DNA from: Rivularia sp. T60_A2020_040
GTDB taxonomy: Bacteria; Cyanobacteriota; Cyanobacteriia; Cyanobacteriales; Nostocaceae
NCBI GenBank assembly: GCA_015272215.1
Contig: JACYMD010000119.1
Location: forward strand, 1 to 34,918
Reading direction: 5' to 3'
DNA length: 34,918 nucleotides
Shown here: positions 1 through 34,918 of the stretch, piece after piece
How positions within the stretch are numbered: position 1 is the first letter of the stretch
Layout: every line of letters starts with the position of its first letter
Notes under the pieces: model-generated
Database searches by the model: none
What the model was told of the DNA's origin: nothing
Seen by the model: the letters and a program-made list of their open reading frames with translations, nothing else
Position numbers and translations under genes: made by a program

Positions 1-633
1 GATAACTACATTTCAATAGCATATTATCATGTCATTTTTCTTGCGTTTGCCCTGGGTGAATATCAAGCTTATAAATCTGTAATAACATGGGATTTAATTA
101 CTGAAAATTATCGTCTTTATCGCTTTCTTACTCAACTAGAAGATATTCTGTTCAAAGAATCAAATGAAAGCGTTTATCTAGCAGAAATTAGGCAACTAGT
201 AAGACGATTGCTGGTTAATTCTTATTGGATAAAAACTCAACATCCGGAACCTGATTATAAGACTGGAACTTCTGTTAAACTTTTATATGATGAGTTGGGT
301 TTTCCTTTTACAATTCAAACTGTAACCTTTACACCAGGAACACAATCCAACATTCACAATCATGGTATTTGGGGAATCGTCGCAGTATTAAAAGGAAACG
401 AAAAAAATACGATTTGGAAGCGAATTCCTACCACAGAATATCCAAATAAAATTGAATCTTCAGGAGAAATTATTTTAAATCCTGGCGATATTATTAGTTT
501 CGCTCCCGGTGCAATTCATAGTGTAGAAGCAATCAGTGAGGAACCAACTGTAACTTTTAATTTATACGGTGAAACTAAATCAAAAGACCGTTTTGCATTT
601 GATATTGTTCATCATACTGCGAAGAATTTTTAA
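1..633 (+). CDS. Cupin-fold metal-dependent protein (cysteine dioxygenase-like), 5' end not resolved
   Basis: The last 142 codons, from a TTG at 208, encode a double-stranded beta-helix (cupin) protein. A His-Asn-His-Gly motif is encoded at 355-366, followed by a Gly-rich turn and a later Pro-Gly-Ala-Ile-His motif, the usual metal-binding pattern of cysteine-dioxygenase-like cupins. The same frame stays open back to base 1 with no stop and no ATG, GTG or TTG before 208. The stretch from about 88 (Trp-Asp-Leu-Ile-Thr-Glu) looks like the normal N-terminal part of this family, so the TTG at 208 is probably not the true start and the gene probably begins outside the window. Substrate unknown. The next gene on the same strand, past a small repeat element, is nitrogenase-associated. 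Confident in the fold, not in the start or function. Confidence 0.65.
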   Translation, partial: DNYISIAYYHVIFLAFALGEYQAYKSVITWDLITENYRLYRFLTQLEDILFKESNESVYLAEIRQLVRRLLVNSYWIKTQHPEPDYKTGTSVKLLYDELGFPFTIQTVTFTPGTQSNIHNHGIWGIVAVLKGNEKNTIWKRIPTTEYPNKIESSGEIILNPGDIISFAPGAIHSVEAISEEPTVTFNLYGETKSKDRFAFDIVHHTAKNF

Positions 634-652
634 GGTAAAAAGTCAAAGGTTA

Positions 653-822
653 AGAGGATGTTTTCAAAGTCTAATTTAATACTTTATCTGGCGACTATAA
701 GTCGCGGCTACACAAACCGGCACCCGCCGTGGCAGCGGGTTTTAAATCAACTAGTCCACGCAGGTGGACTTTGTTTGTGTAGTAGCGGTAAAAAAGCGCC
801 GGATACTTTTAAAACATCCTCT
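653..822. mobile_element. MITE-like element with 18-bp terminal inverted repeats
   Basis: Terminal inverted repeats at 653-670 (agaggatgttttcaaagt) and 805-822 match at 17 of 18 positions. If the outermost base pair is left out, the element is flanked on both sides by TAA, which fits a 3-bp target duplication. It carries no credible gene. The interior is a palindromic unit of its own, with gtcgcggctacacaaac on the left and gtttgtgtagtagcggt on the right, enclosing two smaller hairpins (cccgccgtggcagcggg and gtccacgcaggtggac). It is too short to encode a transposase, so any movement would need a related insertion sequence elsewhere. Confidence 0.6.
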
Positions 823-897
823 AAAGGTCAAAGGTTGTAAAAAGTAAACTCATAACAACTGTCCACCATCAACTGTCAACTAAACTTGGAGATTTTT

Positions 898-1338
898 ATG
901 GTAAAGGTAATTTTTTACGAAAAAACTGGCTGTCGAAATAATACTAAACAAAAAACTCTGTTAACGGCAGCGGGGCATCAAGTTGAAGCGCATAATATCT
1001 TAGAAGAAAAATGGACTAAAGAGCGTTTGCTTTGGTTTTTTAAAAATCGTCCGGTAGCGGAATGGTTTAACCCTTCTGCACCTAAAATTAAATCTGGTGA
1101 GATAAATCCGGAACAATTAGACGCGGAAACTGCGATTAATTTAATGTTAGAAGAACCGTTGTTTATTCGTCGTCCTTTAATTCAAGTTGGTTATCGTGGG
1201 GAAGTTGGTTTCGATACTCAAGTTATTGATAATTGGATTGGTTTAACACCTAAAGATGAGACTTTACAAGAAGTCAGTCAAAAGTTGATGAGTCAGGATT
1301 TACAAGGTTGTCCTAATAATCATCAGCATCATCATTGA
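898..1338 (+). CDS. Nitrogenase-associated protein (ArsC/Spx-like)
   Basis: A 146-residue thioredoxin-fold protein of the ArsC/Spx group that matches the nitrogenase-associated subfamily. What shows this: an N-terminal beta strand ending in Thr-Gly-Cys-Arg-Asn-Asn-Thr-Lys with Cys12 at the position of the ArsC catalytic cysteine, a Pro-Val-Ala-Glu-Trp-Phe segment, and a later Pro-Leu-Phe-Ile-Arg-Arg-Pro-Leu motif. I chose the ATG at 898 because GGAG at 888-891 sits correctly before it; a TTG at 886 overlaps that ribosome binding site. The C-terminus ends in Cys-Pro-Asn-Asn-His-Gln-His-His-His, a possible metal-binding tail. Members of this family occur with nif genes, but the exact role is not settled. 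It implies a diazotroph. Followed by a good terminator. Confidence 0.82.
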   Translation: MVKVIFYEKTGCRNNTKQKTLLTAAGHQVEAHNILEEKWTKERLLWFFKNRPVAEWFNPSAPKIKSGEINPEQLDAETAINLMLEEPLFIRRPLIQVGYRGEVGFDTQVIDNWIGLTPKDETLQEVSQKLMSQDLQGCPNNHQHHH

Positions 1339-1351
1339 TGTTGAATAGGGA

Positions 1352-1385
1352 ATAGGGAATTGGTAATTGGTAATTGGTAATGGGT
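1352..1385. repeat. Short tandem repeat (ggtaatt heptamer)
   Basis: About three tandem copies of a 7-bp unit (ggtaatt and variants) directly after the nitrogenase-associated gene. This is the STRR class typical of heterocystous cyanobacteria. The reverse-complement form recurs at 15840-15858. Confidence 0.6.
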
Positions 1386-1391
1386 ATTTTG

Positions 1392-1423
1392 AAACCGGGT
1401 GTCTTTGAGATGTCCGGTTTTTT
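1392..1423 (+). terminator. Rho-independent terminator after the nitrogenase-associated gene
   Basis: A stem of aaaccgg at 1392-1398 pairs with ccggttt at 1414-1420. A small inner hairpin (tct-ttg-aga) lies in the loop and a T run follows. It sits 50 bp past the stop codon of the upstream gene. Confidence 0.7.
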
Positions 1424-2140
1424 CAATATTTAACTTTCTTAGAGTCCTATTTATAGGACTTTCGCTATGAGACGGGGATTTGCAATCCCCGGCGAATCTT
1501 TAAAAAGATGCGGAATATCATCTAATCAAAACGTTAATGTTGATTTACGACGCTTTAACAACAAATATAATTAGTGCGTCTAACCCAACCTACAAGAGGA
1601 CTTTTTATAACTAATTCTTATAAATAAATTTTTGCCAATTTGGCAGTTAATTTTGTCTAAATAATGATAGCATTTGCGCTTTAGTACTTCTTATTACAGC
1701 CAATTCTACTAAGCCTATAATGTCAAATTTATTTTATTTTTATTTTACATTTATGTTATTTTTATTTTTCTACAGCTTCTACTGTGTATCAAAATATATT
1801 GTGGGGTACAGTACCCGTTCAAATCGCAGCTAAAAGGATTAAACTAATTAATGAATAAATCTTGACTGGAAAATAAATATATATTGTTAAAATCGAACAA
1901 CAACTTAAAGAGTGATGATTTGAGTACCAAATAATGGTATTAATCTATTTGAAACGTTAATTTATTTTTTAAATTATTAAAAGTTTAACTATTCTGGTAA
2001 ATAATGCCAAAATCCCTGGTAATCTGTCAAAATTATCAATTTTAACCAAGTAAATCACCGGCTAATTTACCGGCATTATTCCATCACAGCCATCTACCAA
2101 AAATCTGGTAAAAAATAATCTCTGCGGGTTGAAAATAAGT
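1424..2140. other. Gene-free AT-rich gap with several small hairpins
   Basis: No credible reading frame on either strand. It holds four short palindromes: agtcctat/ataggact at 1443-1460, ggggatttgcaatcccc at 1474-1490 (a form common in Nostocales intergenic DNA), tgccaatttggca at 1633-1645, and gggtac/gtaccc at 1804-1816. The last 200 bp are very AT-rich and must hold the promoter of the GTPase gene, but I could not pick a convincing -35/-10 pair. Confidence 0.5.
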
Positions 2141-4702
2141 ATGAAAAGTGACATAGCAGTAGAAAAATTACGCAGCTATAAGGAGTATGCAGAATCCGTA
2201 CTTCAAAGTCTAGAGTTGGTTTCGGAGAATCCACCACCTCAAGAAGATTGGGTACCCTCTAGTATTCATGATAACATTCAGCGGCTGGTACAGTCCGCTC
2301 GTTCGACGGTGGAATTGGCTGCTTCTCCGGTAAAAATTGGGGTGATGGGGGAGTTTAGTAGTGGGAAAACTCTGTTAATTGGTAGTTTAATTGGTTTTGC
2401 GGATGCTTTACCAGTTAGCGAAACTCCTTCTACGGGTAATGTGACTGCAATTCATTTGGTGCAGCAACCGGAATTACAGACGACGAAGGTGAGTAAGTTT
2501 ACGGTGGAGTACCTTTCCCATGAAGGGGTAAAGGAATGTTTGGGTTTTATGCTCAAGGTGGTGGAAGGTAGAGCAAAGTCAGTGGAAGTTCCTGCCGCTC
2601 CTTTAGCGACTTTGAGAAGTTTGTATCCTACCACTTTTGTTGATAGTAACGGGATTTTAACTTGGTGTGAGCAAGCTTGGAATCAAAGCCAAAGTTTGGA
2701 ATTGCGCTCGCTATTACGGGAAGTTGTGGTATTTGTCCGTACTTATGCTGCTTATGGGAAAGATATCTGCGGTAAAAGTTACGAAATTGACCATTTAACA
2801 GCAAATAAGGGGTTGAGGTTATCTGAACCTCCAATGAATATTTTGGAGTTGAAGTTTCGGGAATTACCGCAATCTCCGAAGCGTTGGGAAACTTTTGCTC
2901 AGCCTTCTGCGAGGGATTTACACAATAGTTTCTCGTTGATTCGACGGATAGATATTACGGTTGAGGTAGCAAAACAGATATGGGATTTATCGGGGTTACA
3001 GGGGACTAATGAGTTTGTATTGTTGGATTTTCCCGGTTTGGGTGCGGCTGATTCGGGTATCAGGGATACTTTTTTATCGCTGCGGGAATTGACGGAAGTA
3101 CAGACGATTTTATTGCTGCTCAATGGTAGATATCCTGGGGGAGCTACTGCGGCAAAAATTCGCAGTATGTTGGAACGAGATAAGGGACAAGATTTAAGGG
3201 ATCGGATTATTGTTGGTGTCGGAAGGTTTAATCAACTGCCTTTGACGAGTCGCGATATTATCGCCATGGATGAGGTTTTGGAAGAACCTTTATTGTCGCA
3301 AGAAGCGGTTTTAGAAAAGTTGAGAATTTTACATCTGACTCTTGCTAGTGCAAGTAATTTGACTACTGAGAAGAAAAATATCGTTTTATTGTCGCAGCTT
3401 TACGGATTGACAAAACAAGCGGAATATTCTTCATTGATACAAGTTTGTTCCCCGGAGTTTTTACCGGATTTAGAAAAGCCCTTAACAGTTGATGAAGTGG
3501 AGTTACGGGAGAAGTGGGGACGTTTGGGGGAAATGTTACCGACTTCGAGTCCTTTACACAAGCAATTAAGCGATTATGCTGAAGATGGGGGAATCAATAG
3601 ATTGCGATCGCTATTGAAAGAACATTTAGGACAACATGGGATGAAGCAGTTGGTGGAAGATACTCAAAGAGCTGCGGAGACTGTGTTGAAGGAGCAAAAT
3701 AATTTAAAGGCTGTGTTGGAAGAGATTCCCGCTTATATTCCGGTGGTGGAAAATCCGGCTTTTTTGGAGTTACGGGAAAAAATTGAGAATTTGGTGACGA
3801 CATATCGGCATTTTCAGGAAGATTTAGAAAAACAGCCGATGTTAAAAAATCGGACTGGGTTAACTTTGAGTGATGTTGTTAAGGATGAGTTAACTAATAA
3901 GATATTTTTTGAGTGGAGTGAATGGACTTTATTATTTGATCGGACTAAAAATGGTACTATTAGTTTTACTAAGAGTGAAAGTATCTTTGAGGAGGATGAA
4001 GAAGAAGATGCAATTCCTACTCAAAGTGATGATTTCTATAATTCTTTTGTCAAAACTATCAATGAAATGCAGTCTTTTGCTCATGAACGAACTGCGGAAA
4101 CGGTGAAGGATTTATTTAATAAGTTATCTGTGGAAGTACAGTTAGAACGGAATAAGATTAAAGAAATTGTTCAACCTCAAATGGAACAGCGAATTCAGGA
4201 GAAGTTTACTAAAAAAGAAACTCGTTTATTTCGATATTTATTAAGGGCTATTGATCCGACTAATAAATGGCAAAATTTAATTATTCAGCATAGTGGTTTG
4301 GCTAGTAGTGTAGCACCAATTAATGCCGATAATTTGTTTCCTTTAGCTAGGAAGGATGCACAACATCAAAAAGGACAAATATTCGATTGGAGTCCTAATA
4401 AGCAATTTCCTGCACCCCCAAGACCATTTAATCATCAAATCGCCGTTTTGCGTTTGCGTGATGAAATTACTGCAAGTGCAGGGTTACATTTAATTCAATA
4501 CGTTAGCGAATTGACGAAGCAAGTTAAAGGTTCTTTTTCAATGGCTTTGAAGGAGATTATTGATAGTTTACAAGAACTTTTAAAATCTAAACACGAACCT
4601 TTATTAAGATATATTGCTTCGGCGGAAGAAACAACTTCTGCATCAACTCCCGCTTGGTTGGATACGATGAAGAGAATTACTGTTATTTCTTATCCGGAGT
4701 AA
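2141..4702 (+). CDS. Large dynamin-like GTPase
   Basis: An 853-residue protein with an N-terminal GTPase domain and a long helical C-terminal half, the layout of bacterial dynamin-like proteins that bind and remodel membranes. Seen in the sequence: P-loop Gly-Glu-Phe-Ser-Ser-Gly-Lys-Thr at residues 70-77, a conserved Pro-Ser-Thr-Gly-Asn-Val-Thr switch-I region at about 96-102, and a G3 motif Asp-Phe-Pro-Gly-Leu-Gly at 296-301. The G1-G3 gap is unusually long (about 220 residues). The expected G4 motif (N/T-K-x-D) is not clear: the strand Ile-Ile-Val-Gly-Val-Gly is followed by Arg-Phe-Asn-Gln. An acidic patch (EEDEEED) lies near residue 617. I prefer the ATG at 2141 to an in-frame TTG at 2129. 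It lies 137 bp before a SrfB-like gene, an arrangement resembling the enterobacterial srfB/srfC pair. Cellular role unknown. Confidence 0.75.
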   Translation: MKSDIAVEKLRSYKEYAESVLQSLELVSENPPPQEDWVPSSIHDNIQRLVQSARSTVELAASPVKIGVMGEFSSGKTLLIGSLIGFADALPVSETPSTGNVTAIHLVQQPELQTTKVSKFTVEYLSHEGVKECLGFMLKVVEGRAKSVEVPAAPLATLRSLYPTTFVDSNGILTWCEQAWNQSQSLELRSLLREVVVFVRTYAAYGKDICGKSYEIDHLTANKGLRLSEPPMNILELKFRELPQSPKRWETFAQPSARDLHNSFSLIRRIDITVEVAKQIWDLSGLQGTNEFVLLDFPGLGAADSGIRDTFLSLRELTEVQTILLLLNGRYPGGATAAKIRSMLERDKGQDLRDRIIVGVGRFNQLPLTSRDIIAMDEVLEEPLLSQEAVLEKLRILHLTLASASNLTTEKKNIVLLSQLYGLTKQAEYSSLIQVCSPEFLPDLEKPLTVDEVELREKWGRLGEMLPTSSPLHKQLSDYAEDGGINRLRSLLKEHLGQHGMKQLVEDTQRAAETVLKEQNNLKAVLEEIPAYIPVVENPAFLELREKIENLVTTYRHFQEDLEKQPMLKNRTGLTLSDVVKDELTNKIFFEWSEWTLLFDRTKNGTISFTKSESIFEEDEEEDAIPTQSDDFYNSFVKTINEMQSFAHERTAETVKDLFNKLSVEVQLERNKIKEIVQPQMEQRIQEKFTKKETRLFRYLLRAIDPTNKWQNLIIQHSGLASSVAPINADNLFPLARKDAQHQKGQIFDWSPNKQFPAPPRPFNHQIAVLRLRDEITASAGLHLIQYVSELTKQVKGSFSMALKEIIDSLQELLKSKHEPLLRYIASAEETTSASTPAWLDTMKRITVISYPE

Positions 4703-4766
4703 TCAATCAATAAATAATAAACAATAATAATTAGTAATTAATAGGTTGGAAATCATAAATACTGAT

Positions 4767-4787
4767 AGACGTAGCAGTGCTACGTCT
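4767..4787. repeat. 21-bp palindrome, dispersed repeat family
   Basis: Ten-base arms (agacgtagca / tgctacgtct) around one central base. Near-identical copies occur at 10987-11007 and 11036-11056, and a diverged longer form at 15750 and 21456. It lies between the GTPase and SrfB-like genes and could form an RNA hairpin in a joint transcript. Confidence 0.7.
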
Positions 4788-4803
4788 CTACCCGTAAACT
4801 TTA

Positions 4804-4838
4804 ATCCAAAATCCAAAATCTCAAATCCAAAATTTCCA
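4804..4838. repeat. Heptanucleotide STRR (aatccaa)
   Basis: Tandem and near-tandem copies of aatccaaa run right up to the start codon of the SrfB-like gene, so no Shine-Dalgarno sequence is visible for that gene. The same family occurs at 15683-15716 and 28799-28908. Confidence 0.6.
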
Positions 4839-4839
4839 A

Positions 4840-7800
4840 ATGCCTGTAAAAATTGAACTTTTTAGTCGTTATCAATTACGTATTAAAGAAACAGATTCTT
4901 CACTTTTATTATTGCCTGTTATTGAAATAAAACCGGCTGATAGCCCTAATTTTCCATTTATTTCTTCCATTGAAATTACCCTTTTAGGAGAACCTGAAGA
5001 GTTAGGAAAAGCAATCGAATCGGCTTATAAAAGTGTCAGTTTTAGTACTAATAGATTACTGAAATTAAATTCACCACAGCGGTTGAGACAAAGTGATTGT
5101 ATCTGGGATGAATCTTTACCACAAGGAATTAATTTGACTTTGCGGGTAACTGTGGAATATTTCGATTCTGATGACACTGATAAAGCTATTTTATCTGTTA
5201 AGAAAACCGCTACGGCTGATTGTAGTATTTGGACTTTTGCTGTGGAAAATGCTCGTTTGAGAAATTTGTCAGCTTCGGAAGAACAGGGCGATCGCCATCA
5301 AGATATAATAAGCGAAACTCCTATTCTTAATCATTCTTCATCAGTTGTTTCACCAAAATCTGATATAACTTATCCTGGTTGGTTTGCAATTGATTTCGGT
5401 ACTTCTAATTCGACTGTGACCCTTTATGACCCCAAGGTAATTGTTACTCCCCATACTTTACCCAGTGAACAAGAGGAAAGGTTAAGCGAAAAATTAGCGT
5501 TTTGGTTGACAGAACGTCCAGTGGATGAAATACCAGGTATCAGTCGTGATGTTTGGGAAGGTGAGTGGCAAAAGTTATTCTCTCATCTCAGTAAAAACTT
5601 GGAGGATTTTAATCCGGCGAATTTACAGCTTTTACGGGGTGAACCGCTTTTAGAAGCAATTAAGGAAATAGAAATCTGTCTGAGCAAGCGTTTGGGATGG
5701 TTCCGTCGGGCTGCGAGTAAAAGATTAAATCAAATTTATCATCAAGTTTTTCGAGTTCCGGCTTTGGAATGGCAAAGTTTGTTACCAGTAGAATTGGATA
5801 AAGATCGACGGTTAAATGAAATTCCTTCGGAGTTGGAGGTAACTAATTTAGAACCTTCTTTACCAACTCAAGACCCAGGAAAGGTTAAAGTAATGTTAGG
5901 AGAACAAGCATATCAGCATAGATTAGATGCTATCAAAAAAGGGGAAAGTATTGATGGTCGTTTTTTGCATTCTCCCAAACGTTATTTTGGTCAAGAACGC
6001 AGTTTTGATATAAGTTTGGATGGTAAGGAAGATACTATTCCTGTTAATCAGCTTTTACAGGCTGCTTACGCTCAGTTGATTGAGTTAACCCAAAAATATC
6101 GTCAGCGTTATCCGGGTAAATGTAGCGATGGTGAATTTTATCGGGCTGTTTTGACATATCCGACAATTGCTTCTCCATTTATCCGTCGGGAAATCGAAAG
6201 TTTAGTTAAGAAGTTGGGTATTGAAGATGTACAAATGGCTTACGATGAAGCAGTATCAGCAGCTATTTTCTTTTTATGGCAAGAATTTGGTGGAGATTTA
6301 AATTTAGGGATAGAATCCTTTAAAAGCCGCTGTCGTCGGGATGGTCATAAATGGTGGCAAAATGTTTTAGTGTTGGATATTGGTGGTGGAACTACCGATT
6401 TAGCTTTAATTAGATTGACATTAGAAGAAATTGACCCCTTTGAACCTACTGAAGATAAAGGTGACGGTGGTCGTTATTATAAACTTACACCAAAACTGTT
6501 GGGTTCCTCTGGTCATTTACAATTGGGTGGGGAACTGATTTCGTTACGCTTATTTTTGCTTTTGAAAGTTGCGATCGCAGATTCTCTCTTAAGTGCAGTT
6601 GCGGATGATATTATACCAAAAGAGGTCTTGAAAGTCCAGCCAGAAGAGTTAAATGAGCGGTTTTTAAGTAACGGTAAATATCGTCAAGGTTCGCTTTTAG
6701 CTTGTGTCGATCAAGAAATTCGTGAAGGTGATACCTATAAGGAAGCTTTAAACGACGCTGAAAAAATCTTACCTACCCGATGGAAGAATCGTTCATCCCG
6801 TTCTCAAACATTTTACGACCTCTGGGAACACGCGGAAAACGCTAAACTTGCTTTAGGACAAAAAGGTTCTCTAGTAGATGCATCAGAAGCAATATTTGTT
6901 TTAGATGGAACACAAATAGCGGAATTACTTGCTCAAAATGATATTCAATTACCTACAGATGTAGTTGATAAAATTAGCGTCACCTTAACAGGAGAACAAT
7001 TTGATAAAGCCGCATCTCCGGTAATTCAAGAAGCAATTGGTATCGCGTCTGGATTAATTGAAAATGCTTTTAAATCTAAGTTTATTAGTGATATAAATTT
7101 AGTTAGAACAGATGAAGAGCAAGTAAAGAAAGAACAAGTAGACTGGTTAATTTTATCGGGTAAAACTTGTAATTTAGAACTTGTAGAACGGGAACTTTAT
7201 CGAGTATTTAGTAAATCCGATTACTTTGTCTGGAATGAAGAAAGAGTCACTTTTGAACCAGAATACACCAAATTAGCTACATCTGCCGGTGCTTGTTTTG
7301 CTGAAAAACTCCGTCAATTAAGCTTTTCTCCCCAAGAGTCAAAAGACTTGCTCAGAAAAGGAGCAAATCAACTTTATATAGATGTCAAAAATTTATTTTA
7401 CTTCCTACCTTGCTCCTTCGTTAGAGAAGTTATTGGAGGAAGTCCCGTTCCGATTTTTCACGCTGGGCAAGAACTTTATCAACTCAAAGCTGAAGAAGGA
7501 ATGGCTAAATTACGCAGCGATTGGTTGGGGATGCAGTTAACTAATAATATCAGACGACAAGACTTTGAAAAAATGAAGTTACAGTTATGGGGAAGTTATA
7601 ACGGTGATGCCTTAATGAAAAAATTAGGAATCACCGAAGACGACTTTAAAAATAATATCAAAGTTCAATTTGAAATCAATCAAAAATTGGATATTGATTT
7701 ACTACTTTGTCGAGGGATTCCCCATTATTTAATACCCATAAATATCCCCAGTATAGACGCAGCCAAAGCCATTGGAAACCAAGAATTAATTACCGATGAA

Positions 7801-8274
7801 TCTCAAGTAATATGTGATATTGCAGTTAACGTAGTCGAAGCCGCAAACGCATTAAAAACAGATGCACATACAGTATTATTTAAAGCCGGTAAAGATTACA
7901 GTAAAGAATTAAGAGTCTTCCGCTACGAAAACGACACAAATCAACCGCAAACTATCGGTTTAATAGCTGAGCTTCCAGCATTTCCAGCCAGTGGAAAACA
8001 CACATTTTACTTTCAATTTCGCAACCCCCAATCCAACAAATGGGAGTTAATTGGAGAGCTACCACAACCACCAGTTAATAGCGAATATCCTTGTCGTTAT
8101 TACGTCACCTTAGATTTTAAAGGAATATTACGAGTACATCCCTTTGAAGTACCTTATTGGATATCTAATAATCCCGAATTTCTCAAACAAGAAGGATGTA
8201 TTTTTAGAGATACATTACAACCACAATCTACCAATGTAGAAGCCGAACGTGACCCTTTTTGTGGTATACATTAA
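4840..8274 (+). CDS. SrfB-like giant protein with Hsp70/actin-type ATPase core
   Basis: A 1144-residue protein. Residues 1-140 form a beta-rich domain, followed by a linker. An actin/Hsp70-type ATPase then begins with a phosphate-1 loop Asp-Phe-Gly-Thr-Ser-Asn-Ser-Thr at 185-192. The phosphate-2 loop Leu-Asp-Ile-Gly-Gly-Gly-Thr-Thr-Asp is at 512-520, and an adenosine-type motif Leu-Ile-Leu-Ser-Gly-Lys at about 770-775. The roughly 320 residues between phosphate-1 and phosphate-2 are longer than in DnaK and contain an extra helical region. The C-terminal 250 residues look beta-rich and resemble no Hsp70 substrate domain that I recognise. Length and motif order fit the SrfB family (named after a Salmonella SsrB-regulated gene; biochemical role unknown). 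Its partner is very likely the dynamin-like GTPase upstream. Annotation as DnaK would be misleading. Confidence 0.7.
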   Translation: MPVKIELFSRYQLRIKETDSSLLLLPVIEIKPADSPNFPFISSIEITLLGEPEELGKAIESAYKSVSFSTNRLLKLNSPQRLRQSDCIWDESLPQGINLTLRVTVEYFDSDDTDKAILSVKKTATADCSIWTFAVENARLRNLSASEEQGDRHQDIISETPILNHSSSVVSPKSDITYPGWFAIDFGTSNSTVTLYDPKVIVTPHTLPSEQEERLSEKLAFWLTERPVDEIPGISRDVWEGEWQKLFSHLSKNLEDFNPANLQLLRGEPLLEAIKEIEICLSKRLGWFRRAASKRLNQIYHQVFRVPALEWQSLLPVELDKDRRLNEIPSELEVTNLEPSLPTQDPGKVKVMLGEQAYQHRLDAIKKGESIDGRFLHSPKRYFGQERSFDISLDGKEDTIPVNQLLQAAYAQLIELTQKYRQRYPGKCSDGEFYRAVLTYPTIASPFIRREIESLVKKLGIEDVQMAYDEAVSAAIFFLWQEFGGDLNLGIESFKSRCRRDGHKWWQNVLVLDIGGGTTDLALIRLTLEEIDPFEPTEDKGDGGRYYKLTPKLLGSSGHLQLGGELISLRLFLLLKVAIADSLLSAVADDIIPKEVLKVQPEELNERFLSNGKYRQGSLLACVDQEIREGDTYKEALNDAEKILPTRWKNRSSRSQTFYDLWEHAENAKLALGQKGSLVDASEAIFVLDGTQIAELLAQNDIQLPTDVVDKISVTLTGEQFDKAASPVIQEAIGIASGLIENAFKSKFISDINLVRTDEEQVKKEQVDWLILSGKTCNLELVERELYRVFSKSDYFVWNEERVTFEPEYTKLATSAGACFAEKLRQLSFSPQESKDLLRKGANQLYIDVKNLFYFLPCSFVREVIGGSPVPIFHAGQELYQLKAEEGMAKLRSDWLGMQLTNNIRRQDFEKMKLQLWGSYNGDALMKKLGITEDDFKNNIKVQFEINQKLDIDLLLCRGIPHYLIPINIPSIDAAKAIGNQELITDESQVICDIAVNVVEAANALKTDAHTVLFKAGKDYSKELRVFRYENDTNQPQTIGLIAELPAFPASGKHTFYFQFRNPQSNKWELIGELPQPPVNSEYPCRYYVTLDFKGILRVHPFEVPYWISNNPEFLKQEGCIFRDTLQPQSTNVEAERDPFCGIH

Positions 8275-8667
8275 TCAGTTAACAGTTAACAGTTAACAGT
8301 TATCATGAGGATGTATTAGCCCTTCTCGTAACGCTCTATGAAGAAATGTTATGGTGCGTTACGGCATTTCCAATTTTACATGAGAAGAAAGGCGAACAAG
8401 CAAAAATCTTCTCCGCGTATGATGAGCCGCACCTTCGGTGAATACCAAAAACATCTTACATGATAATTTAGTGTCTATGTACTAACTTCCTATTATATAA
8501 GTTAATTCAACGCGATCGCCATCATATAAATAAATTTAACTTATGTGTTTATAGAGCAAGTTAATGGTGCGTTACGGCTTTGCTAATTTGTAGCCTCAAT
8601 TATAATTACTTATGCCGTAACACACCCTACAATTATTAATGTCCCATTGTTCATTGATAATTGATAG
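8275..8667. other. Gene-free gap with repeats and an inverted repeat
   Basis: It starts with tandem cagttaa heptamers (8276-8303). Two direct copies of atggtgcgttacggc lie at 8351-8365 and 8564-8578. The second pairs with gccgtaacacacc at 8613-8625, giving a 13-bp inverted repeat with one mismatch around a 34-base loop. A HIP1 octamer is at 8512-8519. I see no coding frame; a promoter for the EEP gene may lie here but cannot be picked by eye. Confidence 0.5.
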
Positions 8668-9681
8668 ATGAAAAATCTTCTTCCAACCCTACTGAAAATC
8701 GGTGGAATTACTTTCTCAGTAGTAATCTTCACAATAATTATCTTCTATTTATGGGCAAGCTCTAATAGTTATCCCCGGAATAAATATGCGGAAATTATAG
8801 ATTACCCAGCTTCACCACCGACTAATAAAGACGAATTTACGGTTATTACTTATAATATCGGTTATCTTTCTGGATTAACTAATAATCAAGCCGTTGATAG
8901 GGAGAAAAAGCTATTTGATGATAATCTTAAAACTGTTGTTGATGCCCTTAAGCCATTCAATGCTGATTTTATCGGTTTGCAAGAAATTGATTTAGAATCT
9001 AAACGTTCATTTAACATCAATCAAGTTGCTGAATTAGCAGAGCAACTTTCATTTAACCAAGCAGGAATAGCAATTAATTGGGATAAAAATTACGTACCAT
9101 TTCCCTACCTGCCATTTTCCGCTCACTTTGGTAAAATTTTATCAGGACAAGCTATATTAAGTCGTTATCCTATCACCAATAACAAACGTATTGTATTAGA
9201 TAAAGTTGCTAGTAAACCTTTTTTCTACAACGCTCTTTATTTAGATAGAGTCGCACAAGTCAGCGAAATTAAAGTTAATAATCGTTCCATTATTATCATC
9301 AACGTACATTTAGAAGCCTTTGATATACCCACTCGTCGTAAACAAACCGAATATATCCAAAAACTGCTCTCGGAATATGTTGATAAATATCCGGTATTGC
9401 TAATCGGTGATTTTAATAGTACAGTTCCTCCCATACCCGAAAATCCCCAACCAACTGTTGATATTTTATTAAAAACTGCGGCAATTAAATCCGCTTTGCC
9501 ACCCGAAGCTTTAAATAATCCCCAAATTGCAACTTTTCCTTCAGATAAACCCATTGTAAAATTCGATTACGTCTTCTATACTCCTAAAAATATAGAATTA
9601 ATAGAATGGCGAATTGTTGATCAAGTTAAACAAGCTTCTGATCATTTACCCGTAATGATGAAGTTTCGATTTAAGGATTAG
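8668..9681 (+). CDS. Membrane-anchored endonuclease/exonuclease/phosphatase (EEP) family protein
   Basis: A 337-residue protein with an N-terminal hydrophobic segment at about 10-30 (signal anchor) and a complete EEP metallo-phosphodiesterase domain outside it. The catalytic set is readable: Asn63 (Thr-Tyr-Asn-Ile), Glu106 (Leu-Gln-Glu-Ile-Asp), His214 (Asn-Val-His-Leu-Glu), Asp248 and Asn250 (Gly-Asp-Phe-Asn-Ser), Asp300, and Asp325-His326 (Ser-Asp-His-Leu-Pro). The family includes DNase I-like nucleases, sphingomyelinases and inositol phosphatases, and the sequence alone does not say which. Membrane anchoring makes a phospholipid or extracytoplasmic substrate plausible. It lies on the same strand, 393 bp after the SrfB-like gene, but with repeats between, so membership in that operon is open. 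Confidence 0.8.
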   Translation: MKNLLPTLLKIGGITFSVVIFTIIIFYLWASSNSYPRNKYAEIIDYPASPPTNKDEFTVITYNIGYLSGLTNNQAVDREKKLFDDNLKTVVDALKPFNADFIGLQEIDLESKRSFNINQVAELAEQLSFNQAGIAINWDKNYVPFPYLPFSAHFGKILSGQAILSRYPITNNKRIVLDKVASKPFFYNALYLDRVAQVSEIKVNNRSIIIINVHLEAFDIPTRRKQTEYIQKLLSEYVDKYPVLLIGDFNSTVPPIPENPQPTVDILLKTAAIKSALPPEALNNPQIATFPSDKPIVKFDYVFYTPKNIELIEWRIVDQVKQASDHLPVMMKFRFKD

Positions 9682-9698
9682 GAATAATCACATTTTTT

Positions 9699-9740
9699 AA
9701 CGCAAAGGAACACAAAGGTTGACGCGGAGGAACGCAAAGT
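9699..9740. repeat. Purine-rich degenerate repeat (acgcaaaggaacacaaagg)
   Basis: Imperfect copies of an (a)cgcaaagga unit fill half of the 89-bp gap between the EEP gene and the next gene. This degenerate repeat type is common between genes in Nostocales. Confidence 0.45.
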
Positions 9741-9770
9741 TTTTTTTACTCACATGATTGAATAATTCTA

Positions 9771-10907
9771 ATGCCCAACCTAAACAAATTATTAAATACT
9801 CAAAACTCAAAGTTAGCTTGGTTACTGCGGTTAAAACTGTTAGGGCTGCGAACCGAGTTAGAAGAAGCTTTGAAAACAGAAGTTTCTGACCCCGGAAGCG
9901 ATGCTTGTCGAGAACTTTTACAAGAATTAAATGTAATTTTAGAAGCTGAATATCAAAGTAATAATACTGAAGAAATTCCTTCTTGGGAAGATGTCTTAGA
10001 ACCAATTTCAAATCAACTTGAGAATAAACCACTACCCCAAAGCCAATTAAAACCAGTTACTCAAAACTTACTTGCTCACAAAGAATTATCGGCATACGTC
10101 GGTGAATATCAGTTTTACAGTCAAGATGATGCTCAATTATGGAACGAAATACAAAGATTATTATTAAGGGTACCTGAAAAACAAGCTGATATATTGCGAT
10201 CGCAAATTCTCAAACAAGTAAATATATTGGGTGCAACAGAAGATAAAGTTTCTTTACGACAACTTGCATTTCCCATCCACGAACATATTTACTCTGGTTT
10301 GAAAGGTAATATCCAAGCTTCGGGGTTGTGCTTTTCCAATATGGTTAATTTCGACGAACGATTAGACATTCAAAGAAGCGGTAGTGAACTCGATATCCTG
10401 GCTGCAATTGTTTCTACTTGTCTCAAATTTATCGAAATTGATCCGCATTTACATCATGCTTTAAGAAGTGTCGATAGATTCGGCGTTCGTTCCTTAAATT
10501 CAGTAGATAAACCTAAGTACATCACCGCATTAATCGAACGTTTTCACAGAGTAAAAGTAACTTTTAACACCGATAAATCCATCGCCCTGCGTGCAAGATT
10601 AGACTTAGATGAAGCCATACATTCATTAATTTATTTACCATGTGTTGACCGCTTTTCCTGGTGGGGAAAACTCCAACAAGAAGCCCGTCACACCTTAGAA
10701 GTAGCAGTACAGCAAGCGCGTCAAGCGGGATATCAAGTTCAGATTCGTCCTTTATGGGGAACTTACGCTGATGTTTACCCCTTCTCCAAAGACGATTTAC
10801 AAGTAGATATCGGTGGTATACCCGGAGAAGTTTCCGCTTGTCTGCGAGTTTATGCCAAAATCAACGATGAAACCCTTCCGGGAAGGGTGCTATTTCGTTC
10901 GTCTTGA
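9771..10907 (+). CDS. Unrecognised protein, possible fourth member of the GTPase/SrfB-like cluster
   Basis: 378 residues with no family I can name. The N-terminal 90 residues are charged and mostly helical with Leu-rich segments. The middle has an Arg-Ser-Gly-Ser-Glu-Leu-Asp-Ile-Leu helix and a His-Leu-His-His motif. The C-terminal third contains many aromatics (Arg-Phe-Ser-Trp-Trp-Gly-Lys) and ends in a predicted beta region (Tyr-Ala-Asp-Val-Tyr-Pro-Phe, Asp-Ile-Gly-Gly-Ile-Pro-Gly-Glu-Val). No signal peptide or membrane span. The last codons cross a palindrome at 10872-10888 (acccttcc-g-ggaagggt), so the extreme C-terminus may have been changed by a repeat. Being on the same strand after the SrfB-like and EEP genes is the only hint of role. 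Confidence 0.65.
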   Translation: MPNLNKLLNTQNSKLAWLLRLKLLGLRTELEEALKTEVSDPGSDACRELLQELNVILEAEYQSNNTEEIPSWEDVLEPISNQLENKPLPQSQLKPVTQNLLAHKELSAYVGEYQFYSQDDAQLWNEIQRLLLRVPEKQADILRSQILKQVNILGATEDKVSLRQLAFPIHEHIYSGLKGNIQASGLCFSNMVNFDERLDIQRSGSELDILAAIVSTCLKFIEIDPHLHHALRSVDRFGVRSLNSVDKPKYITALIERFHRVKVTFNTDKSIALRARLDLDEAIHSLIYLPCVDRFSWWGKLQQEARHTLEVAVQQARQAGYQVQIRPLWGTYADVYPFSKDDLQVDIGGIPGEVSACLRVYAKINDETLPGRVLFRSS

Positions 10908-10945
10908 AATATTAGTACCGAGCGAAGGGGACAATTTAAAGTTAT

Positions 10946-11096
10946 TAACTCCGGTGGTACTAACTCCGGTGGTACTAACTCCCGTACAGACGTAGCAATG
11001 CTACGTCTCTACAAAACTAACTCCTAACTCCCGTACAGACGTAGCAATGCTACGTCTCAACAAAACTAACTCCGGTGGTACTAACTCCGGTGGTAC
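10946..11096. repeat. Composite repeat block: 15-bp tandem units around two palindromes
   Basis: The 15-bp unit taactccggtggtac occurs twice at 10946-10975 and twice at 11067-11096. Between the two pairs lie two copies of the 21-bp palindrome agacgtagca-a-tgctacgtct (10987-11007 and 11036-11056) with shared flanks. The block ends exactly at the stop codon of the convergent PBP2 gene. The hairpins may serve both genes as a terminator-like structure. A reverse-complement copy of the unit lies at 15724-15742. Confidence 0.75.
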
Positions 11097-12932
11097 TCAC
11101 TGAGTCTTTTTCGCTTCAGCTTCAGGTTTTTGATATTTACCGGGATATTTTCTTTGGAAGTAATCTTCCATAACTTGTTTTACCATTGGTGCTGCGACTG
11201 CACCACCACCAGCCCCAGAGTGTTCACCGAATGCTAATACGACTATTTCCGGTTTGTCAGCGGGTGCATAGCCACCAAACCAAGCGTGATTGGCTTTGAC
11301 ACGACTTGATCTCCATGCTTCAGCAGTTCCGGTTTTACCAGCCATGGGAGGAATTGTCGGCGAATTCATTGATTTAGCCGTACCATTTGTAATTACTTCT
11401 CGCAATCCTTTACGAAGAATCTCGACGGTTGTTGGTTTCATCCCAATCGATTCTCGCCAGGTTTTGGCTTCTTCGTTAGTTTTGAGAATGTGGGGCTTGA
11501 CTAAATAGCCACCATTTGCAGGTATGGCGAACATTCGAGTTACTTGTAAAGGTGTAGTTAGTAATGCTCCTTGACCAATTGACATATTAACAGAATCACC
11601 TACCGTCCAATCGCGCTTCCACAATTTTCGTTGATAAGCGTTATCGGGTACAAAACCTCTGGATTCGCTAAAGGAAAATTCCGAACCTGTTTGTGAGCCA
11701 AATCCAAATTTTTTAGTCCATTTGATTAATTGTTCACCCCCGATTCTTGCACCTACTTGATAAAAGAATGTATCGCTACTCATAGCTAAAGCTCCGGTAA
11801 ATCCTAAAGGACCAAATCCAGCATGGTTCCATTCGTTAAATCGGTGTCCGCCGAAAATTCGATAACCATAAGTTTGTAGCACTGTATTCGGAGCAAATTT
11901 ACCCGATTCTAAACCTGCTGCGACAGTAACAACCTTAAAAGTACTTGCAGGAGGATAAGCTCTGAAGGCACGATTGAGCATGGGATGGTTTTTACCTAAA
12001 AGTATTGCTTCTAACTCTTTAGGTGAGGGTTTTTGCTTAGAAAATACATTGGGATCAAATGCCGGATTAGATACCATTGCTAAAATCCCTCCGTTCTCCG
12101 GATGCATGGCGATAACTGTGCCGGTTTGTCCTTGCAAGGCTTTGTAAGCAGCTTTTTGTAAATCTATATCTATGGTTAATTTAATATCTTGACCGGGTTT
12201 TGCTTGTTTTACGCCTAATGTTCTTAAGGGACGACCTTTACCATCAACTTCCACCTGTTGACCGCCCCATTCCCCCCTGAGCGTAGTTTCAAATGCTTTT
12301 TCTACACCCATCTGTCCAATTACATCTCCAAGACGGTAGCCGTCTTTCTTCTTCTCTGCTAACTGTTCTGCGGTGAGTTCGCGGGTATAACCGATGACGT
12401 GAGCTAATTGTGCGCCATGAGGATAGTAACGAATGGCTTCTCGGTTAATTTCTACACCTGGTAGCTCGCTTTCATACTCTTTTAAAGCTGTAATTTGTCC
12501 CAAGCTGATATCACGAGCAATTCTGACTAAGGAGGAGTTTGGTCCAGCTTCTGTTAATTTCTCTTCAATTTCTTTTTGGGGTATACCAAGGATTTGAGAT
12601 AAACGCGGACCGATTGTGTTCCATGTCTCTTCTTTTTTATGAGCCATAGGCCACAAATATACAGAATGGGGATAGCGAGTTGTAGCTAACAGCTTGCCAT
12701 TTCGATCGTAAATATTACCTCGTTCTGGCTGACGAAGAATCAAGCGAATCCGATTATCTTGCGCTCGTTTTTTGAAGCTTTCTCCTTTAACTATTTGTAA
12801 GTATGCTAATCGACTAAGTATTCCACTTGTCAACAACAAGGTGAATAGGATTAAGAATATGGATTGGTAGCCTTTTCCTACGGTACGGGCATCTTTTTCC
12901 TTACCGATGCGAGGTAGTTGTAATAAGGTCAT
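11097..12932 (-). CDS. mrdA: Penicillin-binding protein 2 (class B peptidoglycan transpeptidase)
   Basis: 611 residues from the chosen start. Class B PBP that cross-links peptidoglycan during lateral wall growth, working with a RodA-type glycosyltransferase at the cytoplasmic membrane. Visible: one N-terminal membrane span (about 23-43), the dimerisation-domain signature Arg-Gly-Asn-Ile-Tyr-Asp-Arg-Asn-Gly, then the transpeptidase domain with Ser-Thr-Phe-Lys (nucleophile Ser330), the second motif Ser-Ser-Asp at 385-387, and Lys-Thr-Gly at 533-535. The ATG at 12932 gives the N-terminus usual for cyanobacterial homologues (Met-Thr-Leu-Leu-Gln); an in-frame ATG at 12980 would add 16 residues. 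Length fits PBP2. The C-terminal tail is Lys/Glu-rich and its stop codon abuts the repeat block at 10946-11096. Confidence 0.9.
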   Translation of the reverse strand: MTLLQLPRIGKEKDARTVGKGYQSIFLILFTLLLTSGILSRLAYLQIVKGESFKKRAQDNRIRLILRQPERGNIYDRNGKLLATTRYPHSVYLWPMAHKKEETWNTIGPRLSQILGIPQKEIEEKLTEAGPNSSLVRIARDISLGQITALKEYESELPGVEINREAIRYYPHGAQLAHVIGYTRELTAEQLAEKKKDGYRLGDVIGQMGVEKAFETTLRGEWGGQQVEVDGKGRPLRTLGVKQAKPGQDIKLTIDIDLQKAAYKALQGQTGTVIAMHPENGGILAMVSNPAFDPNVFSKQKPSPKELEAILLGKNHPMLNRAFRAYPPASTFKVVTVAAGLESGKFAPNTVLQTYGYRIFGGHRFNEWNHAGFGPLGFTGALAMSSDTFFYQVGARIGGEQLIKWTKKFGFGSQTGSEFSFSESRGFVPDNAYQRKLWKRDWTVGDSVNMSIGQGALLTTPLQVTRMFAIPANGGYLVKPHILKTNEEAKTWRESIGMKPTTVEILRKGLREVITNGTAKSMNSPTIPPMAGKTGTAEAWRSSRVKANHAWFGGYAPADKPEIVVLAFGEHSGAGGGAVAAPMVKQVMEDYFQRKYPGKYQKPEAEAKKTQ

Positions 12933-12980
12933 AACACAAAAATTTATAGAGAAAATAGCATTATCTGTATACGATTGCAT

Positions 12981-13334
12981 CCTGGTATTAACCGGGAGAC
13001 GACCGTTAAATAATTAAAAGCATATATTGGATTTACGTGTATTTTTAGCTACTTTGTGTTAAACAGTAAAAGTCCTAAGACATTTGTTTTTTTTAACAAA
13101 GTTAGGGAGTTTAATACCCTCTGTAAAAACAAGACGTTTTATGTGGGGTAAAATCTCCATTTCCTTGACGTAATTAATTGTCAAATGGCTGAATTTGTAC
13201 TATACCGACGGCATTTAGTAGCAAGGAATTTGTTTTTGACGTATACAATAAACCATGATTGCCTATAATAGTTAGCTTAATAGACTACATATGTTGGCGC
13301 AAATACGTACAAACACACATTTTAAAAAAGGATT
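12981..13334. promoter_or_regulatory. Divergent intergenic region with likely promoter of the ABC ATPase gene
   Basis: The space between the divergent PBP2 and ABC-ATPase genes must hold both promoters. A TATAAT hexamer at 13264-13269, about 65 bp before the ATPase start, is the best -10 candidate for the plus-strand gene. No -35 lies at 17 bp; a TTGACG at 13236-13241 is 22 bp away, too far for a standard promoter. The ATPase gene has a good ribosome binding site (aaagga) just before its ATG at 13335. Confidence 0.35.
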
Positions 13335-14465
13335 ATGTCTCAAACTATAACGCAGCAGCAAGAAGATATCACAACTTTTGAGTCACTTGATGTTGAATTG
13401 TCTGGAGTGTTCAAATTTTTTAACAAAGAACCGGCTTTACACGGCATAGATTTAGATGTCAGACAAGGAGAATTTTTTAGTATTCTCGGTCCTTCCGGTT
13501 GTGGAAAGACAACTATCTTACGTTTAATTGCTGGTTTCGAGAAACCTGACGCTGGTGAAGTATTTATTCAAAGTCGTCTGATGGCTAAAATTCCTCCTCA
13601 TCGTAGACCAGTTAATACTGTTTTTCAAAGTTATGCTTTGTTTGACCATCTCAATGTATGGGATAACATCGCATTTGGCTTGAAATTAAAGAAACTACGC
13701 AAAGCCCAAATTGCCACTAGAGTCCAAGAAGCTTTACAACTCGTAAAAATGGAAAGTTTGCGATCGCGATTTCCCCATCAACTTTCGGGAGGTCAACAGC
13801 AGCGTGTAGCATTAGCACGGGCTTTAGTCAATCGTCCAGCGGTGGTATTGTTAGACGAACCTCTCGGTGCTTTAGATTTAAAACTGCGTAAGGAAATGCA
13901 AGTTGAGTTATTAAATTTACATAGAAATTTGGGATTAACTTTCATCATGGTAACGCACGACCAGGAGGAAGCTTTGTCGTTATCTCAACGTATTGCGATT
14001 ATGAATCATGGAAAAGTTGAACAAATCGGTACGCCAAAGGAAATTTATGATCAGCCGCTATCAGCTTTTGTAGCTGATTTTATTGGAGATACTAATCTGT
14101 TATTGGGGGAAATAGCAGATGTTGATGCAGCCAATATCGAAGTTATAACCAAAGCTGGACTGAAAGTTATTGTCAAGCGTAATGCATTCACTCCTACGGG
14201 AGTATCTCAAAGTGTATCATTGAGTGTGCGTCCGGAAAAAATTCAGCTTTCATTGTATAAACCGAGCGTACAAAATAACTGTTTTGAAGGACGTTTAATT
14301 AACATTATGTATTTAGGAACTCACGTTAATTATGTAATTGAATTAACGCCTTTGTTACATATTACTGTGATGCAGCCGAGTACATTTGGGATGTTACCAA
14401 ACCCGGAAACACCAATTTATGCTTGGTGGTCAGAAAATGATTGTTTGGCTTTAGTTAATAATTAA
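13335..14465 (+). CDS. potA: Spermidine/putrescine-type ABC transporter ATP-binding protein
   Basis: A 376-residue cytoplasmic ATPase subunit that powers uptake of polyamines or a similar small cation. All ABC motifs are present: Walker A Gly-Pro-Ser-Gly-Cys-Gly-Lys-Thr at 52-59, Q-loop Gln98, signature Leu-Ser-Gly-Gly-Gln at 150-154, Walker B Val-Val-Leu-Leu-Asp-Glu at 170-175, D-loop, and switch His208. The C-terminal 120 residues form a TOBE regulatory domain, as in PotA/CysA-type subunits. Start ATG has aaagga before it. Followed after 124 bp by a binding-protein gene on the same strand. No permease gene is adjacent, so the membrane subunits must be encoded elsewhere. Substrate assignment rests on similarity to PotA and on the PotD-like neighbour. 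Confidence 0.82.
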   Translation: MSQTITQQQEDITTFESLDVELSGVFKFFNKEPALHGIDLDVRQGEFFSILGPSGCGKTTILRLIAGFEKPDAGEVFIQSRLMAKIPPHRRPVNTVFQSYALFDHLNVWDNIAFGLKLKKLRKAQIATRVQEALQLVKMESLRSRFPHQLSGGQQQRVALARALVNRPAVVLLDEPLGALDLKLRKEMQVELLNLHRNLGLTFIMVTHDQEEALSLSQRIAIMNHGKVEQIGTPKEIYDQPLSAFVADFIGDTNLLLGEIADVDAANIEVITKAGLKVIVKRNAFTPTGVSQSVSLSVRPEKIQLSLYKPSVQNNCFEGRLINIMYLGTHVNYVIELTPLLHITVMQPSTFGMLPNPETPIYAWWSENDCLALVNN

Positions 14466-14472
14466 ATGATTC

Positions 14473-14504
14473 AATAATTAAATAATTAAATAATTAAATA
14501 ATTA
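14473..14504. repeat. Perfect 8-bp tandem repeat (aataatta x4)
   Basis: Four exact copies of aataatta followed by a partial one, between the ABC ATPase and binding-protein genes. The unit is 8 bp, unlike the 7-bp STRRs elsewhere in this window, and copy number could vary by slippage. Confidence 0.7.
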
Positions 14505-14589
14505 ATTAATAGTTTAATACTTGAATCTGTAATATTTTCTCCATGTTGATTTTTACTTGTCGATTTAAATAAAAAACAATAAATAATAA

Positions 14590-15675
14590 ATGATTAGAAG
14601 AAGAGAATTTCTTACAGGGTTGGCTGCATTTTCTGGATTAATAACTGCAAGTTGCGGTTGGAAGTTAGGTGATGTGAGAGCATCTTCTACCATAGCGAAT
14701 AAATTTGATAAATTGCATCTTTTTACTTGGAGTCAATACACAGATAGCAACTTATTAAAAACTTTTACTACCCAAACTGGTATCAAAGTACTTGCAGATG
14801 TATATGATGCTAATGAAGTAATGCTTGCTAAATTACAAGCAAGTGGTGGTGGTACTTACAGCCTGATTTATCCATCTGATTATATGGTAGGTAAGATGGT
14901 AAATCAAGGATTATTAAAACAAATTGATCGCAAACGTTTAATCGGGTTGGATAATTTATTTCCTCGCTTCCAAAATCCCGAATATGACGCGAATAATAAT
15001 TACAGCGTTCCGATGAGTTGGGGTACTACTGGCTTTATTTACAATTCCGAAGAAATTACTACACCTCCTCAAGATTGGGATTATCTGTGGAAAAATAAAG
15101 AAAAACTTTCCAAACGAATTACCTTACTCAATGATGCACGAGAGGTAATTGGTGGAGTTTTAAAAATGCTGGGTTATTCCTATAATTCCCAGAATGAAAC
15201 TGATATCAAACAAGCTTATGAACAGCTACAAAATTTGAAACCTCACATTGCTGCTTTTAGTACCGATGGATGGAGAAATCAAATCATGTCAGGAGATTTA
15301 ATCTTAGCAATGTGTTATTCTTCAGATGCTTTTCAAATAACCAGAGAAAACCCTAAATTAAAATACATAACACCTGCAAGCGGTTCATCTTTATGGACTG
15401 ATACAATTGCCATTCCTAGAACATCTAGTAATCTAAATGGTGCCTATGAATGGATAAACTTCATGTTAAAACCAGAAGTTTCAGCATCCATGAGTCAACG
15501 GTTAGGTGTTGCTACTCCAAATAGTGCCGGTTTTGAATTATTGGCTCCAGAAATTCAAAATAATCCAACTTTATTTCCACCAGAAGATGTTTTAGAAAAA
15601 TGCGAGCGCCTTGCTCCTGTTGGAGAATTTGAACAGGTTTATGAGCGTTACTGGACTAAATTAACCAGTGGGTGA
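14590..15675 (+). CDS. potD: PotD-like extracellular polyamine-binding protein
   Basis: A 361-residue solute-binding protein of the spermidine/putrescine group that would deliver ligand to the ABC transporter from the periplasm. The N-terminus has a twin-arginine signature (Arg-Arg-Arg-Glu-Phe-Leu), a short hydrophobic core and Thr-Ala-Ser-Cys ending at Cys22, so it may be exported by Tat and possibly lipidated, although Thr at -3 is a weak lipobox. The mature part starts with Leu-His-Leu-Phe-Thr-Trp-Ser-Gln-Tyr and contains Tyr-Pro-Ser-Asp-Tyr-Met and Trp-Gly-Thr-Thr-Gly-Phe, typical of PotD-like folds. Downstream lie only repeats and a gene on the opposite strand; potB and potC are missing here. 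Confidence 0.8.
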   Translation: MIRRREFLTGLAAFSGLITASCGWKLGDVRASSTIANKFDKLHLFTWSQYTDSNLLKTFTTQTGIKVLADVYDANEVMLAKLQASGGGTYSLIYPSDYMVGKMVNQGLLKQIDRKRLIGLDNLFPRFQNPEYDANNNYSVPMSWGTTGFIYNSEEITTPPQDWDYLWKNKEKLSKRITLLNDAREVIGGVLKMLGYSYNSQNETDIKQAYEQLQNLKPHIAAFSTDGWRNQIMSGDLILAMCYSSDAFQITRENPKLKYITPASGSSLWTDTIAIPRTSSNLNGAYEWINFMLKPEVSASMSQRLGVATPNSAGFELLAPEIQNNPTLFPPEDVLEKCERLAPVGEFEQVYERYWTKLTSG

Positions 15676-15682
15676 ATCGATT

Positions 15683-15858
15683 TTGGATTTTAGATTTTAG
15701 ATTTTGGATTTTGGATTGAGAGGAGTTAGTACCACCGGAGTTAGGAATTGTAGAGACGGGGCGTATTGCTACGTCTGTACCGGAGTTAGGAGTACGAGTG
15801 TCTTGCTGGCTATATTATACAATAATGCCCCATTACCCATTACCAATTACCAATTACC
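15683..15858. repeat. Mixed repeat block: heptamer STRR, 15-bp unit, 29-bp dispersed repeat
   Basis: It holds tandem ttttgga/ttttaga heptamers (about 15683-15716), the reverse complement of the 15-bp unit from 10946 (15724-15742), a 29-bp sequence at 15750-15778 identical to 21456-21484, and taccaat heptamers at 15840-15858. No real gene is present; a 63-codon open frame here is made of repeats. Confidence 0.65.
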
Positions 15859-15863
15859 AGCAA

Positions 15864-16712
15864 TCAAACAACATCTGCCGTCATTTCTTCAGTAAAACCT
15901 AAACTTCTACGCTCTTTAAAAAACACCTGTTTCATGCCTTGAGTATAAGGTTTAATTAATTCTTTTTGTTCTGAATCTAAACGACTTTCCATTTCCGAAG
16001 CTAAAATTTCACACCATTTTTCAGTTAATTCCCATTTTATTTCAACTCCTTCTACTACCATTGCACATAAAGGAATTAATTCTTGTTCGATTGGTGTCAG
16101 ACTCTGTTCTAAAAAACATAATAATATATAAGCTTGGAACATATTTAAGTCACGAGAACAAGAATGTGTGATACCACGCTCTGTTAATTTACCTCTTCTA
16201 CTACGACTAGTAGGTAATAATTCAATTAGCTGACGATAAACTGATTGGGCAATTTCCGACGCAGCTGGCATCATTTGTTCTACAAGCTTTAATTGCGGCG
16301 AATTCAACTCATAATTAACAGCATTAAAACACACTCTTTGCCAAGGCATCGCAACTTGTTCTTCAACAAATTTTAAATAAGGTGTTAATAATACTTGTTC
16401 GGCAGATGTTAATTTTTTTAGGATTAATTGATTGGTGAAATTTAATTGCGAAGTCATAAAACCAAGACTGCGCCAATCTTTAGATGCTACGTGTTGCTCC
16501 TGAAATACAATTAATATCGGTTCTAAAGCATATGCAAGTTCCTCTACTGCTGGTATAACCCACTGAGAAAGAGTGTTATTTTCTATTTCTATTTTTGGTG
16601 ACTGTTGCTGATAAATTTCCATTAACTTTTTATAAACACGAAAAGCAAATTGTGTAATCCGCCTTGCTTCACTTAAATCTAAAACATTCGGATGAATTTT
16701 ACCAGCGAACAT
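15864..16712 (-). CDS. Unrecognised helical protein
   Basis: 282 residues, mostly alpha-helical by composition, without signal peptide, membrane span or any catalytic motif that I recognise. Notable parts: Arg-Arg-Ile-Thr-Gln-Phe-Ala-Phe-Arg-Val-Tyr near the N-terminus; a basic Ser-Arg-Ser-Arg-Arg-Gly-Lys stretch in the middle, followed by a Thr-His-Ser-Cys-Ser-Arg-Asp segment; and a charged C-terminal helix ending Glu-Arg-Arg-Ser-Leu-Gly-Phe. Codon use matches the neighbours. It has an isolated position: repeats lie downstream and a 1.3-kb gap upstream, which holds an NtcA-like site 160 bp before the start and a TATAAT on its strand at 16852-16857. Probably a lineage-specific cyanobacterial protein; function unknown. 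Confidence 0.65.
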   Translation of the reverse strand: MFAGKIHPNVLDLSEARRITQFAFRVYKKLMEIYQQQSPKIEIENNTLSQWVIPAVEELAYALEPILIVFQEQHVASKDWRSLGFMTSQLNFTNQLILKKLTSAEQVLLTPYLKFVEEQVAMPWQRVCFNAVNYELNSPQLKLVEQMMPAASEIAQSVYRQLIELLPTSRSRRGKLTERGITHSCSRDLNMFQAYILLCFLEQSLTPIEQELIPLCAMVVEGVEIKWELTEKWCEILASEMESRLDSEQKELIKPYTQGMKQVFFKERRSLGFTEEMTADVV

Positions 16713-16851
16713 TAATATAGACTTTATTTATTCAGTTGTATCTTTTTTTACGATAAACCCCGCAATGACCAGTTCACAAAAACTTCATCAAACTTTAGCT
16801 ATACTTTATTAATTTTTTGTCCGCTTGAGAGATGTGAGCCTTGAAATAGGT

Positions 16852-16857
16852 ATTATA
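16852..16857 (-). promoter_or_regulatory. Possible -10 box for the 282-residue unknown protein gene
   Basis: Minus-strand TATAAT about 140 bp upstream of the start codon. The NtcA-like site at 16873-16886 lies 15 bp upstream of it, shorter than the roughly 22 bp usual for NtcA-activated promoters, so joint function is uncertain. Confidence 0.3.
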
Positions 16858-16872
16858 TTTGATATAATTTCT

Positions 16873-16886
16873 GTAACAATCATTAC
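16873..16886. promoter_or_regulatory. NtcA-like site (GTA-N8-TAC)
   Basis: gtaacaatcattac fits the NtcA core GTA-N8-TAC and shares GTAACA with well-known strong sites such as that of glnA. NtcA is the nitrogen-control activator of cyanobacteria. The site could serve the minus-strand gene starting at 16712, or a distal promoter for the invertase gene 1.1 kb to the right. The core motif arises by chance several times in 35 kb, so confidence is limited. Confidence 0.3.
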
Positions 16887-18019
16887 CAACTAGTGTATTT
16901 TTTTATTAAGAGCCTAGGATTAGCTGTTGAATTCTAATTTAAACAGCTTTATTGTTGATTTGTACAGAAATATTTCGCGTTACCTTACTTATTATCGAGG
17001 ATAAACTTACTTGTATGTAAATCAATTGATACTTTATTTTACTCAACATCGTATATATATCTAAGCTATGAGAATATTTAAACAGTATATGTTTTAAATC
17101 TGTTTTTTATATAAACTAATCAAGCTGAGACCTCATTTTGTAGTTTTATATACAGTTAAAGATCAAGTAGTTTTTTATATTTGCAAATACTATCAAATTA
17201 CGCTAGAACTCGACATTAAGATTTAATACCAAATCAAAACAGTAAATAAAACCATAATTGCATTTTTTAACAGTAGTAAATATTACTATTATTTGATAAA
17301 TGTTGGTTTCTCTATCATTAGACTGGTTTTTTATCTTTTTTGGCATCATGCAACTATTCCTTTATAGTTAAAAGTTTAAAAAATCACTATTTTTTTATTT
17401 TAGTTTGATAAGATAATACCTATTAAAAATGTTGTAAATAAGTGAGTCAAATTAAATATAAAACCTCACCCTCAATCCCTCTCCTAATATACGGAGAGGG
17501 AAGCCGGAGTCAGGGTTAGGTTTTATCTTATATTTAATTACGCCTACCTACTTATATTGCGTTTATATAATGCATAAAATAAATTTTTTGATGATTTTTC
17601 TTGTTAAATAGATTATTTTTAAAAAATTATATCAAAGGATGAATTAAAATAATTGTTGCACTATATTCTAATCTGTTATAATTTTTAATTATGCAGACAA
17701 TTAAATTAATAAAATAGTAATTTTTCATAGTCTTGTCACTCAGCTTTAAGTATCTTTACTCAATTAAGTTTTGATTTACTTCCTTCAAAAATAATAGAGT
17801 TATAATATGTATTTGCTTAGAAAAAACGGTTTTTTTATGCAAATAAAATGAAAAATACGAGTAAAAGCCTGATTAATTATTCATTTATAAATTGACAGAT
17901 AACATGATATTTATTAATATTTTTTCTTTGTAAATTCTAATTATCAGTTGTTACATTAAATATTGGATGTAGTTTTTATCGACTACATTTTTCACACATT
18001 AAAGGGAGAAAATCTAGAT
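16887..18019. other. Long AT-rich gap with no gene seen
   Basis: More than 1.1 kb without a credible coding frame on either strand and very low in G+C. Apart from the hairpin element at 17438-17555 I see only homopolymer-rich DNA. Its length suggests either a long 5' untranslated leader of the invertase gene, an unannotated small RNA, or a degraded gene; none can be shown by reading. Confidence 0.5.
17438..17555. repeat. Long imperfect inverted repeat (MITE-like)
   Basis: The centre ccctctcctaatatacggagaggg is a strong hairpin. Outside it, accct/agggt, aaaacct/aggtttt, aattaaatat/atatttaatt and ataagt/acttat pair in the same order, giving arms of about 50 bp with small bulges. The aacctcaccctcaatccc core is a repeat type common between cyanobacterial genes. 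It has no coding capacity. Confidence 0.6.
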
Positions 18020-19456
18020 ATGCAATTAGAAGATATCGCCGCTATTCAAAAAGTAGAAGAACAAGCATGGCAACAACTGCAAAAGTCAATTCTTTACTAT
18101 CAAGGTCGTCCAGTCGGTACAGTAGCGGCTGTGGATGAAAGTGTAGATTCATTAAACTATGACCAATGTTTTGTTCGAGATTTTGCTTCATCCGCTCTAC
18201 TTTTCTTAATTAAAGGGCAAACGGATATAGTCCGCAATTTTTTAGAAGAAACTTTGAAATTGCAACCCAAAAATAACCAGTTGGATGCTTATAAACCCGG
18301 ACAAGGTATCATGCCAGCTAGTTTTAAAGTGGTATCTCATGATGGGGAAGAGTATTTAGAAGCTGATTTTGGCGAACACGCCATCGCAAGAGTTACACCA
18401 ATTGATTCTTGTTTTTGGTGGCTGATTATTTTACGTGCTTATGTAGTCGCAACCAAAGATTATTCACTGGTATATCAACCCGAATTTCAAAAAGGTATTG
18501 GGTTGATTTTAGAACTTTGTTTAGCAACTCGTTTTGATATGTATCCAACACTGTTGGTTCCCGATGGTGCTTGCATGATTGATAGACGTTTGGGTATTTA
18601 CGGACATCCTTTAGAAATTCAATCTTTGTTTTATGCAGCATTACGTGCGGCGCGAGAAATGTTAATCTGTCATGGTAATCAAGATTTGGTGATTGCCATC
18701 GACAATCGTTTACCTATTTTACGCGCTCATATTCGTAAGCATTATTGGATAGATATTAAGCGTCTGAATGCTATTTATCGTTATAAAGGTGAAGAATACG
18801 GCAAAGAAGCTGTTAACCAATTTAATATATATGTAGATTCACTTCCTTACTATGAATTAGATAAATGGTTGCCGAAAAAAGGTGGTTATTTAGCAGGTAA
18901 TATTGGGCCATCACAGTTAGATACTCGTTTCTTTTCTTTAGGAAATTTGATGGCAATTATTTGCGATTTAGCAACTGAAGAACAATCACAAGCCATTATG
19001 ACTCTTATTGAAAAGAGATGGGAAGATTTAGTCGGAGATATGCCGATGAAAATTACTTTTCCGGCATTAGAAAATGAAGAATATAGACTTATAACTGGAT
19101 GCGATCCGAAAAATATTCCTTGGTCTTATCATAATGGTGGAAGTTGGCCAGTTTTAATGTGGATGTTAGCAGCAGCAGCAATTAAAACAAACAGAGTATG
19201 TATTGCTGAAAGAGCTATTAGTGTTGCTCAATTACGGCTGCAAGAAGATGAGTGGCCAGAATATTATGATGGTAAACGGGGAAGATTAATTGGTAAGCAA
19301 GCCAGAAAATATCAAACTTGGACAATTGCCGGATTACTCTTAGCCAAAGAAATGATTAAAGAACCATCTAATTTATCTTTGGTGAATTTTGAGCCATTTA
19401 CCATAGAAGAAGCTTCTAGGGCTTGCGAATTTGAAATTGATAGCTTTGATGCTTAA
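18020..19456 (+). CDS. Neutral/alkaline invertase (GH100)
   Basis: 478-residue cytosolic enzyme that hydrolyses sucrose to glucose and fructose. The GH100 catalytic residues fall exactly where known from Anabaena InvA: Asp188 in Cys-Met-Ile-Asp-Arg-Arg and Glu414 in Trp-Pro-Glu-Tyr-Tyr-Asp-Gly. Other family blocks are Arg-Asp-Phe-Ala-Ser near residue 53, Gly-His-Pro-Leu-Glu-Ile-Gln-Ser near 195-202 and Ser-Tyr-His-Asn-Gly-Gly-Ser-Trp at 369-376. I chose the ATG at 18020: it gives the normal family length and has aagggag at 18002-18008. A TTG at 17963 would add 19 atypical residues. In heterocystous strains such invertases feed sucrose carbon to the nitrogen-fixing cells, and InvB is needed for diazotrophic growth in Anabaena. 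I cannot tell InvA from InvB here. Confidence 0.92.
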
Positions 19457-19482
19457 TTTGGTGAATTTAATTTGGTAAATTG

Positions 19483-19527
19483 AATCTCTCTCGCAATGTA
19501 AAATAAAGTGAGGGAGATTGTTTTTTA
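19483..19527 (+). terminator. Rho-independent terminator after invertase
   Basis: aatctctctc at 19483-19492 pairs with gagggagatt at 19510-19519 (nine Watson-Crick pairs and one mismatch), followed by a T run (gttttttat). It lies 26 bp after the stop codon. Confidence 0.75.
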
Positions 19528-19548
19528 TAGGTTAAAGGTTACGAGTTA

Positions 19549-19579
19549 GTTGACAGTTGACAGTTGACAGTTGACAGTT
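19549..19579. repeat. Heptanucleotide STRR (cagttga)
   Basis: Four tandem copies of a 7-bp unit (agttgac frame) just upstream of rsmB. The reverse-complement family lies at 23580-23620. Confidence 0.65.
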
Positions 19580-19612
19580 ATTTCTCCCCATCCCCCCATT
19601 CCCCCATCTTAT

Positions 19613-20968
19613 ATGATTTCCCCGCGTCAACAAGCTTTAATAGCCCTACGAGATGTTCATATGGGGGCTTATGCTGATGTAGCATTAGATCGAGTACTGC
19701 AAAAAGCTGATTTACCAGATCGCGATCGCCGTTTGGTCACGGAATTGGTTTATGGTAGTGTGAGAAGAGTGCGAACTCTTGATGCAATTATTGACCAATT
19801 AGCCAAAAAAAAATCCCATCAACAACCTTTATTGCTCCGGACTATCTTACATTTAGGTTTATATCAACTACAATTTCAACAACGAATTCCTCCTAGTGCT
19901 GCTGTTAATACTACCGTTCAATTAGCGAAAGATCATGGTTTTTCAGGTCTTTCTGGTTTTGTTAATGGCTTGTTAAGACAGTATATTCGGCTAGGGGAAG
20001 AGGCAGGAGAAGATTTTACTATTCCCCTAAAATTACCAGAAAATCCTGTGAAAAGATTGGGGATTTTACATAGTTTTCCCGACTGGATTGTCAGTTTATG
20101 GTTAGAACAATTTGGTTTTTCAGAAACAGAAAAATTATGTGAATGGATGAACCAAACCCCAAGTATTGATTTACGAGTCAATCAACTTCGTTCTTGTTGT
20201 GAAGAAGTTGAAACCGCTTTACAAAATCAAGGTATTTTGTCTGAACGCATTCCTAGTTTACCCCATGCCTTACGATTATTAAGTCATCCTGGCTCAATTA
20301 AGAATTTACCTGGTTTTAATCAAGGATGGTGGACAGTACAAGATAGTAGCGCTCAATTAGTGAGTTATTTACTGAATCCTCAACAAGATGAAGTGATAAT
20401 TGATGCTTGTGCTGCACCAGGCGGTAAAACAACCCATATCGCTGAATTAATGGGAGATACAGGGAAAATTTGGGCTTGCGATCGCACTGATTCACGTCTA
20501 CGTAAGCTGCAACAAAATACTCAACGTCTCAATTTAAATTCAATTCAAATTTGTATTGGTGATAGTCGCAAATTAACTCAATTTCAAAATTCTGCGGATA
20601 AAGTATTACTTGATGTTCCTTGTTCAGGTTTGGGAACTCTCCACCGTCACGCTGATGCACGTTTCCGACAAACTCCGGAAAGTGTAGAGGAACTTTCTAC
20701 GCTTCAAAAAGAACTATTGTTACATAGTTCAACTTTCCTCAAAGATAATGGTTCTTTAGTTTATTCTACCTGTACACTGCATCCAGCAGAAAACGAAGGC
20801 GTTATCAAGTGGTTTTTAGAATCCCATCCTAATTGGGAAATCCAACCCCCCGATATTAATTCACCCATCCATGATTATTCTACTTGTGAAGGTTGGATTA
20901 AAGTATTACCCCATAAACACAACATGGATGGTTTTTTTATGGTGCGTTTAAGAAAAAAGCACAATTAA
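19613..20968 (+). CDS. rsmB: 16S rRNA (cytosine-967-C5)-methyltransferase
   Basis: A 451-residue SAM-dependent enzyme that methylates C967 of 16S rRNA during 30S assembly. The N-terminal 140 residues form the NusB-like RNA-binding domain (Pro-Arg-Gln-Gln-Ala-Leu start, Val-Tyr-Gly-Ser-Val-Arg-Arg). The C-terminal Rossmann domain has the SAM motif Asp-Ala-Cys-Ala-Ala-Pro-Gly-Gly-Lys-Thr. The two catalytic cysteines are Cys337 in Asp-Val-Pro-Cys-Ser-Gly and Cys387 in Tyr-Ser-Thr-Cys-Thr-Leu; their 50-residue spacing equals that in E. coli RsmB. I prefer the ATG at 19613 to an earlier in-frame non-ATG start at 19571, because the added residues would be translated from repeat sequence. Followed by a TerB-like gene after 44 bp. 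Confidence 0.92.
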   Translation: MISPRQQALIALRDVHMGAYADVALDRVLQKADLPDRDRRLVTELVYGSVRRVRTLDAIIDQLAKKKSHQQPLLLRTILHLGLYQLQFQQRIPPSAAVNTTVQLAKDHGFSGLSGFVNGLLRQYIRLGEEAGEDFTIPLKLPENPVKRLGILHSFPDWIVSLWLEQFGFSETEKLCEWMNQTPSIDLRVNQLRSCCEEVETALQNQGILSERIPSLPHALRLLSHPGSIKNLPGFNQGWWTVQDSSAQLVSYLLNPQQDEVIIDACAAPGGKTTHIAELMGDTGKIWACDRTDSRLRKLQQNTQRLNLNSIQICIGDSRKLTQFQNSADKVLLDVPCSGLGTLHRHADARFRQTPESVEELSTLQKELLLHSSTFLKDNGSLVYSTCTLHPAENEGVIKWFLESHPNWEIQPPDINSPIHDYSTCEGWIKVLPHKHNMDGFFMVRLRKKHN

Positions 20969-21012
20969 AATTGTAAAATTTCGTTAATAGAAAAAATTTA
21001 AAGGAGGCAACT

Positions 21013-21435
21013 ATGGTTAGCAATCCTGATGTCAAAAAATTGTTAAAAATCTTAATTGCAGCAGCTTGGATTGATGGTACAATTCAACCGGAAGAAAGAG
21101 AATATCTTCTACAAATAGCCAAACAAAAGCATATCGCTACAGATCCAGAAATTAAGCCCTGGTTATATGAATTAGTCCCTGTAAAACCAGCGGAGTGCTA
21201 CGAATGGGTTCAGGAATATTTAGGAGATTCTCCTAGTGCTGAAGATTATCAAAATTTAATTCAAGATATCAGCGGTTTAATTTACAGTGATGGAGAAGTA
21301 GCGGTTGAAGAAGCCAAGTTATTAGCCAAATTACAGCAATTATCTGACGAGAGCGAATCAAATCAAGGGCATTTAAATACCATTCTCAAACAGATTCAAA
21401 AACTCTACCGTCGTTGGGTTGAAGTGCAAAACTGA
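21013..21435 (+). CDS. TerB-like domain protein
   Basis: A 140-residue acidic helical protein with the TerB-type fold. Two related halves each carry an Asp-Gly turn followed by Glu residues: Ala-Ala-Trp-Ile-Asp-Gly-Thr-Ile-Gln-Pro-Glu-Glu near residue 20, and Leu-Ile-Tyr-Ser-Asp-Gly-Glu-Val near 95. In this superfamily such acidic turns are thought to bind divalent metal. The gene has a perfect ribosome binding site (aaggagg at 21001-21007) and sits 44 bp after rsmB, so the two may be co-transcribed. TerB-like proteins in cyanobacteria are widespread; a role in tellurite resistance should not be assumed without other ter genes, and none is present here. Confidence 0.75.
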   Translation: MVSNPDVKKLLKILIAAAWIDGTIQPEEREYLLQIAKQKHIATDPEIKPWLYELVPVKPAECYEWVQEYLGDSPSAEDYQNLIQDISGLIYSDGEVAVEEAKLLAKLQQLSDESESNQGHLNTILKQIQKLYRRWVEVQN

Positions 21436-21455
21436 GAAATAGTTAGGAATCAGTT

Positions 21456-21484
21456 GTAGAGACGGGGCGTATTGCTACGTCTGT
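21456..21484. repeat. 29-bp dispersed repeat
   Basis: Identical over 29 bp to 15750-15778 (starts gtagagacggggcgtattgc). Both copies are preceded by gttaggaat. It is an imperfect palindrome of the agacgtagca family. Confidence 0.7.
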
Positions 21485-21656
21485 CGTCATCGTTTTGCTA
21501 TCCTGCATTTCATTCATCGTATAAATACTAGTATTTAAAGCAAGAATTATTGCTTTGATAAAGAACTCACGATACCTCTGGAAACTCTGAAAGTGTTAGT
21601 GTTAGGCTGCAATCAGTTTAATAATCACTTGCATAAAATTTTCAGAAATCGTGAGT

Positions 21657-22391
21657 ATGTTTTCAATTTTTAAAACACCATATCAAAAAGCAGTTTTATT
21701 TAGTGTTGGTAGTATAGCCAGTCTTGCGACAACTGGAATCATGGCGAATCCAGTACAAGCTGCAACTATGTTTTATAATTCCGAATTTAACCTCACTTCA
21801 AATAGTTTAAATAGTGAAGTTGCAACCGGAAATTTTTCCTTCACCAAAACTGAACTCGCATCCGGTAAATTCAGTTACAAGCTGACATCCTTTGATGCAT
21901 CTTTTGGAGCCTTTGGAATTAGTAAAAATTTAACTTTGAGCGATATCAAAGCAAATCCAACACCATTTACCGCACTCAACCAGGCTTTTGTACCAGACAA
22001 ATATCAAAATATCTTACCAAGTGTGTTAACAGGAGAAAATTCTAATTATGTCGGAGATGGTGATTTTCCACCAGATGACTTTACTTACCAATTTACTGGA
22101 GAAGAGTTTCAAGATATTCAGAATAAATTGACTCCATTTGTATCTGCTTTTATACCATCTATTGATACTCAACAAGCAACAAGTTTACTAAATTTAGCTT
22201 TCAGTCAAGGTGGAAAAATCAACTTTACAACTACACAAGTTTCCGAACCGACATTTGTCCAAACATCAGTTCCAGAACCAACTACAATATTCGGAATTGG
22301 CATTGTAGGAGTTGGATTAGCAGCCACCCGCCGCAAAAGTCTAGCTAAGCAAATTAAACAGAAAACAGCCGTGCAATCGCAAAACTATTAA
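21657..22391 (+). CDS. PEP-CTERM sorting-domain protein
   Basis: A 244-residue exported protein. The N-terminus has a basic start, a hydrophobic core and a cleavage site after Pro-Val-Gln-Ala at about residue 37. The mature part is Ser/Thr/Asn-rich with no enzymatic motif. Near the C-terminus is the PEP-CTERM tripartite signal: Val-Pro-Glu-Pro-Thr-Thr, a hydrophobic span (Ile-Phe-Gly-Ile-Gly-Ile-Val-Gly-Val-Gly-Leu-Ala) and Arg-Arg-Lys. About 18 residues follow the basic cluster, somewhat longer than usual. The family is processed by an exosortase and placed at the cell surface or in exopolysaccharide. The ATG at 21657 is preferred over a GTG at 21651. Function of the mature domain is unknown. 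Confidence 0.85.
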   Translation: MFSIFKTPYQKAVLFSVGSIASLATTGIMANPVQAATMFYNSEFNLTSNSLNSEVATGNFSFTKTELASGKFSYKLTSFDASFGAFGISKNLTLSDIKANPTPFTALNQAFVPDKYQNILPSVLTGENSNYVGDGDFPPDDFTYQFTGEEFQDIQNKLTPFVSAFIPSIDTQQATSLLNLAFSQGGKINFTTTQVSEPTFVQTSVPEPTTIFGIGIVGVGLAATRRKSLAKQIKQKTAVQSQNY

Positions 22392-22394
22392 AAC

Positions 22395-22424
22395 TAAGTC
22401 GGAGGAGTCACCTCCGGCTTATTT
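22395..22424. terminator. Terminator between the PEP-CTERM gene and rubrerythrin
   Basis: aagtcggagg at 22395-22404 pairs with cctccggctt at 22411-22420 across a 6-base loop, followed by attttaaatt. Because the two genes converge with 42 bp between them, it probably serves both strands. Confidence 0.7.
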
Positions 22425-22433
22425 TAAATTAAT

Positions 22434-23135
22434 TTACGACTCGTAAGGAACAAAGGTTTTCTTGGTAGCATTACAGATGGGACAATGCCAATCTTCGGGA
22501 ATATCCTTGAATGGTGTTCCCGCTGCAATTCCAGAATCTGCATCACCGACTACGGGGTCGTATATCATCGAACATTGACGGCAAATCCATTTTTGTGTAG
22601 CTGGGTCGTTATTTGCTTTATTCTGTGGGGCAGATTTACCATTCAACGTTTCTAAAGCTTCCGTATATTTACGCGCATGATGATTCTCTATGTTCGTTAA
22701 AAGACCAAAGTTATGTGTGGCTTTGCGGAACATCTCAGCGTGTTCGCGGGATTCTGCTTCTTGGGTTTCAAACTCCGCTACCGCTTTACCATCTCTATCT
22801 GCACGTGCTTCTTCTGTAAAACCCGGATACATGATTTCATACTCGTAGGTTTCACCTTCTACCGCTAATTCTAAACACCGTGCGGCGATCGCCTTTTTTT
22901 GTTTTTCAGTTAAAGACTTCGCATCATCTACTACCAACTCTGGATGCATTAACCGAAAGTGAGCAAAAGCGTGTTCTGTCTCCTGATTCGCAGTCTCCTT
23001 AAATAGCTTGGAAAGTTCGCTCATTCCCAACTTTTTCGTGACTTCCGCAAAAAATAAATATTTCCGATTTGCCATCGACTCCCCACCAAAAGCCGCTTCC
23101 AAGTTCTTCGCGGTGTTGGAATTTGATAAATCCAT
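22434..23135 (-). CDS. rbrA: Rubrerythrin
   Basis: 233-residue non-haem iron peroxidase that reduces hydrogen peroxide. The N-terminal ferritin-like domain carries the diiron ligands, including Glu-Thr-Glu-His (about residue 53) and a later Glu-Ser-Arg-Glu-His-Ala-Glu. The C-terminal rubredoxin domain has Cys-Arg-Gln-Cys and Cys-Pro-Ile-Cys, the four iron ligands. I chose the ATG at 23135; the TTG three codons earlier would leave no room for the gagagg ribosome binding site at 23145-23150. In Anabaena sp. PCC 7120 RbrA protects nitrogenase from peroxide in heterocysts, which suits the diazotrophic setting. The symbol is by homology. Confidence 0.93.
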   Translation of the reverse strand: MDLSNSNTAKNLEAAFGGESMANRKYLFFAEVTKKLGMSELSKLFKETANQETEHAFAHFRLMHPELVVDDAKSLTEKQKKAIAARCLELAVEGETYEYEIMYPGFTEEARADRDGKAVAEFETQEAESREHAEMFRKATHNFGLLTNIENHHARKYTEALETLNGKSAPQNKANNDPATQKWICRQCSMIYDPVVGDADSGIAAGTPFKDIPEDWHCPICNATKKTFVPYES

Positions 23136-23275
23136 GTTGTGCAACCTCTCTTTTATTCTACGCTGACAAGATTACTGTTTTAGTATCTCTAATCCGTAGT
23201 CGTTATGAATTTGATTATATCTTAAATAAAGTCATTATGACTATGGATAAATCAAATTTTTTTCTAAGGTGGGTG

Positions 23276-23291
23276 AGAAGTCGGGTTTTTA
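23276..23291. repeat. Single arm of a dispersed 16-bp hairpin repeat
   Basis: agaagtcgggttttta is identical to the left arm of the hairpin at 33888-33951. Here the second arm is not seen, so it is a half copy. Confidence 0.55.
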
Positions 23292-23302
23292 GAGTGATTG
23301 TT

Positions 23303-23560
23303 TTAACCTTTTTGATTATCCGATTTAAATCGTCCTTCCAGAAAATCGCGCTTTTGTAAATGTTTGGTATCGCGCCCGCTAACCCGCTTGCGCCACATCC
23401 GGAAACTGGATTGCTTCATATAGCGACGCATCACGGCTATAACTTCTTTTTCGCTCAAGCCAAATTGTATTTCAATTGCTTCAAACGGGGTTCTATCTTC
23501 CCAAGCCATTTCAATTACGCGGTCAATAATTTCGGTACTTAATTCTGGTAATTTACTCAT
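23303..23560 (-). CDS. Small conserved protein, TIGR03643/DUF2805 type
   Basis: An 85-residue basic protein with a predicted helix-turn-helix-like first half (Ile-Ile-Asp-Arg-Val-Ile-Glu-Met-Ala-Trp-Glu-Asp-Arg-Thr-Pro-Phe, then Phe-Gly-Leu-Ser-Glu-Lys-Glu-Val) and a basic second half with Ser-Ser-Phe-Arg-Met-Trp-Arg-Lys-Arg-Val-Ser-Gly-Arg. This pattern is characteristic of a small family of unknown function found in cyanobacteria and other marine bacteria. The sequence suggests DNA or RNA binding, but that is inference. It stands alone between rubrerythrin and pgeF, with STRRs before its start. Confidence 0.75.
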   Translation of the reverse strand: MSKLPELSTEIIDRVIEMAWEDRTPFEAIEIQFGLSEKEVIAVMRRYMKQSSFRMWRKRVSGRDTKHLQKRDFLEGRFKSDNQKG

Positions 23561-23579
23561 AAATAAAAGGTTAAAGGTC

Positions 23580-23620
23580 TACTGTCCACTGTCAACTGTC
23601 CACTGTCAACTGTCAACTGT
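23580..23620. repeat. Heptanucleotide STRR (actgtcc / actgtca)
   Basis: Five to six tandem 7-bp units between the DUF2805-type gene and pgeF, the reverse complement of the family at 19549. It lies immediately after the stop codon region of pgeF. Confidence 0.65.
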
Positions 23621-24427
23621 CCCCCCATTTCCCATATTAACAATCCCTGACCACTGGACTTTTCCTTGTTTAGCGCGACGGTGGGAAAAGAAGTTTTCTG
23701 GGTTTTGATAGGTACAGTAAGGAGCTAAGGAAATTTGTTCGGGACTGATTCCGAGTTGTTCCATTTGTAACGCGCTGACTTGTCGCACGTCTATACGGAC
23801 TTTTCCGGGTTCTGAGTCGGGAAATAAAGGAGAATTATCTAGTTCTTGTAAAGCATTGATAATTGCTTTTTTGTCTTCTTCAGGTATAAGAGTTGAAGCT
23901 AGTTGAATTGCAACATCTTCAGAAACTTGGTAAACTTCTCCTGAAATCGCTGGTCCCATAGCAATTCGTAAATCTTGGAGCTTGCTTCCTTGAGACTGCA
24001 TCCGGGAAATAGCTTGAGGAATGATTTTTTTTGCAGTACCACGCCATCCAGCATGAACTGCTGCTACTTGTCCGGTTTTGACATCGCCAATTAATGCCGG
24101 AGTACAATCCGCACTCGCTGTCCACACGGCTTGCAATGGTTGTTCACCAATCAACCCATCTGCTTTTGCTAAGATTGTGTCTCCTACCTGCTCTACTTCA
24201 TCACCACCTAGACTGAGCTTGTATTCAATTTCCCGTGGGGTCAGAACCTCATTGCCATGTACCTGCTTAAGACGATAAAATGATGCTTCTTGGTGAAGTA
24301 TCTTGGTCATATCTTCAAGAGTATGAGACGAGAACTGTTGGGTGAAAAAGCCGTGGGGAAATTGGGAGAGCAGACTGCAACTCAAATAAGGCAATTCCTG
24401 CCAACTGTGCCAGTGCCAACTATGCAT
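23606..24427 (-). CDS. pgeF: Peptidoglycan editing factor (YfiH/laccase-domain family)
   Basis: 273 residues. Members of this family remove L-Ser-containing errors from the peptide stem of peptidoglycan precursors, and have also been reported as multicopper-oxidase or purine nucleoside enzymes. Motifs seen: Lys-Gln-Val-His-Gly (first metal-ligand His), Ser-Ala-Asp-Cys-Thr-Pro, and His-Ala-Gly-Trp-Arg-Gly, which together make the zinc site. The usual Gly-Pro-Cys-Ile block reads Gly-Pro-Ala-Ile-Ser-Gly here. The C-terminus has Tyr-Cys-Thr-Tyr-Gln-Asn-Pro and Phe-Phe-Ser-His-Arg-Arg, as in the family. Start ATG has aagga upstream. Its stop lies within the STRR-flanked zone, so the last residues (Gly-Gly-Thr-Val-Asp-Ser) may derive from repeat DNA. 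Confidence 0.88.
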   Translation of the reverse strand: MHSWHWHSWQELPYLSCSLLSQFPHGFFTQQFSSHTLEDMTKILHQEASFYRLKQVHGNEVLTPREIEYKLSLGGDEVEQVGDTILAKADGLIGEQPLQAVWTASADCTPALIGDVKTGQVAAVHAGWRGTAKKIIPQAISRMQSQGSKLQDLRIAMGPAISGEVYQVSEDVAIQLASTLIPEEDKKAIINALQELDNSPLFPDSEPGKVRIDVRQVSALQMEQLGISPEQISLAPYCTYQNPENFFSHRRAKQGKVQWSGIVNMGNGGTVDS

Positions 24428-24513
24428 ACTAGTTTTCCTTTGTAGTATTAATTAATAAATTTTAATTTCGTCAATTCATGCTAACTTGAATAAGCTAATT
24501 TCGGTTATGTGCT

Positions 24514-25377
24514 GTGGTATTAAATAAGCAAAAGCTGAAAGCTGAACTTTTGGCAGAAGGTGAAAATACTTGTTTACCTTTTGACTTGCATATCTTTGAA
24601 AGTGTCGCTTCAACAAACAAAACTTTATGGGAATTGCTGGCTCAAGAACCCTCCTCCATTAGCAATAGCGAGTTTTCCCCGATTAAAACAACTCACAGTG
24701 ATTCACGATATGTAGTAATCGCAGCAGAACAAACTAGCGGACGCGGACAATGGGGTCGTAAGTGGGTATCTTCACGGGGTGGTTTGTATCTTTCTTATGG
24801 ATTTGTTCCTAAATTAGATATAAATTCAGGTTATCAATTAACTTTAGCTTCTGCTTGGGGGATTGCCGAACAATTGAGAAAATATGGTATTGATGTTGAA
24901 ATCAAATGGCCCAATGATTTAGTGTTGGATGGTCGTAAGTTAGGGGGAATTTTAACTGAAACCAAAGTCCGTACTAGTAAAATTACTCAAGCAGTAATTG
25001 GGGTTGGAATTAATTGGACAAATCCAGTTCCTTCTAACGGGGTTAATTTGGATTCTTGGAATAACCAAGGAAGTCCAAGCAAAATTTCTTGTTTAGAAAA
25101 ATTAGCTGCTGTGGTTTTGCTGGGAATAGATTCCGGTATACAGTGTTTAGAACAAGAAGGAGTCAATATATTATTGTCTCGCTATACCAAATTGCTTTCT
25201 AATTTGGGCGACATAGTTAAGGTTAATGATAATTTTTCCGGAACTGTAATTGGGGTTACTTCTACAGGAAATCTTCATCTTCGTAGATCAACTTCGGATA
25301 CTTTTTCTGTAAAACCATCATCCATTTACCTCCAGCCCGGTACAATCAGTTTAGGCTACCGTAATTCTTCGGATTGA
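24514..25377 (+). CDS. birA: Biotin--[acetyl-CoA-carboxylase] ligase
   Basis: 287-residue monofunctional biotin protein ligase; it makes biotinyl-AMP and transfers biotin to the carrier protein of acetyl-CoA carboxylase, the first step of fatty-acid synthesis. Visible: Ser-Val-Ala-Ser-Thr-Asn-Lys (biotin-site entrance), the adenylate-binding loop Gly-Arg-Gly-Gln-Trp-Gly-Arg-Lys-Trp, and Ile-Lys-Trp-Pro-Asn-Asp-Leu with the catalytic Lys. Gly-Val-Gly-Ile-Asn-Trp follows, then a short C-terminal SH3-like domain. No N-terminal helix-turn-helix, so it is not a repressor like E. coli BirA. The start is GTG at 24514; no in-frame ATG is available nearby. Confidence 0.9.
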   Translation: MVLNKQKLKAELLAEGENTCLPFDLHIFESVASTNKTLWELLAQEPSSISNSEFSPIKTTHSDSRYVVIAAEQTSGRGQWGRKWVSSRGGLYLSYGFVPKLDINSGYQLTLASAWGIAEQLRKYGIDVEIKWPNDLVLDGRKLGGILTETKVRTSKITQAVIGVGINWTNPVPSNGVNLDSWNNQGSPSKISCLEKLAAVVLLGIDSGIQCLEQEGVNILLSRYTKLLSNLGDIVKVNDNFSGTVIGVTSTGNLHLRRSTSDTFSVKPSSIYLQPGTISLGYRNSSD

Positions 25378-25470
25378 TTTGCCTGTTGTTGTCCCAAACT
25401 TAAAATTGAGACAATAACTTACTGAAGTTATCTGTAAGTCATAATTACACAAGAGATTATTTAGAAAACA

Positions 25471-27174
25471 ATGACGCAGCGCAAAAACTCTGCCCATAAC
25501 CATCCGCAATCATCATGGCAGCGCTCGCTACCAGCGCAAAGCCTTTGTTGGCTTGGCAGCTTTAGCTTACTGAGCAGCGGCTTTGTAGTTGCCCAAACAA
25601 CTTCAGGAATAGACAATATTGTTCCTACTGAAACATCCTCACAAGCAACGAGCGGTGAAAAAGCCACACAAAATAAACCTATTATTATCAGTGACGCTCC
25701 TACACCAGAGCCACCTCAGCCTAAAGTCGAATTTTCTGAACGTCGAGCTAGGCTTAAACAAAGATTATCGGTCAAAAAAGATCATCAAGAAAAAACAACC
25801 ACTTTAAGAACTAAATTAAAACGTCCTTCTACTACAAATCCTGTAGTTGTCAGGGAAAGAAAGCCAGTACCGACTTCACCTTCTAGTGTAGTTATTCAGA
25901 CAAAACCTCAATCACAGCCCACAGCGTCAAAAGCTCCGATTGATTCACCTCGGCAAACTCGCACAATTCTTCCTAGAACTAGTTCTGTAAGTGAATCGAA
26001 CAAAGATTACAATAACGCTTTAATTGACCCGACTAATTACGGTAAGAAGTATCAAGCACCCAATTCCGTAGTAGTTACAGGACGTAAGAGTGGTTGTCAA
26101 TCGGTTGCTAGCGGACAAGGAATTTCTGGTAATTGTGCGACTTCTGTAAGTCAATCTCAGGCTAGTTCGAGAAAAACTCCCGCCAAGAAATCAACACCTA
26201 CCTGGTTGAGAGAAAGTCAAAATGCTTCAGTAGGAATGGTTACAGCACCTGCAAAAGTCAAAAAAACAGCATCATCTCCGACTCAAGTTAGTTCTAGGGA
26301 AGTAACTCAAACTGTATTGCCGAATAAATCGGTTAATACATATCGTCCTAGCCAAACTATTAAGCGTGTTGCTTCAATTACACCTAATATAGTCAAAAAT
26401 GCTGTGAGAACTGCTGCTCCGGCTGCTCCGGCTGCTCCTATTAACAGATCAGTAAGCCGAGCTGCTTCTCGTAGTCCCAAACAAGCCTACAGTTCCAGTC
26501 GTTTTATTCCGCAACCCAGCAGCTTTACCCCCCAGACTACAGTTAGCCAAGCAGCCATTGCACCCAGTGGTGGAATGTTGCCAGCACCAATCACAGCGAA
26601 TAATACCGCACCTCGTCCTAGTGCTGTAGCTTATAACATTCCCCTGGCATCTTCATTACCAAAAGTTACTTATAGTGGTAGTGCTTATGGTGGTGTTTAT
26701 AGCTCCAATTACAATCACAATGGATTCGTATTTCCTCTTTCCGTACCTTCAGCAATCAGTTCAGTATTTGGTTGGAGACAACATCCATTAACTGGCGATC
26801 GCCGTTTCCATTCGGGTATAGATTTAGCAGCGGCAACTGGAACCCCGGTTTTAGCGGCTGATTCAGGACAAGTGGAAATTGCCGATTGGGTAGGCGGTTA
26901 CGGTATAACGGTTGTATTAAATCACAACAGCGCCCAGCAAACACTCTACGGTCATATGTCTGAACTATTCGTCCGTCCAGGTCAATGGGTAGAACGAGGA
27001 ACCGTTATCGGGCGTGTAGGTAGTACTGGTAATTCTACGGGACCTCATCTACATTTTGAAACCCGTCAACTAACTCCCAACGGTTGGGTGGCAACAAATC
27101 CAGGAACGCAGTTACAGTACTCACTCAATCAGTTCCTGCAATCTTTACAGACAGCTCAAGTTGTTGAAGAGTAG
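25471..27174 (+). CDS. M23 (LytM-type) peptidoglycan endopeptidase, exported
   Basis: 567 residues. The N-terminus has a long basic-polar stretch followed by a hydrophobic segment and Ala-Gln at about 30-42 (signal peptide or anchor). Residues 45-410 are low-complexity Ser/Thr/Pro/Lys-rich, with a short Ala-Ala-Pro repeat near 315. The C-terminal domain is a complete M23 metallopeptidase: His447-Ser-Gly-Ile-Asp451 zinc motif and Pro-His526-Leu-His528-Phe. Such enzymes cut peptide cross-links in peptidoglycan during growth or separation; the unstructured region would span the periplasm. The ATG at 25471 is the only reasonable start. Convergent with riboflavin synthase downstream. Confidence 0.88.
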   Translation: MTQRKNSAHNHPQSSWQRSLPAQSLCWLGSFSLLSSGFVVAQTTSGIDNIVPTETSSQATSGEKATQNKPIIISDAPTPEPPQPKVEFSERRARLKQRLSVKKDHQEKTTTLRTKLKRPSTTNPVVVRERKPVPTSPSSVVIQTKPQSQPTASKAPIDSPRQTRTILPRTSSVSESNKDYNNALIDPTNYGKKYQAPNSVVVTGRKSGCQSVASGQGISGNCATSVSQSQASSRKTPAKKSTPTWLRESQNASVGMVTAPAKVKKTASSPTQVSSREVTQTVLPNKSVNTYRPSQTIKRVASITPNIVKNAVRTAAPAAPAAPINRSVSRAASRSPKQAYSSSRFIPQPSSFTPQTTVSQAAIAPSGGMLPAPITANNTAPRPSAVAYNIPLASSLPKVTYSGSAYGGVYSSNYNHNGFVFPLSVPSAISSVFGWRQHPLTGDRRFHSGIDLAAATGTPVLAADSGQVEIADWVGGYGITVVLNHNSAQQTLYGHMSELFVRPGQWVERGTVIGRVGSTGNSTGPHLHFETRQLTPNGWVATNPGTQLQYSLNQFLQSLQTAQVVEE

Positions 27175-27253
27175 GGAATAGGGTGATGGGGTGATGGGGA
27201 GAAATTAACCATCAACCATCAACCATCAACTATCAACCAACTACTCCCTACTC
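27169..27253. repeat. STRR with 9-bp flanking inverted repeat between convergent genes
   Basis: gagtaggga at 27169-27177 and tccctactc at 27245-27253 flank tandem ggtgatg and accatca/actatca heptamers. The block fills the 84-bp space between the convergent M23 and riboflavin synthase genes and may act as a bidirectional terminator. Confidence 0.5.
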
Positions 27254-27258
27254 CCTTT

Positions 27259-27939
27259 TCACAAATACCCGTGTTCAGCTAAAAATGTGGATGTAATTTC
27301 ATTTTGGGCAGGTTGAGATGAAAGTGAATGATTTTCCTTACCAAAATAAATAAATTTCTCTACGTATTTACCGAGAATATCACCTTCTAAGTTTACCAAA
27401 CTACCCGGAATTAAATCGCGAAGATTTGTTTCAGCATAAGTAACGGGAATCACAGCTACTTTAAACTGGGAAATCTCTGGATCGTAATCAGCTACAGTCA
27501 GGCTGATACCATTGATAGCAATACTTCCTTTGGGGACTATATAGCGGTCAATGGTTGATGGCGCTTTAAAGGTCATTTCCCAAGAAGTCGCTGTTTGTTC
27601 GGAACAGATCAACTTACCTATCCCGTCAACGTGTCCCATGACAAAATGACCGCCTATTTTACTCCCAACTCTTAAAGAAGTTTCTAGATTGACGTAGCGT
27701 TGTTGAGTTGCCAATTCTCCCAGAGTTGTGCGACTTAAAGTTTCGGGGGAAGCAGTGGCAATAAAACCGTCTTTCAAGACATCTTCTACTGTCAAACAAA
27801 CCCCATCTACTGCTACGCTATCACCATAAGCTAAGTCTTTCATAATTGCCGACCATGAAGAGGGAGTGCAAGTAATTTGCCAAGAATCTCCCCCAAGGGA
27901 TCTCATCGTTCCGAATGCTTGAATTATTCCTGTAAACAC
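27259..27939 (-). CDS. ribE: Riboflavin synthase, alpha subunit
   Basis: 226 residues; dismutates two molecules of 6,7-dimethyl-8-ribityllumazine to riboflavin, the last step of the pathway. Two tandem lumazine-binding domains are visible. Each has a Gly-Asp-Ser-Val-Ala-Val-Asp-Gly-Val-Cys-Leu-Thr or Gly-Ser-Ile-Ala-Ile-Asn-Gly-Ile-Ser-Leu-Thr block, and Gly-Gly-His-Phe-Val-Met-Gly-His-Val-Asp-Gly lies at the junction. I chose the GTG at 27939 because it gives the family's standard start Met-Phe-Thr-Gly-Ile-Ile-Gln; a TTG at 27954 would add five residues. No FMN riboswitch is evident upstream. Homologues are named ribE or ribC depending on the genome. Confidence 0.92.
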   Translation of the reverse strand: MFTGIIQAFGTMRSLGGDSWQITCTPSSWSAIMKDLAYGDSVAVDGVCLTVEDVLKDGFIATASPETLSRTTLGELATQQRYVNLETSLRVGSKIGGHFVMGHVDGIGKLICSEQTATSWEMTFKAPSTIDRYIVPKGSIAINGISLTVADYDPEISQFKVAVIPVTYAETNLRDLIPGSLVNLEGDILGKYVEKFIYFGKENHSLSSQPAQNEITSTFLAEHGYL

Positions 27940-27954
27940 GGTTTTTTTGTCCAA

Positions 27955-28279
27955 CTAACTCTATATTTTGCTTATTTTCAACTTAAATTAATTAGTATTT
28001 CTGCCATATTCTTTTATAAGCAAGTATAATTTTTAACTGCTAAATGTATAGACCTACAAACACATTTCAGCAAAGACAGGGCATACTGGGGTAAGTACAT
28101 TATTGTAGAACTAATAAGGTTAGACTGGGAGCTGTTATTCACGACCCTAAAGGGAGTTTAATAGAAGCAATTATAGAAAATTAGGACTTATGTTGAGATT
28201 TTTTCAAACTTGCCTGGGCAAGAGTATTATTTGTTACCAATTTTGTCGAAGCGCTCAAAGGAATGTAGAGGCATAGTCG
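27955..28279. other. Divergent gap, no gene seen
   Basis: The 325-340 bp between the divergent ribE and bifunctional-nuclease genes hold no credible coding frame and no clear repeat. agagg at 28266-28270 is the ribosome binding site of the downstream gene. The promoters of both genes should lie here, but no clear hexamer pair stands out. Confidence 0.4.
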
Positions 28280-28783
28280 ATGATTGAAATGAAAGTTGCT
28301 GGCATAGCGTTGGATGCAATTACTCGCAGTCCGATAGTACTTCTCAAAGATGCAACAGATCGCCGGGCTTTGCCAATTTATATTGGTCAAGAACAAGCGA
28401 GAGCCATTATGGCGGCACAGGAGAATCAAAAAGCTCCTAGACCGTTGACCCACGATTTGATTGTGAATATTCTAGAAGAGTGGAATATGGTTTTAGAAAA
28501 AGTGATTATCCACTCCTTGCAAAAAGACACTTTTTATGCATCTTTAATTTTAAAGCAAGGTGAGACCCAAAAAGAAATTGACGCTCGTCCGAGCGATGCT
28601 ATCGCCATTGCATTGCGTACAAATACACCAATTTGGGTAATGGAAGAAGTGGTTGCGGATGCTTCAATTCCGGTGGATAGGGATGCCGATGAAGCTGAAC
28701 AAGAAGCCTTCCGGGAATTTGTATCTAATCTCCGTCCAGAAGATTTAATCAAGCGTTTTGGTGATAGTACTAGTAATAGCTAA
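28280..28783 (+). CDS. Bifunctional nuclease family protein (DUF151)
   Basis: A 167-residue protein of the bifunctional-nuclease (BFN) domain family. The block Leu-Pro-Ile-Tyr-Ile-Gly-Gln-Glu-Gln-Ala-Arg-Ala-Ile near residue 31 and Asp-Ala-Arg-Pro-Ser-Asp-Ala-Ile-Ala-Ile-Ala-Leu-Arg near 100-112 are diagnostic. Plant homologues have RNase and DNase activity and bacterial ones are widespread, but the in vivo substrate in cyanobacteria is unknown. A C-terminal acidic/helical tail (Asp-Glu-Ala-Glu-Gln-Glu-Ala) follows the domain. ATG at 28280 with agagg upstream; a second ATG three codons later is also possible. Divergent from ribE. Confidence 0.88.
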   Translation: MIEMKVAGIALDAITRSPIVLLKDATDRRALPIYIGQEQARAIMAAQENQKAPRPLTHDLIVNILEEWNMVLEKVIIHSLQKDTFYASLILKQGETQKEIDARPSDAIAIALRTNTPIWVMEEVVADASIPVDRDADEAEQEAFREFVSNLRPEDLIKRFGDSTSNS

Positions 28784-28798
28784 CAATTTTAGATTGGG

Positions 28799-28908
28799 GA
28801 TTTTGGATTTTGGATTCGGGTTATGCTGCTATAAGTATTCTTCTCTAAACTTCCCTCTAATTAATCTAAAATCTAAAATCTAAAATCTAAAATCCAAAAT
28901 CCAAAATT
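28799..28908. repeat. Two opposed heptamer STRRs forming an 18-bp inverted repeat
   Basis: gattttggattttggatt at 28799-28816 is complementary to 28891-28908 at 17 of 18 positions. The right arm is preceded by four tandem atctaaa heptamers (28864-28890). A transcript would form a long hairpin with a 74-base loop directly before the aldo/keto reductase start. Confidence 0.7.
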
Positions 28909-28914
28909 AGAAAA

Positions 28915-30045
28915 ATGCGATACCGACGCTTTGGGAAAACAAATCTACATTTATCAGTGTTTTCCTTGGGAACAATGCGCTATCTAGCTTCACTTGCTAA
29001 TGCAAGACAAACTATTACTGAAGCGGTAGCGCAAGGGATTAATCATATCGAAACTGCTAGTGGTTATGGCAAAAGTGAGGAGTATTTGGGTGAAGTACTT
29101 AAAACCCGATTGCCTTTATCCCGCGAGAAATTGTATATCACTAGCAAAATCCCACCCACAGCTGATGCTGATTCGATGCGTCGGTGCATCGACAAGTCTT
29201 TACAGCGATTACAGCTAGATTACCTTGATTGTTTGGGGATTCACGGCTTAAATACCTGGGAGCATCTAGATTGGGTGCTGGCTGAAAATGGCTGTATGCA
29301 AGCGGTGCGAGAAGCTGTTAGTGATGGTAGAGTACGTCATGTCGGTTTCTCCACTCATGCACCCTTAGAAATAATTTTGGCGGCAATCAATACAGATTTT
29401 TTTGAATTTGTCAATCTGCATTATTACTATTTTTTTCAGCGTAATCAGAAAGCGGTTGAGTTAGCAGCAGAAAAAGATATGGGCGTTTTTATTATTTCTC
29501 CTGCCGATAAAGGAGGAAAATTATATACGCCACCGGATAAATTAAAAGAATTAACTTGTCCGTTTTCTCCCTTAGAATTAAATTATCGTTTTTTACTCAG
29601 TGATAAGCGGGTTACAACATTAAGTGTAGGTGCTGCAACTCCTGACGAATTGATTGAACCTTTAAAAGTTGCTGATCATGATGGAGAATTAAAATTAGCA
29701 GAAATTAGAGTATTTAAAAGATTAGAAAATCATCAAAATACAGTTTTAGATACTGAGAAATGCAGTCAGTGTTATGAATGTTTACCATGTCCCGAAAATA
29801 TTAATATTCCTGAAGTATTACGACTGCGGAATTTAGCTGTAGCATACCATATGACAGATTATGGAAAATATCGTTACGGGATGTTTGAAAATGCTGGACA
29901 TTGGTTTCCTGGAATGAAAGGTAGTCGGTGTACAGAATGTGGGGAATGTTTACCGAAGTGTCCGGAAAAATTAGATATTCCGGCTTTATTGAAAGATACT
30001 CATGAGAGATTGAAAGGGAAAGAAGGAAGGAGATTGTGGGAGTGA
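28915..30045 (+). CDS. Aldo/keto reductase with C-terminal 4Fe-4S domain
   Basis: 376 residues: an aldo/keto reductase barrel (1-265) fused to a ferredoxin-like C-terminal domain. Barrel residues of the catalytic tetrad are Tyr51, Lys78 and His110, while the usual Asp is Glu46 (His-Ile-Glu-Thr-Ala-Ser-Gly-Tyr-Gly). The C-terminal domain has two Cys clusters: Cys283, 286, 289, 292 and Cys339, 342, 345, 349, spaced as for two 4Fe-4S centres (CxxCxxCxxC and CxxCxxCxxxC). This fusion is a known class in cyanobacteria and anaerobes; the physiological substrate is unknown, and electron transfer between ferredoxin-type donors and the barrel is plausible. Start ATG follows the STRR hairpin at once, with no visible Shine-Dalgarno. 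Confidence 0.88.
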   Translation: MRYRRFGKTNLHLSVFSLGTMRYLASLANARQTITEAVAQGINHIETASGYGKSEEYLGEVLKTRLPLSREKLYITSKIPPTADADSMRRCIDKSLQRLQLDYLDCLGIHGLNTWEHLDWVLAENGCMQAVREAVSDGRVRHVGFSTHAPLEIILAAINTDFFEFVNLHYYYFFQRNQKAVELAAEKDMGVFIISPADKGGKLYTPPDKLKELTCPFSPLELNYRFLLSDKRVTTLSVGAATPDELIEPLKVADHDGELKLAEIRVFKRLENHQNTVLDTEKCSQCYECLPCPENINIPEVLRLRNLAVAYHMTDYGKYRYGMFENAGHWFPGMKGSRCTECGECLPKCPEKLDIPALLKDTHERLKGKEGRRLWE

Positions 30046-30115
30046 AGGGGTTTGGATTTTAGATGATTATTTTATAGATAAAAGCGATTATTTAAGTTTA
30101 ATTTTATTCCTAATT

Positions 30116-30721
30116 ATGCAAATAACCCAACAGCGCTATTACACCCCCGAAGAATACCTGGAATTAGAAGAAACTGCCAACAATAAAAGCGAATACATTG
30201 ATGGAGAAATTATTCCGATGGCGGGTGCATCTACAAATCATAATCGGATAGCAGGTAATTTATATTCTGCGGCTAATGTTGCTTTTAAAAAAGAAAATTA
30301 CGAAGCTTTTATCAGTGATGTGCGTTTGTGGATACCGAAGCGACGGATTTACACTTATCCTGACGTAATGATTGTAGCTGATGAACCGAAGTATTATAAC
30401 AACCGCACGGATACGATTTTAAACCCACAGGTGATTATAGAAGTTTTATCTAAATCGACTAAAGGTTATGACAAAGAAGGTAAATTTGAAACTTATCGTA
30501 CCATTGAATCTTTTCAAGAATATCTATTAATTGACCAAACTAAAATTCATGTTGAGCAATATTCTAAAACTGGAAAGAAACGATGGATGATGTGCGAATA
30601 TGACGAGGAAGATGAGAATATTACTTTTAATAGTGTACCTTTTGAAATTTCGCTGCAAGATTTATATAACAAGGTAAAGTTTGAAGCGGTTGAGTTGAAA
30701 AATGATGGTGATGCGGTTTAG
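30116..30721 (+). CDS. Uma2 family (DUF820) putative restriction-like endonuclease
   Basis: A 201-residue PD-(D/E)xK-fold protein of the Uma2 family, which is greatly expanded in cyanobacteria. Visible: Tyr-Thr-Pro-Glu-Glu-Tyr-Leu-Glu-Leu at the N-terminus, Glu-Tyr-Ile-Asp-Gly-Glu, Pro-Asp83-Val-Met-Ile, and Val-Ile-Ile-Glu109-Val-Leu-Ser followed by Ser-Thr-Lys-Gly-Tyr-Asp and Lys123. These are the expected nuclease-site residues. No partner methyltransferase or transposase is nearby. Function is unknown; the family is often found near mobile or toxin-antitoxin genes, as here. Confidence 0.88.
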   Translation: MQITQQRYYTPEEYLELEETANNKSEYIDGEIIPMAGASTNHNRIAGNLYSAANVAFKKENYEAFISDVRLWIPKRRIYTYPDVMIVADEPKYYNNRTDTILNPQVIIEVLSKSTKGYDKEGKFETYRTIESFQEYLLIDQTKIHVEQYSKTGKKRWMMCEYDEEDENITFNSVPFEISLQDLYNKVKFEAVELKNDGDAV

Positions 30722-30790
30722 TTATAAAGCGTATATCCCTTCTTCCACCTTCTTGATTAATAATTAACAACAAACTTGTTTTAAAGAGCT

Positions 30791-31057
30791 ATGGAAACGA
30801 CTGAAATTATTCAAGTACTTTCAAACTTAAGTAGCAACGAACGCTTACAAGTTGCTGAAGCTGCTTTGTTACTAATTCGTCAAGAACAACATTTACTTAC
30901 AAGAGAGCAGCAACAACAACAGTTAGGGTTGGCTGCGATGACAGCAATTGCTGACTATGCTCCAGGAGGAGAATTAAACGTTTTTACTGCTATCGATGGT
31001 GAGGAATTTTACGAATATTCAGATGACGAATTAACTGATAAGGATACTCATGCATAG
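30791..31057 (+). CDS. Antitoxin-like protein upstream of broken mazF
   Basis: 88 residues. The helical N-terminal half (Glu-Ile-Ile-Gln-Val-Leu-Ser-Asn-Leu, Leu-Gln-Val-Ala-Glu-Ala-Ala-Leu) could be a small regulatory or dimerisation domain. It is followed by a Gln-rich patch and an acidic C-terminus (Glu-Glu-Phe-Tyr-Glu-Tyr-Ser-Asp-Asp-Glu). An acidic tail is usual for MazE-type antitoxins that occupy the toxin. Its stop overlaps the ATG of the toxin remnant by 8 bp (31050-31057), the normal coupling in type II toxin-antitoxin operons. The frame is intact although the toxin is not. Aaagag precedes its start. Confidence 0.7.
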   Translation: METTEIIQVLSNLSSNERLQVAEAALLLIRQEQHLLTREQQQQQLGLAAMTAIADYAPGGELNVFTAIDGEEFYEYSDDELTDKDTHA

Positions 31058-31176
31058 AGGTGAAATCTGGTTAGTTAATTTAGATCCAACAATCGGTAAA
31101 GAAATTAGCAAAACTCTCAGATACACAAATGGAATTGGTTTCACAAGCATTAGCTATAGTTTTAAGCATTGTTTAA
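31050..31176 (+). pseudogene. mazF/pemK toxin remnant with internal deletion
   Basis: The first 22 codons read like a MazF/PemK toxin N-terminus (Met-His-Arg-Gly-Glu-Ile-Trp-Leu-Val-Asn-Leu-Asp-Pro-Thr-Ile-Gly). From about 31114 a different frame encodes Leu-Ser-Asp-Thr-Gln-Met-Glu-Leu-Val-Ser-Gln-Ala-Leu-Ala-Ile-Val-Leu and a stop at 31174-31176, which resembles the C-terminal helix of the same family. The roughly 70 residues between, which include the RNase active site, are gone, and the join shifts the frame. The original frame now runs on to 31247 through unrelated sequence. The product cannot be a working toxin. Family match is from memory of MazF ends. Confidence 0.75.
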
Positions 31177-31263
31177 AATTAATCATACTTAAGTTTTGCA
31201 AGTTTTTTTCACACCACCAACGATACAATCACAATGGTGTTATCTGACTTCCCACAACCCGTT

Positions 31264-33849
31264 ATGAAAAGTAACTCCCCACAAATACCCGAACTTCTTG
31301 CTCCTGCTGGTAATTGGGAATGCGCGAAAGCTGCTGTCGAAAATGGTGCGGATGCGATTTATTTTGGTTTGGATAAATTCAACGCTAGAATGCGTGCGGA
31401 AAATTTCACCGAGGCTAATTTACCGGAATTAATCAAGTTTCTTCACCTCCGAGGAGTGAAGGGTTATGTTACTTTAAATACCCTGGTTTTTCCCCAGGAA
31501 CTCAAACAAGCACAGCGCTACATTAAATCAATCATTGCCGCTGGAGTTGATGCGGTGATTGTTCAAGATGTCGGTATTTGTCGTCTGATTCGTCACTTTT
31601 CATCAGACTTTCCTATCCATGCTTCTACGCAGATGACGGTAACTAGTGCTGTTGGGGTAGAGTTTGCTAAAGAACTTGGTTGTAATTTGGTGGTATTAGC
31701 AAGGGAATGTTCGATTAAGGAAATTAATCAAATACAGCAACAAACACAAACTTCTTTACCTTTGGAAGTATTTGTTCATGGGGCTTTGTGCGTTGCTTAT
31801 TCCGGACAATGTTTGACTAGTGAGGCTTTGGGAGGACGTTCAGCTAATCGTGGTGAATGCGCTCAAGCTTGTCGGATGACCTATGAGTTAATCGCAGATG
31901 GGGAAACTGTAGATTTAGGCGAACCTACTCCGTATGGGCTTCGCCAACGCAAATATCTCCTCAGTCCTCAAGATTTATCTGGATTGGAAGTTTTGCCGGA
32001 TTTGGTGAAGTCTGGGGTGAGTTGTTTAAAAATTGAAGGACGATTGAAGTCACCGGAGTATGTGGCAAATGTAACCAGGGTTTATCGAGAAGCGTTAGAT
32101 AGGTTAAAGGTCAAAGGTCAAAGGTCAAAAGTTGAGGATTCGTCTCAAAATTCCAAGCAAAAATACAATCTGGAAATGGCATTTTCGCGGGGAATTTATA
32201 CAGGATGGTTCAGTGGAATCAACAATCAAGAATTAGTTCACGCTCGGTTTGGTAAGAAGCGTGGAGTTTATTTAGGAAAAGTCAAAAGTATTAACAAAGA
32301 AAAAGTCACCATATGTAGAGACGTTATACATAACGTCTCCCCACATCCCGTCTCCCCACATCCCGTCTCCCCAAATCACATCTCCCCAAATCACGTCTCC
32401 ATCCCCATAAAACCCGGTGATGGTGTAGTGTTTGACTGCGGACACCCGGAAATGAAGGAGGAAGGAGGTAGAATTTATGCAGTGGAAAATCAAGGTCAAG
32501 ATATTGTATTAAGCTTTGGCAAAGGTAATTTAAATTGGGGACGAATTCATCTTGGTGATAAGCTGTGGAAAACTTCCGATCCGGAACTTGATAAGCAGTT
32601 ACGGCAAAGCTTTGCGGGAGATAATCCGAAGTTTCAACGTCCGATTTCTGTAGAGCTATATGGGGAATTAGGACAAAAATTAGTAGCTATTGCTCGTGAT
32701 GAAATTGGTCATGTGGTGCAGGTAGAATCTGAAGTTAAACTGGTTGAAGCGCAGAATAAACCTTTAACAACAGAAAGATTACAAGAGCAATTTGGACGTT
32801 TAGGTAACACTTCTTTTTGTTTAGAAGACTTGACAAATTGCATCAAAGGTGGATTGATGTTGCCGGTAAGCGAATTAAATAAAATGCGTCGAGAAATTGT
32901 AGCAAAGTTAGAAGAATTACGAAGTCAGCCCAAGCGGTGGGTAATTAATGAAAACGCTTCTCTAAAAAACTTACTTCCCGCTTTTGATTCCTCTACTATT
33001 AATAATTCTGCAAATTTAATAGTTTTAGTTAGAAATATTAAGCAATTAGAAGTAGTATTAAAAACCGGAATAAAAACTATATATTGTGAATTTGAAGACA
33101 CCAGAAAATATCGGGAAGCAGTTAATAAAGCAAAAAATTATTCTCCCTATCCCCCTCTACTCTTTGTGGCTGCACCGAGAATTACAAAACCTTCGGAAAA
33201 TTGGATTTTACAACAAGTAATTAATTCTCATGCTGATGGTTATTTGATTCGGAATTATGACCATTTAAAGTTTTTTGATCAAGAACAATGTATTGGGGAT
33301 TTTTCGTTAAATGTAGCTAATCCGTTAACAGCAAATTACTTTAAAACAAAGTTTAATTTACAACGACTTACTGCTTCTTATGACTTAAATATTCATCAAC
33401 TCCAAGATTTATTAAAAACTTCGCCTCCTGAATGGTATGAGGTGACAATACATCAACATATGCCAATGTTTCATATGGAACATTGCGTTTTTTGTGCTTT
33501 TTTATCTGATGGTACTGACTTCCGCAATTGTGGAAGACCTTGTGAACAATATGACGTAAAAATTAAAGATAGAGTGGGAACCGAACACGTTTTACAAGCT
33601 GATGCTGGTTGTAGAAATACAGTATTTAACGGTACCGCTCAAACTGGTGCAGAGTACGTAAACAAACTGTTGGAATTGGGTTTACAAAACTTTCGGATTG
33701 AATTTGTTAACGAAAGTCCTCAAGAAGTTGAGCAAACTATATATAGATATCAACAACTACTCAATGGTGAAATAAAAGGTTCACAATTGTGGCGAGAATT
33801 GAATTTACAAAGTCAATTGGGTGTGACTCGTGGAACTGTTGTTAGTTGA
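31264..33849 (+). CDS. rlhA: U32 family peptidase-like RNA hydroxylation protein (RlhA type) with in-frame repeat insertions
   Basis: 861 residues. U32 proteins with a long C-terminal (DUF3656-like) half include E. coli RlhA, needed for C2501 hydroxylation of 23S rRNA; the shorter relative TrhP acts on tRNA. The N-terminus Pro-Glu-Leu-Leu-Ala-Pro-Ala-Gly-Asn-Trp and the signature with four cysteines (His-Gly-Ala-Leu-Cys, Ser-Gly-Gln-Cys, Gly-Glu-Cys, Gln-Ala-Cys-Arg) are clear, and a second Cys cluster lies at about 745-770 (Cys-Val-Phe-Cys, Asn-Cys-Gly-Arg-Pro-Cys). The frame contains three repeat-like insertions at 31918-31947, 32106-32126 and 32318-32394, all keeping the reading frame. ATG at 31264 preferred; an ATG at 31234 would add 10 residues. 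rRNA role is by homology. Confidence 0.82.
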   Translation: MKSNSPQIPELLAPAGNWECAKAAVENGADAIYFGLDKFNARMRAENFTEANLPELIKFLHLRGVKGYVTLNTLVFPQELKQAQRYIKSIIAAGVDAVIVQDVGICRLIRHFSSDFPIHASTQMTVTSAVGVEFAKELGCNLVVLARECSIKEINQIQQQTQTSLPLEVFVHGALCVAYSGQCLTSEALGGRSANRGECAQACRMTYELIADGETVDLGEPTPYGLRQRKYLLSPQDLSGLEVLPDLVKSGVSCLKIEGRLKSPEYVANVTRVYREALDRLKVKGQRSKVEDSSQNSKQKYNLEMAFSRGIYTGWFSGINNQELVHARFGKKRGVYLGKVKSINKEKVTICRDVIHNVSPHPVSPHPVSPNHISPNHVSIPIKPGDGVVFDCGHPEMKEEGGRIYAVENQGQDIVLSFGKGNLNWGRIHLGDKLWKTSDPELDKQLRQSFAGDNPKFQRPISVELYGELGQKLVAIARDEIGHVVQVESEVKLVEAQNKPLTTERLQEQFGRLGNTSFCLEDLTNCIKGGLMLPVSELNKMRREIVAKLEELRSQPKRWVINENASLKNLLPAFDSSTINNSANLIVLVRNIKQLEVVLKTGIKTIYCEFEDTRKYREAVNKAKNYSPYPPLLFVAAPRITKPSENWILQQVINSHADGYLIRNYDHLKFFDQEQCIGDFSLNVANPLTANYFKTKFNLQRLTASYDLNIHQLQDLLKTSPPEWYEVTIHQHMPMFHMEHCVFCAFLSDGTDFRNCGRPCEQYDVKIKDRVGTEHVLQADAGCRNTVFNGTAQTGAEYVNKLLELGLQNFRIEFVNESPQEVEQTIYRYQQLLNGEIKGSQLWRELNLQSQLGVTRGTVVS
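32318..32394. repeat. Palindrome plus four 15-bp tandem units inside the U32 gene
   Basis: A perfect 10-bp stem (gagacgttat / ataacgtctc) at 32318-32339 runs into four 15-bp units starting gtctcccc (32335-32394). They encode His-Pro-Val-Ser-Pro-type pentapeptides within the protein. The palindrome is the kind found between genes in Nostocales. Confidence 0.75.
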
Positions 33850-33887
33850 TTTATTAATATGTAAAAAATGAGTTTAACGACAATTAT

Positions 33888-33951
33888 AGAAGTCGGGTTT
33901 TTATGACTGTTTTCTGTTGTTACGGATATTTATCCTAAAAACCCGACTTCT
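33888..33951. terminator. 16-bp perfect hairpin after the U32 gene
   Basis: agaagtcgggttttta at 33888-33903 pairs perfectly with taaaaacccgacttct at 33936-33951 across a 32-base loop. It sits 39 bp after the U32 stop codon and may end its transcript. The left arm also occurs at 23276. Confidence 0.55.
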
Positions 33952-33977
33952 TACCTCACAAGGTTGTTAATTAATAG

Positions 33978-34295
33978 TTGATAATTGATTCTGCACCAAA
34001 TTTGAATCCTTGGTATTTTCCCAGCATCGGTGAATACGCTTCCAAATTGGAAAAACAAGGTTTTGAAGTTATCTACAGTCATTTGTTTTCTCGTCCAACT
34101 TTATTGGAAGACAAAGATAATGGTTTAGCAAATTGGATAAAAATGTTTGCTGCAAATTTCTTGAAGGAATTATCTGAAAAAGAAAAGATGGTTGTAATTA
34201 ATGATGTAGAAAAACAGTTAAAATCAAAGCTTTATCAAGAAGGAAATTGGTTTGCAGACTATCGACGTATTCAGTTTAAAGCAATAAAAAAGTAG
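33978..34295 (+). pseudogene. C-terminal remnant of a class I SAM methyltransferase
   Basis: The 100 or so codons (Asn-Pro-Trp-Tyr-Phe-Pro-Ser-Ile-Gly-Glu-Tyr-Ala, then Leu-Ala-Asn-Trp-Ile-Lys-Met-Phe, then Trp-Phe-Ala-Asp-Tyr-Arg-Arg-Ile) match the C-terminal third of trans-aconitate-methyltransferase-like enzymes. The SAM-binding Rossmann part, about 150 residues, is absent: a stop codon (tag, 33975-33977) and then a repeat hairpin lie where it should be. The only possible start is a TTG at 33978. It is most likely a deletion remnant, unless the short protein has taken a new role; the remaining frame has no internal stop, so the loss may be recent. Confidence 0.7.
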
Positions 34296-34308
34296 GTTAA
34301 AGCTAACA

Positions 34309-34363
34309 GATTAACAATCAACCATCAACTATCAACTATCAATTATCAACCATCAACTATCAA
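34309..34363. repeat. Heptanucleotide STRR (atcaact / atcaacc)
   Basis: Seven to eight tandem 7-bp units between the methyltransferase remnant and the permease gene. Same family as 27208-27240. Confidence 0.65.
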
Positions 34364-34373
34364 CATTTTTATC

Positions 34374-34883
34374 ATGGAATCAATAATATTTTTATTCACC
34401 GCATCATTGCTTGCAGGAATCTTTAATGGTGTGGCTGGTGGTGGTGGTTTGATTGCGTTTCCTGCACTTTTAATAACAGGAGTACCAGCAATTAATGCTA
34501 ATGCTACTAATGCAGCAGCACTATGGTTTGGTACAGTTGCAAGTACTATTGCTTATCGTCGCGAATTTTCAACACAACGCAACTCATTACTATTATTAAG
34601 TTGCGTCAGCTTCATGGGAGGAATTATCGGTTCTTATTTACTTTTACACACATCTCAAGCTAAGTTTTCTGCTTTAATTCCCTACTTAATGTTAATAGCA
34701 ACGCTATTATTTATTGTTAGTCCACCATTAATTAAATGGTTAAACAAACGCAGTTTAAATTCATCTAATTTTCGTTTACCATTAATTATTATTTTAGCTT
34801 TACAGCTAGTTATCGCAATTTATGGAGGTTACTTTGGTGGTGGTAGCGGAATTTTGATGTTAGCGGGACTTAAACAATTATAA
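34374..34883 (+). CDS. TauE/SafE family permease, truncated at the C-terminus
   Basis: 169 residues of an inner-membrane permease of the TauE/SafE (DUF81) family, thought to export sulfite or organosulfonates. The N-terminal family motif Gly-Val-Ala-Gly-Gly-Gly-Gly-Leu-Ile-Ala-Phe-Pro-Ala-Leu is clear, and the start of the second repeat (Gly-Gly-Tyr-Phe-Gly-Gly-Gly-Ser-Gly-Ile-Leu-Met-Leu-Ala) is present at about 150-163. The protein then ends after Gly-Leu-Lys-Gln-Leu and a TAA at 34881, where intact members (about 250 residues) have a further 80 residues and about three membrane spans. Only 35 bases of the window follow, so an insertion or deletion just here is likely but its nature is not visible. 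Probably non-functional. Confidence 0.75.
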   Translation: MESIIFLFTASLLAGIFNGVAGGGGLIAFPALLITGVPAINANATNAAALWFGTVASTIAYRREFSTQRNSLLLLSCVSFMGGIIGSYLLLHTSQAKFSALIPYLMLIATLLFIVSPPLIKWLNKRSLNSSNFRLPLIIILALQLVIAIYGGYFGGGSGILMLAGLKQL

Positions 34884-34918
34884 GAGCAAAAATAGGTTAG
34901 AATACTTATGTAGCAAAT

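What the first reader, a model, noticed from the sequence alone, without database searches (positions are those of the whole stretch)
2141..8274. Dynamin-like GTPase paired with a SrfB-like Hsp70/actin ATPase in a cyanobacterium
A membrane-remodelling-type GTPase and a 1144-residue actin/Hsp70-fold ATPase are encoded back to back with a 137-bp gap. Enterobacterial srfB and srfC, poorly characterised genes, appear to have the same combination (SrfB-like ATPase plus a P-loop protein). If the pairing is conserved, the two nucleotide switches may work as one machine, such as membrane surveillance, envelope stress response or defence. The motifs are seen directly; the link to srfBC is from family knowledge; the joint function is inference.
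Basis: partly seen in the sequence, partly recalled or inferred. Interest (0 to 1): 0.75.

Follow-up and report, generated by a model that had tools for sequence, protein, structure and literature searches.

The report
Three-gene dynamin–ATPase unit in filamentous cyanobacteria
Beside a dynamin-like GTPase and an Hsp70/actin-like ATPase lies a third, uncharacterised partner gene; nearly all sampled genomes of this cyanobacterial family keep the unit and the few exceptions lack all three genes, so they probably work as one machine, perhaps one that shapes membranes.

Summary
In detail: a dynamin-like GTPase (2141-4702) and a 1144-residue Hsp70/actin-fold ATPase (4840-8274), same strand, 137 bp apart. 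In 97 locus sequences picked by their ATPase, the GTPase occurs in 94 and X378 in 87, always co-directional; the next neighbour family occurs in 21. The GTPase is in 187 of 192 sampled genomes of the window's family, which includes Anabaena and Calothrix; the ATPase is in 18 of 317 others of the order. The five family genomes without the GTPase also lack X378 and the ATPase. The GTPase model matches solved dynamins, SynDLP best. In the window the ATPase resembles SrfB over about 70 residues, below Pfam's cut-off; the GTPase does not match SrfC. The srfABC link is unproven. A 2018 review (PMC5827413) describes cyanobacterial dynamins with a DnaK-domain gene downstream, so the pairing is probably known; ten paper searches showed nothing on the trio or its joint loss. 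Function is unknown; a membrane-remodelling machine with two nucleotide switches is most likely.

The parts
2141..4702 (+). dynamin-like GTPase (853 aa from the ATG; frame open from a TTG at 2129)
   Evidence: G1 and G3 invariant in 45 of 45; model; best PDB matches SynDLP, BDLP, MxB, dynamin
4840..8274 (+). Hsp70/actin-fold ATPase, distant SrfB relative, 1144 aa
   Evidence: phosphate-1 and phosphate-2 motifs invariant in 48 of 48
9771..10907 (+). X378, third conserved member, 378 aa, no known family; C-terminal ~50 residues conserved but mostly not folded in the model
8668..9681 (+). Exo_endo_phos-family gene between ATPase and X378 in the window's close relatives only; probably not part of the unit
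   Evidence: (found in L060, L061, L062 of 80 loci, within the flanks held)
1850..2140 (+). upstream leader/promoter region, well conserved among near relatives
   Evidence: alignment with L059, L060, L062, L090; NtcA and HetR-type patterns not clearly enriched over 68 upstream regions

Best explanation
A three-protein machine. The dynamin-like GTPase assembles on a membrane and remodels, tethers or mends it. The Hsp70/actin-fold ATPase, active by its motifs, acts as the second switch that loads, assembles or disassembles the GTPase. X378 is a small adaptor whose conserved tail folds only on a partner. Shown here: the three genes form one conserved, co-directional unit in most loci; they are present or absent together in the genomes tested for all three; the GTPase has a dynamin fold and G1/G3 motifs; the ATPase has intact nucleotide-binding motifs. 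Inferred: physical complex, order of action, membrane as target. The most likely setting is upkeep of the membranes or septa of filament-forming cyanobacteria, because the unit is nearly universal in the heterocyst-forming family and the named carriers outside it are filamentous genera (morphology from recall).
For: Tight spacing: 2-3 bp between GTPase and ATPase in 6 of 77 named loci; 20 bp and 10 bp between the three genes in the divergent L178. Prevalence: GTPase in 187 of 192 family genomes, 53 of 56 genera (E<=1e-30). Joint absence: the 5 genomes without it lack X378 and ATPase. Partner kept when unlinked: X378 is intact elsewhere in G174 and G051. Joint decay: in G332 all three are in pieces although X378 lies 3.4 Mb away. 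Second copies L128 and L131 lie next to each other in all three trees. Dynamin fold: 55 PDB matches at E<=0.001, the 50 listed all dynamin superfamily, best SynDLP 7.4e-13. X378 tail: 10-residue block means of pLDDT 29-49 from 331 on, against many invariant residues there.
Against: No interaction, membrane binding or phenotype is shown. G4 is GRF[N/D], not [N/T]KxD, so guanine specificity is doubtful. X378 is not within about 8 kb downstream in 3 of 80 named loci and is unlinked in G174 and G051. GTPase and X378 have no transmembrane-like stretch (highest 19-residue hydropathy 1.18 and 1.36); the ATPase reaches 1.92 at 566-584, a charged stretch that I take for a buried helix. The septal or filament setting rests on distribution and recalled morphology; no heterocyst regulatory signal was found. 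Tree agreement is also expected from shared descent. The ATPase was not modelled, so an Hsp70 substrate-binding domain cannot be excluded. Frame breaks of X378 in G332 could be sequencing errors.
Confidence: 0.5

Rival explanations
1. Chaperone pair: the ATPase is a true Hsp70-type chaperone with a substrate-binding part that folds or recycles the dynamin or sorts proteins during membrane remodelling, as a 2018 review suggested for cyanobacterial dynamins with a DnaK-domain gene downstream.
For: HSP70 matches 16 of 20 ATPase members at E<=1 (best 0.0011); 1 of 4 divergent members passes the HSP70 cut-off (L182, 26.4 bits against 20.6); PMC5827413 section 7.
Against: The best HSP70 stretches that I could see (3 proteins) end at profile position 359 of 599 at most, in the nucleotide-binding half. 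No fourth gene of any kind is a conserved neighbour, so no co-chaperone gene travels with the unit. The window's own ATPase has no HSP70 match at E<=1.
Confidence: 0.25
2. Member of a wider srfABC-like group: the trio is the cyanobacterial branch of the three-gene srfABC operon, whose products form a complex. This can be true together with the best explanation.
For: Same number of components and similar sizes: srfA, srfB, srfC of 1395, 3021 and 2682 bp and mutual co-immunoprecipitation (PMC6950479 passages), against 378, 1144 and 853 aa here. SrfB is the best Pfam family of the window's ATPase and matches at E<=0.001 in all 28 genomes that carry the ATPase.
Against: The SrfB match covers about 70 of 992 positions in the window and 5 of 28 genomes pass the cut-off. 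The SrfC model matches no GTPase member at E<=1. X378 matches no family convincingly. Size agreement alone is weak.
Confidence: 0.3
3. Conflict or defence system: a GTPase/Hsp70 device that senses phage or damage and acts on the membrane, like LeoABC or the GTPase-centred systems of Kaur et al. 2020.
For: PADLOC LeoA matches 41 of 45 GTPases at E<=0.1 (best 2.2e-7); multicellular prokaryotes are rich in NTP-dependent conflict systems (PMC7159879 passages).
Against: The LeoA match in the window is 0.0023 and covers residues 55-105 round the P-loop; LeoBC matches 1 of 45 at 0.06. No other conserved neighbour (neighbours were not named one by one). No close relative in the plasmid collection, and no ATPase relative in phages or viral contigs. 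Near-universal presence in the family is unlike patchy defence genes.
Confidence: 0.1
4. Mere neighbours: unrelated nucleotide-binding proteins that happen to be adjacent in this lineage.
For: Gaps of 100-900 bp in many loci, and X378 unlinked in a few genomes.
Against: Adjacency in nine families of the order, joint absence and joint decay.
Confidence: 0.03

Closest known systems
Cyanobacterial 'chaperone clade' of dynamin-like proteins (Jilly et al. 2018, PMC5827413, section 7 read whole)
   Same: Dynamin-like GTPase with a DnaK-domain gene downstream in cyanobacteria; probably this pair.
   Different: Section 7 mentions no third gene, no SrfB likeness and no distribution. Its gene list is in a supplement I could not open, so identity is inferred.
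SynDLP and NosDLP/BDLP (solved cyanobacterial dynamin-like proteins)
   Same: G domain plus long helical stalk; SynDLP is the best PDB match (7.4e-13); profile match to proteins that I take for SynDLP-like over the G domain (303 columns, probability 57%).
   Different: Separate family: BLASTP similarity to 12 genomes' strongest dynamins is mostly limited to the P-loop region; it lacks the L/INALL/I extension of the P-loop described in PMC5827413; G4 is GRF[N/D].
srfABC operon (SrfB PF07520, SrfC PF10139)
   Same: Three genes, large middle partner with weak SrfB similarity.
   Different: SrfB match local and mostly below cut-off; no SrfC match; SrfA not comparable here.
LeoABC
   Same: Bacterial dynamin GTPase (4aur is among the fold matches, 6.6e-5).
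   Different: No convincing LeoB/LeoC counterpart; different partner proteins.

Membership tests
Dynamin superfamily (PF00350) | G1 GxxxxGK[S/T] and G3 DxPG | tested here: met
   45 of 45 aligned GTPases
Dynamin superfamily (PF00350) | G4 [N/T]KxD (recalled) | tested here: not met
   GRFN in 23, GRFD in 22 of 45
Dynamin superfamily (PF00350) | Pfam gathering score | tested here: met
   Window 27.0 bits against 27, just met; 19 of 19 members match at E<=1, best 5.3e-9; divergent L180 43.4 bits passes, L178 22.0 bits fails
Dynamin superfamily (PF00350) | G domain with long helical stalk | tested here: met
   Model pLDDT 83.6, pTM 0.59; best matches SynDLP, BDLP, MxB, dynamin, IniA, mitofusin; TM-scores low, about 0.2-0.5
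Dynamin superfamily (PF00350) | Membrane binding and GTP hydrolysis | not testable with these tools
   Needs purified protein
SrfB (PF07520) | Pfam gathering score and match over most of the profile | tested here: not met
   Window 24.1 bits against 27.1, residues 461-529 to profile 511-582 of 992; 5 of 28 genomes over the cut-off, stretches of at most about 120 positions listed
SrfC / Virul_Fac (PF10139) | Profile match of the GTPase | tested here: not met
   0 of 19 members at E<=1; 0 of 244 genomes, controls also 0
srfABC operon | SrfA counterpart | not testable with these tools
   No SrfA model or sequence at hand; X378 has no credible Pfam or NCBIfam match
HSP70 (PF00012) | Nucleotide-binding domain motifs | tested here: met
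   DFGTSN and DxGGGTTD in 48 of 48; motif names recalled
HSP70 (PF00012) | Pfam cut-off and substrate-binding domain | tested here: inconclusive
   1 of 4 divergent members passes (L182); window has none at E<=1; no best stretch beyond profile position 359 seen; structure not predicted
Jilly 2018 chaperone clade | Locus tags in its supplement | not testable with these tools
LeoABC / GTPase-centred conflict systems | LeoB/LeoC, tubulin, EAD or effector partners travelling with the GTPase | tested here: not met
   No conserved neighbour beyond the three genes; LeoBC 1 of 45 at 0.06

The most novel reading that the evidence does not exclude
The trio and srfABC are two branches of one old three-part bacterial membrane machine (dynamin GTPase, Hsp70/actin-fold ATPase, adaptor), and in cyanobacteria it became a fixed part of filament-forming life. 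srfABC would then be a housekeeping machine first and a virulence factor only by context.
Probability: 0.25. Interest if true: 0.85.

Novelty: new variant of a known kind. Interest (0 to 1): 0.6.

Why it matters
A gene trio kept by 187 of 192 sampled genomes (counted by its GTPase) of a model group for bacterial multicellularity, with two nucleotide switches and a partner of unknown fold, has no function that I could find. It can be deleted and tagged directly in Anabaena, so the question of what bacterial dynamins do in filaments becomes testable. If the link to srfABC held, it would also recast a poorly understood operon.

Tried and rejected
Heterocyst regulation: NtcA-type sites upstream of the GTPase occur in 3 of 68 regions against 8.2 in shuffled sequence, HetR-type TCCGGA in 5 against 2.6; no case for nitrogen control. 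Single-base shuffles were used, a rough control.

Mobile or viral origin: tblastn against plasmids with the window's ATPase, GTPase, X378 and a divergent ATPase gave only faint Hsp70 and dynamin hits or nothing; the window's ATPase has no match in phages; the ATPase profile found no relative in viral contigs (41 pattern matches, none confirmed). GTPase and X378 were not searched in phages or viral contigs.

Known fold for X378: 0 of 145 PDB matches reach E<=0.001.

Canonical dnaK beside a dynamin in 12 genomes, compared by eye: only G039 and G099 (dnaK about 2.7 kb upstream of a SynDLP-like gene) and G091 (Hsp70-like gene about 6 kb away). The dynamin list was cut short, so this is a partial check.

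Literature: ten searches showed no paper that treats SrfB together with a dynamin or with heterocysts. PMC5827413: section 7 whole plus passages. PMC6950479, PMC7159879, PMC8195603, PMC9950537, PMC10104851, PMC10653889: passages only. All others: listing only.

Outside cyanobacteria the spread is not known: the one genome-contig scan used peptide patterns specific to this family (80 of 174 confirmed relatives kept).
Full report
What is there. The window carries, on the + strand, a GTPase frame (open from 2129, likely start ATG 2141, end 4702) and a 1144-residue ATPase (4840-8274), 137 bp apart. The GTPase scores 27.0 bits with Dynamin_N (cut-off 27) and the ATPase 24.1 bits with SrfB (cut-off 27.1), the latter over residues 461-529 only. 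Neither matches a PDB sequence by phmmer at E<=1.

Third member. In 27 other genomes of the same family the GTPase and ATPase are next to each other and co-directional in 27 of 27, and a protein of 355-380 residues follows on the same strand in 25 of 27. In the window it is the 378-aa frame at 9771-10907 (X378), with an Exo_endo_phos gene (8668-9681) between. That gene was found in this place only in L060, L061 and L062 among 80 named loci, within the flanks held. Clustering the frames of 97 locus sequences (80 named, 16 unnamed from outside the family, the window; all picked by their ATPase) gave ATPase in 97, GTPase in 94 and X378 in 87, every copy co-directional; the next family occurs in 21 loci with 8 of 25 copies co-directional (these other neighbours were not named one by one). 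In the 80 named loci the GTPase was found in 77; in the other three the contig begins about 130 bp before the ATPase. X378 was found in 74; three of the six misses are near contig ends (L059, L074, L094), three (L063, L088, L090) have about 8 kb downstream without it. A few GTPase copies are broken or split (L067, L102, L118, L130).

Spacing. GTPase-ATPase gaps run from 2 bp (2-3 bp in six Calothrix-type loci) to several hundred bp; ATPase-X378 gaps from 5 bp to several kb. In the divergent L178 the gaps are 20 and 10 bp. This suits an ancestral operon that loosened in some lines (inference).

Distribution. In 386 genomes of the phylum the ATPase profile matches 42, all in the window's family. 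In 192 genomes of that family the GTPase profile matches 187, in 53 of 56 genera (E<=1e-30). In 388 genomes of the order the ATPase matches 88: 70 of 71 in the family and 18 of 317 outside it, in eight further families (71 and 317 are counted from the printed rows, which list unmatched family members first). Contig lengths shared between searches identify family members as Calothrix, Anabaena, Dolichospermum and Desmonostoc, that is the heterocyst-forming clade; this reading of the family is from recall. Named carriers outside it are Okeania, Hormoscilla and Oscillatoria, filamentous by recall. Other carriers outside the family have no names here, so their form is unknown.

Joint gain and loss. 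The five family genomes without the GTPase (G395, G400, G401, G411, G440) also lack X378 and the ATPase. X378 is intact but elsewhere in G174 and G051, whose GTPase and ATPase stay together. In G332 the GTPase and ATPase are remnants, the ATPase without its middle, and X378, 3.4 Mb away, is in three frame pieces; sequencing error could explain the X378 breaks but not the missing ATPase middle. L195 and L196 are also broken. Of the 19 loci fetched, 15 carry sequence of all three genes without being counted as decayed (L189 has X378 cut by the contig end, L179 has the ATPase in two frames), L188 lacks X378 at a contig end, and three are decayed. Distances in the three gene trees correlate at 0.96-0.98 over 65 loci plus the window; shared descent alone would also do this. 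The second copies L128 and L131 lie next to each other in all three trees, and the first copies L082 and L084 do likewise elsewhere.

GTPase. G1 and G3 are invariant in 45 of 45, but G4 is GRF followed by N (23) or D (22). The model has pLDDT 83.6 with helices of 26-53 residues after the G domain. Foldseek gives 55 PDB matches at E<=0.001; the 50 listed are dynamin superfamily, led by SynDLP (7.4e-13), BDLP (1.9e-8), MxB and dynamin-1, with LeoA at 6.6e-5. TM-scores are low (about 0.2-0.5), so domain arrangement is uncertain. Against other cyanobacterial dynamin-like proteins the significant BLAST similarity is limited to the P-loop region. Profile comparison with a group that I take for SynDLP-like spans the G domain (303 columns, probability 57%, E 1.1e-4); with a NosDLP-like group it is weak (7.4%); with a tandem-partner group it is 86.5% but over 46 columns only.

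ATPase. Phosphate-1 and phosphate-2 motifs are invariant in 48 of 48, so it should bind and split ATP. SrfB matches 20 of 20 members (best 4e-6), HSP70 16 of 20 (best 0.0011) and MreB 18 of 20 (best 0.063). In a genome search SrfB finds this protein in 28 of 244 genomes, 5 over the cut-off. Of four divergent members, two favour HSP70 (L182: 2.5e-6 against 0.0015; L183: 1.7e-4 against 9.4e-4) and two favour SrfB (L178, L180). The protein is thus its own branch of the Hsp70/actin superfamily, with SrfB the nearest named family for most members seen. An N-terminal part of about 130-170 residues is absent, or present only upstream behind stop codons, in a subgroup, so it seems dispensable.

X378. 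No credible Pfam or NCBIfam family, no significant fold match in the PDB. The model is mostly helical with a small sheet (pLDDT 77); from residue 331 on, a stretch rich in invariant positions, block means are 29-49. Conserved yet unfolded alone suggests a partner-binding tail (inference).

Prior knowledge. PMC5827413 (section 7) sorts 121 cyanobacterial dynamins and names a chaperone clade with a DnaK-domain gene downstream. I think this is the same pair, because the GTPase just passes the Dynamin_N threshold and the ATPase family shows faint HSP70 similarity; the supplement could not be read. SrfABC proteins bind one another (PMC6950479 passages). GTPase-centred conflict systems with HSP70 exist (PMC7159879 passages), but with tubulin or other partners; here no fourth gene is conserved.

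Judgement. The trio as a functional unit is well supported by comparative data. Its action on membranes is likely from the GTPase's kind, not shown. The srfABC link is an open lead. The pairing itself is probably known; the third gene, the near-universal presence in one multicellular clade and the joint loss are, as far as my ten paper searches go, not described.

Noticed in passing
window 208-1338: A cupin-like gene and a nitrogenase-associated gene (TIGR01616, 8.4e-47) lie upstream on the same strand; each occurs in 11 of 97 loci, in Calothrix/Rivularia-type relatives.
   Followed up: partly
window 2141-4702, residues 362-364 of the GTPase (from the ATG): The G4 motif is GRF[N/D]; 23 of 45 aligned proteins, the window's included, have Asn in place of the base-reading Asp, so nucleotide preference may have shifted.
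   Followed up: partly
L052-L058 (ATPase) and matches: In a subgroup the ATPase frame lacks its N-terminal ~170 residues; in several of these genomes the profile match continues upstream through stop codons, as if that domain were decaying.
   Followed up: partly
L080/L130, L082/L131, L084/L128: Three Calothrix-type genomes hold two cassettes from different subgroups; in L130 the GTPase frame is broken.
   Followed up: partly
window 1850-2140: About 290 bp upstream of the GTPase is well conserved among near relatives, perhaps a promoter or leader.
   Followed up: no
L178, L180, L182, L183 (ATPase): Divergent cassettes outside the family blur the line between SrfB and HSP70 profiles and may be the best material for linking the two families.
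   Followed up: no
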